63,294 nucleotides of DNA from Ignavibacteria bacterium RIFOXYC2_FULL_35_21 (GTDB taxonomy: Bacteria > Bacteroidota > Ignavibacteria > Kapaibacteriales > UBA2268): positions 1-63,294 of the forward strand of contig MHAY01000053.1 of NCBI GenBank assembly GCA_001804705.1, in the 5' to 3' direction. Below are positions 1-63,294 of the stretch, piece after piece (the first letter of the stretch is position 1; each line of letters starts with the position of its first letter). A program made the translations under genes and the position numbers. Below the pieces are notes generated by a model that saw only the letters and a list, made by a program, of their open reading frames with translations, was not told the origin of the DNA and did no database searches.

Positions 1-4
1 GAAC

Positions 5-348
5 TCATTGTTTTCCATAAGTTTGTAATTGTATTTTTCTATTGCATTTCATTAGAATTTTCGTTAATTGAAAAATCTGGGTTAAATCAAACATCAAACC
101 AAGTGCATTACAAACCTTTAAGAAAGTATAAATATTACAGTTTTCACCCTTTTCGATTTTTGAAAGTTGTTGTTGTGTAATGCCTGATTTATAAGCAAGT
201 TCCTTTTGGGAAAAACCTTCTTTTTGGCTTATTGTGCTATTTTTATGGCAGGGCATATGAGCCTTTTCTGCTCATCAAAACCTTGAGCAAATTTCCTGTC
301 TTTTTTTAATTCCTCAATGTGTGAATCGAAAGTTTCAAGCTTTTTCAT
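5..348 (-). pseudogene. XRE-family HTH regulator (antitoxin-like), frameshifted
   Basis: The helix-turn-helix is clear in the 3' part (FSQKELAYKSGITQQQLSKI), typical of small Cro/C1-type antitoxins. The longest open frame starts at 256 with an atypical leader (MPCHKN). A better start lies at 348: from there a second frame reads MKKLETFDSHIEELKKDRKF and on to IKIAQ followed by a stop, after which the HTH continues in another frame. One indel near 215-225 would join the two parts into a protein of about 113 residues. Such genes usually follow a RelE/HigB toxin, but no toxin is visible here. I infer a broken antitoxin-like gene; a sequence error is the alternative. Confidence 0.7.
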
Positions 349-362
349 TTTATTTACATAAC

Positions 363-2381
363 CTATTTATTTTTTAAAATAACAAATTCAACCCTGCGGT
401 TTTGATGCCTACCTTCTTCGGTATTATTATCTGCAACAGGTTTTGAATCGCCAAATCCCTTTGTTATTAATCGGTTATACGGCACTCCATTAGTTGTAAG
501 ATATTCAGCAACTGCTCCAGCCCTGTTCTGAGATAATAATTTATTACTTTTGTCTTTGCCAATATTATCAGTATGACCGTTGATTTGAATTTTGATTGTC
601 GGATTATCATTCAAAAATTTAATTATTCGATTTAATTCGGGATATGAATCCTGGAGAATTTCATATTTACCAAATTCAAAGAACAGGTTGTTCATTTTTA
701 TAGTCTGGCCTTCTTCGATAGGAACGAGATATAAATCCTTTTTTTGTTCTTCGTATTTTTTTATATCCCTCAGGTCAAGGTTTTCATCAATTGCGATATA
801 ATCTTTTGCTTCGGCAATTACTCCATATTTTTCACCTGCAGGCAGAACTATTTTATATTCGCCGCTTATTGGATTTGTTCTTGCTATACCGGCTTCTTTA
901 CCATCAGGAAGAGTTTCATATTTGACTAAAGCATCAAGAGGCTCATTAGTTTTTGCATCAACAACCTTACCGGAAATGAGCATAACTGATTTAGGTTTTA
1001 ATTCAGATGGTAATTTGATACGGTAAATATCATGTAGATTTCCTTCATTACCTGTTGAAACGAAATAAGCGTATTCACCTGATGCTGTAATGGTATAATA
1101 AGCATCCCAGCCGGTTGTATTAATAGAACGGCCAAGATTCTCAGGTTCGGACCAATTAAGCCAAGTGCTGTCGAGCCTCCTCGAAAGAAACATGTCATTA
1201 TACCCATAGCCCGGATAACCTGCCGATGAAAAATAAAGTGTTTTTTCATCGGCGGCAATAAATGGAGAAACTTCATTGGATGCAGTATTAATTCCCTGTC
1301 CAATATTAATAGGTTCAGACCAACTTCCATCCTGCTGGTGAAAGCTCGCATAAATATCAAGGCCACCATAGGAATCCTCTCTTTCTAAGGACATCAGCAG
1401 GACTTTTCCGCTTGAAGCAAGGCAATAAGTAACCGATTTACTCATTGTATAAAATTTCTTTATTTTCAGACTGTCTGGCATTGTCCATTTATCTCCTCTG
1501 AAGTAACTGAGTGATATTCCCGGCTTCATTAAACCATCCGGTAAATAAATATTTCCTACAAGAAGCGAATTGCCATCAGGTGTGATTGAACATGCAAAAT
1601 TATTATTATCATTGTTAATGGGGGACCCAAGATTGACAGCATCTTTAAAATTTTCCATACTATCAATTTCGGACATCCAAATGTCCTCCTTTTTTTGGGC
1701 TCCAATATTTTCAGGATGTGATTCCCTCGTGAAAAATAATTTTTTTCCATCAGGTGAAATAATAGGAGAAAGCTCATCATACTTTGAATTGACAGCCCGA
1801 GTAAGCCTTTCTGGTGTTGCTGAAAAATTATTAGCTGAAACATAATGAATACCGAATTTAATTGTATCCAGCTCATCTGAAATTGCAATTGCATCAATTT
1901 GTGTTTCTGAAGTACCTGTTTCCGATTTTAACAATAATTTCAATTTATTTGTTTGAAAGTTGGTCCTGGTAATGAAAACATTGAACAATCTACCTTTTCT
2001 GGAATTGACTGTCTGAGTATCTGCTTTATAAACTGTCTGCTCCTTATCCGAATTATCAATTAATTTAATTTCTAATATATTACCCGGATTGAGGTTTTCG
2101 TTGACTGCAATTTGGGTTACATAAATTGCAGAATCGAATCCAACAGTTATAATTTCGTTTATGAATTGGCCCCTGTTCTTTGGAGTCCATGCACATGGTG
2201 TCCTACCAAAATCCGGCATTACACTTGGTTTGCCGGTTATTTGTTGAGCAGAATACAACTTTGTTCCATATTGTGTTGAGAATGAATTAACCTTTGATGC
2301 CCATAGAACAATGCTGTAAGCATTATAAGAGGAGGTTAAGCTAAATGCTAAAATGAGTAATATTAATTTTAAATTTTTCAT
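363..2381 (-). CDS. PD40 beta-propeller / OmpA-domain envelope protein (PorE-like)
   Basis: A 672-residue protein with an N-terminal signal peptide. A region around 60-170 resembles a carbohydrate-binding/discoidin-like beta-sandwich. PD40 (WD40-like) blades follow at about 195-460 with motifs such as SPIISPDGKKLFFTRE and SPFIAADEKTLYFSS, then a carboxypeptidase-regulatory-like fold (SGKVVDAKTNEPLDALV, about 475-550). A C-terminal OmpA domain (about 565-672) has the peptidoglycan-binding pattern NGHTDNIG...LSQNRAGAV...NRRVEF. PD40-CRD-OmpA is the layout of PorE, which anchors the T9SS to peptidoglycan, but the N-terminal TPR of classical PorE is absent. A T9SS or envelope-anchoring role is inference, supported by the T9SS cargo genes nearby. 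Confidence 0.85.
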   Translation of the reverse strand: MKNLKLILLILAFSLTSSYNAYSIVLWASKVNSFSTQYGTKLYSAQQITGKPSVMPDFGRTPCAWTPKNRGQFINEIITVGFDSAIYVTQIAVNENLNPGNILEIKLIDNSDKEQTVYKADTQTVNSRKGRLFNVFITRTNFQTNKLKLLLKSETGTSETQIDAIAISDELDTIKFGIHYVSANNFSATPERLTRAVNSKYDELSPIISPDGKKLFFTRESHPENIGAQKKEDIWMSEIDSMENFKDAVNLGSPINNDNNNFACSITPDGNSLLVGNIYLPDGLMKPGISLSYFRGDKWTMPDSLKIKKFYTMSKSVTYCLASSGKVLLMSLEREDSYGGLDIYASFHQQDGSWSEPINIGQGINTASNEVSPFIAADEKTLYFSSAGYPGYGYNDMFLSRRLDSTWLNWSEPENLGRSINTTGWDAYYTITASGEYAYFVSTGNEGNLHDIYRIKLPSELKPKSVMLISGKVVDAKTNEPLDALVKYETLPDGKEAGIARTNPISGEYKIVLPAGEKYGVIAEAKDYIAIDENLDLRDIKKYEEQKKDLYLVPIEEGQTIKMNNLFFEFGKYEILQDSYPELNRIIKFLNDNPTIKIQINGHTDNIGKDKSNKLLSQNRAGAVAEYLTTNGVPYNRLITKGFGDSKPVADNNTEEGRHQNRRVEFVILKNK

Positions 2382-2419
2382 ACTTAATCAGAAGAAAAAC
2401 GAATTAATATATTTTTGCT

Positions 2420-3439
2420 TTACCACCACCATTCCCTTTTTGACTGTCGTGTCATAAGGTCTTCGATGGCTTTGGATGGCTTCTTTCCTTTAAATAAAAT
2501 ATGATACATCTGTTCGATAATCGGTACTTCGACGTTATGTTTTTTAGCTAAGAAATAAGCAGACTCAGTTGTATAGATACCCTCGGCAATCATTTCCATG
2601 CTTTTTTGAATTTCCTTAACGCTTTTGCCCATCCCGATTTCTTCACCGACAAACCTGTTCCTGCTGAGCTTGCTATTGCATGTTACAAACAAATCACCAA
2701 GGCCTGAGAGGCCGGAGAATGTTATAGCGTTTGCCCCGATTGCCACACCAAGCCTTGTTATTTCTGCAAGGCCCCGGGTGATTAATGCGGCTTTTGTGTT
2801 ATCGCCGAGTTTTAATCCGTCAATAATTCCTGCGGCAATAGCTATGACATTCTTTAATGAACCGCCGATTTCACAACCAATAACATCATCAGTTGTATAA
2901 ATCCTGAAATAGGGTGTCATGAATATCGTTTGTATTTCTTTTGCATTACTAATGCTTTCCGAGGCGGCTACAACTGTCGTAGGCTGTTTCCTTGCTACTT
3001 CTTCGGCATGGCTGGGACCTGTTAATATTACAAATTGTTCAAAAGGAAGCCTGATTGTATTTGTTATAACTTCGGAAACCCGCATTAATGTATTCTTTTC
3101 TATACCTTTTGCCACACTCAAAATAATTTTATCTTTTATCCTGGGCAGGTTTTTCGATTTCAAAACGCTTCTTATATGCTGAGTCGGAATTGCAATAACA
3201 AAAATATCAGAGTCTTTTAATTCACTGATTTTTGTTGTAGCAATTACATTTTCGGGAATTGCCACACCGTTTAAAAAAATTGAATTAGTATGCTGCTTAT
3301 TGATTTCGTCAGCAATATAATCTTCATAAGTCCAAAGTTTTATTGAATGATGGTTGTCGTTTAGAGTAATTGAAAGCGCAGTTCCCCAGCCGCCTGCACC
3401 GAGTATGCCTATCTTATAAGTTTTTTTTTTCGGTTCCAA
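2420..3439 (-). CDS. gpsA: Glycerol-3-phosphate dehydrogenase [NAD(P)+]
   Basis: A cytoplasmic enzyme that reduces dihydroxyacetone phosphate to sn-glycerol 3-phosphate, the backbone for phospholipids. The 339 residues match the family length. The Rossmann motif GILGAGGWGTALS is near the N-terminus. The substrate-binding region contains the conserved catalytic-lysine stretch GGSLKNVIAIAAGI (about 190-203) and a NAKAALITRG-like stretch (DNTKAALITRG). It lies 20 nt downstream of plsY on the same strand, so the two genes that make and then acylate glycerol 3-phosphate are probably cotranscribed. Confidence 0.97.
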   Translation of the reverse strand: MEPKKKTYKIGILGAGGWGTALSITLNDNHHSIKLWTYEDYIADEINKQHTNSIFLNGVAIPENVIATTKISELKDSDIFVIAIPTQHIRSVLKSKNLPRIKDKIILSVAKGIEKNTLMRVSEVITNTIRLPFEQFVILTGPSHAEEVARKQPTTVVAASESISNAKEIQTIFMTPYFRIYTTDDVIGCEIGGSLKNVIAIAAGIIDGLKLGDNTKAALITRGLAEITRLGVAIGANAITFSGLSGLGDLFVTCNSKLSRNRFVGEEIGMGKSVKEIQKSMEMIAEGIYTTESAYFLAKKHNVEVPIIEQMYHILFKGKKPSKAIEDLMTRQSKREWWW

Positions 3440-3459
3440 GTTTTACCTTCAAAGATTTG

Positions 3460-4155
3460 TTAGGCAGAACTTTTTGATTTACATTTTATAACCTGTAATT
3501 TCGAAAAACGGTTTTCCGTTCCTTTTATCAGTCTTTTAATATTTGCACGGTGTGTGTATAAAATCAATACAGCTAATGCAATACTGAAATAAAGTAAAAT
3601 TTGATAACTTGGAATGTAATCCCTTAGTATATTATATCTGAATATCATTGAAAGTGGAATTGCTACTGCTGCAGAGATCGAACCTAATGAAATATATCCC
3701 GATAATAAAACGGCAATAATAAAAATTCCTATTGAAATGATTACATCAATTGGTAGAATTGCAATCAGCATGCCTGCAGTTGTGTTGATTCCCTTTCCTC
3801 CCCGGAAACCTGCAAAAACAGACCATACATGGCCTGCGACAGCACTGATTCCTGCAATCATTCTGACAATGGTTATATGCTCGAAAAAACCACCTGAACT
3901 GATTTGAATATCTCTGCCTAAAAGATTTGCAAATATGACCACAGGTATGACACCTTTTAAAATATCGGCGGCTTGAACAAACAATCCCCATTTCCAGCCG
4001 AGGATACGAATAGCATTTGTACTGCCCATATTTCCGCTTCCGCGTTCCCTGATGTCAAAGCCGAAAACACGTTTACTTACAATGATTGCCGATGGAATTG
4101 AACCTACAAGGTAAGATAGTGCAATTATGACGATTAAATTTATTAGCTGTTCCAT
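3460..4155 (-). CDS. plsY: Glycerol-3-phosphate acyltransferase PlsY
   Basis: An inner-membrane enzyme that transfers an acyl group from acyl phosphate to the sn-1 position of glycerol 3-phosphate. The 231-residue protein is mostly membrane segments. It carries the PlsY signatures RGSGNMGSTNAIR (about 37-49) and FRGGKGINTTAGM (about 118-130), the loops that bind acyl phosphate and glycerol phosphate. It directly precedes gpsA. The C-terminal tail, rich in lysine and serine, is slightly longer than usual. A 164-nt AT-rich gap separates it from the methyltransferase gene upstream, so a promoter probably lies there. Confidence 0.96.
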   Translation of the reverse strand: MEQLINLIVIIALSYLVGSIPSAIIVSKRVFGFDIRERGSGNMGSTNAIRILGWKWGLFVQAADILKGVIPVVIFANLLGRDIQISSGGFFEHITIVRMIAGISAVAGHVWSVFAGFRGGKGINTTAGMLIAILPIDVIISIGIFIIAVLLSGYISLGSISAAVAIPLSMIFRYNILRDYIPSYQILLYFSIALAVLILYTHRANIKRLIKGTENRFSKLQVIKCKSKSSA

Positions 4156-4319
4156 TTATTTCAACTTTAAATTTCTTAACAAAATTTTAACATTAACTTA
4201 CAAACTTAATTTATAAACTTCATAATTAAAATAGTTTTTTATAAATATGTTTGATGCCAATATACGGTATAATTCCGTTAAATTAACGTAAATCTTAATA
4301 ATTAATTGCAATTAACAGC

Positions 4320-5108
4320 TTAATCATTTATAAATTTATCTCGCTCCCTTTTCTGGAAGTAATACATTGAAATACCTGCAGAAACTGCAACGTTTAATGA
4401 TTCCGCACCTTTGCCGGGAATTACAAATTCACCTGTTAAAAGTTCTTTGACTTTTTTAGATATTCCATGAGACTCACTTCCGAAAATTAATCCGAATTTT
4501 CCTTTTAATTTTATGGATTCAATATTGTTTGTTGCTTCGAGTGATGCTCCAAATAATTCATGTTTTGGAAAAAGTGTTTTCAAAGATTTTTCAAAATTGA
4601 TTCCCGTTATAATTTTCATCCTGAATAATGAACCCATTGCAGCTCTAACAAGTTTTGGATTATATTTGCCAGTACAGCTTTCCGATAGTATAACCTGTTT
4701 AAAGCCGAACCACTCTGCAGTTCTTATTATAGTTCCGATATTACCGGGGTCAGCAATTTGGTCAAGTGCTATGAATGATTCTTTTGGTAAAGTTTCATCA
4801 TCTTTGAATTTTACAACAGCAAGAATATCCTGAGGAGTTACGGTATCACTGATTCTTAAGAAAGTTTTTTCATTCGTAAAATAAACAGGTACTTTATTTT
4901 GAGCAAAATTTTCAGCATGCTTTAATGTTTTAGGTGATGCTCCTTTTTTAAGAACTACAAATTTAGTTTTGTATGTGCTTTTGTATAGCTCATCACAGAG
5001 CTTAGCTCCTTCAACGAGGAATAGACTATTTTCCTCCCGTTTTTTTTTATTTTTTAATGAGCTGGTAAGTTTAATTAAACCTGTAGTCAGATTGTTCATA
5101 TTTTTCAT
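4320..5108 (-). CDS. TrmH/SpoU-family RNA 2'-O-methyltransferase
   Basis: A 262-residue SPOUT-fold enzyme. An N-terminal substrate-binding domain (EENSLFLVEGAKLCDEL, about 25-41) precedes the knotted SpoU domain. Motif 1 is visible in ALDQIADPGNIGTIIRTAEW, with the conserved N and R; motif 2 in FGSESHGIS; motif 3 in IPGKGAESLNVAVSAGI. The methyl donor is S-adenosylmethionine and the target is a ribose in rRNA or tRNA. The overall shape fits the RlmB/TsnR group, but the exact target cannot be read from the sequence. Its start lies 3 nt after the upstream CNNM gene, indicating cotranscription. Confidence 0.92.
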   Translation of the reverse strand: MKNMNNLTTGLIKLTSSLKNKKKREENSLFLVEGAKLCDELYKSTYKTKFVVLKKGASPKTLKHAENFAQNKVPVYFTNEKTFLRISDTVTPQDILAVVKFKDDETLPKESFIALDQIADPGNIGTIIRTAEWFGFKQVILSESCTGKYNPKLVRAAMGSLFRMKIITGINFEKSLKTLFPKHELFGASLEATNNIESIKLKGKFGLIFGSESHGISKKVKELLTGEFVIPGKGAESLNVAVSAGISMYYFQKRERDKFIND

Positions 5109-5111
5109 ACT

Positions 5112-6431
5112 TTAATCATTAATGTTAAGTGTTTCTTTATAAGGAACATATTTTAGTAATACTTGTTCGATCGAACGTTCAGACCTTTTAATAATTTTAC
5201 ATTGATAATTCTGAAAGTCAATCAATTCATTTTCATCCGGAATACGTCCGACTTCGCTTGTAATCAGTCCGCCAATCGTCTCGTAGTCTTCACTTTCGGG
5301 TAAAGGTTCGGGTAAATACACATTAGCATCGCTGATTGCAGCAAGTGCATTCACCCTGAAAGTCAGTTCATCTGTTTTTTCAACAATAGGCATTTCCTCA
5401 TCATATTCATCCTGAATTTCACCGAAAATTTCTTCCATTATGTCTTCCAGTGTAATAAGTCCTGCAGTTCCTCCAAACTCATCCAAAACTATAGCGAGAT
5501 GAACCTTTTCTTTTTGCATTCTCCTGAGAACAACATTAATTTTTTCTTCTTCCTGAATAAAAAATGCAGGCCTTATAATGTCCTGTATAACAAAAAGATT
5601 ATTGTGGTGCATGAGATTAATCAAATCTTTTGCATAAATGACACCGAGAATATCATCAATAGAGCCTTTATAAATTGGCATTCTGGAATAACCTTCGTCA
5701 ATGAAGGTCTCAAGTACTTTTTTTATTTCCATTGAAATTTCCACACCAATTATTTTTCCTCTCGGAATCATTATTTGTTTAACAGGTGTGTCCGAGAATT
5801 CGAATACATTTTCAAGTAGTTCATGCTCCGAAACACCAATGACACCGCTCTTCTGGCTTTCTTCAAGCAGATACCTGATTTCTTCTGCACTGTGTAACTC
5901 ATATTCTTTTCCATCGGTTTGGAAACCGAACAGTTTAAGGACTAAATTAGCCAGAGTATTAAGGAACCAAATAAAAGGACTGAATACTATATAGAAAATT
6001 CTAAGAGGAATTGTAATCATTAATGCAGTTTGTTCGGGTTTTTGTATAGCTAATGTTTTCGGTGCAAGCTCACCTAAAATTATATGGAGAATAGTGATAG
6101 TAATAAAAGCAGTAGGTAATGCAATTGAATGCAGGGCTTGTTGGTTTAAATGTAAACCAAATAAATAAAGTATAGTTTTTATAATCTCCGAAACAACGGG
6201 TTCACCTATCCATCCTAATCCAAGACTTGCGACAGTAATGCCAAGTTGGGTTGCAGATAAATAAGCATTCAAATTATTAATCAAATGCATTGATAGTCTG
6301 GCAATTTTACTTCCAGTACGAATCCTTAATTCCAACTGCGATGCGCGGACTTTTACAATTGCGAATTCAGCAGCAACAAAGAATCCGTTTAGAAGAACAA
6401 GTAACAAAGTCAGGGTAATATTTAACAGCAT
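5112..6431 (-). CDS. CNNM/CorC-family membrane protein with CBS domains
   Basis: A 439-residue protein with an N-terminal DUF21/CNNM transmembrane domain (about 1-180: NGFFVAAEFAIVKVR, SLGLGWIGEPVV, HIILGELAPKTLAI). A CBS pair follows at about 215-330 (VKQIMIPRGKIIGVEI..., DEGYSRMPIYKGSIDDILGVI, LDEFGGTAGLITLEDIMEEI), and a C-terminal CorC/HlyC transporter-associated domain ends the protein (GRIPDENELIDFQ). Family members are linked to Mg2+/Co2+ efflux; older annotations call them haemolysins, which is misleading. It sits 4 nt downstream of recO and 3 nt upstream of the SpoU methyltransferase in one minus-strand run. Confidence 0.92.
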   Translation of the reverse strand: MLLNITLTLLLVLLNGFFVAAEFAIVKVRASQLELRIRTGSKIARLSMHLINNLNAYLSATQLGITVASLGLGWIGEPVVSEIIKTILYLFGLHLNQQALHSIALPTAFITITILHIILGELAPKTLAIQKPEQTALMITIPLRIFYIVFSPFIWFLNTLANLVLKLFGFQTDGKEYELHSAEEIRYLLEESQKSGVIGVSEHELLENVFEFSDTPVKQIMIPRGKIIGVEISMEIKKVLETFIDEGYSRMPIYKGSIDDILGVIYAKDLINLMHHNNLFVIQDIIRPAFFIQEEEKINVVLRRMQKEKVHLAIVLDEFGGTAGLITLEDIMEEIFGEIQDEYDEEMPIVEKTDELTFRVNALAAISDANVYLPEPLPESEDYETIGGLITSEVGRIPDENELIDFQNYQCKIIKRSERSIEQVLLKYVPYKETLNIND

Positions 6432-6435
6432 ATAT

Positions 6436-7176
6436 TTATTTCAATAGTCTGAATGTTTTGTATCCAAATGGTTTTTCTAAATGAAAACTAAAATAATTTA
6501 TAAAAAAATCCTTTATTTGTTTACGATTTGAAATAGAAATATTAATATTCGATACTTCTTCCATTTTAGCTTTTTCAATTTTGTTTAATATTGCCAAAAC
6601 TTCATTTTCGAGCCTGAAAAAAAATTTACTTTTATTATTTTTTTCATTTACAATATATCCATTTTCCAAAGAAAAAATAAAGCTTTTACTTTTTATCATC
6701 AAATTCTCATAATTATAATCAAATTTCATGCTAAAACCAAGATTATGGGCTAATTCAATCTGGAACAAAGTGAAAATTGAAAATGGATTTCCCGTTGTTT
6801 TGTTAAGTTCGATAAGAGACGATTTCAACAATTCAAATAAATTGATATTCATTTCATTTTCAACGAGAGTTTGAAGAACAGATTCAAGAATCATCATAGC
6901 ACAAGCCATATTTTCAAGTGAATTTTGAATATTATTAAAGTTAATCACGCTGTCGGCGGAAGATAATGTATGCAGGTCTCTGTTAGCTTTTTTATAAAAA
7001 CAAAGATTCGAAACAGACATTGGTTCTAATGCCGCACCAAATTTGCTTTTTGTTTGCCTTGCTCCTTTTGCAATAACCGATAGTCTTCCAAAATCTCGTG
7101 TGAAAATACTAAGGATTTTGCTTGAATCGCCGTATTTTATTGATTTGAGAATAATGGCTTCAGTATTTATTATCAT
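6436..7176 (-). CDS. recO: DNA repair protein RecO
   Basis: RecO mediates loading of RecA onto SSB-coated DNA in the RecFOR pathway. The N-terminal OB-fold is recognisable (NTEAIILKSIKYGDSSKILS... TRDFGRLSVIAKGARQTKSKFG), followed by the helical domain. I chose the ATG at 7176, giving 246 residues: the family begins with this segment, whereas the 10 extra residues from 7206 have no counterpart. No zinc-finger cysteines are apparent in the C-terminal half, as in many Bacteroidota RecO proteins. It heads a tight minus-strand run with the CNNM and SpoU genes. Confidence 0.93.
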   Translation of the reverse strand: MIINTEAIILKSIKYGDSSKILSIFTRDFGRLSVIAKGARQTKSKFGAALEPMSVSNLCFYKKANRDLHTLSSADSVINFNNIQNSLENMACAMMILESVLQTLVENEMNINLFELLKSSLIELNKTTGNPFSIFTLFQIELAHNLGFSMKFDYNYENLMIKSKSFIFSLENGYIVNEKNNKSKFFFRLENEVLAILNKIEKAKMEEVSNINISISNRKQIKDFFINYFSFHLEKPFGYKTFRLLK

Positions 7177-7295
7177 TTTAAAAGTTAAACATAATCCGTA
7201 ATTCAATAGAATATATTAAAAAAAAACGAACAAACAATATAAAAATATTTAGAGAAATCCGGAAATTTTTATTAATTTTGTAATTCTGAAAATTT

Positions 7296-7369
7296 TCCTG
7301 AGTAGCTCAGCTGGTTAGAGCATCTGACTGTTAATCAGAGGGTCGGGGGTTCAAGTCCCTCCTCAGGAG
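7296..7369 (+). tRNA. tRNA-Asn (GTT)
   Basis: A complete cloverleaf. The acceptor stem TCCTGAG pairs with CTCAGGA and the discriminator is G7369. The D-arm GCTC...GAGC contains AGCTGGTTAGA. The anticodon stem TCTGA/TCAGA encloses the loop CTGTTAA with anticodon GTT at 7330-7332. The variable loop is GGGTC and the T-arm contains TTCAAGT. CCA is not encoded. It stands alone between recO (divergent) and a repeat-rich gap. Confidence 0.97.
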
Positions 7370-7550
7370 CGGAACTTCATAAAAATCAGCAATTATTATT
7401 ATTTTGCAAAATAGTTACGAATCGTTCCAATTCTTCAAATATCAATCAACACTGTTTCTTGGTTCCTCATATTGTTTTCAAATATGAATATTTTAGAAAA
7501 TTCACATAGAGCTGTTTAAGTAACTCAGAATAAACCATCTCCTAAGGCTT

Positions 7551-7575
7551 GTCGCCCTGAGCATGTCGAAGGGCC
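7551..7575 (-). repeat. Dispersed hairpin repeat, TCGAC-loop family, copy A
   Basis: Read on the minus strand, stem GCCCT and AGGGC enclose the loop TCGACATGCTC, followed by GAC. Other copies in this window keep the loop but have different, still complementary, stems (see 30093, 30133, 33121 and 42108). Confidence 0.7.
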
Positions 7576-7686
7576 TTTTCCTCCTTTATCATAGAGTTAA
7601 TTTTATCTATTGTGTCATATCAATAAATTTAATAAATTACTTTTTTTTCTTGAAAAGAGAAAATATAATAGTTTTTCAGGTAGATA

Positions 7687-7753
7687 GGTTATAGGCTGTT
7701 AGGCTGTTAGGAGAGAGGATACGGAAACGCTAATAGCCTTACAGCCTACAACC
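7687..7753. repeat. Long inverted repeat
   Basis: Two 19-bp arms (7687-7705 and 7735-7753) are inverted complements with two mismatches around a 29-nt loop. They contain the phrase 'GGCTGTTAGGCT'. Similar 'AGCCTAACAG'-type phrases recur in other gaps of this window. No coding signal is associated with it. Confidence 0.65.
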
Positions 7754-7822
7754 TAAACTACCTATTTTGCCAATGAAATTGCACTTTTACTCTTTATTTT
7801 ATAATTTTGTTATCATTTTGTT

Positions 7823-7922
7823 CACTTAGCGACCTTTGCTAAAATCTTAGCGACCTTTGCGTGAAATAAATTGTTTAAAGGTTCTCGCAAAGATGCAAAG
7901 GAATCGCAAAGTTCGCAAAGAA
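7823..7922. repeat. Cluster of CTTTGCG/CGCAAAG inverted repeats
   Basis: Two direct copies of 'TTAGCGACCTTTGC' (starting about 7827 and 7848) are followed by two inverted copies of 'TCGCAAAG' (about 7884-7892 and 7908-7920), so the segment can fold on itself. I see no gene in 7370-7952; it holds this element, the inverted repeat at 7687 and one TCGAC-loop hairpin. This phrase type is common in Bacteroidota intergenic DNA. Confidence 0.55.
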
Positions 7923-7952
7923 TGATAGTAAAAAAATATTCCGGAGTTTACT

Positions 7953-8152
7953 ATGAAAACATTTTCTTTTTTCTTGCTTGGATTTTTTGAATTGACTGCA
8001 AATGGCAAATCACAGGGTACCAATTCCCAAGAAAACAGAATGTAAGAAAAATTATCAGAATAAATATAGATGAAATTAAGTCAGGAAAAATTTTTTTATT
8101 ATTAAAGACGACGACTCATGTTCGAAGTGTAAGGGTGGATGTGCTGAAGTAA
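7953..8152 (+). pseudogene. Remnant of a T9SS cargo gene (signal start plus C-terminal tail)
   Basis: Two pieces survive. An ATG at 7953 opens a short signal-peptide-like start (MKTFSFFLLGF...) that stops at 8043-8045. In another frame, 8042-8152 encodes the last 36 residues of a T9SS sorting domain (INIDEIKSGK...TTTHVRSVRVDVLK), matching the tail of the large cargo gene ending at 19879 (LNIDEIKSGA...TTTQVRSVRVDVVK) in protein and largely in DNA. The middle of the gene is gone. This looks like an internal deletion of a paralog; recombination between the many related T9SS genes is a plausible cause. The 200 nt between it and the next gene hold nothing I recognise. Confidence 0.8.
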
Positions 8153-8354
8153 GAAATGCTAAATTTTTAGCAGAGATGATAAAAATTTAGCTAATTTAAA
8201 ATAAAAAGGTATTCCATTTTTTTTTGTTAATTAACTAAAATACTTGTAAATTCTTAATTATTAAAGAATTATTTATGATATACAAATATTAATTAAGATG
8301 GCATATTTGTTGAGTATTTAAGATTTTACTTCTAAAAATTTTGTGAGTGAAAAT

Positions 8355-11300
8355 ATGAAAAAGATTTTACTATTATTTGTATTTCTACAAATCATTTCGT
8401 TCAATTATATCTATTCCCAACAAAAAGTATGGATTAAAACATCATACCCCTCAAGTGGTTTTAGATTAGCTAAAAATCCCAGTAATAATGATATTTATGC
8501 AGGTTCTTATGGTGGAGGATTATACAAATCAACTGATAATGGGCAAAACTGGACAGATATAACATCAGGAGTATCAAGTTCATATATAGATGATATTGTA
8601 ATATCAAACTCAGGGACAATTTTTGTCAGTTGTGCTACAAGTGCAGGAGGTATGTTCAGGTCAACAAATAATGGTGCAAGTTGGACAAGATTGGCTGAAC
8701 CTTATGCAAATAGAGGTTGTGAATCATTCTTCATAAATCCAAATAACAATTATTTATTTATTTGCTTCTCAGTATCTCCTGTGGAAGGTATTTATGTATC
8801 AACTGATAATGGGAGTAGCTGGACAAGAAAAGTAACAGGAATGAGTGTTGATTGGGGCATTTATTGGGCATATGCTTGGACAATGAAATCAAGTTACATT
8901 TTTGTCGGAGATTATAACCATAAAATTTACAGAACTGCCAATAACGGAGACAATTGGACGCAGACCGGAAGCGGATTGCCGGGTAATCGGGTGGATTGTA
9001 TGGCAACGAAATCCAATGGGACAATTTATGCAGGTTTACAGAATAATAACGGTGTTTATTACTCAACAAATGATGGTAATAACTGGTATTCAACAAATTC
9101 GGGCCTCACAAATTTGAATATTAATGGCTTATTTGTAGCATCTAATGATGACTTGTATGCAGGAACAAATAATGGTGTGTTTCTTCAGACAAATGGCCAA
9201 TCTTCATGGGCATCTTTCAGTGTCGGATTACCCGTTAGCTCAGGAATCAACAGAATTATTTCAACGGCTGACAATGAATTGATGTGTGCTTTAGGTGATG
9301 GTGTTTATAAAACGGCAACTATTACTTTAAATGTTACAAATATATCTTCAAATTCTGTCTGTCAAGGTGGTTCAATTACTATAGACTTTACGGCTAGCGG
9401 GTCCTTCAATGCCGGGAACATTTTCACAGCACAGCTTTCAAATGCAACAGCCAGCTTTGCTTCACCAACCTCAATTGGAACACTGACAAGTACAGCATCG
9501 GGAACAATAATAGGTACAATTCCTGCAGGAACAACACCCGGTACCGGGTATAGAATTAGAGTAATATCATCCGACCCGGCTGTTGATGGTGATGACAACG
9601 GCTCTGATATCACAATCAATTCATTGCCGAATCCCTCAATTATAGGTCCTACTATCGTATGTGAAGATAATAAATATTTTTACTCTACTTCGCCGCCGCC
9701 ATCTACAACAAGTGAGTGGTTTGTTACCAACGGTAAATTCGAGGACGAATCAACGGGTAATTCGGTCGAAGTCGAGTGGGATTCCCCCCCCTCAGGCACA
9801 ATTACATTGGTGCAGACAACAACATCAAACTGCGTGGATTCATCTTATGTGGTTGTTACTATAAATCCAAAAGCGGATGCTGATATTACAACAACAGACA
9901 CAATTATATGTGTCGGGCAGACAGGTTTATATCTTTCAAACACAGAAGCGGGCATAATATATAAATGGGTCGTTAACAGAGGTATAATAATTGGTGCTGA
10001 TGATACACCTACACTCACTGTAAGATGGGACACGGTAGGGACAGGGTTAGTGAGGCTTATACATACTTTCGCAAGTACAGGATGTTCTGATACGACTGAA
10101 ATAAATGTTATCGTAAGTCCTCTCCCACAGCCTCAAATAACGACATCCGATACTGTATTATGTATTAACTCGACAGGGCAATACACATCGAATACAGATG
10201 CAAGTGCTGTTTACCAATGGATTGCATCAGGGGGTATAATTCAGGGTGTATCTGATAATTCATCTGTTACAGTGCTTTGGAATACTGAAGGTGCAAATAG
10301 AATCAAACTCATTCAAACTTACCCGGCAACAGGCTGTAAGGATTCAACAGAAAAGACAGTGTCCGTAAATCCTCTCCCAATCACACTAATAATTGGTAAC
10401 GCAAATGTTCTTCTCAATTCAACTGAACAGTATTCTGCTAATACACCTGCAGGCATATCAAATTTATGGTCGGTTAATTTTGGAACAATAATAGGTTCAA
10501 CGACTGATGCTGTTTTGAGTATCAAATGTGAAAGCGTAGGTTCGGGCAGAGTAATGCTCGAGCAAACAAATACCAACACAAGCTGTATAAATTATGATAC
10601 ACTTGATATTACAATCTACGCTAATATACCACCATTGACAATAGATGCAGGTTCGGATAAGGAAATTTGCAAAGGAGAATCAGTTCAAATCGGTAATCCC
10701 AATGCGGCTTCGGGAGGCGTTCTGCCTTACAGGTATATATGGACTCCTGCACAAGGATTAAGCAATGATACTATTCCCAATCCTATAGCTAATCCTCTTC
10801 AGACTACAGCCTACAGCCTAACAGTCTTTGATGCAAGAGACAGCATTGCAACTGATGATGTAAATGTTACGGTAAATCCACTTCCAACTCCACAGATTGT
10901 TGGTAATACTCAGGTGATATTAGATTCAACCGAAAGATATTTGGCTGATACACCGGCAGGTACGACAAATCAGTGGTCTCAACAAGGGGGAACTTCAAAT
11001 AGTAATCCAAACGGAAATTCTTATGATGTGAGATGGGATTTGCAGGGTTCCGGAAAAGTTATACTCAAACAAACTATAGATGCAACCGGATGCTCAGCAT
11101 CGGATACACTTGTTATAACAATTGGAACATCAATACCTTCTCTTAGTGTTGAGGCTGGACCAGAAAAATCAATCTGTCAGGGTGATTCTGTTCAAATCGG
11201 AAGTACAAATCCTGCATCCGGAGGACAGCCGCCATACAGATTTTTATGGACTCCATCGCAGGGACTGAGTAATGACACTATCCCCAATCCTATGGCAAGT

Positions 11301-12821
11301 CCCCAACAGTCAACAGTCTATATTCTGATAGTCTTGGATTCAAAGGACAGCACAGCAACAGACAGTGTGAACATTACTGTTAATCCACTACCAACACCGC
11401 AGATTCAGGGAAATAAGAATGTTTTTCTGAATTCAACTGTAAATTACTCGGCTAATACACCGCCAGGCACTGAGAATCTTTGGTTTGTTGGGAATGGCAG
11501 CGGCGAATTAGATGCAACCAAAGACACTTTTCAGATAACATGGAATATGCTCGGCATAGGCAGAGTAATTCTCAAACAAACAATAACGACTACAGGCTGC
11601 ATGGATGCAGATACAATAGATGTTAATATTTCGGCAACAATACCACCACTCATATCAGATGCCGGCTCTGATAAAGAAGTTTGTTCAGGCGATACAGTTC
11701 AGATAGGAAGTATAAATGCCGCTTCGGGAGGTGTCGAGCCATACAAATACAAATGGACACCTTCGCAGGGATTAAACAATGACACAATACCAAATCCTAT
11801 GGCAAGTCCCTTACAGTCAACAGTCTATAGTCTGACAGTCATAGATGCGCTTGACAGTATTTCAACTGATGACATAACAGTAACTGTTAATCCACTTCCT
11901 ACACCAAATATTATCGGAAATGACAAAGCAATGAGAGGCACTATCGTTTCGTATTCTGTGAATATACAGGCAGGAACAACAAATGAGTGGTCTGTGGAGA
12001 ACGGCACCCAGATTGGCTCCGGCAAGGGAACTACATTTCAGGTCAGGTGGGATTCAGCAGGCACAGGAAAAGTTATAGTTGGGCAAACAATCACAACAAC
12101 CGGATGTCATGCATCAGATACATTAATCATAACTATAGATGCTAGTCAATATGCCGCAGTACTCGACATACCGGATATGTCTGCCGAACCGGGCGAAGAA
12201 ATCACATTACCGATTTATTTGCGTAATGCTGAACTGCTCCGGAACACAAACGTAACAGGTTTCATTGCAGATTTGAAATTCAATGCCTCATTATTAGAGC
12301 CAATAGAAACGACTCCAATTGGTACATTATCGCCTGACGGAAAAGAGAGAATCATTCCATTAAGACTTGGTGTGACTCCCAGTTCAGACAGCACTATTCA
12401 ATACCTTAGCTTTCTTGCTACACTCGGCAACGACTCGACCACAGTATTAAGACTTGAGAATGTCAGCTCAATCCCTCCAAATGTCAACATTGGCTCTCTT
12501 CCGGGCACTTTCACTCTCACAGGTATCTGCCGCGAGGGCGGCGCCCGCCTCGTCGGCTACGGTCCTGTTGTATCGGTTTTGATTAATCCGAATCCTGTGA
12601 GCAGCTATTGCAAAATAGAATATCAAACATATAAAGGTTATACTAAATTATATATTATAAATTCATTCGGCGAGACGGTGAAAACACTGGTTGATGGCGA
12701 GCTTTTGGCTGGCTGGCACACTGCGGATTTTGACTTATCGAATGTGCCATCAGGATTATATTTCGTAATTCTCCAGAATGAGTCTAAACGAAAAGTAGTA
12801 ATGTTAAATATTGTGAAATAA
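8355..12821 (+). CDS. Giant secreted beta-propeller/Ig-like protein with T9SS sorting domain
   Basis: A protein of about 1488 residues. I chose the ATG at 8355, which begins a signal peptide ending about IYSQQ; a GTG 12 nt earlier is the alternative start. Residues 25-320 contain BNR/Vps10-like propeller units (YKSTDNGQNW, FRSTNNGASW, YVSTDNGSSW, YYSTNDGNNW). A beta-sandwich follows at about 325-425, then many PKD/Ig-like domains. Three of these are near-copies with SVQIG...AASGG...YRYIWTPAQGLSNDTIPNP. Next comes a cohesin-like domain at about 1270-1390 (PGEEITLPIYLRN...), the GICREGGARLVG junction, and a C-terminal T9SS domain (INPNPVSSYCKIEY...GLYFVIL). It is probably exported and attached to the cell surface. 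Its function is unknown; adhesion is a guess. Confidence 0.9.
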   Translation: MKKILLLFVFLQIISFNYIYSQQKVWIKTSYPSSGFRLAKNPSNNDIYAGSYGGGLYKSTDNGQNWTDITSGVSSSYIDDIVISNSGTIFVSCATSAGGMFRSTNNGASWTRLAEPYANRGCESFFINPNNNYLFICFSVSPVEGIYVSTDNGSSWTRKVTGMSVDWGIYWAYAWTMKSSYIFVGDYNHKIYRTANNGDNWTQTGSGLPGNRVDCMATKSNGTIYAGLQNNNGVYYSTNDGNNWYSTNSGLTNLNINGLFVASNDDLYAGTNNGVFLQTNGQSSWASFSVGLPVSSGINRIISTADNELMCALGDGVYKTATITLNVTNISSNSVCQGGSITIDFTASGSFNAGNIFTAQLSNATASFASPTSIGTLTSTASGTIIGTIPAGTTPGTGYRIRVISSDPAVDGDDNGSDITINSLPNPSIIGPTIVCEDNKYFYSTSPPPSTTSEWFVTNGKFEDESTGNSVEVEWDSPPSGTITLVQTTTSNCVDSSYVVVTINPKADADITTTDTIICVGQTGLYLSNTEAGIIYKWVVNRGIIIGADDTPTLTVRWDTVGTGLVRLIHTFASTGCSDTTEINVIVSPLPQPQITTSDTVLCINSTGQYTSNTDASAVYQWIASGGIIQGVSDNSSVTVLWNTEGANRIKLIQTYPATGCKDSTEKTVSVNPLPITLIIGNANVLLNSTEQYSANTPAGISNLWSVNFGTIIGSTTDAVLSIKCESVGSGRVMLEQTNTNTSCINYDTLDITIYANIPPLTIDAGSDKEICKGESVQIGNPNAASGGVLPYRYIWTPAQGLSNDTIPNPIANPLQTTAYSLTVFDARDSIATDDVNVTVNPLPTPQIVGNTQVILDSTERYLADTPAGTTNQWSQQGGTSNSNPNGNSYDVRWDLQGSGKVILKQTIDATGCSASDTLVITIGTSIPSLSVEAGPEKSICQGDSVQIGSTNPASGGQPPYRFLWTPSQGLSNDTIPNPMASPQQSTVYILIVLDSKDSTATDSVNITVNPLPTPQIQGNKNVFLNSTVNYSANTPPGTENLWFVGNGSGELDATKDTFQITWNMLGIGRVILKQTITTTGCMDADTIDVNISATIPPLISDAGSDKEVCSGDTVQIGSINAASGGVEPYKYKWTPSQGLNNDTIPNPMASPLQSTVYSLTVIDALDSISTDDITVTVNPLPTPNIIGNDKAMRGTIVSYSVNIQAGTTNEWSVENGTQIGSGKGTTFQVRWDSAGTGKVIVGQTITTTGCHASDTLIITIDASQYAAVLDIPDMSAEPGEEITLPIYLRNAELLRNTNVTGFIADLKFNASLLEPIETTPIGTLSPDGKERIIPLRLGVTPSSDSTIQYLSFLATLGNDSTTVLRLENVSSIPPNVNIGSLPGTFTLTGICREGGARLVGYGPVVSVLINPNPVSSYCKIEYQTYKGYTKLYIINSFGETVKTLVDGELLAGWHTADFDLSNVPSGLYFVILQNESKRKVVMLNIVK
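12522..12558 (+). other. GC-rich 37-bp block conserved at DNA level, copy 1
   Basis: This block encodes GICREGGARLVG. It is nearly identical to 19574-19610 (two substitutions in 37 bp, one of them changing V to I), although the flanking coding sequence has diverged. It is strongly GC-rich inside an AT-rich gene. Confidence 0.75.
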
Positions 12822-12843
12822 ATTTTAAATGTGAAAAAAAAGA

Positions 12844-12923
12844 ATAGAACACTGATTTTACGAATACAACGAATAAACACAGATTCGTGAAAATCCGTCA
12901 AATCCGTGTCATTAGTGTTCTAT
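12844..12923. repeat. Inverted repeat downstream of the T9SS cargo gene
   Basis: The arms ATAGAACACTGA (12844-12855) and TTAGTGTTCTAT (12912-12923) are complementary with one G-T pair. The enclosed sequence contains further self-complementary ATTCGT/ACGAAT and ATCCGTCAAATCCGT phrases. It lies just after the stop at 12821. It could act as a weak terminator, but no clear T-run follows. Confidence 0.5.
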
Positions 12924-12948
12924 ATAAAAGCTAACAGTCTAACAGTCT

Positions 12949-12970
12949 AAACAGCTAAACAGCTAATTTG
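12949..12970 (+). repeat. Direct repeat flanking the degraded island, left copy
   Basis: The phrase AAACAGCTAAACAGCTAATT followed by TG recurs with small changes at 15867-15888. The two copies bracket the RhuM/YhcG segment. Confidence 0.5.
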
Positions 12971-12989
12971 TTAAATTGTAGGAAAAAAA

Positions 12990-13064
12990 ATGAGGGACAA
13001 TAATAAATTAAGGGCTTTTGAACTTGCAGATGAAATGGCTTTGAAAGAAAAATACAATACATAA
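12990..13064 (+). pseudogene. Four-helix-bundle (23S rRNA IVP-like) protein, N-terminal fragment
   Basis: A 24-codon frame encodes MRDNNKLRAFELADEMAL and then diverges (KEKYNT, stop). The opening matches the start of four-helix-bundle proteins of the S23/intervening-sequence family, normally about 120 residues, so roughly the first 18 residues remain. It sits at the left edge of a segment of truncated genes. The family match is made from memory of its conserved N-terminus. Confidence 0.55.
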
Positions 13065-13090
13065 GTTGTTAAATGAGATTAATAGTAACT

Positions 13091-13423
13091 ATGCAAGACA
13101 ACAACAGCGAAATAATTATCTACAAAAATCCGGAAGGCAACATCAAAATAGATGTTACCTTGAACGAAGAAACCGTTTGGCTTACACAGGAGCAAATGGC
13201 AACGCTCTTTGGCAAAGCAAGAACCACCATTACAGAGCATATTCAAAATGTTTTCAAGGAGGGCGAGTTAGACGAAAAAGTGGTATGTCGGAATTTCCGA
13301 CAAACCACTCAACATGGAGCTATTAAAGGTAAAACTATTATGAAAAATGAAATTGATAATAATGATGGATACAATGAATTAATAAAAACTATTGCTGTGA
13401 ACCGAAAAAGGCAGTTGCTATGA
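13091..13423 (+). pseudogene. RhuM-family protein, 5' fragment
   Basis: The frame encodes the RhuM N-terminal region (VTLNEETVWLTQEQMATLFG, TITEHIQNVFKEGELDE, RNFRQTTQHGAIKGKT) and then departs from the family after about 80 residues. Complete RhuM proteins are about 330 residues, so most of the gene is missing. The tail (MKNEIDNNDGYNELIKTIAV...) resembles the opening of a DUF1016/YhcG protein, suggesting that a deletion fused two gene starts. The ATG at 13091 fits the family better than the one at 13073. A 32-codon frame overlapping its end (13420-13518) has no recognisable content and I do not call it a gene. Confidence 0.65.
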
Positions 13424-13619
13424 ATAAAATTATTTACATCATTACTCTCTTGTGTTTGTTAGCCGGAGTTGACAGGTACAATAGGTTTGAAGAGTTTGAA
13501 CGGGATTTCAATGATTAAGAAGAAGAACAGGAAAGAAGAAGAATTTGAAAATGGAAGAAGAAAAGTTTAAACTGAAATTAAAAAAAGTAATAAGAAAACA
13601 CACACAAAAAACTTTGATT

Positions 13620-14675
13620 ATGAAAGAGACAATAAAAAAATCTGATTATGCTGATTTCCTGACTGAAATTAAAGAGCGTATCCGAAAAGCTCAATATCAG
13701 GCACTCAAAATTGCCAATAATGAGCTAATCAGTTTATATCTATTTATTGGGAATAGCATTATTGAAAAACAGAATAATCTTGGTTGGGGTAAGGGTGTTG
13801 TCGAGCAATTGAGCAAGGATTTGCGGTTAGAATATCCGGGTGTTCAGGGATTCTCTGTTCAAAACCTTTGGAATATGCGGTTCTGTTATAATGAATTACA
13901 AGATAAACCAAAACTCCAGACACTGTCTAGAGAAATAGGATGGTCAAATTTAATTGCAGTCCTCACAAAATGCAAAGACAATTTTGAGCGGGAATTTTAT
14001 TTGCTTCATACCAAGAAATTCGGTTGGACTTATAGAGTTCTGATTCATCAAATAGAAAATAAAACTTATGAAAAGTACTTGCTCAACCAGACTAATTTTG
14101 ATGAAGTAATGCCTGAAAAATACAAGAATCAGGCAAAACTTGCTGTAAAAGACTTTTACACTTTCGACTTTCTTGAACTTTCAGAAGAACATTCTGAGCA
14201 CGAACTTGAAACAGCATTGATAAAAAACATCCAGTCATTTTTGACTGAGATGGGACATTGGTTTACATTTGTCGGAAGCCAGTTCAGACTTCAGGTAGGA
14301 GATAAGGAATTTTTTATTGATTTATTACTTTATCATAGAAAGCTCCGCTCATTGATAGCAATTGAATTAAAAATAGGTGAATTTCAACCTGAATATAAAG
14401 GTAAAATGGAATTTTATCTTACGGCTTTGAATAAACAGGTGAAAGATGAAAATGAGAACGATTCAATTGGTATAATAATATGCAAAAGCAAGGATAGAAC
14501 GGTTGTAGAGTATTCACTAAGCAGTGCAACTCACCCGATTGGAGTAGCAAGTTATGAAACTTCACCCAACCTGCCTGCAGAATACAGGGATTACTTACCT
14601 TCACCGGAAGATATTTCGGATAAACTTAGTCTTGTCCGTAATTTGTTGGATAATTCTGAAGGGCTGGAAACGTGA
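13620..14675 (+). CDS. YhcG/DUF1016-family PD-(D/E)xK nuclease, copy 1
   Basis: A 351-residue protein from the ATG at 13620; upstream TTG/ATG codons at 13545 and 13551 would add lysine-rich residues without family support. The N-terminal DUF1016 helical domain (about 5-190: IRKAQYQALKIANNELISLY, GFSVQNLWNMRFCY) precedes a C-terminal nuclease fold. The PD-(D/E)xK residues are visible as FFIDLLLYHR (D234) and IAIELKIGEF (E249, K251). Family members are predicted DNA nucleases found in defence and mobile regions; the substrate is unknown. An extra 35-residue tail (EDISDKLSLVRNLL...) follows the core. It lies 68 nt before a second, diverged copy. Confidence 0.85.
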   Translation: MKETIKKSDYADFLTEIKERIRKAQYQALKIANNELISLYLFIGNSIIEKQNNLGWGKGVVEQLSKDLRLEYPGVQGFSVQNLWNMRFCYNELQDKPKLQTLSREIGWSNLIAVLTKCKDNFEREFYLLHTKKFGWTYRVLIHQIENKTYEKYLLNQTNFDEVMPEKYKNQAKLAVKDFYTFDFLELSEEHSEHELETALIKNIQSFLTEMGHWFTFVGSQFRLQVGDKEFFIDLLLYHRKLRSLIAIELKIGEFQPEYKGKMEFYLTALNKQVKDENENDSIGIIICKSKDRTVVEYSLSSATHPIGVASYETSPNLPAEYRDYLPSPEDISDKLSLVRNLLDNSEGLET

Positions 14676-14743
14676 AGAAGGATTTGAAAATTTACTATAC
14701 TTGAAATATTGATATTCGATAATTACTTTTTAATACTTATTAT

Positions 14744-15787
14744 ATGAGTAATAACATAGAAAAATATGAAACTTCTTTATTAGAAGATGTTTCACAGATT
14801 TTACGAACTGCAAGACAGAATGCGTACTCAGTTGTGAATACAGAGATGGTGTATGCATATTGGCTAATGGGCAAAAGAATCGTTGAAGATGAACAACAAG
14901 GCATAAAGAAGGCAGGCTATGGAGAATCTCTTTTAAAAAAGCTGTCAGTTGCATTATCTGCCGAGTTTGGGAAGGGATTTTCCTATGCGAATCTTCGAAA
15001 TTTCCGGCAGTTTTATCTTACTTATACTGACGATTCAAATTGCTACGCACTGCGTAGCAAATTAAGCTGGACACATTTAAGAAGCTTAATGTATATTGAT
15101 GATGAAATAAAAAGAAGCTTCTACCTTGAAATGTGTATTAATGAAAAGTGGAGTACAAGACTATTGCAGGAACGTATCAATTCGATGCTGTTTGAACGTA
15201 CTGCCATTTCAAAAAATCCTGAAGAAACAATTAAAAGAGACCTGCAGTCTTTGAAATATGAGCAAAAAATATCAGCAGACCTCGTTTTTCGGGACCCTTA
15301 TCTTTTAAATTTCCTGGGTCTGTCAGATACATATTCCGAGCAAGACCTTGAGTCTGCAATTATATCAGAAATACAAAAGTTTATTATTGAATTGGGAAGT
15401 GATTTTGCATTTATTGCCCGTCAAAAACGTATAACAATTGATAATAGAGATTACTATATTGACTTGCTCTTTTTTCACAGAAAATTAAAATGCCTCATTG
15501 CCATTGAGTTGAAACTTGGTGAGTTCGAAGCGTCATACAAAGGTCAAATGGAACTCTATCTGAATTATCTTGATAAGTATGAAAGGATGAAAGGTGAGAC
15601 TTCCCCGATCGGATTGATTCTTTGTTCGGGCAAGAACAGCGAGCATATTGAACTGATGCAGTTAAAACAAAGTAATATCAAGGTTGCTGAGTATATGACA
15701 AAGCTTCCGCCCAAAAAGCTTTTGCTCGATAAACTGCGAAAGGCAATTAAAATAGCAAGGAATAAAGAAAGTAAAGGATTTGAATGA
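14744..15787 (+). CDS. YhcG/DUF1016-family PD-(D/E)xK nuclease, copy 2
   Basis: A 347-residue paralog of the preceding gene with the same two-domain layout. The helical DUF1016 N-domain (ARQNAYSVVNTEMVYAYWLM, KGFSYANLRNFRQFYL) is followed by a PD-(D/E)xK fold with YYIDLLFFHR (D240), IAIELKLGEF (E255, K257) and a downstream KGQMELYL. It keeps the Q of KGQ where copy 1 has K, so copy 2 looks like the more conventional catalytic version. The two copies are clearly diverged, so this is not a recent duplication. A pair of nucleases beside RhuM and four-helix-bundle debris suggests a decayed defence or mobile island. Confidence 0.87.
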   Translation: MSNNIEKYETSLLEDVSQILRTARQNAYSVVNTEMVYAYWLMGKRIVEDEQQGIKKAGYGESLLKKLSVALSAEFGKGFSYANLRNFRQFYLTYTDDSNCYALRSKLSWTHLRSLMYIDDEIKRSFYLEMCINEKWSTRLLQERINSMLFERTAISKNPEETIKRDLQSLKYEQKISADLVFRDPYLLNFLGLSDTYSEQDLESAIISEIQKFIIELGSDFAFIARQKRITIDNRDYYIDLLFFHRKLKCLIAIELKLGEFEASYKGQMELYLNYLDKYERMKGETSPIGLILCSGKNSEHIELMQLKQSNIKVAEYMTKLPPKKLLLDKLRKAIKIARNKESKGFE

Positions 15788-15866
15788 TAACAAGGGAAGT
15801 TAGTCAATAGTCGTTAGTCTATAGTTAATAGAAATAAAGTTACTAACGACTAACAAACAAAAGTCC

Positions 15867-15888
15867 AAACAGCTAAACAGCTTAATTG
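15867..15888 (+). repeat. Direct repeat flanking the degraded island, right copy
   Basis: AAACAGCTAAACAGCTTAAT followed by TG pairs with the left copy at 12949-12970. Confidence 0.5.
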
Positions 15889-15911
15889 TGAATTATTAAT
15901 TGTGAATTGTG
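15884..15911 (+). repeat. Heptamer tandem repeat (AATTGTG)
   Basis: Four 7-bp units follow one another: AATTGTG, AATTATT, AATTGTG, AATTGTG. Similar 7-bp arrays occur at 22035, 33220 and 63136. Confidence 0.6.
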
Positions 15912-16147
15912 AATTGATTTTATATATTGCAAAATCAAACTACATAATAAAGATATAAATAAGATTTAATATAGATTTATAGATCATTTTAACATAGGTG
16001 ACAATATGAAAAAAGTATTAGTGATAATATTTTTCCTTAGCATAACATTTCCAATGCTTTCACAGTGGCAGCAGACTAATGGACCGTATGGAGGAAACGT
16101 AACAGCATTAGCTGTAAGTGGCAATAAAATATTCTGCAACTTGGGGA

Positions 16148-16325
16148 GGGGTGTATTTGTCAACGGATAATGGCGATAATTGGGTAAAGAAAAATAATGG
16201 ATTAAAAAACTTATGGATTTTTTCTATTGCAATAAAAGGTAACAATATATTTGTAACTACACCAACTGGGGTGTATTTATCAACGGATAATGGCGATAAT
16301 TGGGTAAAGAAAAATAATGGATTAA
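16148..16325 (+). repeat. Near-identical 58-bp direct repeats, 120-bp period
   Basis: Segments 16148-16205 and 16268-16325 differ at a single base. The period of 120 bp equals one 40-residue propeller unit (GVYLSTDNGDNWVKKNNGL). Other units of this gene have diverged, so these two were copied or converted recently. Confidence 0.85.
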
Positions 16326-19300
16326 CATTTCTAACCATACGTTCAATTACAATTGATGAAGAAAATATTTTTATTAGTTCTGGAAATGGTGCTATTTTCT
16401 TATCATCAAATAATGGAGATAGTTGGATAAAGAAAAATAGTGGTTCTAATCTTAGTAATACTATTAGTGCATTAGTATCAAGTACCAATAAAATTTTTGC
16501 TGCAACTTGGGAAGGGGTCTATTTATCAACTGACAATGGTGATACTTGGATTTTAAAAAATAATGGTTTGGGGGACATATCTATCACAGCTCTAACTGTA
16601 ATTGGAAGTAATATCTTTGCAGGTACAAGACAAGGAAATATATACTTATCAACTAATAACGGAGACAATTGGACAAAAAAATATAATGGAACAAGCGATG
16701 CACCTATTGCTTCAATTAAAGCTATTGGTAATAATATTTATGCAGCTATATGGTACAAAGGAATATATTTGTCCTCAGATAATGGAAATAACTGGATACA
16801 AAAGGCGAGTGGGTGGGATTTTTATAAAATTAACTCTCTTACGATAAACGGAAATAATATTTGGGCTTGCTCTGCTTCAAAAGGAATTCTATTTTCAATG
16901 GATAGTGGAAACAATTGGTCAAAAAAAAATAATGGATTTAGTATTGCTTTTATAGGGGATATAGTAATAAGTGGAAACAATATTTTTGTCGGAACTTGGG
17001 AAGCGGTTTTTTTGTCAACAAATGGTGGTTTTAGCTGGAGTCAAAAATCGAATGGACTAAGTAGTTTTAATATTACTTCTCTTAAATTAATTGGAAATTA
17101 TTTGTTTGCAGGAACTGATTTAGGTGTTTTTATTTCAACTGACAATGGAAACAATTGGACACAAAAAAATAACGGTTTAACAAATATTTGGATTGAGTGT
17201 ATAACAGTAAGTGGAAATAATTTATTTGTTGGCACAGATGGTGGTGTGTTTTTAACTACAAATAATGGTGAAAGTTGGATTCCCAAATTTAATGGGTTAC
17301 CGGAAAAAATTATTTCTGTTATAACTATAAGCGGAAATAAAATTTTTGTCGGGACATCAGAATATCCTGTAGGGCATATCTACCTATCTACTGATAATGG
17401 AGATAATTGGGCAGTTAAGGGAAAAAGTTTGATTAACAAAAGAGTATGGTCAATTGCAATTGATGGGAGTAATATTTTTGCAGGCGTTGATTTCGATGGT
17501 ATTTATGTTTCAACAGACAATGGTGAAAATTGGATTCTAAAAAAATGTGGATTACTATATCCAAGTATACATTCAATAGCAATAACTGGGAATAATATTT
17601 TTGCAGGTAATTATTCTACAATTGATAATCCAGGTATTTTTTTATCTACAGATAATGGAGATATATGGAATGATATAAGTAATTTTGAAACATTCTCACC
17701 TTTTAGAATTGTAGCTATAAATGGAAATGATATTTATGCTGGTACTGCCGGCTCATCAATATGGAAGGCAAATATTTCTGAATTGATTGATTCAATGCAC
17801 ACAATTTCAGTAAATTTGGTAACCACTTCATATTGTACTGGTGACTCTATATTCATTCCCTATTCTATCAAAGGCAATTTTGATAATGGAAATGTATTTA
17901 CTGCTCAATTATCAGATTCGTTTGGTAGTTTTTATTATCCAACTGATATTGGTTCAATCAACAGCACAGTTGCCGGGACAATCATAGCAAGAATTTCTGA
18001 TAGCATACCTGAAAGATACAACTATAGAATAAGAGTTGTAAGCTCAAATCCTCAATTTAATGGCAAGGATAATTGTTCTGATATTGCAATTGGTCCACAT
18101 CCCAATCCAGTTATTACCTCAGGTGACTCAATAGTATGTAATAATACTATAATAACATACAAATCAAATGTTAAACCTGGGATTACTTTTCAATGGTCTG
18201 CTAGCGGAGGCGATTTACAAAGTTCATTAACAAATGATACCGTTAATATTCTATGGAATTCTACCGGGAATGGAATAGTTAAATTAATTCAAACCAGTAG
18301 CACTGGATGTATGGATACTGTAGTTAAATATATTACAATCAATCAACTTCCTATTAAACCTGTAATCATTCATTTACAGAATAAGCTTCAATCCACTCTT
18401 GCTATGTCTTATAAATGGTATTATAGTGGTAATCCAATTCAAAATGAACTGAACAGGGAATATATACCTCTTCTACCCGGTTCCTATTCTGTGGAAATAA
18501 CAGATTCAAACGGCTGTAAAGCCTTGTCTGATGCTTACATCATGGGTGATGGTGCATATTTGCTTACAAGCAGTAATCCGATTATTTTCCCGATTGACTG
18601 CCAGAGCAGTTCACAAAACACACTAACTATTTCAAACGGAGGAAATCAGGATTTATCTATTATTGAAGGAATAATTGAAGGCAATAATGCAAATGATTTT
18701 CAAATCACAACAGATTTAAATAATTTTTCCATAAAAGCAAAAGAAACAGGTCAAATTACTTTTACATTTAAACCTGAAGGAATTGGTAATAGGTTTGCTA
18801 CCATAAAACTGAAGACAAATGCTGCAAATATCAATGAAGATTATTTTTTAATAAACATTAATGCACGTAAAGACAGTATAGGTTTTTCCCTTTCGACTAA
18901 CAATCTCAGGCTTGATACTTTGGAAGAAAATACTCCGGTAACAAAATCTCTGACAATTACTAATACCGGAACTCTGCCTCTGTACTGGCAATCACCTATT
19001 AATGTCAACGAATTTGTGATTGAAAATATTATTCCCGATACAACTCAGCCTGATGGAGGAATTTCAACAGTAACAGTAAAATTTAATGGTGGACTAAGGA
19101 ATACAGCTTATAACAGAAGTTACCAATTCACTGAACAAAAGTGTAATAGAAGCATATTACTAAATCTTTCTGCACGTGTTGGAGCCTTAGCAATCCCAAC
19201 TTCAATATCCATTAACAACGGAGTTACAATCAGGGCTTCTTCAGGCGATGAAGTTGAATTTCCAATATATTTATCTAATAAATCAAATATATATTCATCA

Positions 19301-19573
19301 GGTATTCTAACTGTCGAAGGGGATGTGCGAACAAATTCGAATTTGTTATATCCGACTTCAGGAACAGATATTGGGAAAATTGATTCTCTAAATTCAAGAG
19401 TCATACATTTGAATATGCCTGTAGATAATAATCCTACAAGTGCAATTTGGACTTTAAGATTCAAAGCAATGCTGGGCAATGATTCAATAACAGTTTTAAC
19501 ATTAGAAAATTTAAAAGGATTACCATTCGATATTGAATTTACTGAAATCAAAAATGGTACATTTATCCTTGAT

Positions 19574-19610
19574 GGTATCTGCCGCGAGGGCGGCGCCCGT
19601 CTCATCGGCT
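19574..19610 (+). other. GC-rich 37-bp block conserved at DNA level, copy 2
   Basis: It encodes GICREGGARLIG at the cohesin-like/T9SS-domain junction and matches 12522-12558 except at two positions. Confidence 0.75.
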
Positions 19611-19909
19611 CAAATGGACAGGTGCAGTTAATGCTCGTCAGGCCTAATCCTGCACAGGAGTTTGCAGAGATTGAATACGAAACAACCGAATCAGGCAGGA
19701 CACAGCTATACCTAATCAATGCACTTGGTGAAACTGCTATGTGGCTTGTGAATGGCGAAGTCGCAAAAGGAAGAAAAGTTATACAATTGAATATAGATGA
19801 GATTAAATCAGGAGCATATTTCCTCATAATGAAAACTACGACACAGGTGAGAAGTGTGAGAGTGGATGTAGTTAAATAGAAATAAATATTATAAATACAA
19901 GGTTAAAAA

Positions 19910-22027
19910 ATGAAGTTTTTCATTGTTCTTTTTTTTATTGTTATATTTTTTGCTGTTGAATTGCATTCGCAGATGGTCAAAACAGATGACCCATACTCAA
20001 ATATAGGTCTATATTTCGATTACCATCTGAATATACATAATGCGAATTTTCAAAAACTGCCCGGAATTGATAACTGCTGCCCTAAGTTTGAAAGCGGGAG
20101 TGGTACCGGTTTATTTATCGGTGGATTTTTTGAGTACTCGTTTTTACCTTCATTATCAGGGACCCTTAGACTTGGATATAATTCAATGAGCAGTCTGCTG
20201 AAAGCTACAGAGCAAGAATATATCTCACAGGGAGGTAGCGGTGTTTTGGGGGTAATCGAACACAAGATTGATGCTTCTCTGAGTGCAATTTCAATTCAGC
20301 CAATAATTAATTATTATATTACTGACCAATTCAAAATCAGCGGTGGTTTGAGTGCGGATTTAATGCTCACGAAACAATTCAGCCAGTCGGAAGAAATCAT
20401 ACAACCAAAAGGACAAGTAAGCTTTATTGACACGTTAACAGGACTACCGTCAGGTGAGTATATACGGAACCGGAAAGATAGCATTATACCTGATGCTTCA
20501 AGCCTTGTCATGTCCTTATACGGAGGAATAAGCTATGAGTTCCAGCTCAATAAAAGCAGGTCATTATTATTGATACCCGAACTTTCCTTTACTTATGGTT
20601 TAACACCATTCGTAAATAATCTGACTTGGTCAGCAAACACAGCAAAGTTGGGTTTATCTCTTGTTTATTCAACTGCCGAATATAGATTAATTGAGCCTAA
20701 AGGCGGTCCTTCCGATGTTCTCGACATGAAACTTCTTCTTGCTGAAAATGAAATCGAGGTTCTGGGTAATCCCGACAATCTTATTTACGGTGCGTATGAC
20801 ATCAGGGACAATGCCTTAGCCGATAACATTTTACAATCCGATTTATTTGCTTTTGTTTATGCAGTCGGAATTAATGAGGGAATCGAAGAAGCTAAGCCTA
20901 TACTGCACATCGAGGAGTTTCTTTCCCTCAACATGAGACCACTCCTGAATTACATTTTCTTTGATTACAACAATGCCGATATTCCTTATAGATATAAAAA
21001 AATCAATTCGGATGATGTCTCTAAATATGATATTAATTCTTTATCGAACGAGCCGACATTGCCAACTTATTACCAGGTATTGAATATCATCGGCAGGAGA
21101 ATGAAAGAGAACATCACTACAAAAATCACTCTTGTCGGATGCAACTCTGACAATGGCAAAGAAAAAGCCAACAAACAGTTATCACAAAAAAGAGCGGAAG
21201 TGGTTTCCGATTACTTTACAAAAGTATGGGGAATTAATCCGTCAAGAATTTCTGTCAAAAGCAGAAACCTTCCGGAGTCTGCATCAAATAATACAACAGA
21301 AGACGGGATGCAGGAAAACAGGAGGGTGGAAATTCTTTCCGACAGTTACCAAATACTTGAACCTGTCGTAACAAATGATACAATAACCAAAGTCAATCCA
21401 CCAGTAATCAGGTTTTATAACAATGTCAAAACAGCAAACGGCATTGACAACTGGAAGCTACAAGTATATGAAGAAAGCTCTCTGACAAAAAGCTTCAGCG
21501 GTAGAGATTCAGTCCCTGCAAAATTGGATTGGTTAATTGATAAAGAGAAAACAGGAATACCGAAAACTTATGAAAAACTGAACTTTACACTTGATGTTAC
21601 CGATAAATCAGGCAAGAGCCAGACAGCAAAGTCAGACTTGATTCAACTAGACCAGATAACTTTGAAGAAAAAGCAAGAAAACAAATCAGGTGATAAGAGA
21701 ATTGATTATTATAGTCTGATTTTGTTCCAATTCAATTCGGCTGAATTGTCTCCTGCAAATACACAAATATCGCAGTATATCAAAGGCAATCTGAAGGAGA
21801 ATTCTAAAATTCTGATTTCAGGCTATTCAGACAGGATGGGTGATGAGGCTCATAATCTTGATTTATCCGAACAGAGGGCAAAAAATCTCGGAAAAACTTT
21901 AGGTTCAAAAAACATTTATATCAGAGCAGTCGGTGCAAATGATTTGCTTTACGACAACGAACTTCCCGAAGGAAGGTTCTATTGCCGTACAGTTGTCGTC
22001 GAAGTAGAGACACCGATAAAATGGTAA
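19910..22027 (+). CDS. Outer-membrane protein with two OmpA-like domains
   Basis: A 705-residue protein with a signal peptide ending about ELHSQ. The N-terminal part (about 25-260) has alternating hydrophobic/aromatic strands (GTLRLGYNSMSS, FKISGGLSADLML, LGLSLVYSTAEYRL), consistent with an outer-membrane barrel. The middle carries an OmpA-like domain (FFDYNNADIPYRYKKI...TLVGCNSDNGKEKANKQLSQ...ENRRVEI). After an Ig-like segment, a second OmpA-like domain (LILFQFNSAELSPANTQISQ...SGYSDRMGDEAHNLDLSEQR) ends the protein. In the first the usual GHTD is GCNSD, so peptidoglycan binding there may be altered. It starts 30 nt after the T9SS cargo gene and may be cotranscribed with it. A link to T9SS or surface anchoring is inferred. 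Confidence 0.85.
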   Translation: MKFFIVLFFIVIFFAVELHSQMVKTDDPYSNIGLYFDYHLNIHNANFQKLPGIDNCCPKFESGSGTGLFIGGFFEYSFLPSLSGTLRLGYNSMSSLLKATEQEYISQGGSGVLGVIEHKIDASLSAISIQPIINYYITDQFKISGGLSADLMLTKQFSQSEEIIQPKGQVSFIDTLTGLPSGEYIRNRKDSIIPDASSLVMSLYGGISYEFQLNKSRSLLLIPELSFTYGLTPFVNNLTWSANTAKLGLSLVYSTAEYRLIEPKGGPSDVLDMKLLLAENEIEVLGNPDNLIYGAYDIRDNALADNILQSDLFAFVYAVGINEGIEEAKPILHIEEFLSLNMRPLLNYIFFDYNNADIPYRYKKINSDDVSKYDINSLSNEPTLPTYYQVLNIIGRRMKENITTKITLVGCNSDNGKEKANKQLSQKRAEVVSDYFTKVWGINPSRISVKSRNLPESASNNTTEDGMQENRRVEILSDSYQILEPVVTNDTITKVNPPVIRFYNNVKTANGIDNWKLQVYEESSLTKSFSGRDSVPAKLDWLIDKEKTGIPKTYEKLNFTLDVTDKSGKSQTAKSDLIQLDQITLKKKQENKSGDKRIDYYSLILFQFNSAELSPANTQISQYIKGNLKENSKILISGYSDRMGDEAHNLDLSEQRAKNLGKTLGSKNIYIRAVGANDLLYDNELPEGRFYCRTVVVEVETPIKW

Positions 22028-22034
22028 CACAAAA

Positions 22035-22055
22035 AATTTTGAGTTTTGAGTTTTA
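22035..22055 (+). repeat. Heptamer tandem repeat (AGTTTTG)
   Basis: Three 7-bp units, AATTTTG-AGTTTTG-AGTTTTA, lie 8 nt after the OmpA gene stop. Confidence 0.55.
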
Positions 22056-22097
22056 AGATTTGAATGATGGTTATATTTTATTAAAAATGATTTGTAG

Positions 22098-22117
22098 GGG
22101 CAGAATATTTTCTGCCC
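22098..22117 (+). repeat. Short perfect hairpin
   Basis: GGGCAGAA and TTCTGCCC enclose the loop TATT. It is not followed by a T-run, so it is a poor intrinsic terminator, though it may mark the end of the OmpA transcript. It immediately precedes the minisatellite. Confidence 0.55.
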
Positions 22118-22120
22118 TTA

Positions 22121-22342
22121 GAAAACGAAAATAGAAAACGAAAATAGAAAACGAAAATAGAAAATAGAAAATAGAAAACGAAAATAGAAAACGAAAATAG
22201 AAAACGAAAATAGAAAACGAAAATAGAAAACGAAAATAGAAAACGAAAATAGAAAACGAAAATAGAAAACGAAAATAGAAAACGAAAATAGAAAACGAAA
22301 ATAGAAAACGAAAATAGAAAACGAAAATAGAAAACGAAAATA
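22121..22342. repeat. 13-bp minisatellite (GAAAACGAAAATA)
   Basis: Three perfect 13-bp units (22121-22159), two shortened 7-bp units GAAAATA (22160-22173), then thirteen perfect units (22174-22342). The 13-bp unit is GAAAAC plus GAAAATA, so the short units are exact internal deletions. It ends 14 nt before the first possible start of the TPR-CHAT gene, filling its 5' flank. The perfection of the units implies recent expansion and probable length variation between strains. Confidence 0.95.
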
Positions 22343-22355
22343 GAAAATTTATTAG

Positions 22356-25145
22356 ATGATGTATTATGAAACAGAACAAATTTTTTATTGCCTTTTTACT
22401 TTTTACTTTTCACTGTTAACTGCTTCTGCCCGGACCTGGGAAGAGCTAATGCAGGAAACAGGGAAGTATTTGTCTCAACAGAATAAGGATTCTGCACTCG
22501 CTTGCAGCGACCGAGCCTTGAAGATTGCGATAAGTACTTCACCTTCAAAGCATGCCCTGTCCCTCGGAATGATTGGACAGATTTATTTTGATTACGGTAA
22601 TTATGACAAAGCCGCTGAATATTTTATGTCTGAGAAAAACCTGAAGCAGACATTTCTCGGGAAATCAAATCCCAGTTATGCTGTATCACTAAATAACCTG
22701 AGTTCCGCTTACCAGTATCTTGGCAAGTATGAGGAAGCCGAACAATTATTGCTCGAAGCTATTGAAATAAAGAATGCCGCAAATATCAAGGATACAATAC
22801 TTGCTAAATCTTATCATAATCTTGGCAAGCTTTACCATTCAATCGGTATGTACGGCAAATCAGAAGAAAATTACATTAAAGCACTTGACATAAAGAAAGA
22901 AATGTGCGGTGAAAGCCATCCTTTGTATGCAAACACACTTTACAACCTTGGATTGCTTTATAAATCTTATGGTAATTTTCAAAATGCAGAAAAAAATCTT
23001 CAACAGTCTTATAATATTTATAGAAAATATAACGACAAAAATTTAATGCGCCAGGTCGAACTCCAGCTTGCAATGGTATATAATGAACAAAATAAAGCCA
23101 AGGAATTTTCCGAAATAATGTCGAAATATAAATCTGATGAAAACATTGACCTAAATTCACCCGATGCAGGAAATACACTTTATGAACTTGCACTTCTGAA
23201 TGTTGTAAATAAAGATTATAAGAATGCCGAGTCACTTTTGCTAAAAGCAAAACCCTCGATTGAAAAGCAAAATGGCAAGACAAGTACTGTTTTTCTCTCC
23301 TGTCTTAATGCGCTTGGCATCATAAGCTGGATACAGGGTGATTTAAACAAAGCATATAAATATCTTAATCAGGTTGTTAGTCTCAGGGAAGTTTTTTTCG
23401 GCGATAAGCATCCCGAATATGCCACAGCCATACACAACCTTGCGGGCTTGCAAATCGAAATGAAGGAATTTGGCCAGGCAGACAGGAACTATTCGGAAGC
23501 TTTATCAATATATCTATCTCTTATTAAAAACTATTTCCCATTCCTAAGCGAATCTGAAAAAGCGAGGTTCAGCCGGAGCATCAAAGAGCGGTTCGACATG
23601 TTCTACAATTATGTGCTGCAGAGGAAAGATGAAAATCCGAAGCTGATTGGTGCAATGTTTAACAACCGCCTTGCTGCAAAATCCATTCTTCTGAACAATT
23701 CAATAGCAATTAATAATAAAATTAAAAGCAGTGGTGATGCATCTTTAATCAATGATTATGACAAGCTTGTAAAAATTAAGGAACAATTATCTGTTGCATA
23801 TAGGATGAATAAAAAAGAAGCCTTAAAAATCGGCATTAACACTGACTCACTCGAAACCGCTGCAAATCAGCTTGAAAAAATAATTTCAGGTAAATCTTCA
23901 GAATTTAAGGACGAGTATCAGAAAAATGATATAACATGGAAAGACATTCAATCACATCTTGGTAACGATGAAGCCGCAGTTGAAATAGCCGCTTTTAAAT
24001 ACTTTTTACGAGGATGGACAGATAAGTCATTTTACGTGGCATTGCTAATTACCAAAGAAACAACTGATAATCCCGAACTCGTTGTCATTGACCGCGATAA
24101 TTTGCTTGAAAAAGATTTCATCGGCAATTATATCAATTCAATCAGGCATAAAATTGAAGACAAGGATTCGTACAAGGCTTTCTGGCAGGTAATTGACCAA
24201 AAACTTGCCGGTAAAAAGAAAGTTTATATTTCACTTGATGGAGTATATAATAAAATTAATCTTAATACAATTCTGACTCTATCAAACAAATATGTATTCG
24301 AAGAAAAATCAATTATTATTTTGACGAATTTAGCGGAATTGAGCGGATTAAAATCCCGTAAACAGACGGCCTCTAAAGTCAGGACAGCAGAGCTTTACGG
24401 AGCACCAAAATTCGATTATGATTTATCAGGAAGCCCGGAGAGCCAACAAAATAAAACAGAATTAAGTCTGCCAGACGGAATAAAAAATATTAAAATAGAA
24501 CCATTACCGGGTTCTAAGGCTGAGGTTGAAAATATCTTTAGAATATTAAATAATAATGAGTGGATTCCAAACTTATTTTTAAACGAAGAGGCTACAGTAA
24601 CACAACTTAAAAAAGTAGTACACCCTGGTTTATTACACATAGCAACTCATGGCTATTTCCTTAGTGATGTAAATTCACAATCTGAGAAAAAGGCATTTGG
24701 AATGAATATTACCAATACAATAGAAAATCCATATCTTAGGACTGGTTTATTATTTGCAGGGGCAGAAAAAACTATTAATAATCCTTATTCTGCCGGCAAA
24801 TCTTATGACAATGGAATTTTAACTGCTTATGATGTTCTAAATCTTGACCTCGACGAACCTGAATTGGTAGTTCTCAGTGCCTGTGAAACAGGATTAGGGG
24901 AAATTCAAAACGGTGAAGGTGTGTACGGGCTTCAAAGGGCATTCCGCATCAATGGAGCAAGAAATATCATTATGAGCCTATGGAAAGTTGACGATGAAAT
25001 AACAAATCAGTTAATGACAAATTTCTATAAAAACTGGCTTGGAGGTAAATCAATCTATGATGCTTTCAGGGACGCACAAGCCGTAATCAAGCACGAACAC
25101 CCCGAACCCTACTACTGGGGCGGCTTTGTTATTATTGGGGAATAA
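22356..25145 (+). CDS. TPR-CHAT protein (caspase-like protease domain), exported
   Basis: A 929-residue protein. TPR units fill about 35-390 (NLSSAYQYLGKYEEAEQLL, SYHNLGKLYHSIGMYGKSEE, TLYNLGLLYKSYGNFQNAE). A helical linker is followed by a C-terminal CHAT domain (about 620-929) with the predicted caspase-like dyad HIATHGYF (H765) and VVLSACETGLG (C843), then ALWKVDDE-like MSLWKVDDEITNQLM. CHAT domains are cysteine peptidases; TPR-CHAT proteins can act as signal-activated proteases, but the substrate here is unknown. The start is odd: the open frame begins MMYYETEQ and enters a hydrophobic stretch without a positive N-region, while an ATG at 22366 in another frame opens a better signal peptide (MKQNKFFIAFLLFTF) but stops. 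A 7-bp tandem repeat sits at the join. Confidence 0.85.
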   Translation: MMYYETEQIFYCLFTFYFSLLTASARTWEELMQETGKYLSQQNKDSALACSDRALKIAISTSPSKHALSLGMIGQIYFDYGNYDKAAEYFMSEKNLKQTFLGKSNPSYAVSLNNLSSAYQYLGKYEEAEQLLLEAIEIKNAANIKDTILAKSYHNLGKLYHSIGMYGKSEENYIKALDIKKEMCGESHPLYANTLYNLGLLYKSYGNFQNAEKNLQQSYNIYRKYNDKNLMRQVELQLAMVYNEQNKAKEFSEIMSKYKSDENIDLNSPDAGNTLYELALLNVVNKDYKNAESLLLKAKPSIEKQNGKTSTVFLSCLNALGIISWIQGDLNKAYKYLNQVVSLREVFFGDKHPEYATAIHNLAGLQIEMKEFGQADRNYSEALSIYLSLIKNYFPFLSESEKARFSRSIKERFDMFYNYVLQRKDENPKLIGAMFNNRLAAKSILLNNSIAINNKIKSSGDASLINDYDKLVKIKEQLSVAYRMNKKEALKIGINTDSLETAANQLEKIISGKSSEFKDEYQKNDITWKDIQSHLGNDEAAVEIAAFKYFLRGWTDKSFYVALLITKETTDNPELVVIDRDNLLEKDFIGNYINSIRHKIEDKDSYKAFWQVIDQKLAGKKKVYISLDGVYNKINLNTILTLSNKYVFEEKSIIILTNLAELSGLKSRKQTASKVRTAELYGAPKFDYDLSGSPESQQNKTELSLPDGIKNIKIEPLPGSKAEVENIFRILNNNEWIPNLFLNEEATVTQLKKVVHPGLLHIATHGYFLSDVNSQSEKKAFGMNITNTIENPYLRTGLLFAGAEKTINNPYSAGKSYDNGILTAYDVLNLDLDEPELVVLSACETGLGEIQNGEGVYGLQRAFRINGARNIIMSLWKVDDEITNQLMTNFYKNWLGGKSIYDAFRDAQAVIKHEHPEPYYWGGFVIIGE

Positions 25146-25467
25146 TATTACATTTCCACTCTATTAATGGAAGGATGAACAAAAGAGATAATAAGGGAGA
25201 TTGAAGATAGAGTTGGCCTTAATTTATCTGATTTTTTATACAAATGCTGGTTTCAAATCTCATCGAAAGTGCAAAATCTCCTTTACCTGATTTTCTTTTT
25301 AGGTTTTCAAAGCCACTAGGGGAATATATAATATTTAATCTAAGCTTTCGTTCAAATTAATAATTTCTTAGTTATTATTTTCTTTTGTATATATATTTGA
25401 ATTAAAGTGATAATTCCTTTTCATATAGTTTAACTAAAAATCTTGTTTATCTATTTGGTTCAATAAT
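25146..25467. other. Intergenic, no gene seen
   Basis: 322 nt between the CHAT protein and the histidine kinase. It is AT-rich with stops in every frame and no convincing hairpin. A TATATTTG at 25392-25399 resembles the -7 part of Bacteroidota promoters (TAnnTTTG), but I find no matching TTTG at the expected distance, so I do not call a promoter. Confidence 0.4.
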
Positions 25468-27651
25468 ATGAATGACCCGGCTAAAACAAAAACACAGCTT
25501 ATTTACGAACTGAATGAGCTAAGGAAAAAATTAAATAAAATCAATCAGAAACAAATTCAATCAATAAACAAAAATATTAGCAATGATAAAACAATTTCAA
25601 AATCTTCTAAACAAAAAGAAATAAAGAATCAAAATCAAAAATTTGAGGATATAACTCTTAATCAAAAAAAATATTTTGAAGAGTTTCAGGGCATAGGTTA
25701 TCAATTTGAAATAACAAATTATAAACCCATTCTATTTTTCGGAGTTGTTCGGGAAATCACAGGATATTCCGAAGAGGACTTCCTTTCCGGCAGAATAGAA
25801 TTAAAATCATTAATTCATCCCGAAGATGCGGCTTTGGTCAATGAAGAAACATATAAAGTTATAAACAATGCGGGTTATTTATCAATAATTGAATATAGAA
25901 TCTCGAATAAAAATGGCACAATTCATTGGGTAAGGGACATTAAAAAATTAATTAAGGATAAAAATAATAAGAGGAAAATTATTCAGGGAACAATCTTTGA
26001 TGTTACCGAATGTAAGATTATCGAAGATGATTTGAAGTTGAGCGAATTTAGGTATAGGACTTTGGTTGATAATGTTCCTGGAACGATATATCGTTGTCAG
26101 GTCAGGTCGCCATGGAGGATGGAACATATAAGTCCAATGGTTGAGCATTTAACGGGGTATTTACCTGATAAATTTTTAATAGATGGTTTAACATGGGCAG
26201 AAATAGTTTATCCGGATGACCTCGACTATATCATCAATGCTGTTGAAGAAGCAGTTGATAAAAAAGAAATATACATTCTGGAATATAGAATAATTCATAT
26301 TGATGGAAACATTCGATGGATTTTTGAGCGTGGTAAAGCTTATTATGATGAAAAAGGAAATCCGTTATGGCTTGAAGGGGTTTTGTTAGATGTTACAGAC
26401 TGGAAAAAAGCAGAACAATTGTTGAAGGAAAGCGAGGAACGTTTCAGGATGATATTTCAAACAAGCCCTGATGCAATTGTTTTAAGTACATTTGATACAG
26501 GAGAGTATATTGATTTTAACGATGGATTCATTAAACTGACCGGTTTATCGAGAGAACAGATTATCGGAAAAACAGCTTATGATATTCATTTGTGGAAAGA
26601 ACAGACACACAGAGATAAATTCCTGACCGAAATTAATAAGCTTGGGTATATCATCAACTATGAAGCTGAATTGAATGTTTCTAACAATATGGTACACACC
26701 TGTCTTATATCTTCCAGGGTGATAATGTATAATAATGAAAAGCATCTAATTTCTATTCTAAAAGATATAGGTGAGTTAAAAGATGCAGAAGAAAAAGTCC
26801 GTAAACTTAATACAGAACTGGAGCAGCGGGTGCATGACCGTACTGCTGAACTTGAGGAGACCTTAAAGATTTTAAGAAATGAATATGACGAGAAAAGCAA
26901 GGCTCAGATAGAATTAATGAAAGCTAAAGAAGAATTAGCAAAGGCTCTGAATGCCGAAAAAGAGCTTAGCAGTATGAAATCCAGCTTTATTTCTATGATT
27001 TCACATGAATACCGTACACCCTTGACTGTAATTCTAAGTTCATCTGAAATTTTGAGAAGATATTTTGAAATAAATGAACTGGAGGCTAAATTTTACAAAC
27101 ACCTTGATAATATCGCCGAATCTGTTCAAATCATGACAAGATTGCTGGAAAATATTCTCGTTATTAGTAAAAGCGAAGCAAGCAGTCTATACTATGAGTC
27201 ATCGAAATTCAATGTTGTCGAGTTTTTCGTAAGATTGATTCATGAAATTGAGTTTAGCGATAAAGGTGTTCATCATTTTAAGTTCGATATCGAATCGGAA
27301 TCTATTGAAGTTACTTCAGACCAAAAGCTTTTAAAACAAGTATTGTTTAATATTGTATCGAACGCAGTAAAATTTTCCACTGCAAACACTGAAATTATTT
27401 CTTCAGTTAAAGACAAAGGTGATACTGTGGAAATTTCAATTCAGGATTTTGGAATTGGTATTCCGATAGAAGACGAACCGCATATTTACGATACTTTTTT
27501 CAGGTGCAAAAATTCAGGTTCGATGAAAGGCAGCGGTATTGGGCTTTCTGTTGCCAAAAGATGTGTTGATATATTGAAAGGAAAAATTGAAGTCGAAAGC
27601 GAAATTAATCATGGTTCGGTCTTTAGAGTAATTCTGTCAAAAAACTTATAA
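25468..27651 (+). CDS. PAS-domain sensor histidine kinase
   Basis: A 727-residue sensor without transmembrane segments, so probably cytoplasmic. A basic, glutamine-rich N-terminal coiled coil (about 5-65) precedes three PAS/PAC units (about 70-190, 195-315, 325-445; PAC signatures ILEYRIIHIDGNIRWIFERG and EGVLLDVTDWKKAE). A coiled coil leads to the HisKA domain with phospho-acceptor His513 in SMISHEYRTPL, then the HATPase domain with N-box LFNIVSNAVKFS, G1 QDFGIGIP and G2 GSGIGLSVAKR. No receiver domain or response-regulator gene lies beside it, so its partner is elsewhere. The signal sensed is unknown. Confidence 0.93.
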   Translation: MNDPAKTKTQLIYELNELRKKLNKINQKQIQSINKNISNDKTISKSSKQKEIKNQNQKFEDITLNQKKYFEEFQGIGYQFEITNYKPILFFGVVREITGYSEEDFLSGRIELKSLIHPEDAALVNEETYKVINNAGYLSIIEYRISNKNGTIHWVRDIKKLIKDKNNKRKIIQGTIFDVTECKIIEDDLKLSEFRYRTLVDNVPGTIYRCQVRSPWRMEHISPMVEHLTGYLPDKFLIDGLTWAEIVYPDDLDYIINAVEEAVDKKEIYILEYRIIHIDGNIRWIFERGKAYYDEKGNPLWLEGVLLDVTDWKKAEQLLKESEERFRMIFQTSPDAIVLSTFDTGEYIDFNDGFIKLTGLSREQIIGKTAYDIHLWKEQTHRDKFLTEINKLGYIINYEAELNVSNNMVHTCLISSRVIMYNNEKHLISILKDIGELKDAEEKVRKLNTELEQRVHDRTAELEETLKILRNEYDEKSKAQIELMKAKEELAKALNAEKELSSMKSSFISMISHEYRTPLTVILSSSEILRRYFEINELEAKFYKHLDNIAESVQIMTRLLENILVISKSEASSLYYESSKFNVVEFFVRLIHEIEFSDKGVHHFKFDIESESIEVTSDQKLLKQVLFNIVSNAVKFSTANTEIISSVKDKGDTVEISIQDFGIGIPIEDEPHIYDTFFRCKNSGSMKGSGIGLSVAKRCVDILKGKIEVESEINHGSVFRVILSKNL

Positions 27652-27785
27652 TTTTAGTAATCCTTTGTTTTATTGTGATATATAGAATAGAAACGGTTAA
27701 TTGAATTTTTTTTGAAACTTATTTTTAATAATTTGCGTTTAAGTTACGATTGTTAATACTTATTGAGTAATTATAGAAAGGGATT

Positions 27786-28784
27786 ATGATGCCTATTAAA
27801 CTTGCGATTAATGGTTTTGGAAGAATTGGCCGTCTTGCTTTTAGAGAAGCGTTAAAAAGAAAAGCTCAATTTGAATTTGTCGGTATCAATGATATAACCG
27901 ATGCTCCTACACTTGCTCATTTATTGAAATATGACTCCGTTCATGGTAAATTCCAAGGTGATTTACAGGTTGATGGAAACAATATTATAGTTAATGGAGT
28001 TAAAGTTCCAATTTCAGCAGAGAGACAAATTGAATCACTCCCATGGAAAGGAAATGTTGATGTAGTTCTTGAATCAACAGGTGTTTATACTAAGCGTGAA
28101 CCTCTCGAAAAACATATAGCTAACGGAGCAAAGAAAGTATTACTGTCTGCTCCTGCTAAGGAGGAGTTAGATGCAACAATCGTTATGGGTGTGAATGATA
28201 ATACATTAACCGGCAAAGAAAAACTCATTTCAAATGCATCATGCACAACAAACTGTCTTGCACCAATGGCAAAGGTACTCCATGAGAATTTTGGCATTGT
28301 CAGTGGTTTAATGACTACAATACATGCTTATACAAATGACCAGAGAATACTCGATTTACCACATAAAGATTTACGCAGGGCTCGTGCTGCCGCAGTAAGT
28401 GCTATACCAACTACAACAGGTGCAGCGAAAGCCGTTGGATTGGTGCTTCCTGAATTGAAAGGGAAACTTAATGGATATGCAATCCGTGTTCCTGTTCCTG
28501 ACGGTTCATTAACCGATTTTTCTGCGGTATTGTTAAAAGAAGTTACTAAAGAAGAAATTAATGCCGCAATGAAGAAAGCTTCAGAAACAAGTTTAAAGGG
28601 AATACTTGAATATTCCGAAGAACCTCTTGTTTCTGTTGATATAGTTGGTAATCCTCATTCATGTATTTTTGATTCTCAGTTAACTATTGCAAGTGGAAAT
28701 TTCATCAAGGCAGTAGGCTGGTATGATAATGAGTTCGGATATTCATGCAGAATTGTTGATTTGATGGTAAAATTGATGGTTTAA
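27786..28784 (+). CDS. gapA: Glyceraldehyde-3-phosphate dehydrogenase, type I
   Basis: Oxidises and phosphorylates glyceraldehyde 3-phosphate to 1,3-bisphosphoglycerate with NAD(P)+ in glycolysis, and runs in reverse in gluconeogenesis. The 332 residues fit the family. The Rossmann motif [14 protein letters not shown] is at the N-terminus and the catalytic cysteine is Cys153 in [12 protein letters not shown]; the WYDNEFGYS motif is near the end. Two ATGs are adjacent at the start; either would follow the AGAAAGGGA ribosome-binding site well. pgk follows 104 nt downstream, so consecutive glycolytic steps are paired. Confidence 0.98.
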
Positions 28785-28803
28785 ATAACCTCACTCTGAA
28801 TCA

Positions 28804-28819
28804 CTCTCCAAGAGGAGAG
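28804..28819 (+). terminator. Hairpin between gapA and pgk
   Basis: CTCTCC and GGAGAG enclose the loop AAGA, followed by AGACTTTATTTTAC. The T-richness is moderate, so it may be a partial terminator/attenuator setting gapA and pgk levels, or simply an example of the 'CTCTCC...GGAGAG' intergenic repeat type. Confidence 0.35.
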
Positions 28820-28888
28820 AGACTTTATTTTACTATTCTCTAAAAATAAATATTGATAAAAATTATTCTAAATTAAATCGGGTTTGAA

Positions 28889-30079
28889 ATGATTAAATCA
28901 ATTGATGAAGTTAGAATTGAAGGAAAAAAGATTTTAGTCAGAGTTGATTTCAATGTACCTCTTGATGAGGAACAAAATGTAACTGATGATACACGTATCA
29001 GAGAGTCTCTTCCAACAATTGATAAAATAATTGATTATGGAAGTATTCCAATTTTAATGTCGCATCTCGGCAGGCCAAAGGGAGAACCCAATCCAAAATA
29101 TTCCCTTGAACCGGTTGCTAAACTCATGTTGGAAAAATACGGTTATGATGTGCTCTTTGCAAAAGACTGTATTGGCAAGCCCGCACTGGAAGCCGTTAAT
29201 CGGGCTGCCGTTGGGCAAGTCGTGTTACTTGAAAATCTCAGATTCCATAAAGAAGAAGAAAAGAACGATATTGAATTTGCTAAACAGCTTGCATCACTTG
29301 GCGATGCTTATGTCAACGATGCTTTCGGCTCCGCACATAGGGCTCACGCAAGTACAGAAGCCCTTGCAAAGTTATTTGATACGAGGCTTGCAGGTTATTT
29401 AATGATTAATGAAATCGAATATCTCGGTAAAACTATTACTAATCCGATTAAACCTTTTGTAGCTGTTCTTGGCGGTGCAAAAATTTCGGGTAAGATTGAC
29501 GTTATTAAAAACCTGATGGACAAATGCAGTTCTATTCTTATTGGCGGAGGAATGGCATATACTTTCTATAAAGCTTTGGGTTTTGGAATTGGTAAATCTT
29601 TGCTCGAAGAGGATAGGGTGGAGATGGCTCAGGAATTGCTTGGAGAAACTTCTGCAAAAAATGTAAAACTTATACTCCCGGTTGATACGGTTGTAGCTGA
29701 TTCTTTCAATAATGAAACGAATTATAAAACGGTAAAATCCGATTCAATTCCAGATGGATGGATGGGTATGGATATAGGGCCTGAGACACAAAAATTATTC
29801 TGCGACGAAATTTTAAAAGCAAGGACAGTAGTATGGAATGGCCCTATGGGTGTTTTTGAGATGGAGAACTTTGCTAAAGGCACTTATGCGATAGCTCAAG
29901 CTTTGGCTGACGCAACTACCAAGGGTGCCACAACAATAGTAGGCGGGGGAGATTCAGCCGCCGCAATCAATAAAATGAACTTTCAGAATAAAGTTACACA
30001 TGTCTCTACCGGTGGCGGTGCATCGCTTGAATATCTTGAAGGGAAAATTCTTCCCGGCGTCGCGGCACTTGAAGTTTGA
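28889..30079 (+). CDS. pgk: Phosphoglycerate kinase
   Basis: Transfers phosphate from 1,3-bisphosphoglycerate to ADP. The 396 residues match the family. Signatures are KKILVRVDFNVPLDE (about 11-25), the substrate-binding LMSHLGRPKGEPNPKYSL, the VNDAFGSAHRAHAST stretch, and the C-terminal nucleotide-binding GGGDSAAAINK and HVSTGGGASLEYLEGK. It lies downstream of gapA on the same strand and shares its pathway. The start is supported by the conserved N-terminus (IKSIDEVRIEGKKILVRVDF). Confidence 0.98.
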   Translation: MIKSIDEVRIEGKKILVRVDFNVPLDEEQNVTDDTRIRESLPTIDKIIDYGSIPILMSHLGRPKGEPNPKYSLEPVAKLMLEKYGYDVLFAKDCIGKPALEAVNRAAVGQVVLLENLRFHKEEEKNDIEFAKQLASLGDAYVNDAFGSAHRAHASTEALAKLFDTRLAGYLMINEIEYLGKTITNPIKPFVAVLGGAKISGKIDVIKNLMDKCSSILIGGGMAYTFYKALGFGIGKSLLEEDRVEMAQELLGETSAKNVKLILPVDTVVADSFNNETNYKTVKSDSIPDGWMGMDIGPETQKLFCDEILKARTVVWNGPMGVFEMENFAKGTYAIAQALADATTKGATTIVGGGDSAAAINKMNFQNKVTHVSTGGGASLEYLEGKILPGVAALEV

Positions 30080-30092
30080 TTTTTTACATTAT

Positions 30093-30116
30093 GTCAGCCT
30101 GAGCTTGTCGAAGGCT
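30093..30116 (-). repeat. TCGAC-loop hairpin family, copy B
   Basis: On the minus strand AGCCT and AGGCT enclose TCGACAAGCTC, followed by GAC. It is the left part of a compound inverted element spanning 30091-30184, whose outer ends ATGTCA and TGACAT are also complementary. Confidence 0.7.
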
Positions 30117-30132
30117 AAATTGAATAAGGTTA

Positions 30133-30182
30133 TCACACTTCGACGGAGTTTATCTTGAACAAAGTGAAAGGCTCAGTGTGAC
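30133..30182 (+). repeat. TCGAC-loop hairpin family, copy C (long loop)
   Basis: The stem TCACACT (30133-30139) pairs with AGTGTGA (30175-30181). The 35-nt loop starts TCGAC and ends GCTC, and GAC closes the element. The GTG at 30178, a possible start of the next gene, lies inside its right arm, which argues for the later GTG at 30208 as the real start. Confidence 0.7.
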
Positions 30183-30207
30183 ATTTTTTAAATTTAACAT
30201 AACTTTT

Positions 30208-31092
30208 GTGAATAAATTATTTTTTTTATTTTTTTTAATTTCTACTTGTATTTATTCTTTTAGCCAGAATAAAAACGATACTGCAAAGATTTCGGATTTC
30301 GGGCAATTCCTGAATAAATTAAAATACCCGGAGGATGTTAAAAACAGCTACATGCTTGAGTTGTCATATGGATTGAGCCTTCCCGGGTTTGGAGGAAAAT
30401 TCAGCACTCCGATTGTTAAAGCATTTTCATTGGATATCAGGTATGGTTTTGTGAGGCTCGATTCCATTTTTACTTTACCACATAATTATTATTTCGCATC
30501 GGAATTTGCTTTTCTTCGTAACGCATCATCCCACCTAAAACTAAACAGAGAAAAAATCACAAGTGGAGTAACAACCGATGCATGGTGCTTCGGATTCGGC
30601 TACAGCAACGGTTATGGATATACTCCGAATGATGATTCAAAATTTACATTGTATAATTCAGGAACAATAAACTGGTCAAAAGTTGATATTGAAAACTTTC
30701 CTTCAAATCCCGCCGACAGCAACATTGCAAAATTGTACGATGAAGAATTTCGGTTCGGAACATCATTCGACTGCGGATTTATTGTTGATGTTATTCCCGT
30801 ATTAAAATTCGATTTGGGATACGAGCATCAAATCATTTTTCCCCGTCATCTTGCCTGGAAATGGCTCGGAAGCAGTTCTATAGAGTTATTTTTTCAAAGA
30901 GCGATTGATTTATATGGAATAGAAATTCTGAAACTTGACAACAAAAATCTTCCTATTATAAACTTCATTATAAAGAATGCGGTGTCATTTATTTTCTATG
31001 AATTCCGCCGCCACCAGATGAACTGGCCCTTCAAATCCGAAACACCAATGAATTATGATAATATGAAGATTGGATTGAAATTTGTGTTTTGA
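30208..31092 (+). CDS. Outer-membrane beta-barrel protein, paralog of the 42167-43045 gene
   Basis: I chose the GTG at 30208, which gives a clean signal peptide (MNKLFFLFFLISTCIYSFSQ) and 294 residues; the frame runs up to 30178, but those bases belong to a repeat. The mature protein has amphipathic aromatic strands (MLELSYGLSLPGFGGKF, SLDIRYGFVRL, CFGFGYSNGYGYTP, FGTSFDCGFIVDVIP) and ends in F (IGLKFVF), typical of outer-membrane barrels. It resembles the protein at 42167-43045 throughout: GYSNGYGY versus GLSRGYGYH, TGNVFWSKV-like NSGTINWSKV, HLAWKWLGS versus FMTWYWLGS, QMNWPF versus NMDWPF. The family is unnamed to me. The function is unknown. Confidence 0.75.
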   Translation: MNKLFFLFFLISTCIYSFSQNKNDTAKISDFGQFLNKLKYPEDVKNSYMLELSYGLSLPGFGGKFSTPIVKAFSLDIRYGFVRLDSIFTLPHNYYFASEFAFLRNASSHLKLNREKITSGVTTDAWCFGFGYSNGYGYTPNDDSKFTLYNSGTINWSKVDIENFPSNPADSNIAKLYDEEFRFGTSFDCGFIVDVIPVLKFDLGYEHQIIFPRHLAWKWLGSSSIELFFQRAIDLYGIEILKLDNKNLPIINFIIKNAVSFIFYEFRRHQMNWPFKSETPMNYDNMKIGLKFVF

Positions 31093-31101
31093 TAGATACC
31101 G

Positions 31102-31416
31102 TTAAGAATTTCTTTCATAAATCACAACACCTGACTTATCAATCTCTTTCAAAATGTGATTTGTTGTGTATCTCCATTCTTCATATTCATTTGGTGTATA
31201 AACTAAAATGTCAAGGGGTATCGAATAAGGAAAACATCCAAGCCTGATTTCGGATGCTCTTTTGTAACGAGGAAGTATTGAGTCCATAATAATTAATAAA
31301 TCAAGGTCACTATCTTTAGTTGGTAAGCCACCGGCATAAGATCCAAACACAACAATCTTGTCAGGATTAAATTTACTGACAATATTATCAATTATTTTAC
31401 TTACCTCCGTGTTCAT
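31102..31416 (-). CDS. MNT-type minimal nucleotidyltransferase, orphan
   Basis: A 104-residue protein with the nucleotidyltransferase signature GS-x10-DxD: VVFGSYAGGLPTKDSDLDLL (GS at 25-26, D37 and D39). A third acidic residue is Asp69 in SIPLDILVY. Such proteins usually pair with a HEPN RNase as MntA/HepT antitoxin-toxin; the MntA antitoxin AMPylates its toxin. No HEPN gene lies on either side: the neighbours are an outer-membrane protein and a T9SS cargo gene. The three carboxylates are intact, so it is probably an active enzyme without its usual partner, or its partner is elsewhere. Confidence 0.85.
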   Translation of the reverse strand: MNTEVSKIIDNIVSKFNPDKIVVFGSYAGGLPTKDSDLDLLIIMDSILPRYKRASEIRLGCFPYSIPLDILVYTPNEYEEWRYTTNHILKEIDKSGVVIYERNS

Positions 31417-31492
31417 GTAAATTATTTTGATTGATTAATTTCAATATCAAATATAAATAAGTATCGTATTATATGGAAATAATAATTGAAAA

Positions 31493-32716
31493 TTATTTCA
31501 CAATAAACATCTTTGTTTCGTGATAAGAACCTGAAATCAAGTCGCACCAGTAAGCACCAATTGGGAGATTGCTGACATCAACGGGTACATTGTAAATACC
31601 CGGTTCAAGAACTTCACTTACTGCTATCGCTATATTCTGACCTGTAATATCATATATTTTTATTTCTGTGAAATTTTTAATTCCAATACTAAATTCAATA
31701 TTAATTTTACCTTCTCCTGCCGGATTAGGCCTGATGTTCTTTAAAGTGTTCCAAAATGTTGAGAGATGAATTATTCTCCAATAATCATTAAAACAAAGAA
31801 TAAGTGTATTATTGAAGGAATAGAAATCAATGCAATTGGCACAATCAATTAATATTTGATGCATAATCTCAGAAGTTGAATCAAGTGCATTTGGTAAAAA
31901 TGTTCTTAATTTGAATTTAAGGATTTCACCTCCATTTGGAAAGTTAAGTATATCAGTTTTTGAATTCAGTTTAACTAAAAATTCACCTTTGACATCATTT
32001 ATATTTATTTGTTCAATATTGAATTTACTATTTATTAAATCACCAACCTGTATGTCTTCTTCAATAACTTTTAGAAAATTTGGATTATAATTTACAGATA
32101 TTTCAAAATCTTTAATATTTGCTAACCTGATATCTTCACCGGGATTTAAAGAAATTCTGGCTTCAACAGAATCTTCGATGCAAGCTATATTCTTAGATAA
32201 CACTAACGTTGAACCTCTAAAAATATGTATAGCATTACCTATAATTGGAGTTTCACTAATTGCTACAGGTGTGAAAATTGTATTATTATATACAACAAGA
32301 TTTGCTTTATGTGTTATTAAGTTTGGGATTAGTCCGTCAGGACGTTGAGGTGAATACCTGATTTCAATTTCCCTGTACATTCCTCCATTAAGTAGAAATC
32401 CAATTTTATCAGTTGGATTAACAAAATCAAATACACCAACACTCTGAGGGTCTAATGGCTGAATAGCCATTGAATCAATATACAAGTCGTCTGAACCGAT
32501 GTTAGTTACTACACATTTAATAATTTGCGGGTCATCGAAGCATGTTGTTACTTCACCAGCAGTAACTCTTATTCCTTGTGTGTTCGCGAGGTTGTCAATT
32601 CTCTTTTTTCCCCAATCATAAGAAGATGCAATTAGGTCATCTGTTTGAGTGTAACAAAAAACACAGTTTACCAAACAAAAAGAAATTACAAGATAAAGTA
32701 AAATTAGATTTTTCAT
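31493..32716 (-). CDS. Secreted protein with T9SS sorting domain
   Basis: A 407-residue protein with a signal peptide (MKNLILLYLVISFCLV...CYTQ). A DUF1573/ASPM-like beta-sandwich (about 45-150: CVVTNIGSDDLYIDSMAIQP, IEIRYSPQRPDG) precedes a cohesin-like region (ISLNPGEDIRLANIKDFEISVNYNPN, about 190-280). The C-terminal T9SS domain is about 325-407 (IRPNPAGEGKINIEFSI, GAYWCDLISG, ETKMFIVK). It is probably exported through the T9SS and cleaved or attached at the surface. The specific role is unknown. The gene is intact, unlike two other cargo genes in the window. A 77-nt gap separates it from the MNT gene downstream. Confidence 0.85.
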   Translation of the reverse strand: MKNLILLYLVISFCLVNCVFCYTQTDDLIASSYDWGKKRIDNLANTQGIRVTAGEVTTCFDDPQIIKCVVTNIGSDDLYIDSMAIQPLDPQSVGVFDFVNPTDKIGFLLNGGMYREIEIRYSPQRPDGLIPNLITHKANLVVYNNTIFTPVAISETPIIGNAIHIFRGSTLVLSKNIACIEDSVEARISLNPGEDIRLANIKDFEISVNYNPNFLKVIEEDIQVGDLINSKFNIEQININDVKGEFLVKLNSKTDILNFPNGGEILKFKLRTFLPNALDSTSEIMHQILIDCANCIDFYSFNNTLILCFNDYWRIIHLSTFWNTLKNIRPNPAGEGKINIEFSIGIKNFTEIKIYDITGQNIAIAVSEVLEPGIYNVPVDVSNLPIGAYWCDLISGSYHETKMFIVK

Positions 32717-32892
32717 ATTATTCCAAATCTTGTGTTTAAACTTATTGTAATAACAATAAAAACAGCAAAATGTTACAGCAATTTATCAATTTATTTTTAA
32801 TAATTATAAAAATCATATATAATGGCTGAGGAAATTAATCAACGAAACACTGTGCAAAACTCGGGGAAACCCGGTGGTAAATTAGACATATA

Positions 32893-33008
32893 ATCCCTAC
32901 GGGATAAGTGTGGCGGCTGGGATTCGGATTCTACTAATATATAATCCCTACGGGATAAATGTGGTGGTAGTGAATCCGTTTGCTACAGACATGTAATCGT
33001 AATGCGAT
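32893..33008 (+). repeat. 51-52-bp tandem repeat with covarying 13-bp palindromes, locus 1
   Basis: Three palindromes are regularly spaced: ATCCCTACGGGAT at 32893-32905 and 32944-32956, and ATCGTAATGCGAT at 32996-33008. The spacers share AArTGTGG...CTAC...AT and so are repeat sequence, not unique spacers. The same unit occurs at 63029-63092. The region 32717-33295 holds this array, one TCGAC-loop hairpin and a heptamer repeat; I see no gene in it. Confidence 0.8.
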
Positions 33009-33120
33009 AGAATTGTTATATTTTAATCATAAAACCCCCAAACTCCCTTTGAAAAAGCAGGCTTTTGATGTGGGTTGTTGCAATGGATTCTGAAATAAAT
33101 TCATAATGACATTGAGGGAG

Positions 33121-33144
33121 ATTCTTCGACAGGCTCAGAATGAC
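33121..33144 (+). repeat. TCGAC-loop hairpin family, copy D
   Basis: The stem ATTCT pairs with AGAAT around the loop TCGACAGGCTC, followed by GAC. Confidence 0.7.
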
Positions 33145-33219
33145 AAAGAACAAATCCCCATTCAGACAATTATTGCAATAAATTCATTCCAAATTCTTAT
33201 ATTACATGTTATTTAAAAT

Positions 33220-33247
33220 AATTTTGAATTTTGAATTTTGAATTTTG
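33220..33247 (+). repeat. Heptamer tandem repeat (AATTTTG)x4
   Basis: Four perfect 7-bp units end 48 nt before the start of the truncated clpB gene. Confidence 0.85.
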
Positions 33248-33295
33248 AATTGTGGTTATATATTAATTAAAAATTGATTTTTTTTCAGTAGAAAA

Positions 33296-34627
33296 ATGGA
33301 AATAACTCAGACAGATTCGACTAAGAAAAGACTCGAAGAAATAGAGAAGGAACTTGCCAATCTGAAGCAGGAACAATCCGGGCTTAAAGCAAGGTGGGAC
33401 AAGGAAAAAAGCATCATTCAAAGCATCAGAAGCTACAAGGCAAGAATAGAAGAAGCAAAACAAAAAGCCGATGATTTTGAGCGTCAGGGTGAACTCGGTA
33501 AGGTTGCAGAACTTCGCTATGGAACCATTCTCGAACTTGAAAAAAAACTTAAAGAAGCAAACGGGAAATTAATCGAGGTTCAGAAAAACAGCAAACTGCT
33601 GAAGGAAGAAGTTGATGCCGAAGATATTGCCGAAATTGTTGCAAAGTGGACTGGTATTCCCGTTCAGAGAATGCTAGAGACAGAAAGAACAAAACTACTT
33701 AAAATTGAAGAACGTATTCATCAGAGGCTTGTTGACCAGGAGGATGCTGTTTCGGCTGTGGCTAATGCAATCAGACGAACGAGGGCAGGATTGCAGGATG
33801 TGAACAGGCCAATTGGCTCATTCATCTTTCTTGGTACGACAGGTGTTGGTAAAACCGAAATGGCTCACGCCCTTGCCGAATTTCTTTTCGACTCCGAAAC
33901 TGCGATGGTTCGAATTGATATGAGCGAGTACATGGAAAAGTATTCGGTATCGAGAATGATTGGGGCCCCTCCGGGATATGTCGGTTATGACGAGGGAGGG
34001 CAGTTGACAGAAGCTATAAGGCATCATCCTTATTCAGTAGTTCTGTTAGATGAAATTGAAAAGGCACATCCCGAAGTGTTTAATGTTCTTTTACAGGTTC
34101 TCGATGAAGGCAGGCTCACAGACGGGAAGGGTAGAACTGTAAATTTCAAGAACACAATTATTATAATGACATCAAACCTTGGAACTGAAATCTTGCAGGA
34201 TAAGATACAGGATATAAACGAAAATAACCGTGATGAGCTGATGAGTAGGCTGAGAGTGAATATTATTGACCTTTTACGTAAGAAAATGCGTCCTGAATTT
34301 CTAAACAGAATTGATGAAATTATACTTTTTAAGCCGTTAATCAGAAATGAAATTCATCAGATTGCACTCCTTCAGATGAATGGATTGAAGAACAAACTTG
34401 CAAAGATGGATATAACCATGGAAATATCGGAAGACGCATTAGACTGGCTCACACGAATCGGTTATGATACCCAATTCGGAGCAAGGCCTCTCAAAAGGGC
34501 ATTACAGAAGCATATTGCCGACCCTTTGGCACTAAAATTGTTAGAATCAGAGTTTAAGGCGGGTGATACTATTGTAATTAATACAGATGAAAAGGGATTT
34601 GTATTTACAAAAGGAACATCCGAATAA
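33296..34627 (+). CDS. clpB: N-terminally truncated ClpB (partial M-domain plus second AAA+ domain)
   Basis: 443 residues align with the C-terminal half of ClpB, a ring-forming disaggregase normally about 860 residues. It begins inside the coiled-coil middle domain (TKKRLEEIEKELANLKQEQS). The second AAA+ module is complete: VAKWTGIPVQRML, Walker A GTTGVGKT (180-187; usually GPTGVGKT), Walker B VVLLDEIEKAHPEV, sensor-1 IIIMTSNLG, arginine finger RPEFLNRIDE and sensor-2 GARPLKR. The N-domain and the first AAA+ ring are absent, and an in-frame stop lies 21 nt before the ATG. The 5' end abuts a repeat array. It is either a rearrangement product or a stand-alone D2 protein; disaggregation by the normal mechanism is unlikely. 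A lipoprotein gene follows after 29 nt. Confidence 0.88.
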   Translation: MEITQTDSTKKRLEEIEKELANLKQEQSGLKARWDKEKSIIQSIRSYKARIEEAKQKADDFERQGELGKVAELRYGTILELEKKLKEANGKLIEVQKNSKLLKEEVDAEDIAEIVAKWTGIPVQRMLETERTKLLKIEERIHQRLVDQEDAVSAVANAIRRTRAGLQDVNRPIGSFIFLGTTGVGKTEMAHALAEFLFDSETAMVRIDMSEYMEKYSVSRMIGAPPGYVGYDEGGQLTEAIRHHPYSVVLLDEIEKAHPEVFNVLLQVLDEGRLTDGKGRTVNFKNTIIIMTSNLGTEILQDKIQDINENNRDELMSRLRVNIIDLLRKKMRPEFLNRIDEIILFKPLIRNEIHQIALLQMNGLKNKLAKMDITMEISEDALDWLTRIGYDTQFGARPLKRALQKHIADPLALKLLESEFKAGDTIVINTDEKGFVFTKGTSE

Positions 34628-34656
34628 AATATTTCTGAAATATATTCAGGTTGAAT

Positions 34657-36546
34657 ATGCTAATAAGAAAGCATAAACGGGTAGCTGTCTCAATTTTGAT
34701 TGCAGCAGTTTTTGCATGTACCGGACTATTGTTTCAGTCTTGTGCAACCAAACCGATTGAGGTCAAAACCTTCACCGGTTACATACAGGTCGAGGAAGGA
34801 GAATCTGCCGACATAGCCTGGGATTTTGTTAATGCTGAACGCGTGCAGATTAAAGGCCTGAATTACAACTTCAGCCCAAATGACAGTTATAAAGTGAAGC
34901 CTACAGGAACAAAGATTGTCCAGGTTACGGCGTATCGCGGTAATGATTCTCTCGTTGTTAATTCAGTAATAGATATAGCTCCGAAAAAGGTAAAACCCCA
35001 GTTCGGGAGAGGTTCAACAATGGATTTCATCGGCCTAAGCCCTGCTTATCTCGAAAGCGATTATCTATCAGGAGTTATAAAAGCTGATTCGACACTGAAT
35101 CCTTACCAGATTAAAATAATGAGAACGGTATATCCATATACAAATGACCAGTTTTTGGTAAGGGCAATCGTTCTCGACAGGTTTGGAAATTATATGCAGG
35201 GGCTATCTTCGTTACCGGGAGAAATTAATTGGTCTGCTTCGTTGCAATCAGACCTGGTATCGAGCAATTATGATGTAACGACATTCAATGAAAAGGATTA
35301 CTCTACATCCGAAGGTATTGACATAAATATCCTGCTCGATAATTCATCAGCGGCACAGAAGAATGTTCAAATTATTGAATCTATCAGGTCTTTTCTCCCT
35401 TATCTGACAAAATTTGATAAAGTCTCTTTTTCATATTTCAATCAATCGAAAATTGATGTGTTTCAGTTTACAAATCCGACAGATGCAAGCAAGGAATTTA
35501 ATAAAGTATCCTTGCCACAACCGCAGGGATTAAATTCGATATATAAATCCGCTTATACATCAATCAGTCCTCTTGCATCAGGATTCAAAAGAACAAAAAT
35601 TCTGGTTGTTATTACATATGGTTCCGATAATTCTTCAATCATATATTCATCCAATGATGTCGGTAAGCTGGCACATGACCTGGATGTTCCTGTTTATATC
35701 ATAGGAGTCGGCAGTGCTATGGAAAGTTATTCCCTGAAATATCTTAGCTCATTAACGGGAGGTAGATATTATCAGGTAACGAGCGATGATATACCAAAGC
35801 TTGAAAACATTCTGCTTGAGATTGTATTTTCGCAAAAGGGATATTATGAATTACTTCTGCCTGTCTATTCGAGCCAGCTTGAACAGAATATGATTAAGTC
35901 TGTTCTTACCTATAAGAGAGACAAAGTAAAGCTGAATGATAAAGCGAATATTATTCTCAAATCTGAAGTTCAATTTTCGAGTTATCAGGCATTGGCTTAT
36001 TTTAATTATAGAGATACATTGATACTACCTGAGTTTGAGGTAATCTTCAAATCGCTTTCAAAAGTGCTAAAGGATAATCCCAACTCAGTAATTCAACTTA
36101 TCGGGCATAGTAGTACAGAAGGGACGAACGAATATAATGCCGAAATTTCTTTGAAACGTGCTCAGGAGGCAAGGAGGAGGTTAATTGGATTAGGTGCTGC
36201 ACCTTCGCAAATCCGTATTCGAGGTGAGGGTAATGCCAAGCCGGTTTATTATTTGCAGTCAACTCAATGGCAGCAGCAGAACAACAGGCGTGTAACTGTT
36301 CGATGGCTTGACCCGTCTATTCTACCTTATGAAATAATTGCAGGACAATCATCAACCGAAAATGATGCTCTTTCAAAAGTGGAACAATGGGAAGGAAAAA
36401 AGTATCAGGTATATTATGAAAGATACATTGACAACAATATCCCTGTATATAAGGTAAAACTATGGGGCTATGCCACCCAAAAGGACGCAGAAGACACAGC
36501 AAAACATCTGAAAGATAAGTTCAAATCATACTTTGCTGTGGAATAA
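34657..36546 (+). CDS. Lipoprotein with VWA, OmpA and SPOR-like domains
   Basis: I chose the ATG at 34657 (629 residues); a TTG two codons earlier is also open. The signal peptide ends in a relaxed lipobox (GLLFQSC), giving a predicted lipoprotein. An Ig-like segment (YIQVEEGESADIAWDF) is followed by a von Willebrand A domain (about 222-400) with the metal-site-like DNSSA at 228-232; the canonical DxSxS is incomplete. A C-terminal OmpA domain (IQLIGHSSTEGTNEYNAEIS...NNRRVTVRW, about 455-560) and a SPOR-like tail (KYQVYYERY...AKHLKDKF) suggest contact with peptidoglycan. The protein is probably periplasmic and anchored in the outer membrane. The VWA-OmpA-SPOR combination is unusual. Confidence 0.83.
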   Translation: MLIRKHKRVAVSILIAAVFACTGLLFQSCATKPIEVKTFTGYIQVEEGESADIAWDFVNAERVQIKGLNYNFSPNDSYKVKPTGTKIVQVTAYRGNDSLVVNSVIDIAPKKVKPQFGRGSTMDFIGLSPAYLESDYLSGVIKADSTLNPYQIKIMRTVYPYTNDQFLVRAIVLDRFGNYMQGLSSLPGEINWSASLQSDLVSSNYDVTTFNEKDYSTSEGIDINILLDNSSAAQKNVQIIESIRSFLPYLTKFDKVSFSYFNQSKIDVFQFTNPTDASKEFNKVSLPQPQGLNSIYKSAYTSISPLASGFKRTKILVVITYGSDNSSIIYSSNDVGKLAHDLDVPVYIIGVGSAMESYSLKYLSSLTGGRYYQVTSDDIPKLENILLEIVFSQKGYYELLLPVYSSQLEQNMIKSVLTYKRDKVKLNDKANIILKSEVQFSSYQALAYFNYRDTLILPEFEVIFKSLSKVLKDNPNSVIQLIGHSSTEGTNEYNAEISLKRAQEARRRLIGLGAAPSQIRIRGEGNAKPVYYLQSTQWQQQNNRRVTVRWLDPSILPYEIIAGQSSTENDALSKVEQWEGKKYQVYYERYIDNNIPVYKVKLWGYATQKDAEDTAKHLKDKFKSYFAVE

Positions 36547-36572
36547 AAACATGAAATTTTAGAATAAATAAA

Positions 36573-36603
36573 TTTGGTGATGGATAATAAACCCATCACC
36601 AAA
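36573..36603. terminator. Bidirectional terminator between convergent genes
   Basis: A perfect 11-bp stem (TTTGGTGATGG with CCATCACCAAA) encloses a 9-nt AT-rich loop. It lies 26 nt after the VWA-OmpA gene and 35 nt after the end of the convergent decarboxylase gene. On the minus strand it is followed by TTTATTTATT, so termination should be strongest in that direction. Confidence 0.85.
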
Positions 36604-36638
36604 CAAATATTAATTAGAAACGCTGCTGGATGAAGAAA

Positions 36639-37025
36639 CTATGAATTCTGTGAACGAATAAAAGCTGCCATCGTTTCGAGTTCTTTTTTGAATTCTTCGA
36701 AGTCTAATGCAAATCCATTTATCCAGGTACTCCAACCGGCTGCAGATTTAGCAAAATGGATTGCATCTTCTATTTCTGCATCGGTTGCTCCATTTAGTTT
36801 TGCGGCGACTGTATGGAATGCAACGCAATATCTGCATTTGGATACTGCTGCTATACCTATTCCGATAAGTTCCCTGTATTTATTCGGAATTGCCCCTTCA
36901 TCGAATTGTACTCTTTTGAAAAGCTGCCACTCCATTTCAAGTGACGAATCCGGAATTAATTGAATGAATTTCGGAACAAGTCCAAACATCCCTTTTATCT
37001 CTGCATATACTTCTTGACGTGTCAT
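36639..37025 (-). CDS. Carboxymuconolactone decarboxylase / AhpD-like protein
   Basis: 128 residues from the ATG at 37025, which follows an AGGAGA ribosome-binding site; the longer frame up to 37073 has no such signal. The fold signature is clear: RELIGIGIAAVSKCRYCVAFHTVAAKLNGAT, with Glu52, the CxxC pair Cys64/Cys67 and His71 as in the AhpD active site. Members act as alkylhydroperoxidase-type disulfide reductants or gamma-carboxymuconolactone decarboxylases; with the CxxC present, a thiol-redox role is more likely. It appears monocistronic. Confidence 0.88.
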   Translation of the reverse strand: MTRQEVYAEIKGMFGLVPKFIQLIPDSSLEMEWQLFKRVQFDEGAIPNKYRELIGIGIAAVSKCRYCVAFHTVAAKLNGATDAEIEDAIHFAKSAAGWSTWINGFALDFEEFKKELETMAAFIRSQNS

Positions 37026-37324
37026 ATATATTTCTCCTGAATATGAAATTGGGTGCATTTTTATTATTAACACTGCTTAAGCACCATAAAGCAGCAAAGT
37101 TCAAATTCAATAGTTGGAATTATTTATTAAATTATTACAATACATCAATTTATTTCAAATTTAGTTCAAACAAAATTAAAAACAAAGCAATTATAATAAT
37201 TTATTTAGATATTGCTAAATTTATTAATAAGGAATTAAGATAATTTAAGAAAAGAATAAGTCATATTTTGCTGTGGTTTAAATGCGAATTTTTAATTTTA
37301 TTATTCTGTGTTGTGAAATAATTA
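37026..37324. other. Intergenic, no gene seen
   Basis: 299 nt of very AT-rich DNA between two minus-strand genes. A 74-codon plus-strand frame overlaps it (37019-37243) but is lysine/asparagine/isoleucine-rich low-complexity sequence with no ribosome-binding site, and I do not call it a gene. Confidence 0.4.
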
Positions 37325-39388
37325 TCATTTATAATGTGTAATAATCAACCTGCTATAAAAATTCTTTGTACCAATATTAATCATTATATAATAAACACCT
37401 GTTGACACATCATTCAATTTAATCGTAAATGGATGTTGACCATTATTTTGAAAGGGTAAATAATCCCTAATAGCATTCCCACATAAATCGTAAACTCTTA
37501 TTTTAACAGATTCCTCAATCTCGGATTTTATATAAAATGTAGCTTCATCATTTGCAGGATTAGGATAAATTTTTAATTCATTTTTGTTATCGGTAAAGTC
37601 ATCATATAATCCAAAATCGTTTGACTTGAATACTCCATCACTATAAGTACCAAGATATGCAGTATTATTTTTTCCAAAACAAATGTCTGATGTTGCAGCC
37701 GTATCTGATAAACCCTTCCCAATAAAGAACCAATTGTCACCATTATCAACTGACATCTGTATGCCATTTAATGAACCTGTATAAATATTATCTTTTTTAT
37801 CAATTTTTAGAAAATTTAATCCATAATCATTACTATTAAGATAGTTGAAAGTTTTACCTGTATCGAGTGAGCGATATGTCCCATTACTTCCCCCCCCATC
37901 CTTTTATATTAATAAACATACCCCCTTTATTATTAATAGCTACTAAAGTTCTATAATTTTCATCAATAAAAAATATCTGTTTAAAAGTCTCACCAAAGTC
38001 TTCCGAAAAAAAAGCTCCATGATCATATGTGCCTATTAATACAAATTTATCTTTAAATGTAGCAATTGAGGTTATACTTGAATTTTTAAAATCTTTACTT
38101 TTCCATGATAAACCATCATCATCTGAATAATATAAACCATTAAATCCTCCGGCATAAATTCTTCCGTTATTAGATCCAGTAAATGTATTTACTACAGCAT
38201 CAAAATAAAGTATTGACCATGTTATTCCGTCATCAGTTGATTTTATTAGAATGGAATCATTCCCAGAATAAATATTTCCGTTAACAGCACAATAAATTGA
38301 ATTAAATGATTCGTTTGAAAGTGTTTGTAATTCAATTTTTTCCATTCTACACCAGAATTTGTTGTCTTAAAAATTCCACTTTGAGTTGCTCCAAAAACTA
38401 CACCTATTTGATTAATATCAATACAATTTATTCTCGAGTTTAAAATTCCATTATTATTCAAAGTAGTTGATTCATTATTGAAATCATATTTTATTATTCC
38501 ATTACTTCCTGAAGAACCGTACATTTTATTATCCAGTATTGTAATAGAATTTATAGAATTACCTGTCAACCCTTTTAATTTAATCCATGAATTTCCTCCA
38601 TCAGTTGAACGACATACATCGTCTCCAAGTGCATAAACATCACAATTTTTATCAATCATCACATCATAAATACTTTTTAACGGAATAGAATCCTTGATTT
38701 TATTCCATGATATGCCTTTATCTGATGATATATAAATTATACTATCTTCACATCCAATTATAAAATTATCTGTACACTTATTATAAGCTCCATTATTAAT
38801 TCCACTGTTTAATTGTGGATCATAAATTTTGATATTTTCCCAATTTTGTCCGTAATCTGAACTACGACCAATTGTTCCACTATACCAAGTAATAATTATT
38901 ACATTTCCTGAATCAATGAAAAAATTAAAGTATAATTCATAATAAATTTTTTTCCATGATTGACCATTATCTGTAGATAAAATTAAATGACTGTCAAAGC
39001 GAGCAAAAATATAGTCATTTTTTGCTATTTGAATTTGATTAACCCATGACTTTCCGAGATAAGGTACATGTAAAGATTTTAAAAAGTTTAATTCCTTATC
39101 ATAAAGATAAATTTCAGAAAATCTATTTCCAATTAGACAATTGTTATCTTTATCAAATGCAATTGCAATTACATTTTCGACCGGGAGTTTAGTCCAAATA
39201 TCCCCAAGGTTTGTGGATTTATATAAATTACCAGAAAATGTGATTGTATATAAATACCCTTGCGAGTCTGATATTATATATATCAATTGTGCTGCATAAG
39301 GACCATTGGTTTGCTCCCAAACGGGATTACTAAATGCTAAAGTAAAACTAAGACAGAATAACAATAAAGCTACGACATGGAGTTTCAT
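37325..39388 (-). pseudogene. Beta-propeller T9SS cargo gene with two homopolymer frameshifts
   Basis: Three collinear frames make one protein of about 687 residues. The first (39388-about 38340) has a signal peptide and propeller units (YKSTNLGDIWTKL, ILSTDNGQSWKKI, CRSTDGGNSWIKL). It leaves frame at an A6 tract (T6 on plus, 38336-38341): adding one A joins GVEWKK to IELQTLSNESFNSIYC. The second (to 37884) leaves frame at a G8 tract (C8 on plus, 37890-37897): removing one G joins KGWGG to SNGTYRSLDTGKTFNYL. The third carries MSVDNGDNWF and a complete T9SS sorting domain (IYPNPANDEATFYIK...GVYYIMIN). Both shifts lie at homopolymers, so phase variation or sequence error is as likely as true decay. 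Confidence 0.85.
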
Positions 39389-40199
39389 TTTTCCTCCTAA
39401 TCATTTTATTATCAAAATTCAAACGAATAAAATATATTCCGGTATTTAAATTTTCAAGGTTTAGTTCTGTTGTTTCCTGCTCAATAACAAATGATAATTT
39501 TAAGTTCCCGTTAATATCGTATAATTCACCTCTTATTTCAGCTTTAATATCAGATGTTAATTTAATAAAAATATTTTTGTTATAAGAATAAATAATTGGA
39601 TTATTCGACAAACTAATTTCCTGAACATAATCAACATCTTTATCACCTGCTAAAATACTTTGTCCGGCAACATCTTCATAGGCACAATCCTTGATTTTAA
39701 TATATGTCGAATCTGAAGGAATTTCAATGCCTATCCAACCATAATGGTAAGAATTGTTGATTTTGAATCTGACTGCAACATATTTTTCAACCGAACCGGG
39801 CCAATTACCGAGGAAATAAAGTGCATTTGTTCCCACACCGTTATAAGTATTAAGCCATTCAGATAAACTTTCCGAAATTTCCTCCAAGTAACCAAGGATT
39901 GTTGGAGTTCCATTATCAACGAGAATTTCATTAGTAAATGATGTCGGCTCTGAATAAATTTCACATACTATATCACCCATTTGATTTCCGTGATTGAAAA
40001 AGTATTCATTAATACCATCATTGTTCATATCAAGCTGATATCTCTGGCTTTGGTTTAATGATAGTTCTGAAATGGTAGTGTCAATTTCTTTGTACTTGAT
40101 TTCTGCAGAAGCATAACTAAACACTAGTGCAAGGGTAATTAACAATAAAAGGAAATGGTTTGTTTTGTTTAACAAGCAAATAGTAATTAAAGTTTTCAT
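39348..40199 (-). CDS. Secreted protein with T9SS sorting domain, overlapping the next gene
   Basis: A 283-residue protein with a long signal peptide ending about SYASAE. The central part (NNDGINEYFFNHGNQMGD..., RFKINNSYHYGWIGIEI, YEDVAGQSILAGD) resembles domains common in secreted Bacteroidota proteins that end in a T9SS tail. The C-terminal domain is recognisable (LSNNPIIYSYNKNIFI, GELYDINGNLKLS, LNTGIYFIRLNF). The last 17 residues are not typical of a sorting domain: they are read through the ribosome-binding site AGGAGG and the start of the following cargo gene (41-nt overlap). One extra A in the A5 tract there would end the protein at a normal ...MIRRKK. Confidence 0.78.
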   Translation of the reverse strand: MKTLITICLLNKTNHFLLLLITLALVFSYASAEIKYKEIDTTISELSLNQSQRYQLDMNNDGINEYFFNHGNQMGDIVCEIYSEPTSFTNEILVDNGTPTILGYLEEISESLSEWLNTYNGVGTNALYFLGNWPGSVEKYVAVRFKINNSYHYGWIGIEIPSDSTYIKIKDCAYEDVAGQSILAGDKDVDYVQEISLSNNPIIYSYNKNIFIKLTSDIKAEIRGELYDINGNLKLSFVIEQETTELNLENLNTGIYFIRLNFDNKMIRRKNETPCRSFIVILS

Positions 40200-40342
40200 A
40201 AAATCTCCACATAAAAAGTTATATATATATCAATAAATCCATTATATGCAGATTTGTTTCAAAAAACGAAGAAAAGATTGATGAAGTTATTTTTTGATGT
40301 CCAAATTCGATGAAATAGTTTTTTAGGAGAAATTTAATATAA

Positions 40343-40561
40343 CTAGCTTTGTTTTAATTCATCAGTTTCTCTTTTTAAATTCATCATGGCTTCTTTACTA
40401 ACTTCATCAACAGAATTATTCAAAAAAAGATTTCTCTGCCAAGTAGTATAATCAAATGGTTCTCGCTGTATTAAAGAAATAAATTTCTCAGCCTGGACTT
40501 CTCCAAGTTCTTTGCTTAAAGCTAAAATACCTTTTATTCTAATTTCTGTATCAGTTAACAT
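40343..40561 (-). CDS. Small antitoxin-like protein paired with the PIN gene
   Basis: 72 residues from the ATG at 40561 (MLTDTEIRIKGILALSKELG...); the frame also extends to 40576, which would overlap the PIN gene end. The protein is acidic/helical with FISLIQREPFDYTTWQRNLF as its most distinctive stretch. Similar short proteins accompany PIN-domain genes in other Bacteroidota as far as I recall, so an antitoxin role is inferred from context. Its start is 2 nt after the PIN stop codon, so the two are translationally linked, with the toxin gene first. Confidence 0.6.
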   Translation of the reverse strand: MLTDTEIRIKGILALSKELGEVQAEKFISLIQREPFDYTTWQRNLFLNNSVDEVSKEAMMNLKRETDELKQS

Positions 40562-40562
40562 C

Positions 40563-41000
40563 TTAATTTTTCTCAATTAATTGAACCAATGTTAATGGAT
40601 TTAAGATTTCTAATTCACTTATTAAGTCAGCTTTTTTAATCAATAAATCATCAGTCGTAATAAAGTAATCGCAATTTAAATCAATCGAACAAGATATATG
40701 TAAAGAGTCTTTACTATTAAAACCTAATTATATAAACGTTTTAGCCTTCGTAATTATTTCAATATTAGCTGCGGTATAATATTTTGAATATTTTTTCCAA
40801 TTGATAATAAATTGTTTCCTTTCTTCAAAAGGATTAAATGAATTTTCAAAATCAATCATATACGACCATGCTAACTCTATTTTTCCTAACTGTATTAGGT
40901 TTTGTATATATAATTTTGCTTCTGTTTCAAGATAAATTCTCTTTTGATTTTGATTATCAAAAGGTCTGTTCAAGCTGCAATTATCAAGATATACTATCAT
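40563..41000 (-). pseudogene. PIN-domain (VapC-like) toxin with in-frame stop
   Basis: From the ATG at 41000 the frame reads MIVYLDNCSLNRPFD (first PIN aspartate at residue 6), ETEAKLYIQ and WSYMIDFENSFNPFEERK, and reaches a TAA at 40728-40730. After it the same frame continues without a shift: LGFNSKDSLHISCSIDLNCD, YFITTDDLLIKKADLISELE, ILNPLTLVQLIEKN, to a TAA at 40563-40565. The downstream part contains the conserved KDSLHI...D...TTDD segment with the remaining catalytic acids, so the shortened protein would be inactive. A single GAA-to-TAA change would explain it. Toxin inactivation with retention of the antitoxin-like gene is a common decay path. Confidence 0.8.
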
Positions 41001-41023
41001 GAATATTTCCAATTATAATTTAA

Positions 41024-41971
41024 TTATTGATTTTGTTCCGCCAGCCATCTTTCGGCATCAATAGCGGCGGCACATCCTGTACCTGCGGCTGTGACAGCCT
41101 GGCGATAAATATGGTCCTGAACATCACCACAGGCAAATACACCTTCAATATTGGTATATGTTGATTTTCCTTTTGTAATTAAATATCCGTTTTCATCCAT
41201 ATCCAGAATACCTTTGAATATTTCAGTGTTAGGAGTGTGTCCAATCGCAATGAATACACCATCAGCCGGAAGAGATGTAATTTCACCGGTTTTGACATTT
41301 TTAACATTGATGCCTGTGAGTCGCTTAATTCCCATATTCTCTTCACCCGTGTATTCTTCAATTACGGAATCGAGAAGAAAATCTATTTTAGGATTATTTT
41401 TAGCTCTTTCAATCATAATTTTTGAAGCACGAAATTCCTGACGCCTGTGTATAATTGTTACTGAAGAGGCAAAGTGAGTCAGGTAATTTGCTTCTTCGAA
41501 TGCGGTATCACCACCACCTATAACATATATTTTCTGGTTTTTAAAAAAGAAACCATCACAAGTTGCACAGGCTGAAATTCCAAATCCCCAGAATTTATCT
41601 TCTTCTTTTGCAAATAACCTTCTGGCTGTTGCACCGGTTGAAATAATAACTGCATCGGCAGTATAGGACTTATCTCTGTCTGACCAAAGCCGGAATGGGC
41701 GTTGTGAAAAGTCAACTTTTATAATCGTTTCAAAAATTGATTTTGCACCAAACCGGTGAGCCTGTTTTCTGAAAATTTCCATCATTTCGGGGCCCATAAC
41801 TCCGTCAGGGAAACCGGGATAGTTTTCCACTTCAGTTGTTATTGTCAATTGTCCACCCGGTTGATTACCTTCAAAAACCACTGTATCCATGTTTGCTCTT
41901 CCTGCATATAATGCGGCAGTAAATCCTGCCGGTCCTGAGCCTATAATAATAATCTTATCGTGTTCGGTCAT
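41024..41971 (-). CDS. trxB: Thioredoxin-disulfide reductase
   Basis: An NADPH-dependent flavoenzyme that reduces thioredoxin. The 315 residues fit the low-molecular-weight family. FAD-binding IIIIGSGPAGFTAALYAGRA is at the N-terminus; the redox-active CATC is at Cys135/Cys138 (GISACATCDGFFF); the NADPH-binding motif is VIGGGDTAFEEA; and the C-terminal FAD motif is GVFACGDVQDHIYRQAVTAAGTG. The start ATG follows a TTGGAGAATAA ribosome-binding site. It appears to be a single-gene unit, since the PIN gene follows after 23 nt but has a different role. Confidence 0.97.
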   Translation of the reverse strand: MTEHDKIIIIGSGPAGFTAALYAGRANMDTVVFEGNQPGGQLTITTEVENYPGFPDGVMGPEMMEIFRKQAHRFGAKSIFETIIKVDFSQRPFRLWSDRDKSYTADAVIISTGATARRLFAKEEDKFWGFGISACATCDGFFFKNQKIYVIGGGDTAFEEANYLTHFASSVTIIHRRQEFRASKIMIERAKNNPKIDFLLDSVIEEYTGEENMGIKRLTGINVKNVKTGEITSLPADGVFIAIGHTPNTEIFKGILDMDENGYLITKGKSTYTNIEGVFACGDVQDHIYRQAVTAAGTGCAAAIDAERWLAEQNQ

Positions 41972-42107
41972 TTATTCTCCAATTATTTTAAATGTGTAAA
42001 AGTATATAAACAAAATTACGAATTAATTAAGAATTTATTATTGCTTATTAGTAATGTATATAAATGAAAGTATTAATTAAAAATGAATATATCATTGATA
42101 AAAAAAA

Positions 42108-42137
42108 TGTCACTCTTCGACATTGCTCAGAGTGACA
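42108..42137 (-). terminator. Intrinsic terminator built from a TCGAC-loop hairpin (copy E)
   Basis: The 9-bp stem TGTCACTCT/AGAGTGACA encloses TCGACATTGCTC. On the minus strand it is followed by ATTTTTTTTATC, a proper U-tract, 30 nt after the end of the outer-membrane protein gene at 42167. Here a dispersed repeat appears to serve as the gene's terminator. Confidence 0.75.
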
Positions 42138-42166
42138 AATGTGTGATGTCTGCGATTCAAAAAGTT

Positions 42167-43045
42167 TTAAAAGGCAAAGGTCAAACCGAATTTCCAGTTG
42201 TCATACATTAATGGTGGTTCTGTTGCAAATGGCCAGTCCATATTCTTTTTTTTCAGTTCATATTCGCCATATTTGTATAGATTGACCAAAACAAAGTGGA
42301 CTATTGGACCGGCTCCGGGAGATGTTTTAGCTATTTTATGTGTAAAATATTCAATTAATCCCTTTCCCATACCTGATATTACTTCACTGCCAAGCCAATA
42401 CCAAGTCATAAATCGTGGATATATAATAACTCTTTCATAAGATGCACCGATACTAAGTGGAGCAAAAAACTGAAACTTAAATCCAGCCTCAAAAGACTGG
42501 CAAAATCTGAATTTTCCATCATCATAAATTTTTAATCTATTACTCGTAGCCGGATTAGTCAAGTCTTTTTCTTTGAAGCTTACTTTACTCCAAAAGACAT
42601 TTCCTGTATTAAATAATACAAAATCACTTCCTTCGGATATATGATATCCATACCCTCGGCTAAGACCAAGCCCTAATTTCCATACATCTGAATTCAGATT
42701 ATTACCGATTTTTTCTTTTGCAGTCCAATCGGATGTCATAGTACCAATCAGGAAATAAGTGAATTTATAGCTCATCCCAAACTGATTGAATAAGTCGAAT
42801 TTCTTTTTTGTGAAGCCAAGTTTAAGTTCAGCACTGCTTATTTCAGTAAAACTTTCTTTTATATAATCATTTTTGAATCTTGGTATTCCCATTCCATATA
42901 CTATATCTATGGTTGGATATTCGGAGGATAATGCAGCTAATGAATCCGAATCAAGGTACTCATCCCAAAATTCAGATTTATCCTGTGCATTTAGAACTAT
43001 ATTTATCATAAATAAGCTTGCAAAAATGAAGTAAATATTTTTCAT
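42167..43045 (-). CDS. Outer-membrane beta-barrel protein, paralog of the 30208-31092 gene
   Basis: A 292-residue protein with a signal peptide ending about VLNAQ. Aromatic amphipathic strands (IDIVYGMGIPRFKN, MSYKFTYFLIGTMTSDW, KLGLGLSRGYGYHI, FCQSFEAGFKFQFFAP) and a C-terminal phenylalanine (FGLTFAF) point to an outer-membrane barrel. The likeness to the 30208-31092 product covers the whole mature region, including the conserved SGYGYH, FWSKV, YPRFMTWYWLG and NMDWPF stretches. The residues around 230-260 (GMGKGLIEYFTHKIA) look like a loop or plug. The function is unknown. It is followed by a strong terminator and is probably monocistronic. Confidence 0.75.
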   Translation of the reverse strand: MKNIYFIFASLFMINIVLNAQDKSEFWDEYLDSDSLAALSSEYPTIDIVYGMGIPRFKNDYIKESFTEISSAELKLGFTKKKFDLFNQFGMSYKFTYFLIGTMTSDWTAKEKIGNNLNSDVWKLGLGLSRGYGYHISEGSDFVLFNTGNVFWSKVSFKEKDLTNPATSNRLKIYDDGKFRFCQSFEAGFKFQFFAPLSIGASYERVIIYPRFMTWYWLGSEVISGMGKGLIEYFTHKIAKTSPGAGPIVHFVLVNLYKYGEYELKKKNMDWPFATEPPLMYDNWKFGLTFAF

Positions 43046-43122
43046 ATTAATCCAACATATTGTTAATAAATTTTCAAAATTGAAATTCTTTAAAATTAAA
43101 TTTAATAAATATCTTTATAAAG

Positions 43123-45990
43123 TCAATTAATAGTCAACTCTGCTTTAACAACGACTATTGTTAAATCGTCATAAGGTTCGACCTCATCTGAAAAATCACT
43201 GACAGTTTTTACTATGTTGTCCATAATATTTTCAGAAGATAAAGATACATTATTTTTAAATGTTTCCATCAATCTTGTTTCGTCAAAATCATCTGATTTA
43301 CTGTTCCTGGCTTCGATGACACCATCAGAGATAAACAAAAAAACATCACCCGGCGAATAATCCATATTAATTTCTTCAATGTTGCCGTCAAATACTTCCT
43401 TCCTGCTTTTACCGAGTAAAATACCTTTAGGTAAAATTTTAGTAACCGAATTATCAAGGGATTTGTAATAATATATCGGTAGATGTCCAGCCCGAGCAAT
43501 ATTCACTTTTCTTAAAGATGAATCAAATTTTGCAGCAATAACAGTAACAAAAGCACCCTTTTCCAAATATTTATATAGCAACTGATTTGCTCTAACAAAT
43601 AACTCCCTTGGTGTAAGCATGAATTCGTTTAAAGTGCGAAGTATTCCCTGAATTTTTGACATGTACAATGCAGCCGAAGTGCCTTTCCCACTCACATCCC
43701 CAACAATCACAGTGATTTCATTCATTGTACCGTTAAGATAATCAAAGAAATCTCCTCCGACCTCGAGGGCAGGCATTGATATGCCGGATATATCAAGGCC
43801 TTCGACTTCAGGTACTCTTTGGGGCAGGGAAGCAATTTGAATACGACGGGCTATTTCGAGTTCGTGTTTGAGCCTCTCCTGTATAGTACATTCTTCAACT
43901 AAAAAAGTGTTTTCAATTGCTATTGAAGCCTGGGTAAGAATTGCAGAAAGAAAATTAAAATCTTCGCGGGTGAATGATTTTTCAGACCTTTTCTCTCCCA
44001 ATAGAACTGCACCTACTACAATGTCTTTGGACCTAATAGGAACTATATAAGAAAATTTATAATCATGAAAAATTGTCTTGATTGGTTCATACAAATATTC
44101 AATCCTGAACTCGCCGTGAAATTCTCTTATTGCCTCCGATAGTTTTCTACCTGATTGAAGACAAAGTTCCCCGAAGGATTTGTAGTCAAAACCAATATAG
44201 TCCTGAGCGATAACTCTCTCTTCATTTTTGAATAAAATAACACCGATTCTTTTCAGATGAAATAATTCGATAAGCTCTTTGGCAATGCTTGCTGATAATT
44301 CTGATATTGTTCCCTTTTTAATTATATCAGAAAATTCTGTAGCTGCACGTCTGTAATCGAATCTTACCTGATAGAACTTTTTGTCAAGCACATTTTTAAT
44401 TCCCTTATTAAGTAGCCAAAAAACAAAAACACCAAAAAGTGATAGAAATATTATTAACATTTTTGTATATACTTCCTGCAATTCAGTGCTTAGAGGTGAG
44501 TTTAGTACTGTAATTGATGTTCCCGATAACTTAATATTAGGGAAGTTAAACCTCCAGTTGGACAAAAACCATATCCCCAATAAAATGATTCCAATAAATG
44601 TTATTTTCCATAATGCCGACAGAAGTATATACTGTATATTTTTTGGCACTTTTATCGTAAGGTCGAGAAGAGAATATTTCCCGATTGTATATATATATGC
44701 TATCGGAAGTAAAAGAAGTGATATTGGTAAAATTTCAGGGAATGGAGCCATTCTCAGTAATTGGGTTTCAAATATGAGATAATATATTCTCTCAAATAAT
44801 GCAGAATATAAAAAACATAATAACATGAAGTAAAAAGTAAATCTAATCAACCTGCTTGTCTTTTTATGTTCCTCCGTTGTATGTTTACGGTAGATAATAC
44901 TTACAACAAATCCAATAAGAATATTTGACAAAGCAAAGAAAAAGAAGAATTGTGAATAATTTGTTGTATTATTCATATTCAGAAAGAAAATATAAAAAAC
45001 ATTTGATGATATAAAATAAATACCTCCAAGAATGAATGGAACTATCCATATCCATTGTTTGCGTATCAATTCGGTATGTTCTTTTGGGAAATATAGCAGA
45101 TGCTTAATTATTAATGGTATGCCTATAGCCGAACAAGCAGAAAGTGTCAGAAACTGGAGTATTGTCAATAAATCATAGTCAAGAAAATAACGGTGCTCAA
45201 TACCACTATAAATAAGAAATCCTGAAAGAATAAATGTAAGGCTGATAAGTCTCGCAGCTTGAATTCCAGGCCTTTTGACACCGATAAATAAACCGAATCC
45301 ATAGAAGACAAAGCTTACAAAGAATATAAACAAATAACTGAAAGTTACACCAATTTTTGCAAGTTCAACATCATACTCCAGAATTTGATTATTCCTAAGT
45401 ACTTTGTAATGAAGCACATCTTCACTGTTATTAACTCTAAGATATCTGTCTGCATCATAACCGTCAATAAAGGTTCTTCCGTTGATTGAAATAATATAAT
45501 CACCTGCTTTTAATCCTGCTCTTTCTGAGCCGCCACCTTTGAAAACACTTACAATAAGAACACATGAAGGCATTTCTTTTATGAAATCTACTGGTAAATC
45601 AGCATTTCTAACTTTAATTTTATCATATTTTATTGGAAGTGAATTATTAAGAATTCCAAGATTAATCCTGGATGAATCATTATATGATTTTAGGATTTTG
45701 GCTAAATGCAATGTGTCCTTAATTACAGTTCCATTAATATCTCTCAATAAAGAACCTAACTTAACGGTGAATGAGCTATTTGTTTCTCCGTCCTTTGCAT
45801 TTGTTTTAGATAGAATACCCGAAAATTCTTTTGATATATACATCTTTGAAGGAAGAGTTATCCATTGATTTTCATCCGTTGTCGAGGTAACCGAACGTAT
45901 GAAGCTCATGGAAGACAAAATGATTAAATAGGTAGCTATTGATGTAATCAATAGACGAAAAAAGTTCGGATTTTTTTCGAGACTCGGCAT
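43123..45990 (-). CDS. Membrane PDZ-GAF-SpoIIE (PP2C) serine phosphatase
   Basis: A 955-residue regulator. After one N-terminal membrane segment comes a region of about 100 residues outside the membrane, then a PDZ-like domain (about 130-215: VLIVSVFKGGGSERAGLKAG, YIISINGRTFIDGYDADRYL). Several membrane helices follow (about 222-440) with another near 470-490 and 515-535. A GAF domain (about 570-715: AKELIELFHLKRIGVILF, NFLSAILTQASIAIENTFLV) leads to a C-terminal SpoIIE phosphatase (about 730-955) with PP2C metal sites GGDFFDY, VIVGDVSGKGTSAALYMS, FLFISDGVIEAR and PYDDLTIVVV. It probably dephosphorylates an anti-sigma-factor antagonist in a partner-switching pathway in response to an envelope signal. 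No such partner gene is adjacent. Confidence 0.88.
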   Translation of the reverse strand: MPSLEKNPNFFRLLITSIATYLIILSSMSFIRSVTSTTDENQWITLPSKMYISKEFSGILSKTNAKDGETNSSFTVKLGSLLRDINGTVIKDTLHLAKILKSYNDSSRINLGILNNSLPIKYDKIKVRNADLPVDFIKEMPSCVLIVSVFKGGGSERAGLKAGDYIISINGRTFIDGYDADRYLRVNNSEDVLHYKVLRNNQILEYDVELAKIGVTFSYLFIFFVSFVFYGFGLFIGVKRPGIQAARLISLTFILSGFLIYSGIEHRYFLDYDLLTILQFLTLSACSAIGIPLIIKHLLYFPKEHTELIRKQWIWIVPFILGGIYFISSNVFYIFFLNMNNTTNYSQFFFFFALSNILIGFVVSIIYRKHTTEEHKKTSRLIRFTFYFMLLCFLYSALFERIYYLIFETQLLRMAPFPEILPISLLLLPIAYIYTIGKYSLLDLTIKVPKNIQYILLSALWKITFIGIILLGIWFLSNWRFNFPNIKLSGTSITVLNSPLSTELQEVYTKMLIIFLSLFGVFVFWLLNKGIKNVLDKKFYQVRFDYRRAATEFSDIIKKGTISELSASIAKELIELFHLKRIGVILFKNEERVIAQDYIGFDYKSFGELCLQSGRKLSEAIREFHGEFRIEYLYEPIKTIFHDYKFSYIVPIRSKDIVVGAVLLGEKRSEKSFTREDFNFLSAILTQASIAIENTFLVEECTIQERLKHELEIARRIQIASLPQRVPEVEGLDISGISMPALEVGGDFFDYLNGTMNEITVIVGDVSGKGTSAALYMSKIQGILRTLNEFMLTPRELFVRANQLLYKYLEKGAFVTVIAAKFDSSLRKVNIARAGHLPIYYYKSLDNSVTKILPKGILLGKSRKEVFDGNIEEINMDYSPGDVFLFISDGVIEARNSKSDDFDETRLMETFKNNVSLSSENIMDNIVKTVSDFSDEVEPYDDLTIVVVKAELTIN

Positions 45991-46092
45991 AATTCACCAA
46001 TTAAAATTATTTAGTTTTTATTTACGATTTTTCATAATAAAAAGTTTCATAAGTAAATTTGAAAAAATATTTCTCATTATTTTTTCAAATTT

Positions 46093-46788
46093 ATGAAATC
46101 ACAGGAAATAATTAAGAGATTGAAATCTTTAAGTAATAAGAAAAATGTCGAGGGAATTGCCCGGTTCGGGATTAATCCCGAAGGCACGCTTGGTATCCCT
46201 GTTACTACACTAAGAAAAATAGCAAAGGAAATTGGTAAAGGCCATGAACTCGCACAAGAGCTATGGGAAAGTGGTATTCATGAGGCGAGAATACTTGCGG
46301 CACTTATTGACATACCCTCGGAAGTTACTGTAAAACAAGCTGAAATATGGCTCAAAGGCCTCGATTCATGGGATGTCTGCGACCAGTTAATGATGAATCT
46401 GCTCGATAAAACCGGTTTTGCATTTAAAAAAGCTGCCGAATGGAGTAAAAGAAAGGCAGAATTTGAGAAAAGGGCAGGCTTTGCATTAATGGCATCTCTT
46501 GCCGTTCATGATAAGAAAGCAGGTGATAGTCAATTTAAATTATTTTTCCCGTTAATTATTGAAGCCTCGACTGACGAAAGAAATTTTGTTAAGAAATCTG
46601 TAAATTGGGCTTTGAGGCAAATCGGTAAAAGAAATATGGTACTTAATAAAAAAGTAATCGCAGTTTCTAACGAAATTATTAATAAATTTCCCGAATCCAA
46701 ATCTGCAAAGTGGATTGCAAAGGATGCACTTAGGGAATTGCAGGATGAAATAACAATTAAAAGAATAAATGAAAAGGAGAAAGGTTGA
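46093..46788 (+). CDS. DNA alkylation repair protein, AlkD-like
   Basis: A 231-residue all-helical protein of the AlkD/HEAT-like-repeat family, which removes bulky or positively charged alkylated bases. Typical stretches are GIARFGINPEGTLGIPVTTL (about 20-39), LAQELWESGIHEARILAALI, VKQAEIWLKGLDSWDVCDQL and NFVKKSVNWALRQIGKRN. The conserved tryptophans and the WDxCD aspartate of the catalytic groove are present. It is transcribed away from the SpoIIE phosphatase (102-nt divergent gap) and its stop lies 1 nt before the next gene's ATG. Confidence 0.9.
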   Translation: MKSQEIIKRLKSLSNKKNVEGIARFGINPEGTLGIPVTTLRKIAKEIGKGHELAQELWESGIHEARILAALIDIPSEVTVKQAEIWLKGLDSWDVCDQLMMNLLDKTGFAFKKAAEWSKRKAEFEKRAGFALMASLAVHDKKAGDSQFKLFFPLIIEASTDERNFVKKSVNWALRQIGKRNMVLNKKVIAVSNEIINKFPESKSAKWIAKDALRELQDEITIKRINEKEKG

Positions 46789-46789
46789 T

Positions 46790-48160
46790 ATGAAAAAAAA
46801 TATTATCATTATTTCTTTTATTTTAACAGGATTATTATTGTTTTCCTGTAAGGAAGAATCAAAAAAAATCGAGGAACAATTTTCAGTTACTAAAACCCAG
46901 GAAGAGAAATATGAACTTCTTAATAATCTAAATGATGCAATAAATAAAGAGCCGTACAATATGGATGCATGGAACCAGAAAGGGATTCTTCTTGCTGATT
47001 TGAAAAGATATGACGAAGCTTTGGCTGCATTCAATAAAGCAGTCGAAATTAATCCTAATCTTGCTCTGAACTGGTATAATAAAGGTTTTATGGAAAACAA
47101 ACTTGGCAAAAATGAAGAAGCAGTCAATTCATACAATGAAGCAATAAAAATTAATTCGAATTATTATAAAGCTTATTATAGCCGTGGTATTGCACTGTCG
47201 GAACTTGGAAAACATGAAGAATCTATTAAGTCGTATGATGAAGCAATAAAAATATTTCCCGATTATGACAGCGCATGGGTAAATAAAGGTATTGAACTAT
47301 CCGGAATAGGCAAATATAACCAAGCATTGGAGGCTTATGACAAAGCTCTGTCAATCAATCCTAAATTCGTTTTTGCATACTACAATAAAGGATTGCTGTT
47401 GACTGTAATGAATAAATATGACGATGCCCTTGCTTGTTATTATAAAGCAGTCGAGTATAATCCTAAATATGAGATTGCATGGTACAACATGGGTAACCTG
47501 CTCTCAAATCTTGGCAGGTTTGACGAAGCAATTTATGCACAGGACAAAGCATTATCACTCAATCCCAATAAAGAGGATAACTGGAATAATAAAGGTGTGG
47601 CATTATCGAGTAAGGGTAATTATGATGAAGCAATTAATTGCTTCCTGAAAGCGAAGGAGTTAAATCCAAATAATGACAAAACATGGTACAATCTTGGCAA
47701 TACATATCTAAGTCTGAAAAAGTCGGATGAGGCTTATGAATCTTACAAAAAAGCAATTTCACTCAATCCTAATTATGATAATGCGTGGAATAATCTCGGT
47801 ACATTAAACCTTGCTCTCGGCAGGAATGACGAAGCGTTGAGCAACTATAAAAAAGCAACCGAACTAAACCCTAAGAACAAGAGTGCATGGTATAATTTTG
47901 CAATTGCATATTTCAAAATGAATAAATATAATGAGTCACTGGTCTGCTTTGATAAAGTCATAGAGATTAAACACGACGACGCAGGTGCATATTATGTCAG
48001 AGCTTGTATTTATTCGTTACAGAAAAACAAAGTAAAAGCACTTGTATCTTTGGAAAAAGCACTGACACTTGCACCTCAATACAAGGAAAGAGCTAAGACG
48101 GACAAATATCTTGAGAATATAAGAAATGAGGGGAAGTTTAAAAAGATGGTGGTGGAATGA
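46790..48160 (+). CDS. TPR-repeat lipoprotein
   Basis: 456 residues from the ATG at 46790, the start that gives a lipoprotein signal (KKNIIIISFILTGLLLFSCK, lipobox LLFSC). The rest is about a dozen 34-residue tetratricopeptide repeats with a regular AWYNKGxxLxxLGKYDEAIxSYDKAIxINP pattern (for example WYNMGNLLSNLGRFDEAI). The repeats form a scaffold for protein binding; no enzymatic domain is visible. It follows the AlkD-like gene with a 1-nt gap, so translation is probably coupled, though no functional link is obvious. Confidence 0.9.
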   Translation: MKKNIIIISFILTGLLLFSCKEESKKIEEQFSVTKTQEEKYELLNNLNDAINKEPYNMDAWNQKGILLADLKRYDEALAAFNKAVEINPNLALNWYNKGFMENKLGKNEEAVNSYNEAIKINSNYYKAYYSRGIALSELGKHEESIKSYDEAIKIFPDYDSAWVNKGIELSGIGKYNQALEAYDKALSINPKFVFAYYNKGLLLTVMNKYDDALACYYKAVEYNPKYEIAWYNMGNLLSNLGRFDEAIYAQDKALSLNPNKEDNWNNKGVALSSKGNYDEAINCFLKAKELNPNNDKTWYNLGNTYLSLKKSDEAYESYKKAISLNPNYDNAWNNLGTLNLALGRNDEALSNYKKATELNPKNKSAWYNFAIAYFKMNKYNESLVCFDKVIEIKHDDAGAYYVRACIYSLQKNKVKALVSLEKALTLAPQYKERAKTDKYLENIRNEGKFKKMVVE

Positions 48161-48182
48161 GGTAATTCAGAGTTTCATAGAA

Positions 48183-49601
48183 TTATTTTAAAATTTTTAC
48201 TATTTTATTAAGACATTTCTTTAAATCATTATCTATATCCTTTTCCCAGAATCTGAGAACAATCCAACCCGATTTTGATAATATTACAGTATTTTTTTTA
48301 TCTCTTTGAATCGTTTTTTCAATTTTATTTGTCCAATAGTCTTTGTTTGATTTAATCCTTGATTTTTTAGCCTTCCAATTATAGCCATGCCAAAATTCTC
48401 CATCAACAAAAACGGCTACTTTTTTTTCCTTAAATACAATATCCGGTTTGCCGGTTATAAATGTATTTTTTAATGAATACCTATAACCCAAATTCCATAT
48501 TGCTTTTCTTAATATTATCTCTGGTCTAGTGTCTTTCGATTTAATCTTTGACATTAATTTCGACCTAGTTTTGCTTGTTTTAAAGCCATACTTTGTTATT
48601 ATTGAATTTTCTTTAATGTTTAATAAATATTCTTTTATATTTTTAGCAAATAGATTAGCTAATTTGACAGGTACAGCATTCCCAACTAACTTATAACCAT
48701 CATTTAAGTATTTATAATAAAAAATAAAATCATCGGGGAATGTCTGAATTCTTGCACACTCTCTTATTGTTAATCTTCTATATTTATTTTCATGCTTTTT
48801 ATTAAAAGTCATAACATCTTTTTTAACAACTTCCATGGGCGGGGCTTTGGGATGTAAAGGAGTTTGTCTGCCACTTGCTTGTAGAGTAAAGGATGGTTTG
48901 TCCCAATCTAATACTCTGTTTCTTGACATAAATATGTACGAAAAAGTACCAACCCAATACTCATGATTTGGCACTGCACATTTTAAACCATTAGTATAAT
49001 TATTGCCTTTTGGTTTTTTTGCATTATTTTTTAAATCACTTATAAAATTTATTACAGGTATAATATTTTTTGGTTTTGTACTAAAATCATATTCAATATT
49101 TAAAGATTTTTTAAAGCCAACAAAAAAAACTCTTTTTCGATTTTGAGGTACTCCAAAATCCTTTGCATTAACCTTGATGATTTTAACAGTATATCCAGCC
49201 GCATCAAAACCATCCAAAATATCATTTAAAGCAACGTTATGTCTCATATTCAAAATACCAAGAACATTTTCAGCTAAAAAAAATTTAGGTGTTTTGTCTT
49301 TAACGACCCGAACGAACTCAAGGAATAATTTACCTCGAGGATCATCTATACCTTTGCCGTTACCTGCAATACTCCAGCTCTGACAAGGTGGACCACCAAT
49401 TATTCCGTCAATCTCATTTGGAATTTCTTTGGAAGGTATATCTATAATACTCCTTTTATCAAGATTTGTTTCAGGAAAATTATTTTTGTATGTTTCCCAT
49501 ACTTTACTATCGTTATCATTTGCCCAAATAATTTTATACCCGGCTTTTTTAAAGCCCAAATCAAGGCCACCACAGCCGGAAAATAGGGAAATAATTTTCA
49601 T
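48183..49601 (-). CDS. Fused DNA cytosine-5 methyltransferase - Vsr-type endonuclease
   Basis: A 472-residue fusion. Residues 1-330 are a complete C5 methyltransferase: FSGCGGLDLGFKKAG, GGPPCQSW with catalytic Cys73, AENVLG (111-113), and QNRKRVFFVGF, with a target region (200-300) that closely recalls M.HaeIII as I remember it (NGxKCxxPNHEY, FMSRNRVxxW, QASGRQxxLHPxAP, YRRLTxRECARxQxFPDDF). GGCC specificity is therefore inferred. Residues 345-472 are a Vsr-like mismatch endonuclease: MSKIKSKDTRPEIILRKAIW, GKPDIVF with Asp387, GEFWHGYNW with His405, KIEKTIQRD, GWIVLRFWEKDI. The zinc cysteines/histidine of E. coli Vsr are replaced (E402, Y407, W409). It starts 4 nt after the preceding nuclease-like gene. 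Confidence 0.92.
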   Translation of the reverse strand: MKIISLFSGCGGLDLGFKKAGYKIIWANDNDSKVWETYKNNFPETNLDKRSIIDIPSKEIPNEIDGIIGGPPCQSWSIAGNGKGIDDPRGKLFLEFVRVVKDKTPKFFLAENVLGILNMRHNVALNDILDGFDAAGYTVKIIKVNAKDFGVPQNRKRVFFVGFKKSLNIEYDFSTKPKNIIPVINFISDLKNNAKKPKGNNYTNGLKCAVPNHEYWVGTFSYIFMSRNRVLDWDKPSFTLQASGRQTPLHPKAPPMEVVKKDVMTFNKKHENKYRRLTIRECARIQTFPDDFIFYYKYLNDGYKLVGNAVPVKLANLFAKNIKEYLLNIKENSIITKYGFKTSKTRSKLMSKIKSKDTRPEIILRKAIWNLGYRYSLKNTFITGKPDIVFKEKKVAVFVDGEFWHGYNWKAKKSRIKSNKDYWTNKIEKTIQRDKKNTVILSKSGWIVLRFWEKDIDNDLKKCLNKIVKILK

Positions 49602-49605
49602 AAAA

Positions 49606-50613
49606 TTAACTGAATAATTGTTCCTTGTATTTAATCAAATCACCAATTAACTTATAACATGAAAGCATTTCGAACACGTCAATATTCTTCTTTAAATGAA
49701 AAATTAATCTATTACGGTCAATCAATATTGACTTACGAATTGTTGTTTCTTTAACCCAATTTCCATCTAACTTTCTATAATTATGAGGAATAAATAGAAA
49801 TCTCTGAGGGTATGTTTTTAATGAAATAATCTCATTCCAGGTATCATAACTAATTTCAAGCTGCTTTGCTTTCCATTTATTCTCAGGTGAACAAGTGCAT
49901 TGTACGAAATAGATAGGAATACTATTTAATGAATCGTTATTTGGTATCCATGCAACTAAGTCTAAGCCTGCATCACCACAGTCTCTTTCCGAGAATTCGT
50001 TCTCAGGATATTGAATTTTTTCTCTAATATGTTTTACTAATTCTTTTATTCTATCATTTTTTTTTGAATACTTTAAAAAAAGAGTATCTTCATTAGCTAA
50101 AGGTTCAGTGTTACTACTTCCAAATAAGTGTATTTCTGCATTTTGAGGAAGAAAATCTTTTAAAGCTTCTTTACTTATTATTTCAAAACTACTTGTAAAA
50201 TATTGCCAATGGCTTACCTTAATATCATCTAAATTTGAAGCTAATAATAAAAATAAATATATTTTGTGTTTTATAATTAATGAATCTTTTATTGTAACAA
50301 CTTTACCATCATTTGTAATTTCAAAAGGGTAAAAGTCTTTAAATAAGTGAGCACGGTATTTCAACATATTTAAGCAATCTTTGTAGAAAATTTCTTGCTT
50401 ATCATCTCTTGTTGGTTTATCTGGTTCTTCAAAATCAAACAAATCTACATCATTGTTACTTTTGAATTCATCTTCATCATTTGGGAAATCAAAAAGTTCA
50501 CAAATTGAGAATGCTTTATCGGGATGTGTAATTGTTTTGAGTTCTACATAATCAGCCCATTTATTAATATCTTTATTTCTAGGAGGTTTAGATAAATCTA
50601 TAAATAAACACAT
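49606..50613 (-). CDS. Putative PD-(D/E)xK-type nuclease next to the methyltransferase
   Basis: A 335-residue protein I do not recognise by name. The best clue is about residues 205-245: ERDCGDAGLDLVAWIPNN followed by IPIYFVQCTCSPENKWKAK. This has the shape of a restriction-type PD-(D/E)xK core (D, then a strand ending in QCT/K where many enzymes have ExK or QxK). The residue after QC is T, not K, so catalysis would need a nearby lysine (for example KWKAK) or the site is altered. The N-terminal half is acidic and helical. Its position, 4 nt before a HaeIII-like methyltransferase-Vsr fusion and 20 nt after a ParB-like gene, makes it the candidate restriction enzyme of the operon. Confidence 0.6.
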   Translation of the reverse strand: MCLFIDLSKPPRNKDINKWADYVELKTITHPDKAFSICELFDFPNDEDEFKSNNDVDLFDFEEPDKPTRDDKQEIFYKDCLNMLKYRAHLFKDFYPFEITNDGKVVTIKDSLIIKHKIYLFLLLASNLDDIKVSHWQYFTSSFEIISKEALKDFLPQNAEIHLFGSSNTEPLANEDTLFLKYSKKNDRIKELVKHIREKIQYPENEFSERDCGDAGLDLVAWIPNNDSLNSIPIYFVQCTCSPENKWKAKQLEISYDTWNEIISLKTYPQRFLFIPHNYRKLDGNWVKETTIRKSILIDRNRLIFHLKKNIDVFEMLSCYKLIGDLIKYKEQLFS

Positions 50614-50633
50614 ATTTATTATTAATCTCCAAA

Positions 50634-51746
50634 TTAAACGTGCTTTTTTTCAAGAATCGTTTTTAAATTCCCACTTATTTCAATTATGTCTGATAATTTA
50701 TTTTCACAAATTCTAACTTTGCTTATAAAATCGTCATCGGATTCTTTTTCCTGTTTTGATATTTTATGGGTATAGTCTCTAGCTATATCCAAACTAACAA
50801 AAGCATCATCTATACTGGTTGTAAAAATTTTTATAGGTTCATCAGTTAATAAAATAGCTTTATCAAGAGGCGAACCTTCTTTAAATGCTTTTAATGCCGA
50901 TGGTTTTGATACAATTTCATTTAAATATCTTATATTTCTTGAATCTCCTAATCTAGTTAAACCCTGTTCATTTTCTTTAAACATCCAAATGGTAAGGTCT
51001 TTTAAATTATTTTCAATAATCCTTTCTGCAGGTTTGTCGGAATCAAGATCCAGACCAATAAAAACCGCTATATTTTTTCTGCTAACTGCTGTATAAAATT
51101 TACCAAAGCTAAAATCAGTCTCATTTAAATTTCTAATATTATAAAAGTTGCTATCTTCTATTTTTTTATATAATTTATAACCTATCAATAAATTCTTTAC
51201 GTATGAAGTTTTACTACCAATTATTTTTGCTAAAATTCTATATTGCTCTATTAAATCAGTACCGATTAATGTTTTCTGTGTTTCAAATAAAAATCTTGCT
51301 TTTGCAAGTGCATCCCAAGATTTTGGTCCAGTTATATGTTTGTATCCCAAATATATTAGGATTTCATTTCTTGATAAATACTCAATAACAGGCAATTCTG
51401 AGAGCTTTATCCCTGGTTTTATCGTTTCCGATAATTCCTTAATAGATTCTTTTTTAATGATAGTTAATGTTGGGTTAGTTAAAAGTTTTACAGCAGCTAA
51501 TCGCCTATTACCTTCGACAACTGTGTAATAACCAACTTCTTCATTTTTTACAACTAATAACGGTTCTGCCCTGAAATAACCTTTTTCCCCAATTGAGCCC
51601 ATAAGTTCAATGATATTCTCATTGATTAGAATCCATTCGAGTATCTCTTTTTGGCTTGCTTTTTTGTATCTTGTTGGAAGTCAAGGATTTTCAGGGTCGA
51701 AAAGCAATTTCTCAACAGGTAAATCTTTAATTTCTTGTGTTGCCAT
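50634..51746 (-). pseudogene. ParB-like (ParB/sulfiredoxin-fold) protein with in-frame stop
   Basis: From the ATG at 51746 the frame encodes MATQEIKDLPVEKLLFDPEN, a proline, and then a TGA at 51681-51683 (codon 22). It continues in the same frame: LPTRYKKASQKEILEWILIN, ENIIELMGSIGEKGYF, then VVEGNRRLAAVKLL, the ParB nucleotide-binding box. Family members have DPxNPR at the stop position, so a CGA-to-TGA change is likely. An internal ATG at 51602 leaves 322 residues lacking the first strand of the ParB fold. Proteins of this type are CTP-dependent DNA clamps or nucleases and occur in defence operons. The residues after about 150 are unrecognised. Confidence 0.75.
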
Positions 51747-51842
51747 TGTAATTTTTATTTAATTTATTTTTAATAATAATTTCAAAAATAATCTTTAAAA
51801 TATTCTATACAAAAATCAATTTAATAAAATTTCTAATATATT

Positions 51843-52199
51843 CTACAATTCGACATTTTCCCATTCTCCCTTGCTTCTGTCATCACCCAATTTATCTTCT
51901 AAATATTTCAAAAATGAATCGCTGGTTACTAATGATTTTGCTATTCTATTAAATTTCTTCATTTCTTTCTTTGTTACTTCCCAGGCAAGAGAATCTTCAT
52001 ATTTTCCGGTAACATCATCTAATCCTTCATCACCTATTAGTTGCCCTAATACTGAGTTCAAATTATTAATTCCCGAATACTTCTTAGATTTCTTGCAGAC
52101 AGCTCTCAATGTCCAAAAGCACACCCCATCATCAAATGTTTCATTGATGATTCTAAAATAATATTTATTTCCTATAATAGAAGTTTGATTTGTTGCCAT
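51843..52199 (-). CDS. Hypothetical small protein at the head of the defence-like operon
   Basis: 118 residues from the ATG at 52199 (MATNQTSIIGNKYYFRI); a GTG at 52214 would add five. It is charged and mixed alpha/beta in appearance (FDDGVCFWTLRAVCKKSKKY, SLAWEVTKKEMKKFNRIAKS), without a motif I recognise. It is transcribed in the same direction as the ParB-like, nuclease-like and methyltransferase-Vsr genes, 96 nt upstream of the ParB-like start, so it probably belongs with them. The opening ATGGCAACA is shared with the ParB-like gene start. Confidence 0.6.
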   Translation of the reverse strand: MATNQTSIIGNKYYFRIINETFDDGVCFWTLRAVCKKSKKYSGINNLNSVLGQLIGDEGLDDVTGKYEDSLAWEVTKKEMKKFNRIAKSLVTSDSFLKYLEDKLGDDRSKGEWENVEL

Positions 52200-52275
52200 T
52201 TGTTCAAATATCACAAAGATTCTTATTATTATAACAGATATATTATTTCATCTGCAAAAATAATAAAGTTCGATG

Positions 52276-52293
52276 TCATATCATTGATGATAT
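52276..52293. terminator. Palindrome between pnp and the defence-like operon
   Basis: CATATCAT and ATGATATG form an 8-bp perfect palindrome with a 2-nt centre, 28 nt after the pnp stop on the minus strand. No T-run follows, so it may be a 3'-end stabiliser, an operator for the following small gene, or a weak terminator. Confidence 0.4.
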
Positions 52294-52320
52294 GATTCAA
52301 GATGAGATTATATTGAATTG

Positions 52321-54555
52321 TTAATATCTTCTTCTTGGTCCTCTTCTGTCGTCTCCGCGGCGGTCATCCCGTCTGTTTCCATCCGGACGTCTGCCACGTG
52401 ATGAATCCCTACGTTTGTAATCATCATCTTCTTCGGGCATTCCTTCAGGCCTGGGAAGTAATGCCTTGCGGCTTAGACGGAATTTTCCGTCAGGAGTAAC
52501 TTCGAGTAATTTTACTTCGATTTTATCGCCAACTTTCATTACTTCACTGATGTTTATCGTTCTTTCGTGGGCTATCTGCGAAATGTGGAGTAGTCCCTGC
52601 TTTTTTGGAATGAATTCAATGAATGCACCCATGCCTTCACGAATTTCAACTACTGTGCCAGTATAAACTTCACCTTCTTCAGGTTTTTTTATTATGCTTT
52701 CAATCATTTTTCTTGCATCATCACTTGACTGACCGGATGTAGCGGCAATCGTGATGACACCATCATCATTAATGTCAATCTCTGCTCCTGTTTCCTTCAC
52801 TATACTCCTTATAGTCTCTCCACCGCTGCCGATAACTGCACCAATAGACTCGGTAGGTATCTGCATCATGGTGAATCGTGGAGCATAAGGTGAGAGGTCT
52901 CCCCTCGGTTCAGAAATAAGTTCGTTCATTTTTGAAAGTATATGAAGTCTTCCCTGTTTAGCTTGTTCAAGTGCTTTTGCCATAATTTCAAGTGGCAATC
53001 CCTCGATTTTAATATCCATCTGGCATGCAGTGATTCCATCGGCAGTTCCTGTAACTTTAAAGTCCATGTCGCCGAGAAAATCTTCGTCGCCAAGTATATC
53101 GCTTAAAATTGCAATTTTATCTTCTTCTTTAATTAAGCCCATCGCAATTCCTGCAACAGCTTTTTTCATAGGTACTCCCGCATCAAATAGTGCCAAACTA
53201 CCTGAACAAACAGATGCCATCGAAGATGAACCGTTAGATTCGAGAATTTCAGATATAACACGAATTGCATAAGGAAAATCTTCTTTTTCGGGAAGCATGA
53301 TTTCTAAAGCACGTTGGGCAAGATGTCCGTGACCGATTTCTCTTCTTCCGGTCCCCATTCTACCTGTTTCACCGGTACAAAACGGAGGAAAGTTGTAATG
53401 GAGTAAAAACCTGTTAGTGTATGTCGGCAGCAAACCGTCAATCATCTGTTCGTCACGTTTTGTTCCTAGTGTAACCATTCCAAGACTCTGTGTTTCGCCT
53501 CTTGTGAATAAAGCAGAACCATGAACTCGTGGAAGAATTCCAACTTCACAGGAAATCGGGCGGATGTCTGTTGTTGTTCTGCCGTCAAGTCTTTTGCCAT
53601 CGTCGAGAATCATTTTTCTCATTTCCTGCTTTTCGAGTTTGGAAAGAACTTCTTCACCGTATAATGAAAAGTCAAAATCTTTGTATTCTTCCTTCTCGGC
53701 AAAGGTTTCAGTCAATTTTTCGATTGCAATGTCTTTCAGTTTTTTTCTCGACTCGCTTCTTTCGCTCTTAGTTGTAACAGTGTGAACATACTTCACAAGT
53801 TCATCTGATACTGCATTTTTAACAGTATCTATTATCTCAGGTGGAATTTCTTTTTCAATAAATTCTCTTTTTGCAACTTGTACTTTAGCTGCAAGCTGTC
53901 TCTGTAAATCATTTAATTGTCGAATTTTCTCGTGAGCAAATTCGAGTGTTTTCAGAAAATCTTCTTCGGAAATTTCGTGGCTTTCACCTTCAACCATAAC
54001 GATAGATGTGTCGGTTCCGGCAATTGTCATGTCAATGTCTGATTGCTCGAGAGGTGTTAATGAAGGATTAATTATGAATTCTCCGTTTACCCTGCCAACC
54101 TTAACTTCGGAAACAGGACCATTAAAGGGGATATCAGAAATCAATAATGCCGCAGAAGCTCCGATAGCACCCAAAGTAAATGGAGGGACATCGGATTCAA
54201 ATGAAACAACATTAGCAATAAGCTGAGTGTCAAACCTCCAAGATTTAGGAAACATTGGCCTTATAGGACGGTCAATCAAACGGGAACATAAAACTTCGTG
54301 GTCGCTGGGCCTTGTTTCTCTTTTGAGGAAACCACCCGGAAATTTACCTGCGGCAGATGCTTTTTCCCTGTATTCAACCTGCAAAGGCATGTAATCAACA
54401 TCTTTTTTCTCTTCATTTTCGGCAACTACAGTCACCAAAACCATTGTATCGCCACAGCTAACCATAACCGAGCCGCCGGCGAATTTTGCGAATCTTCCGG
54501 TTTCCAATGAATAAGTTTTTCCGGCAAATTCAATACTTGCTACTTCTTTTGACAT
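52321..54555 (-). CDS. pnp: Polyribonucleotide nucleotidyltransferase (PNPase)
   Basis: A phosphate-dependent 3'-to-5' exoribonuclease. The 744 residues carry two RNase PH domains (about 5-215 and 310-540, with FPGGFLKRETRPSDHEVLCS and GRREIGHGHLAQRAL) joined by a helical domain. A KH domain follows (about 560-620, IGAVIGSGGETIRSIVKETG), then an S1 domain (about 625-695, YTGTVVEIREGMGAFIEF). The last 30 or so residues are an Arg/Asp/Gly-rich tail (RRDDRRGDDRRG), which may add RNA binding. It ends the nusA-to-pnp cluster, after rpsO, the order seen in many bacteria. Confidence 0.97.
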   Translation of the reverse strand: MSKEVASIEFAGKTYSLETGRFAKFAGGSVMVSCGDTMVLVTVVAENEEKKDVDYMPLQVEYREKASAAGKFPGGFLKRETRPSDHEVLCSRLIDRPIRPMFPKSWRFDTQLIANVVSFESDVPPFTLGAIGASAALLISDIPFNGPVSEVKVGRVNGEFIINPSLTPLEQSDIDMTIAGTDTSIVMVEGESHEISEEDFLKTLEFAHEKIRQLNDLQRQLAAKVQVAKREFIEKEIPPEIIDTVKNAVSDELVKYVHTVTTKSERSESRKKLKDIAIEKLTETFAEKEEYKDFDFSLYGEEVLSKLEKQEMRKMILDDGKRLDGRTTTDIRPISCEVGILPRVHGSALFTRGETQSLGMVTLGTKRDEQMIDGLLPTYTNRFLLHYNFPPFCTGETGRMGTGRREIGHGHLAQRALEIMLPEKEDFPYAIRVISEILESNGSSSMASVCSGSLALFDAGVPMKKAVAGIAMGLIKEEDKIAILSDILGDEDFLGDMDFKVTGTADGITACQMDIKIEGLPLEIMAKALEQAKQGRLHILSKMNELISEPRGDLSPYAPRFTMMQIPTESIGAVIGSGGETIRSIVKETGAEIDINDDGVITIAATSGQSSDDARKMIESIIKKPEEGEVYTGTVVEIREGMGAFIEFIPKKQGLLHISQIAHERTINISEVMKVGDKIEVKLLEVTPDGKFRLSRKALLPRPEGMPEEDDDYKRRDSSRGRRPDGNRRDDRRGDDRRGPRRRY

Positions 54556-54643
54556 AATATATCTTCTGAATAATTGTTAAGTAATTTTCTTATGATAAGC
54601 AAATCTGATGAGATTTAAACAGCAGGTGCATCCAAAGCATTAA

Positions 54644-54664
54644 TGGCAGTAAAATATACCGCCA
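54644..54664 (-). promoter_or_regulatory. Hairpin in the rpsO-pnp gap
   Basis: On the minus-strand RNA, UGGCGGUA and UACUGCCA pair over 8 bp (one G-U) around UAUUU, 5 nt after the rpsO stop. In enteric bacteria this gap holds a terminator and an RNase III site through which PNPase controls itself. Here no strong U-run follows, so a processing/attenuation role is inference. Confidence 0.4.
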
Positions 54665-54669
54665 ATAAT

Positions 54670-54936
54670 TTATTTTCTAAGTGCTAATGACTTCAGAACG
54701 TCCCTATACCTGTTAATATCCTTTTTTGCTAAAAAATCTAATAATTTTCTTCTTTTACTAACAAGTTTAATTAAGCCTCTGCGGCTGGAATTGTCTTTTT
54801 TATGGCCATCAAGGTGGTGAGTCAGGTCATTGATTCTGGCTGTGAGTAAAGCAACCTGAACTTCGGACCTTCCGGTATCAGCGGCTTTGACTCCGAACTT
54901 GTTAATTATTTCCGATTTATGTTCTCTTGTAATCAT
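54670..54936 (-). CDS. rpsO: 30S ribosomal protein S15
   Basis: An 88-residue protein binding 16S rRNA at an early step of small-subunit assembly. The family signature is visible: TGRSEVQVALLTARINDLTHHL, KKDNSSRRGLIKLVSKRRKL and INRYRDVLKSLALRK. It lies between ribF and pnp, the standard place. Confidence 0.98.
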   Translation of the reverse strand: MITREHKSEIINKFGVKAADTGRSEVQVALLTARINDLTHHLDGHKKDNSSRRGLIKLVSKRRKLLDFLAKKDINRYRDVLKSLALRK

Positions 54937-54988
54937 TTATAAACTCCAAAATTTCAAGACTTCAAAATTACGAATAATACTTTTAATA

Positions 54989-55930
54989 TTAAAACTTTTT
55001 TATTAATCCACGGCAATATAACTCATCTGATTTAATTTGGTTGATTAACTCACCGACTGTTGGAAACTTTTTTTCATCCCTTATAAAATTCAAAAACGAC
55101 ACTGAAATATTTGAATTATATAAATCCATATTTAAATCAAAATAATAAATTTCGAGAAAAATACGGTTATTATTCGAGAATGTAGGCCTTGTACCGAGAT
55201 TTGCCATACCATAAAAAGTTTTACCATTTATTTCAGAAGATACGAAATATACTCCCACACCGGGCAATTGTTTGTTAATATTTTCAATTCTAATATTTGC
55301 AGTAGGGTAGCCAAGAGTTCGGCCTCTCCCTTCACCTTTATCAACAACCCCGTTAATTAAATAGTTATACCCAAGCATTTTATTTGCAGAATCGAGGTCT
55401 TTGTTCAACAATGCTGTTCTGATTTTTGTGCTTGAGATTGTCGTATCATTTTCGATAAAAGCATCAATTTTCTCTACCTCAAATTTGAGAGATGTACTTA
55501 ATTGGGTTAATAAATCTTTATTTCCTTCCCTGTTCCTTCCGAACATGTGGTCGTGGCCTATCAGAATTTTTCTCATAAAAAACTTTTCAACCAGATATTC
55601 TTTAATGAATATTTCGGGAGGAGTCTGTGAAAATTCATAAGTAAATGGAATAATAAATAAATTTTGAATCCCAAATTTTTCAAATATGATTATTCTTTCT
55701 TCTATTGTAGTTAATAGTTTTATGGGATTTCTGTCAGCTCTTTTCAAAACGAGTTGGGGATGCGGGTCAATAGTTAAAACGATTGGAATGAGATTCTCCT
55801 CTTTGCCGATTTCAAGTAAACGCTTAAGGATAATCTGATGGCCCTTATGTACTCCGTCGAATGTTCCGACAGTTATTACTGTCCTTTTATCAAAATTAAT
55901 TTCACTTAAATTCTTGTAAACTTTTATCAT
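54989..55930 (-). CDS. ribF: Bifunctional riboflavin kinase / FAD synthetase
   Basis: Converts riboflavin to FMN and then FAD. The N-terminal FAD synthetase domain (about 1-185) shows TVGTFDGVHKGHQIILKRL, LTIDPHPQLVLK and ILIGHDHMFGRNREG. The C-terminal riboflavin kinase domain (about 190-313) shows VDKGEGRGRTLGYPTANI and GVYFVSSEINGKTFYGMANL-GTRPTF. The length of 313 fits. Its first 29 nt overlap the end of truB, so translation is coupled. Confidence 0.97.
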   Translation of the reverse strand: MIKVYKNLSEINFDKRTVITVGTFDGVHKGHQIILKRLLEIGKEENLIPIVLTIDPHPQLVLKRADRNPIKLLTTIEERIIIFEKFGIQNLFIIPFTYEFSQTPPEIFIKEYLVEKFFMRKILIGHDHMFGRNREGNKDLLTQLSTSLKFEVEKIDAFIENDTTISSTKIRTALLNKDLDSANKMLGYNYLINGVVDKGEGRGRTLGYPTANIRIENINKQLPGVGVYFVSSEINGKTFYGMANLGTRPTFSNNNRIFLEIYYFDLNMDLYNSNISVSFLNFIRDEKKFPTVGELINQIKSDELYCRGLIKKF

Positions 55931-56657
55931 TATTTACTAAACTATTCTCATTAAATAAATTATTTATTTCATTGATTGTCAATGCGTCTTCAACTTTAAA
56001 ATCACCAATTGCAGTTCGTCTCAGTTCATACATATATGCCCCACAACCAAGCATTTCACCAATATCTCTCGCCAAAGCCCTTATATAAGTTCCTGCCGAA
56101 CACACAATTTTGAAAGATATAAACGGAATTCGAATGCTTTTTATTTGAATTTCAATGATTTCAATTTGCTTAGGCACCAGAGTGATTTGTTTATCTTTAC
56201 GGGCAAACTTATAAGCAGGGACTCCTTTTATCTTTTTTGCAGAATATAATGGTGGTTCCTGAAAAGAAATTCCTTTAAAGGATAGAATTGTATTAATAAT
56301 TGTATCTTCATTTATATGGTTAATTGGCTTTTCATCATATTCTTCAGTTTCACTGTCATAAGATTTTGTTGAGATTCCAATTTTGATTTGTGTGTCATAA
56401 GATTTAAAATCTTCCATGAATTCGGAAATTTGTTTAGTGGCTTTGCCGAGGCAGACCATCAATAATCCTGTTGCCAACGGGTCGAGTGTGCCTGTATGCC
56501 CGATTTTTCGGATTTTAGTTATCTTTCTTAATTTAGCAACGACATCAAAAGATGTCCAGTTCTTTTCCTTGTCAATCAATACCGAAGCACCTGTAGCTTC
56601 AGCTTCGGAATACCATTGTGCAATTCTGTCAATGGTTTTTCGGGTTAGAAGAAACAT
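55902..56657 (-). CDS. truB: tRNA pseudouridine(55) synthase
   Basis: Makes pseudouridine 55 in the T-loop of tRNAs. I chose the ATG at 56657 (251 residues), because the 14 residues upstream (from 56699) lie outside the family. The catalytic aspartate is Asp59 in KIGHTGTLDPLATGLL. Other conserved parts are YDTQIKIGISTKSYDSETEE, PPLYSAKKIKGVPAYKFAR and CSAGTYIRALARDIG. The PUA-like C-terminal extension is minimal. It sits 53 nt after rbfA and overlaps ribF. Confidence 0.96.
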   Translation of the reverse strand: MFLLTRKTIDRIAQWYSEAEATGASVLIDKEKNWTSFDVVAKLRKITKIRKIGHTGTLDPLATGLLMVCLGKATKQISEFMEDFKSYDTQIKIGISTKSYDSETEEYDEKPINHINEDTIINTILSFKGISFQEPPLYSAKKIKGVPAYKFARKDKQITLVPKQIEIIEIQIKSIRIPFISFKIVCSAGTYIRALARDIGEMLGCGAYMYELRRTAIGDFKVEDALTINEINNLFNENSLVNNDKSLQEFK

Positions 56658-56710
56658 AAAAATTAACACAGATTGAAATAATGTATGGGAAGATTCCAAA
56701 TCTGCCCTTG

Positions 56711-57109
56711 TTAAAAATTCAGCAAACTTTTCTCTTTATAATCATCAAGATTGACCTTGGTTTCTTTTGAGTCCTGCTGTACAGAGTCGAGCAATGACTG
56801 TATATGCTGCATCTGTTCAAATGTGTCGTCAATATAAAACCTCAATTCAGGAGTGAATCTCAGCCTGACTTTTGTACCGATGAATTTTCTTAGCGGCCCC
56901 TTTTTATCATCAATGATTGGGAGAAATTGTGAAGGAGTAAGTTTTCCTCCGAATACGTTTATATAAACTTTCGCTATTTGCAAATCGGAAGTTAATTTTA
57001 CTGATGTAACAGACACAAAGCCTGCAGAGTGTTCCGATGCAAGCTTTGTTAATGGTTCCGAAATAGCTCTTTTAATAACACTACCAACTTTTTCTGCTCG
57101 TACCGACAT
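56711..57109 (-). CDS. rbfA: Ribosome-binding factor A
   Basis: Helps late maturation of the 30S subunit by binding the 5' helix region of 16S rRNA. A 132-residue protein with the KH-like fold: RAEKVGSVIKRAISEPLTKL at the N-terminus, VSVTSVKLTSDLQIAKVYIN, then GTKVRLRFTPELRFYIDDTF (the family's conserved PxLxFxxDxS/T). It lies 54 nt downstream of infB. Confidence 0.96.
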   Translation of the reverse strand: MSVRAEKVGSVIKRAISEPLTKLASEHSAGFVSVTSVKLTSDLQIAKVYINVFGGKLTPSQFLPIIDDKKGPLRKFIGTKVRLRFTPELRFYIDDTFEQMQHIQSLLDSVQQDSKETKVNLDDYKEKSLLNF

Positions 57110-57163
57110 AATAATTAATTCTCAATTCTCGAATATATATTTCAAAAATTAATCAAAAAAATT

Positions 57164-60130
57164 TTAATTTAAAGTCCTTTTTATTTCCAGAAGTTTATAA
57201 GCCTGAATAGCATCGCCTTCTTCAAAGTCCTGAAAACCATCCAAAATAATTCCACATTCATAACCCGATTCTACTTCCTTAACATCATCTTTATTTCTTT
57301 TCAGGGAGTGTATTGTACCATTATAAACAGGCAGTCCGTCCCTCAAAAGCCTTACCCTGTCATTCCTGCTGATTTTTCCTTCCTGAACATAACATCCTGC
57401 AATATGGCCGAGCTTACTAATCTTGAAAACTTTTCTAATCTCGATTGTGGCACTGACTTCTTCTCTGAGTTCAGGTGTTAACATTCCTTCCAGGGCTAAT
57501 TTTACTTCATCAATTGCATCATAAATAATGCTGTACAACCTAATATCTATACCTTCCTTTTCGGCAAGTTTTCTTGCCTTTGCTGTCGGAGATACTTGAA
57601 ATCCTATGACGACGGCATTCGATGCAACTGCAAGCATAACATCCGATTCGGTAATAGAGCCAACCCCTTTATGTAATATGCTGATTCTTACTTCATCCTG
57701 CGATAATCTCAGCAACGAGTCGCTCAGTGCTTCAACCGAGCCACCTACATCACCTTTGATTATCATATGTAAGTCCTTAACACCGCCGAGTTTAATCTCC
57801 TTGGAAATATCGTCTAAAGTAACATGACGTACCTGCCTTAGAGACTGCTCTCGTTTCAATTGGTGCCTGTCATTTGCTATTGCCCTTGCTTCGATGTCCG
57901 AATCAACTACAGCCAGAATATCGCCTGCTTCCGGGAGGCCGTCGAACCCAATGACTCTGACTGGCATCGAAGGAGTGGCTTCATCTACTCTGCGGCTGCG
58001 TTCGTCAAACATAGCCCTCACTCTTCCCGAACTAACACCTGCAACAAAAGCATCTCCGATTTTTAATGTTCCTTTTTGTACTACTACCGAAGCAACAGTA
58101 CCGAAACCCTTATCCATATTAGCTTCTATTATGGCACATCTTGCTTTTCTTTTGTAGTTTGATTTTAATTCGAGGAGTTCAGCTTCCAATAAAATCTTTT
58201 CGAGAAGATGGTCAACATTTTTACCTGTTTTAGCTGAAATTTCTACGCTTTGATGCTTGCCGCCCCATTCTTCGACCAATATATTATAGTCCGTTAGCTG
58301 TTGTTTTATTCTTTCTGCTTTGGCTTCAGGTTTATCTATTTTATTAATTGCAACAATAATTTTTACATTCGCTGCCTGAGCATGGCTGATAGCCTCGACT
58401 GTCTGGGGCATAACACTATCATCTGCGGCAATTACGAGAACGACAATATCAGTGACTTGTGCTCCTCGTGCCCTCATAGCTGTAAATGCTTCATGGCCAG
58501 GCGTATCAAGAAATGTAATGTATTTCCCATCATGCATAGCAACCCGGTAGGCTCCTATATGTTGTGTGATGCCTCCGGCTTCCCCGGCAACTACATTTGA
58601 ATTCCTTATAAAGTCAAGTAAGGATGTCTTCCCGTGGTCAACATGTCCCATTACGGTTACAATTGGTGAACGGGATAATAGATTTTCTTCCTCATCTTCC
58701 TCTTCGAAATCCTGTAATATTTGCATTGCTTTCTCATCGAGGAACTCGACGGTGTAATCATAATCATCGGCAATAATTATGATAGTGTCTTTATCAAGCC
58801 TTTGATTAATACTCACCATTAAACCTAATTCCATGCACTTCACAATAATTTCACTGGGATTTACACCCATCAGGTTTGCCAGGTCACTCGTTGTAACAAA
58901 CTCACTGAGTTGTATTTTTTTTCCTTCCAGTTCTTTCTCTTCGCTTCGTCTTAGTTCCTCGGCTTCGCGCTCGGCTCTTCTTTTCGACCTCATTCTCGAG
59001 CGCAGGCTTACCGATGAGGATTCTTCCATACCTGCCAGGGTTTGCTTGATGGCTCTATCAATATCATCATCTGTAATCAGGTCCCTGACTGAAATTCTTC
59101 GTTTCTTTTTCTTATCTGTTATTCTAACTTTATCTATAACACGTTCTTTAATCTTACCTTTTAGCTTTTTTCTTGACTTAAGAAATTTCCCTTTGCCTAT
59201 AATGCCAACCTCGTCATCGTCTTCATCGAACCTTTTTCCTTTTCTTTCTTTTCTGTCTTTGATTTCTTCGAGTTGTTCCTTGTTGAGTACAATTTTACCA
59301 ACAATTGTTAATCCCCGAAGCTTTGGAGCAACACCAGGCTCGATTTGCACCTGAGCTATTTTTTTCTTTCTTCTTTTTTTCTTTCCTCGTGGTTTTTCGG
59401 TTATTACCAGATCTTCAACCGGTTTGACTTCTTCTTTAAATTCGATTACTTCCTGAACTTTTTTGCTGATTTCAACGGAAATAACTTTTTCTTTCTCAGG
59501 CTTTAATGTTTCAATCTTAACTTTGACTTTTTCCTTTGGAATTTCAGCTTCTTTTTTTTCTTTTATTGCCGGCTTTTTTGGTTTTTCTTCTATTGGTGGC
59601 TGAGGTTTTATTTCTTCTTTTGCTTTAGCCGGTTTTTTCCTAGACGGCTTTTTCTTATCTTTCAGACTGATAGCATCAAGGTCAATCTTGTCAATAATAT
59701 GTAGTTTCTTTGTTTCGGGGACACTGATTTTTTCTGATACAACAACCTTTTCTTTTTCAACCTTTGTTTTCGCTTTTTCAGTTTCAACTTTTACTTCAAC
59801 GGTTTTTGGTTTTTCGGGTTCTCTTTCTTTGACTGTAGGTTTAGGAATTTCTTTTGTTTTTAGTGCTGCATCTTCTGACTTAGAAGTAAGTTCTGATGTG
59901 GATTTTCGGATTTGCTTATGTTTTTCAATTTTTTCGCGTTGTTTCTCAGCGGCAATCATCTCCCTTTTGAACTTATCATGAACAAGTTCAATCATCTGCT
60001 CTGTCAAAGTAGCTGTGGGTTTATTCTCAATAGCAAAGCCCTTTGATTGTAAGAATTCAACGATTGCATCTTTACCAATATTTATTTCGGTAGCAATCCT
60101 GAATAATTTTATGCCTTTACCAGCCGCCAT
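57164..60130 (-). CDS. infB: Translation initiation factor IF-2
   Basis: A GTPase that places initiator tRNA in the 30S P site and promotes subunit joining. 988 residues. An IF2-N-type domain ([20 protein letters not shown]) is followed by a long low-complexity Lys/Glu/Pro-rich linker (about 75-345), then a second IF2-N domain (about 415-465). The G domain has G1 GHVDHGKT at 495-502, G3 DTPGHEAF and G4 AINKIDKP. Domains II-IV follow, ending with [20 protein letters not shown]. The linker is encoded by strongly purine-skewed DNA and is typically variable between species. Confidence 0.98.
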
Positions 60131-60193
60131 AAATTCCTTTGTGTCTTTTATCCTGCTTCAATAATGAAATTTATTAATATTTTCTATTCAAAA

Positions 60194-61594
60194 TCAAGAT
60201 TCTTCGGTTGCATCAGGGTTCTCTTTATCTTCCGCTGCTACTACCTTAACTTTTACTTTTTTTTGCCTGGATGATTTTGCTTTCAAATTTTTAATTTTTT
60301 CTATCATTTCATCAGTTTCAGGCTCATCGAATTCACCAAGAAGTATGGAGCGAATCTCAAGTAAAACTTTTTTGGTCATGCCTTTAATTTTTAATAATTC
60401 TTCGGGTTCTGTTTCAAGTAATCCCCTTGCGGTTTCAATTCCGTTTTCCATAAGATTTTTATATAGTTCCGTCCCTATTTCTTCTTCAAATTCGGACAGG
60501 TCGATATCCTCACCGGTTTCATTAATTAATGTTATTGAATAACCCGTAAGCTTAGATGCTAACCTGACATTCTGGCCATTCTTGCCAATTGCAAGAGAAA
60601 CCTGGTCATCAGGTACAACAACTGTGGCACTTCTGATTTCAGGTTGTACATTAACATCTTTTACTTTGGCTGGTAAAAGAGCTTTGGCTATGAACTCTGC
60701 ATCATTTTCCGAATACTCAATCAAGTCGATGTTTTCGTTATTCAATTCGCGGACAATTGAATGAATCCTTATACCTTTCATACCCACACATGCTCCAACG
60801 GGGTCAACTCTGTCGTCAAATGAAACAACTGCAACCTTTGACCTTTCACCTGGATCCCGGGCTATTGATTTTATCTGAATTATTCCATCGTAAATTTCGG
60901 GTATTTCAATTTCAAACAGCCTTGCCAGAAAATCATCCGATGCCCTCGATAAAATGATTTCAGGTAATCCTGATATTCCGCTTCTACGAACTTCTTTTAC
61001 TATTGCTTTTATTGTTTGATTCTTTTTAAACCTGTAAGGTTCGTTGGGAATTTGTTCTTCTCTTGGCAAAATAGTCTCGACTTTGTTATGCAAAACGAGA
61101 ATACTGTTTCGCCTGATCTGATATAATTCACCGATAATAATTTCTCCGACTTTGGTATTATATTCATTGTAGATGTTGTCTTTTTCAACCTCGCGTATCT
61201 TTTGATTGAGATTTTGTGAAGCTAATGAGATTAATCTTCTGCCGAAACTTGTGTTAATATTGTCAAGGGTGATTTCCTCGATGAATTCATCGCCTATCTC
61301 GTATTTTTCTTCGCCGCGCTCATTTGCTTCTTCCAGGGCAATTTCAAGTGAAGAGTTTTCGACATTTTCGACAATGGTTCTCATCAGGTAAATTTCAATA
61401 TCACCCTTATCCATGTTAACGATAATCTCGAAATTGGATTCATTGCTGTATTTCTTTTTGACAAGCAAAGACAAAGTCTCTTCGACAATGCCCTGGAGCA
61501 AATCCCTGTCAATGTTTTTTTCTTTAGCCATTTCGGCAAAAGCATCAATAATAAGCTTTTTATCTGCTTTGAATTTCGCTTTCCTTTGAGCCAT
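60194..61594 (-). CDS. nusA: Transcription termination/antitermination factor NusA
   Basis: Binds RNA polymerase and nascent RNA, influencing pausing, termination and antitermination. The 466 residues show the N-terminal RNAP-binding domain (IVEETLSLLVKKKYSNESNF), an S1 domain (VGEIIIGELYQIRRNSILVL), KH1 (DPVGACVGMKGIRIHSIVREL) and KH2 (VSLAIGKNGQNVRLASKLTG). A C-terminal helix-hairpin-helix region (NGIETARGLLETEPEELLKI) and a basic tail complete it. It is the first gene of the cluster here: rimP, which usually precedes it, is absent. A terminator-like hairpin sits in its leader. Confidence 0.97.
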   Translation of the reverse strand: MAQRKAKFKADKKLIIDAFAEMAKEKNIDRDLLQGIVEETLSLLVKKKYSNESNFEIIVNMDKGDIEIYLMRTIVENVENSSLEIALEEANERGEEKYEIGDEFIEEITLDNINTSFGRRLISLASQNLNQKIREVEKDNIYNEYNTKVGEIIIGELYQIRRNSILVLHNKVETILPREEQIPNEPYRFKKNQTIKAIVKEVRRSGISGLPEIILSRASDDFLARLFEIEIPEIYDGIIQIKSIARDPGERSKVAVVSFDDRVDPVGACVGMKGIRIHSIVRELNNENIDLIEYSENDAEFIAKALLPAKVKDVNVQPEIRSATVVVPDDQVSLAIGKNGQNVRLASKLTGYSITLINETGEDIDLSEFEEEIGTELYKNLMENGIETARGLLETEPEELLKIKGMTKKVLLEIRSILLGEFDEPETDEMIEKIKNLKAKSSRQKKVKVKVVAAEDKENPDATEES

Positions 61595-61649
61595 CGCTGT
61601 ACTTAAATAATTAAGACAAATTTTTTTTCAAATTAAAAAAGAAACAAAA

Positions 61650-61668
61650 AATGGGCATACAGCCCATT
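61650..61668 (-). promoter_or_regulatory. Terminator-like hairpin (candidate attenuator) in the nusA leader
   Basis: AATGGGC and GCCCATT form a 7-bp perfect stem. On the minus strand it is followed directly by TTTTGTTTCTTTTTT, the form of an intrinsic terminator, 56 nt before the nusA ATG. The upstream neighbour runs the other way, so there is no minus-strand gene in the window for it to terminate. Attenuation of the nusA operon, which NusA could influence, is inferred. Confidence 0.6.
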
Positions 61669-61792
61669 GATTGAATACAAATTTACAAAGTTTTTCTTTA
61701 TAACAAAAAGAAAAATATGAGTTTATCGTATTTTTAAATATTTTTGCCAGACTATAATTGTTTATTAATATCATTTTTCATAGGATTTTTAT

Positions 61793-62956
61793 ATGTTATA
61801 CAATGCAGTAGATTATTTTAATATAGAGGAACTTCTATCCGAAGAAGAGAAGTTGATAATGTATTCAGTCAGGGAATTTGTCGAAAATGAAGTTATACCA
61901 ATTATCGGAGAGCATTATCTAAATGCAACTTTTCCGATGGAACTAATTCCCAAAATGTCTGAACTGGGATTACTTGGAATTACTCTTCCGACAGAACTTG
62001 GTGGTGCAGGCGCTAATTATACAAGTTATGGATTGGCTATGATGGAACTTGAAAGAGGAGATTCTGCGATACGTTCTTTTGCATCGGTTCAGAACTCTCT
62101 CGTCATTTATCCGATTTATACATATGGTACGGAAGTACAGAAGAAAAAGTGGCTGCCAAAACTTGCAAGCGGAGAGGTTATCGGTTGTTTCGGATTGACC
62201 GAACCGGATTATGGTTCAAATCCTTCGGGAATGCTGACGAATGCAAAAAAAATAGACGGGGGCTATCTCCTAAATGGTGCCAAAATGTGGATTACTAATG
62301 GTACTTTAGCCGATGTTGCAGTTGTGTGGGCAAAGCTTGATGGAGTGATTCACGGCTTTTTAGTAGAAAAAGGAACAAAGGGATTTTCTGCTCCTGAAAT
62401 GAAAGGTAAGCTATCGCTCAGGGCATCTGTAACATCGGAACTGATTTTTGAAGATTGCGAAATCCCGGATGAAAATCTTATAAACATCAAAGGATTAAAA
62501 GGACCTTTAAGCTGTCTGACTCAAGCGAGGTTCGGAATATCCTGGGGTGCCGTAGGTGCGGCTATGGCTGTTTACGATTCATCAGTGCAATATGCCAAAT
62601 CGAGGATTCAATTCGGTAAGCCGATAGCATCCTTTCAGCTCGTACAAGAAAAACTTGTATGGATGCTTAATGAAATAACAAAAGCACAATTGATTGCTTA
62701 CAGGCTTGGCAGGTTGAAAGATGAAGGCAAGGACAGGTTCCAACAGACATCATTAGCCAAAAGAAATAATGTTGATATGGCTTTGACTGCCTGCAGAGTA
62801 GCCCGTGAAATACATGGTGCAAATGGTATTCTCTATGAATATCATATAATGAGACATGCCGCTAACCTGGAATCAGTCAAAACTTATGAAGGCACGGATG
62901 ATATTCATACATTGATTTTAGGTGAAGATATAACGGGTATTCCTGCTTTTGAATGA
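61793..62956 (+). CDS. Acyl-CoA dehydrogenase, glutaryl-CoA dehydrogenase type
   Basis: A 387-residue FAD-dependent dehydrogenase. It has the complete family pattern: GLLGITLPTELGGAGANYTS, ELERGDSAIRSFASVQNSLV (typical of glutaryl-CoA dehydrogenases), GCFGLTEPDYGSNPSGM, KMWITNGTLADVAVVWAK, KGKLSLRASVTSELIF-like stretches and QLVQEKLVWMLNEITKAQL. The catalytic base is Glu366 in TYEGTDDIHTLILG. Glutaryl-CoA dehydrogenases oxidise and decarboxylate glutaryl-CoA to crotonyl-CoA in lysine/tryptophan breakdown; the subgroup call rests on remembered signatures, and a related short-chain specificity is possible. It is divergent from nusA and stands alone. Confidence 0.92.
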   Translation: MLYNAVDYFNIEELLSEEEKLIMYSVREFVENEVIPIIGEHYLNATFPMELIPKMSELGLLGITLPTELGGAGANYTSYGLAMMELERGDSAIRSFASVQNSLVIYPIYTYGTEVQKKKWLPKLASGEVIGCFGLTEPDYGSNPSGMLTNAKKIDGGYLLNGAKMWITNGTLADVAVVWAKLDGVIHGFLVEKGTKGFSAPEMKGKLSLRASVTSELIFEDCEIPDENLINIKGLKGPLSCLTQARFGISWGAVGAAMAVYDSSVQYAKSRIQFGKPIASFQLVQEKLVWMLNEITKAQLIAYRLGRLKDEGKDRFQQTSLAKRNNVDMALTACRVAREIHGANGILYEYHIMRHAANLESVKTYEGTDDIHTLILGEDITGIPAFE

Positions 62957-63028
62957 TTAATGTATTCATGTGGGAATGAATTATAGAATTTTCAATTTAT
63001 ATTTTTAAACTAAACGCTCACATTTATA

Positions 63029-63092
63029 ATCCCTACGGGATAAGTGTGGCAGCTATGTTTCATCTGCTACCGATATTTAATCGCTACGCGAT
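63029..63092 (+). repeat. 51-bp repeat with covarying palindromes, locus 2
   Basis: ATCCCTACGGGAT (63029-63041) and ATCGCTACGCGAT (63080-63092) are 51 bp apart, with the spacer AAGTGTGGCAGC...CTGCTACCGATATTTA matching those at 32906-32995. The 338-nt region after the dehydrogenase holds this repeat and one heptamer array; I see no gene up to the window end. Confidence 0.8.
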
Positions 63093-63135
63093 AAATTCCC
63101 TTTGAAACCATTTATTTAATTATATAACCGCAATT

Positions 63136-63156
63136 CAAAACTCAAAACTCAAAGTT
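63136..63156 (-). repeat. Heptamer tandem repeat (CAAAACT on plus)
   Basis: Units CAAAACT-CAAAACT-CAAAGTT; read on the minus strand they are of the AGTTTTG type also found at 22035. Confidence 0.6.
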
Positions 63157-63294
63157 TTAATGCTTACGTCACATATACGACTCTCTTTGTTAATGCCCTG
63201 TCTCCTGTTTTCAGCGTTGGGACACCCTAAAAATTATTTTTAATAATATTATATAATTCAGATTGTCCATTATCCATTTTTAGAAGAATTGACA

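Follow-up and report, generated by a model that had tools for sequence, protein, structure and literature searches.

A ParB-like protein and a predicted PD-(D/E)xK-like nuclease, encoded by adjacent genes, appear from locus comparison to be a tightly linked pair. This core pair recurs in many bacteria and phages beside enzymes that mark DNA in three chemically different ways, which suggests a single portable module for cutting that would work with whichever mark protects the host. The pair was found in the window, a 63,294 nt stretch of contig MHAY01000053.1 of Ignavibacteria bacterium RIFOXYC2_FULL_35_21, beside an m5C methyltransferase (MTase) fused to a Vsr domain. We consider it reasonably likely that such genes form a mobile cassette of restriction–modification (R-M) type, in which a ParB-fold switch licenses the nuclease against DNA without the partner's mark.

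A three-gene cassette at an exchangeable site

Four minus-strand genes lie at 48183–52214, separated by gaps of 96, 20 and 4 nt and flanked by a TPR gene (46769–48160, plus strand) and pnp (52321–54555, minus strand). This layout agrees throughout with a sequence-only reading of the window, which had described four same-strand genes with short gaps of 4–96 nt between the TPR gene and pnp. They encode a small protein (123 aa, 51843–52214), the ParB-like protein (50634–51746, 371 codons including the stop), the nuclease (335 aa, 49606–50613) and a C5-cytosine DNA MTase with a C-terminal Vsr-type T:G mismatch endonuclease (472 aa, 48183–49601). The operon is real, but the four-gene system proposed in that reading shrinks to a cassette of three genes: the ParB-like protein, the PD-(D/E)xK-like nuclease and the m5C MTase-Vsr.

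The small gene is part of the insertion site: congener G001 has a 118-aa copy there, 79% identical to the small protein, next to an unrelated MTase of the N6_N4 class. By blastn against L183, only window positions 48047–48152 and 51836–52528 align, apart from short matches of at most 31 bases, and the segment 48153–51835, which holds the three cassette genes, is judged from these alignments to be replaced by a different MTase cassette in G001. Two congeners carry a different MTase cassette in this slot, and in a third the slot is empty. The small protein matched no family in Pfam, PADLOC, NCBIfam or PHROG, except for one marginal PHROG match (E = 0.019). A promoter scan gave 26 sites, against 26.4 in shuffles.

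Linkage of the ParB-like and nuclease genes

With the ParB-like protein as query, the nuclease was present in 78 of 80 bacterial genome loci (the best 80 of 467 ParB relatives) and in 79 of 80 viral loci (the best 80 of 87). With the nuclease as query, a ParB-like gene adjoined in 10 of the 11 distinct loci; the remaining one is cut by a contig start. All 157 measured pairs were on the same strand, with a median gap of −8 nt, and no open frame in the locus listing matched both profiles, as a fusion would. The distances of the two proteins were correlated (0.886), the highest value in 1000 permutations being 0.059. A search of 99 further genomes with the ParB profile gave a match in three, and the Dnd-linked pair of L051 had no DNA-level match in Escherichia coli.

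Many R-M sets include control genes, and the ParB-like protein could serve a simple type II set as a transcriptional regulator or silencer, acting like KorB while the nuclease cuts alone. The best structural match to the model of a ParB-like homologue is indeed KorB, a plasmid repressor (Z = 11.2). However, one would expect a regulator to be exchanged more readily, yet the ParB-like and nuclease distances track one another (r = 0.89–0.90), while those of the MTase follow neither well (0.23 and 0.28), and we think this explanation improbable. A type II restriction enzyme would cut at the site that its MTase methylates and need neither NTP nor a partner; the near constancy of the ParB-like partner argues that the nuclease may depend on it.

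Modification partners of the pair

Partners were counted within three genes of the pair, and their families were identified on representatives. A C5-MTase was near the pair in 25 of the 80 genome loci and 77 of the 80 viral loci, Dnd phosphorothioation genes were near it in 41 of the 80 genome loci, and a D12 adenine MTase (PD-λ-5_B type) lay directly upstream in five more. The co-occurrence proposed in the sequence-only reading was thus borne out, the ParB-like protein, nuclease and C5-MTase being found together far above chance, and extends to other DNA-modification enzymes. No modification partner was found in 14 genome and 3 viral loci, of which 10 and 3, respectively, were at locus ends. 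The four partnerless genome loci away from a locus end count against the cassette explanation; in one of these four, L034, DndC and DndD are present further off.

In 22 of the 41 Dnd loci the order is DndC-DndD-DndE (or DndE-HerA)-ParB-nuclease, on one strand with no gene between. This bears on the possibility that the pair is an abortive-infection (suicide) unit riding on modification systems, which would fire indiscriminately when modification fails. Backup effectors have been proposed for Dnd loci in the available part of PMC10853773, and that of PMC3506569 counts ParB and REase-fold proteins among the toxin-like components of type I and III systems. The position directly after DndC-DndD-DndE is the one expected of a restriction part; this is suggestive, and we give the suicide unit very little credence.

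Two further observations count against the cassette explanation. A DndH-sized gene is also present in 10 of the 41 Dnd loci, so that the pair is not the sole candidate restriction part there. MTases that are 97.8% identical adjoin pairs that are just 33% and 20% identical, and the sequence specificity of the pair itself can therefore not be read from the MTase.

Predicted folds and conserved residues

The sequence-only reading had assigned all three cassette proteins to their families, and these calls were upheld. The ParB-like protein matches phrog_3694 over nearly its full length (1.8e-89), while TIGR00180 reaches 33.1 bits, under its cut-off of 58.45 bits. Its EGNRR box is well conserved, with E, G, N and the second R present in 67 of 67 alignment rows. 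The model of a homologue matches the structures of KorB, Noc and ParB-CDP (7bnk, Z = 10.2 over 95 residues at 2.1 Å), so the N-terminal part is predicted to have a ParB/Srx CTPase fold with a nucleotide-binding box. Because the model combines this CTPase fold with a ParB-type helix-turn-helix region and C-terminal helices, the earlier suggestion of a ParB-type clamp controlling cleavage is structurally possible. Folds such as DUF262 or DndB were not among the VIA rows of this comparison, which is uninformative about them. A ParABS partition role, which would call for a parA partner and a parS site, was considered and is not favoured.

The sequence does not support an intact copy of the system in the window. 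The ParB-like frame starts with ATG at 51746 and meets a TGA stop at codon 22 (51683–51681), in an alignment column that holds one and the same residue in all 66 other rows. Recoding of TGA was considered as a cause; the genes nearby use TGA as an ordinary stop codon. The MTase-Vsr and nuclease frames are intact. The frame left open from ATG 51602 encodes 322 aa, without the first 48 residues, so that a genuine TGA would probably leave the window copy unable to restrict.

The nuclease matches phrog_3984 (2.6e-49), whereas its best Pfam and NCBIfam matches have E values of 0.24 and 0.044, and no PADLOC model matches it. A conserved core, GDxGxD...QC...W..K, contains D218 and Q238, present in 82 of 82 alignment rows, and K250, present in 80 of 82. 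The AlphaFold2 model (pLDDT 92.6) is closest to MspJI, with Z = 8.0 (the comparison tool warns that Z <8 is common), and nearly all the other top matches bear the titles of restriction, nicking or defence nucleases. In a profile alignment the D and Q motifs pair with MspJI chain positions 334 and 355. Fold and conserved residues together point to the PD-(D/E)xK superfamily, with an acidic-Q/E-K active site in which the lysine is displaced from its classical place. Two results weigh against the cassette explanation here: Foldseek gave a modest match (best E = 0.013, none <0.001), and three of the five D12-clade rows have S, S and R in place of the lysine.

In the third protein, Pfam DNA_methylase covers residues 1–323 (9.1e-96) and Vsr residues 342–410 (7.6e-27; TIGR vsr, 5.8e-40). 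The closest solved structure of the MTase is M.HaeIII (PDB 1dct, residues 1–324, E = 9.1e-118), and the Vsr structure 1cw0 matches at 2.5e-13. The HaeIII site is GGCC, and since M.HaeIII is the closest solved structure, GGCC specificity is predicted for the window MTase.

Disruptions in E. coli and viral loci

At least 80% of the trio is present at ≥99% identity in 103 E. coli genomes, and E. coli W has a copy in its P2-type prophage WPhi. The MTase was covered to at least 80% in one place in all 139 E. coli genomes having it. All five E. coli disruptions inspected fell in the nuclease gene (three IS5-type insertions and two split frames) and left the ParB-like and MTase proteins unchanged; in viral locus L097 the nuclease gene is split by ∼0.9 kb. 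The opposite of this attrition pattern was seen in L049, where the sole C5-MTase match is a fragment (model positions 2–102 of 317) beside a whole pair.

Comparison with known systems

PD-lambda-5 is likewise a modification-linked, prophage-borne defence, as far as described in the available part of Vassallo et al. 2022 (PMC9519451). The ParB domain of PD-lambda-5_A-type proteins is homologous to that of the pair (hhalign 99.7%, E = 1.3e-25). In one clade the pair adjoins D12 MTases; two of these five were run, and both match PD-Lambda-5_B models (1.1e-110 and 2.6e-43). However, PD-lambda-5_A is longer, and its best model, of 466 positions, covers just residues 5–169 of the ParB-like protein. 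The window MTase is of the C5 class, with no PD-Lambda-5_B model among the best 25 of its 63 PADLOC matches, so that the D12-class MTase of PD-lambda-5 is found in the D12-clade relatives alone. Homology of the C-terminal part of PD-lambda-5_A to the nuclease was considered and rejected (hhalign probability 0.06 with a four-row profile); this part gave nothing significant in Pfam, and a HEPN-like reading of it is an impression from the letters alone. The PADLOC candidate model PDC-M38A (715 positions, no description) matches residues 42–364 of the ParB-like protein (6.9e-19) and its P2 homologue (6.5e-25), its second half being unmatched by the ParB-like protein.

The claim that the system is undescribed stands in part. 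The pair is named by no Pfam or NCBIfam model, PADLOC offers just the candidate model PDC-M38A, which spans most of the ParB-like protein, and no paper describing the pair was found in the open-licence PMC literature; its ParB domain and, in one clade, its MTase are common to PD-lambda-5. Neither protein of the window's pair matched a DndF, DndG or DndH model in PADLOC. The 2024 Dnd reappraisal, where the word occurs in its available part, uses 'ParB' for DndB alone (PMC10853773).

Like a type II R-M set of the HaeIII type, the window has an MTase beside a nuclease, 4 nt apart, and the MTase matches M.HaeIII over its full length. Unlike such a set, the nuclease has a ParB-like partner and, in relatives, stands beside unrelated marks. 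MspJI is the closest fold, with aligned D and Q motifs, but the window protein and most rows lack a lysine two residues after the Q, and the ParB partner is a separate protein.

MspJI is a modification-dependent enzyme, which points against a protective mark. An alternative is a modification-sensing effector like SspE or DndI, in which the ParB-like protein reads the mark on self or phage DNA, and the presence of the mark activates or poises the nuclease. AspBHI, titled a modification-dependent endonuclease, ranks tenth among the fold matches. In GmrSD, BrxU, SspE and DndI, ParB/Srx-fold NTPases are tied to nucleases and DNA modification, with modified DNA as the cue, according to the available parts of PMC10952713 and PMC11662687. 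Those proteins join a DUF262 ParB-Srx NTPase (box DGQQR) to a DUF1524 HNH domain, whereas here two separate proteins are involved, the box is EGNRR and the nuclease is PD-(D/E)xK-like. No DUF262 or DUF1524 match was found by Pfam at E ≤1 (the ParB-like protein being queried from residue 49, with the first 48 residues apart), nor any reader domain in either protein of the window's pair. That the pair accompanies three chemically different marks is also easier to reconcile with exclusion by a mark than with a conserved reader for every one of them, and we regard a sensing effector as unlikely.

Proposed mechanism and implications

In the R-M-type cassette that we favour, the ParB-like protein would be a DNA-binding switch driven by an NTP (probably CTP), scanning DNA or loading on it as a clamp, and would license the nuclease to cut DNA lacking the mark of the partner enzyme. 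We infer that the mark is protective and not a trigger, and that the cassette acts against phage. The enzyme supplying the mark would be exchangeable: here a HaeIII-type m5C MTase with a built-in Vsr repair domain, and elsewhere a D12 adenine MTase or the Dnd phosphorothioation machinery.

Restriction systems normally depend on a single chemistry, in which one methyl group at a given site stops the nuclease from cutting. A two-gene module compatible with m5C, m6A and phosphorothioate alike would have to detect protection by an indirect route, perhaps by whether a ParB clamp is able to load or slide. More tentatively, the module may be modification-agnostic, with an NTP-fuelled ParB clamp and nuclease that sense protection whatever the chemistry of the mark, the same two genes being joined to cytosine methylation, adenine methylation or backbone sulphur. 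Such a module may replace DndFGH: Dnd operons not coupled to DndFGH are common according to the abstract of PMC10853773, and the pair could supply their restriction part. If true, two unnamed families, PHROGs 3694 and 3984, would be filled in, and the CTP-clamp principle would be extended from chromosome partition to immunity.

Gene content and insertion site

Four minus-strand genes sit between a TPR gene and pnp in the window: a small gene encoding 123 amino acids (52214-51843), a ParB-like gene (51746-50634), a 335-residue member of the nuclease family (50613-49606) and a C5 methyltransferase (MTase)-Vsr fusion gene (49601-48183), separated in that order by 96, 20 and 4 nt. The sequence-only reading had taken all four as a defence-like operon. 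It was largely right to associate the ParB-like protein, the nuclease and the C5-MTase, but neither the membership of the small gene nor an intact copy here held up. A copy of the small gene (79% identity) lies at the same site in the congener G001; bar short matches of 31 bases or fewer, alignment of the window to G001 is confined to sequence outside 48153-51835, the segment containing all three cassette genes. Thus, the small gene goes with the site. The ParB-like frame is interrupted by a TGA at codon 22; if this stop is genuine, the copy in the window is probably unable to restrict. Since this column carries a single identical residue in all 66 other alignment rows, the TGA reflects either a genuine loss or an error in the sequence.

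The content of the slot is different in the three congeners. In G003, 31 bases separate the matched ends of the two flanking genes; G001 and G002 carry a 292-aa N6_N4-type MTase followed by a 276-aa protein (L183:119-2173 and L184:499-2210, respectively). In Pfam scans, applied to the G001 copies, the MTase matched PF01555 (1.8e-42) and the 276-aa protein had no match; the latter is probably the restriction enzyme of this MTase. The pnp/TPR slot is a restriction-cassette exchange site in the genus. A search of 60 relatives found the nuclease in four genomes, including the window's own, and in none of the three congeners.

Pairing of the ParB-like protein and the nuclease

Patterns from the ParB-like alignment identified 467 relatives among genome contigs and another 87 among viral ones, and loci were fetched for the best 80 of each. 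The nuclease family was present in 78 of these 80 genome loci and 79 of the 80 viral loci. Two of the three exceptions (L073 and L116) stop at or directly past ParB; the third, L045, has a SNF2-type helicase gene in place of the nuclease. This ParB relative and the SNF2/DEAD helicase gene that follows it span L045:414-4690, and the helicase is possibly another effector attached to the same ParB family. Where genes were measurable, ParB and nuclease lay on the same strand in 157/157 pairs, with a median gap of -8 nt.

The reverse search, in which a nuclease profile was run against 395 genomes from the phylum, was positive for nine, the window's own included. Together with two loci from the 60-relative search, there were 11 distinct nuclease places besides the window; ParB adjoins the nuclease in 10, and a contig start cuts the 11th. 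ParB and nuclease distances were correlated at 0.886 over 6670 pairs, against a permutation maximum of 0.059 (n = 1000). Two ParB-nuclease pairs in convergent orientation occur on an unannotated gut phage scaffold (L006:3845-8723), in a stretch without a C5-MTase match.

Predicted folds and conserved residues

The nuclease model (82-row alignment; pLDDT 92.6) had MspJI as its best fold match (Z 8.0, 134 residues, 3.8 Å), followed by Card1, SdaI, N.BspD6I, AspBHI and BsaWI; FokI and Can2 ranked further down. By Foldseek alone, the MspJI match had E = 0.013, and no structure scored below 0.001. A profile match to MspJI (E = 0.085) places the GDGGxD motif opposite chain position 334 and the Q motif opposite 355, both of which are catalytic. 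D218, Q238, R87, R300 and R302 are invariant in all 82 rows and K250 is present in 80; nine added rows keep the D and Q, and the lysine column in the five rows from D12-class MTase loci reads S, S, R, K and K.

Because the ParB-like frame of the window is broken, the Olivibacter homologue L007 was modelled instead (pLDDT 93.8). It matched KorB (Z 11.2, 200 residues), Noc (10.6) and CDP-bound ParB (Z 10.2, 95 residues, 2.1 Å), and therefore both the CTPase fold and the helix-turn-helix region are predicted; the best Foldseek match had E = 1.3e-5. The predicted structure also has long C-terminal helices. Within the EGNRR box, E, G, N and the second R are invariant in 67/67 rows and the first R is kept in 66.

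Natural attrition of the cassette

The P2-type prophage WPhi of E. coli W holds a copy of the cassette. Its pair was present at ≥99% identity in 103 of 5426 complete E. coli genomes, and at least 80% of the WPhi trio (pair plus C5-MTase) was also present in 103. The MTase, or one 90-95% identical, occurred in 139 genomes, and in all 139 at least 80% of its gene was found in a single place. Thirty-six of these contained the less identical MTase, and the one inspected had a divergent ParB-nuclease pair.

Ten trio rows and 60 of the 103 pair rows were read, and five genomes that showed an IS element or an additional 'hypothetical protein' there were inspected. All five had their disruption in the nuclease gene, three through insertion of an IS5-type element and two through a split frame, and the ParB and MTase protein accessions were the same throughout. 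Two of the fetched loci, L081 and L097, likewise have a split nuclease that does not lie at a contig end. Contrary to this pattern of nuclease loss, L049 has a C5-MTase fragment (8285-8596; model positions 2-102 of 317) alongside a whole pair, the only short MTase away from a locus end among the fetched loci. The window's own disruption is in the ParB-like gene. On balance, the attrition is as expected for a restriction-modification set.

Relation to known systems

The available part of Vassallo et al. (2022; PMC9519451) attributes broad protection to PD-lambda-5 and calls it a compacted RM+Abi system. In a four-protein profile comparison, PD-Lambda-5_A had the ParB domain in common with the ParB-like family (99.7%) but did not share the nuclease (0.06). 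PDC-M38A, a PADLOC candidate of 715 positions that carries no description, has a match to the window ParB-like protein over residues 42-364 (6.9e-19). The DUF262-HNH enzymes GmrSD, BrxU, SspE and DndI follow a similar principle with other domains, as covered by excerpts of PMC10952713 and PMC11662687.

A survey of ParB-CTPases reports, in the sections available, ParB-fold fusions to methyltransferases (PMC12704722), and the accessible text of PMC3506569 counts ParB and REase-fold proteins among toxin-like components of type I and type III systems without naming the pair itself. The pair was likewise absent from the available sections of that ParB-CTPase survey, a Dnd reappraisal (PMC10853773), a BREX survey (PMC12839542), DefensePredictor (PMC13092281), PMC8569181 and PMC12904381, and no description of it was found in the main text of the open-licence PMC literature. 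The mechanism and defence activity of the module are putative.

Partner modification enzymes and their history

Partners were sought within three genes of the pair in the best 80 genome and best 80 viral loci, with Dnd and MTase identities assigned by Pfam and PADLOC scans of representatives and by clustering for the remainder. A C5-MTase accompanies the pair in 25 genome loci and Dnd genes do so in 41, never both together; the 14 genome loci with neither include 10 in which the pair is at a locus end. A C5-MTase was present in 77 of the viral loci, the remaining three being at locus ends.

At 22 of the 41 Dnd loci, genes for DndC, DndD, DndE, ParB and the nuclease follow one another in this order on one strand with no other gene interposed, and DndE is often a DndE-HerA fusion. 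One such protein of 527 aa (L078:4393-5973), with DndE at residues 6-105 and a DndH-like ATPase at 152-500, immediately precedes the pair, and genes of the same cluster and size recur in the Bacteroidota Dnd loci. A DndH-sized gene of one shared cluster occurs in 10 of the 41; several Proteobacteria have DndH-like, ParB and nuclease genes, then DndE-D-C-B on the opposite strand. A HARE-HTH plus Mrr-type restriction enzyme was found by Pfam near the pair at L034:8038-8847 and L052:8099-8914, its cluster recurring in the Dnd loci L043, L048 and L072; it directly follows the pair in four of these five loci.

The relatives' and phylum searches added five loci in which the gene immediately upstream of ParB encodes a D12-class adenine MTase, the match in L202 spanning only part of the protein. 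For the two run on PADLOC, the best match was PD-Lambda-5_B (1.1e-110 and 2.6e-43). At one locus (L198:3972-8407), an MTase of the PD-Lambda-5_B type and the pair occur together with a full PD-Lambda-5_A protein in convergent orientation (PADLOC, 8.1e-170).

A quick tree of 117 joined ParB and nuclease rows (104 labelled C5 or Dnd) needed one partner-type change with the 13 unlabelled rows set aside, and 10 with 'none' as a state. The 37 Dnd rows all fall inside one 44-row clade (support 99), and the window lies near it in an eight-row C5 clade (support 96). An enlarged tree that took in the D12 rows and others (126 rows, of which 112 were labelled), which is unrooted and in which two long branches meet, needed two changes, or 12 with 'none' as a state. 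Since one or two changes suffice, partner chemistry has switched rarely.

Over 63 non-redundant triples, r was 0.90 for ParB-nuclease, 0.23 for ParB-MTase and 0.28 for nuclease-MTase; the C5-MTase itself is thus loosely coupled to the pair. Between the P2-type phages L002 and L003, identity is 97.8% for the MTases but 33% for the ParB proteins and 20% for the nucleases, a contrast that points to module exchange inside the P2 accessory locus. The most useful result is this range of partners: a single ParB-nuclease module is found beside m5C, m6A and phosphorothioate enzymes.
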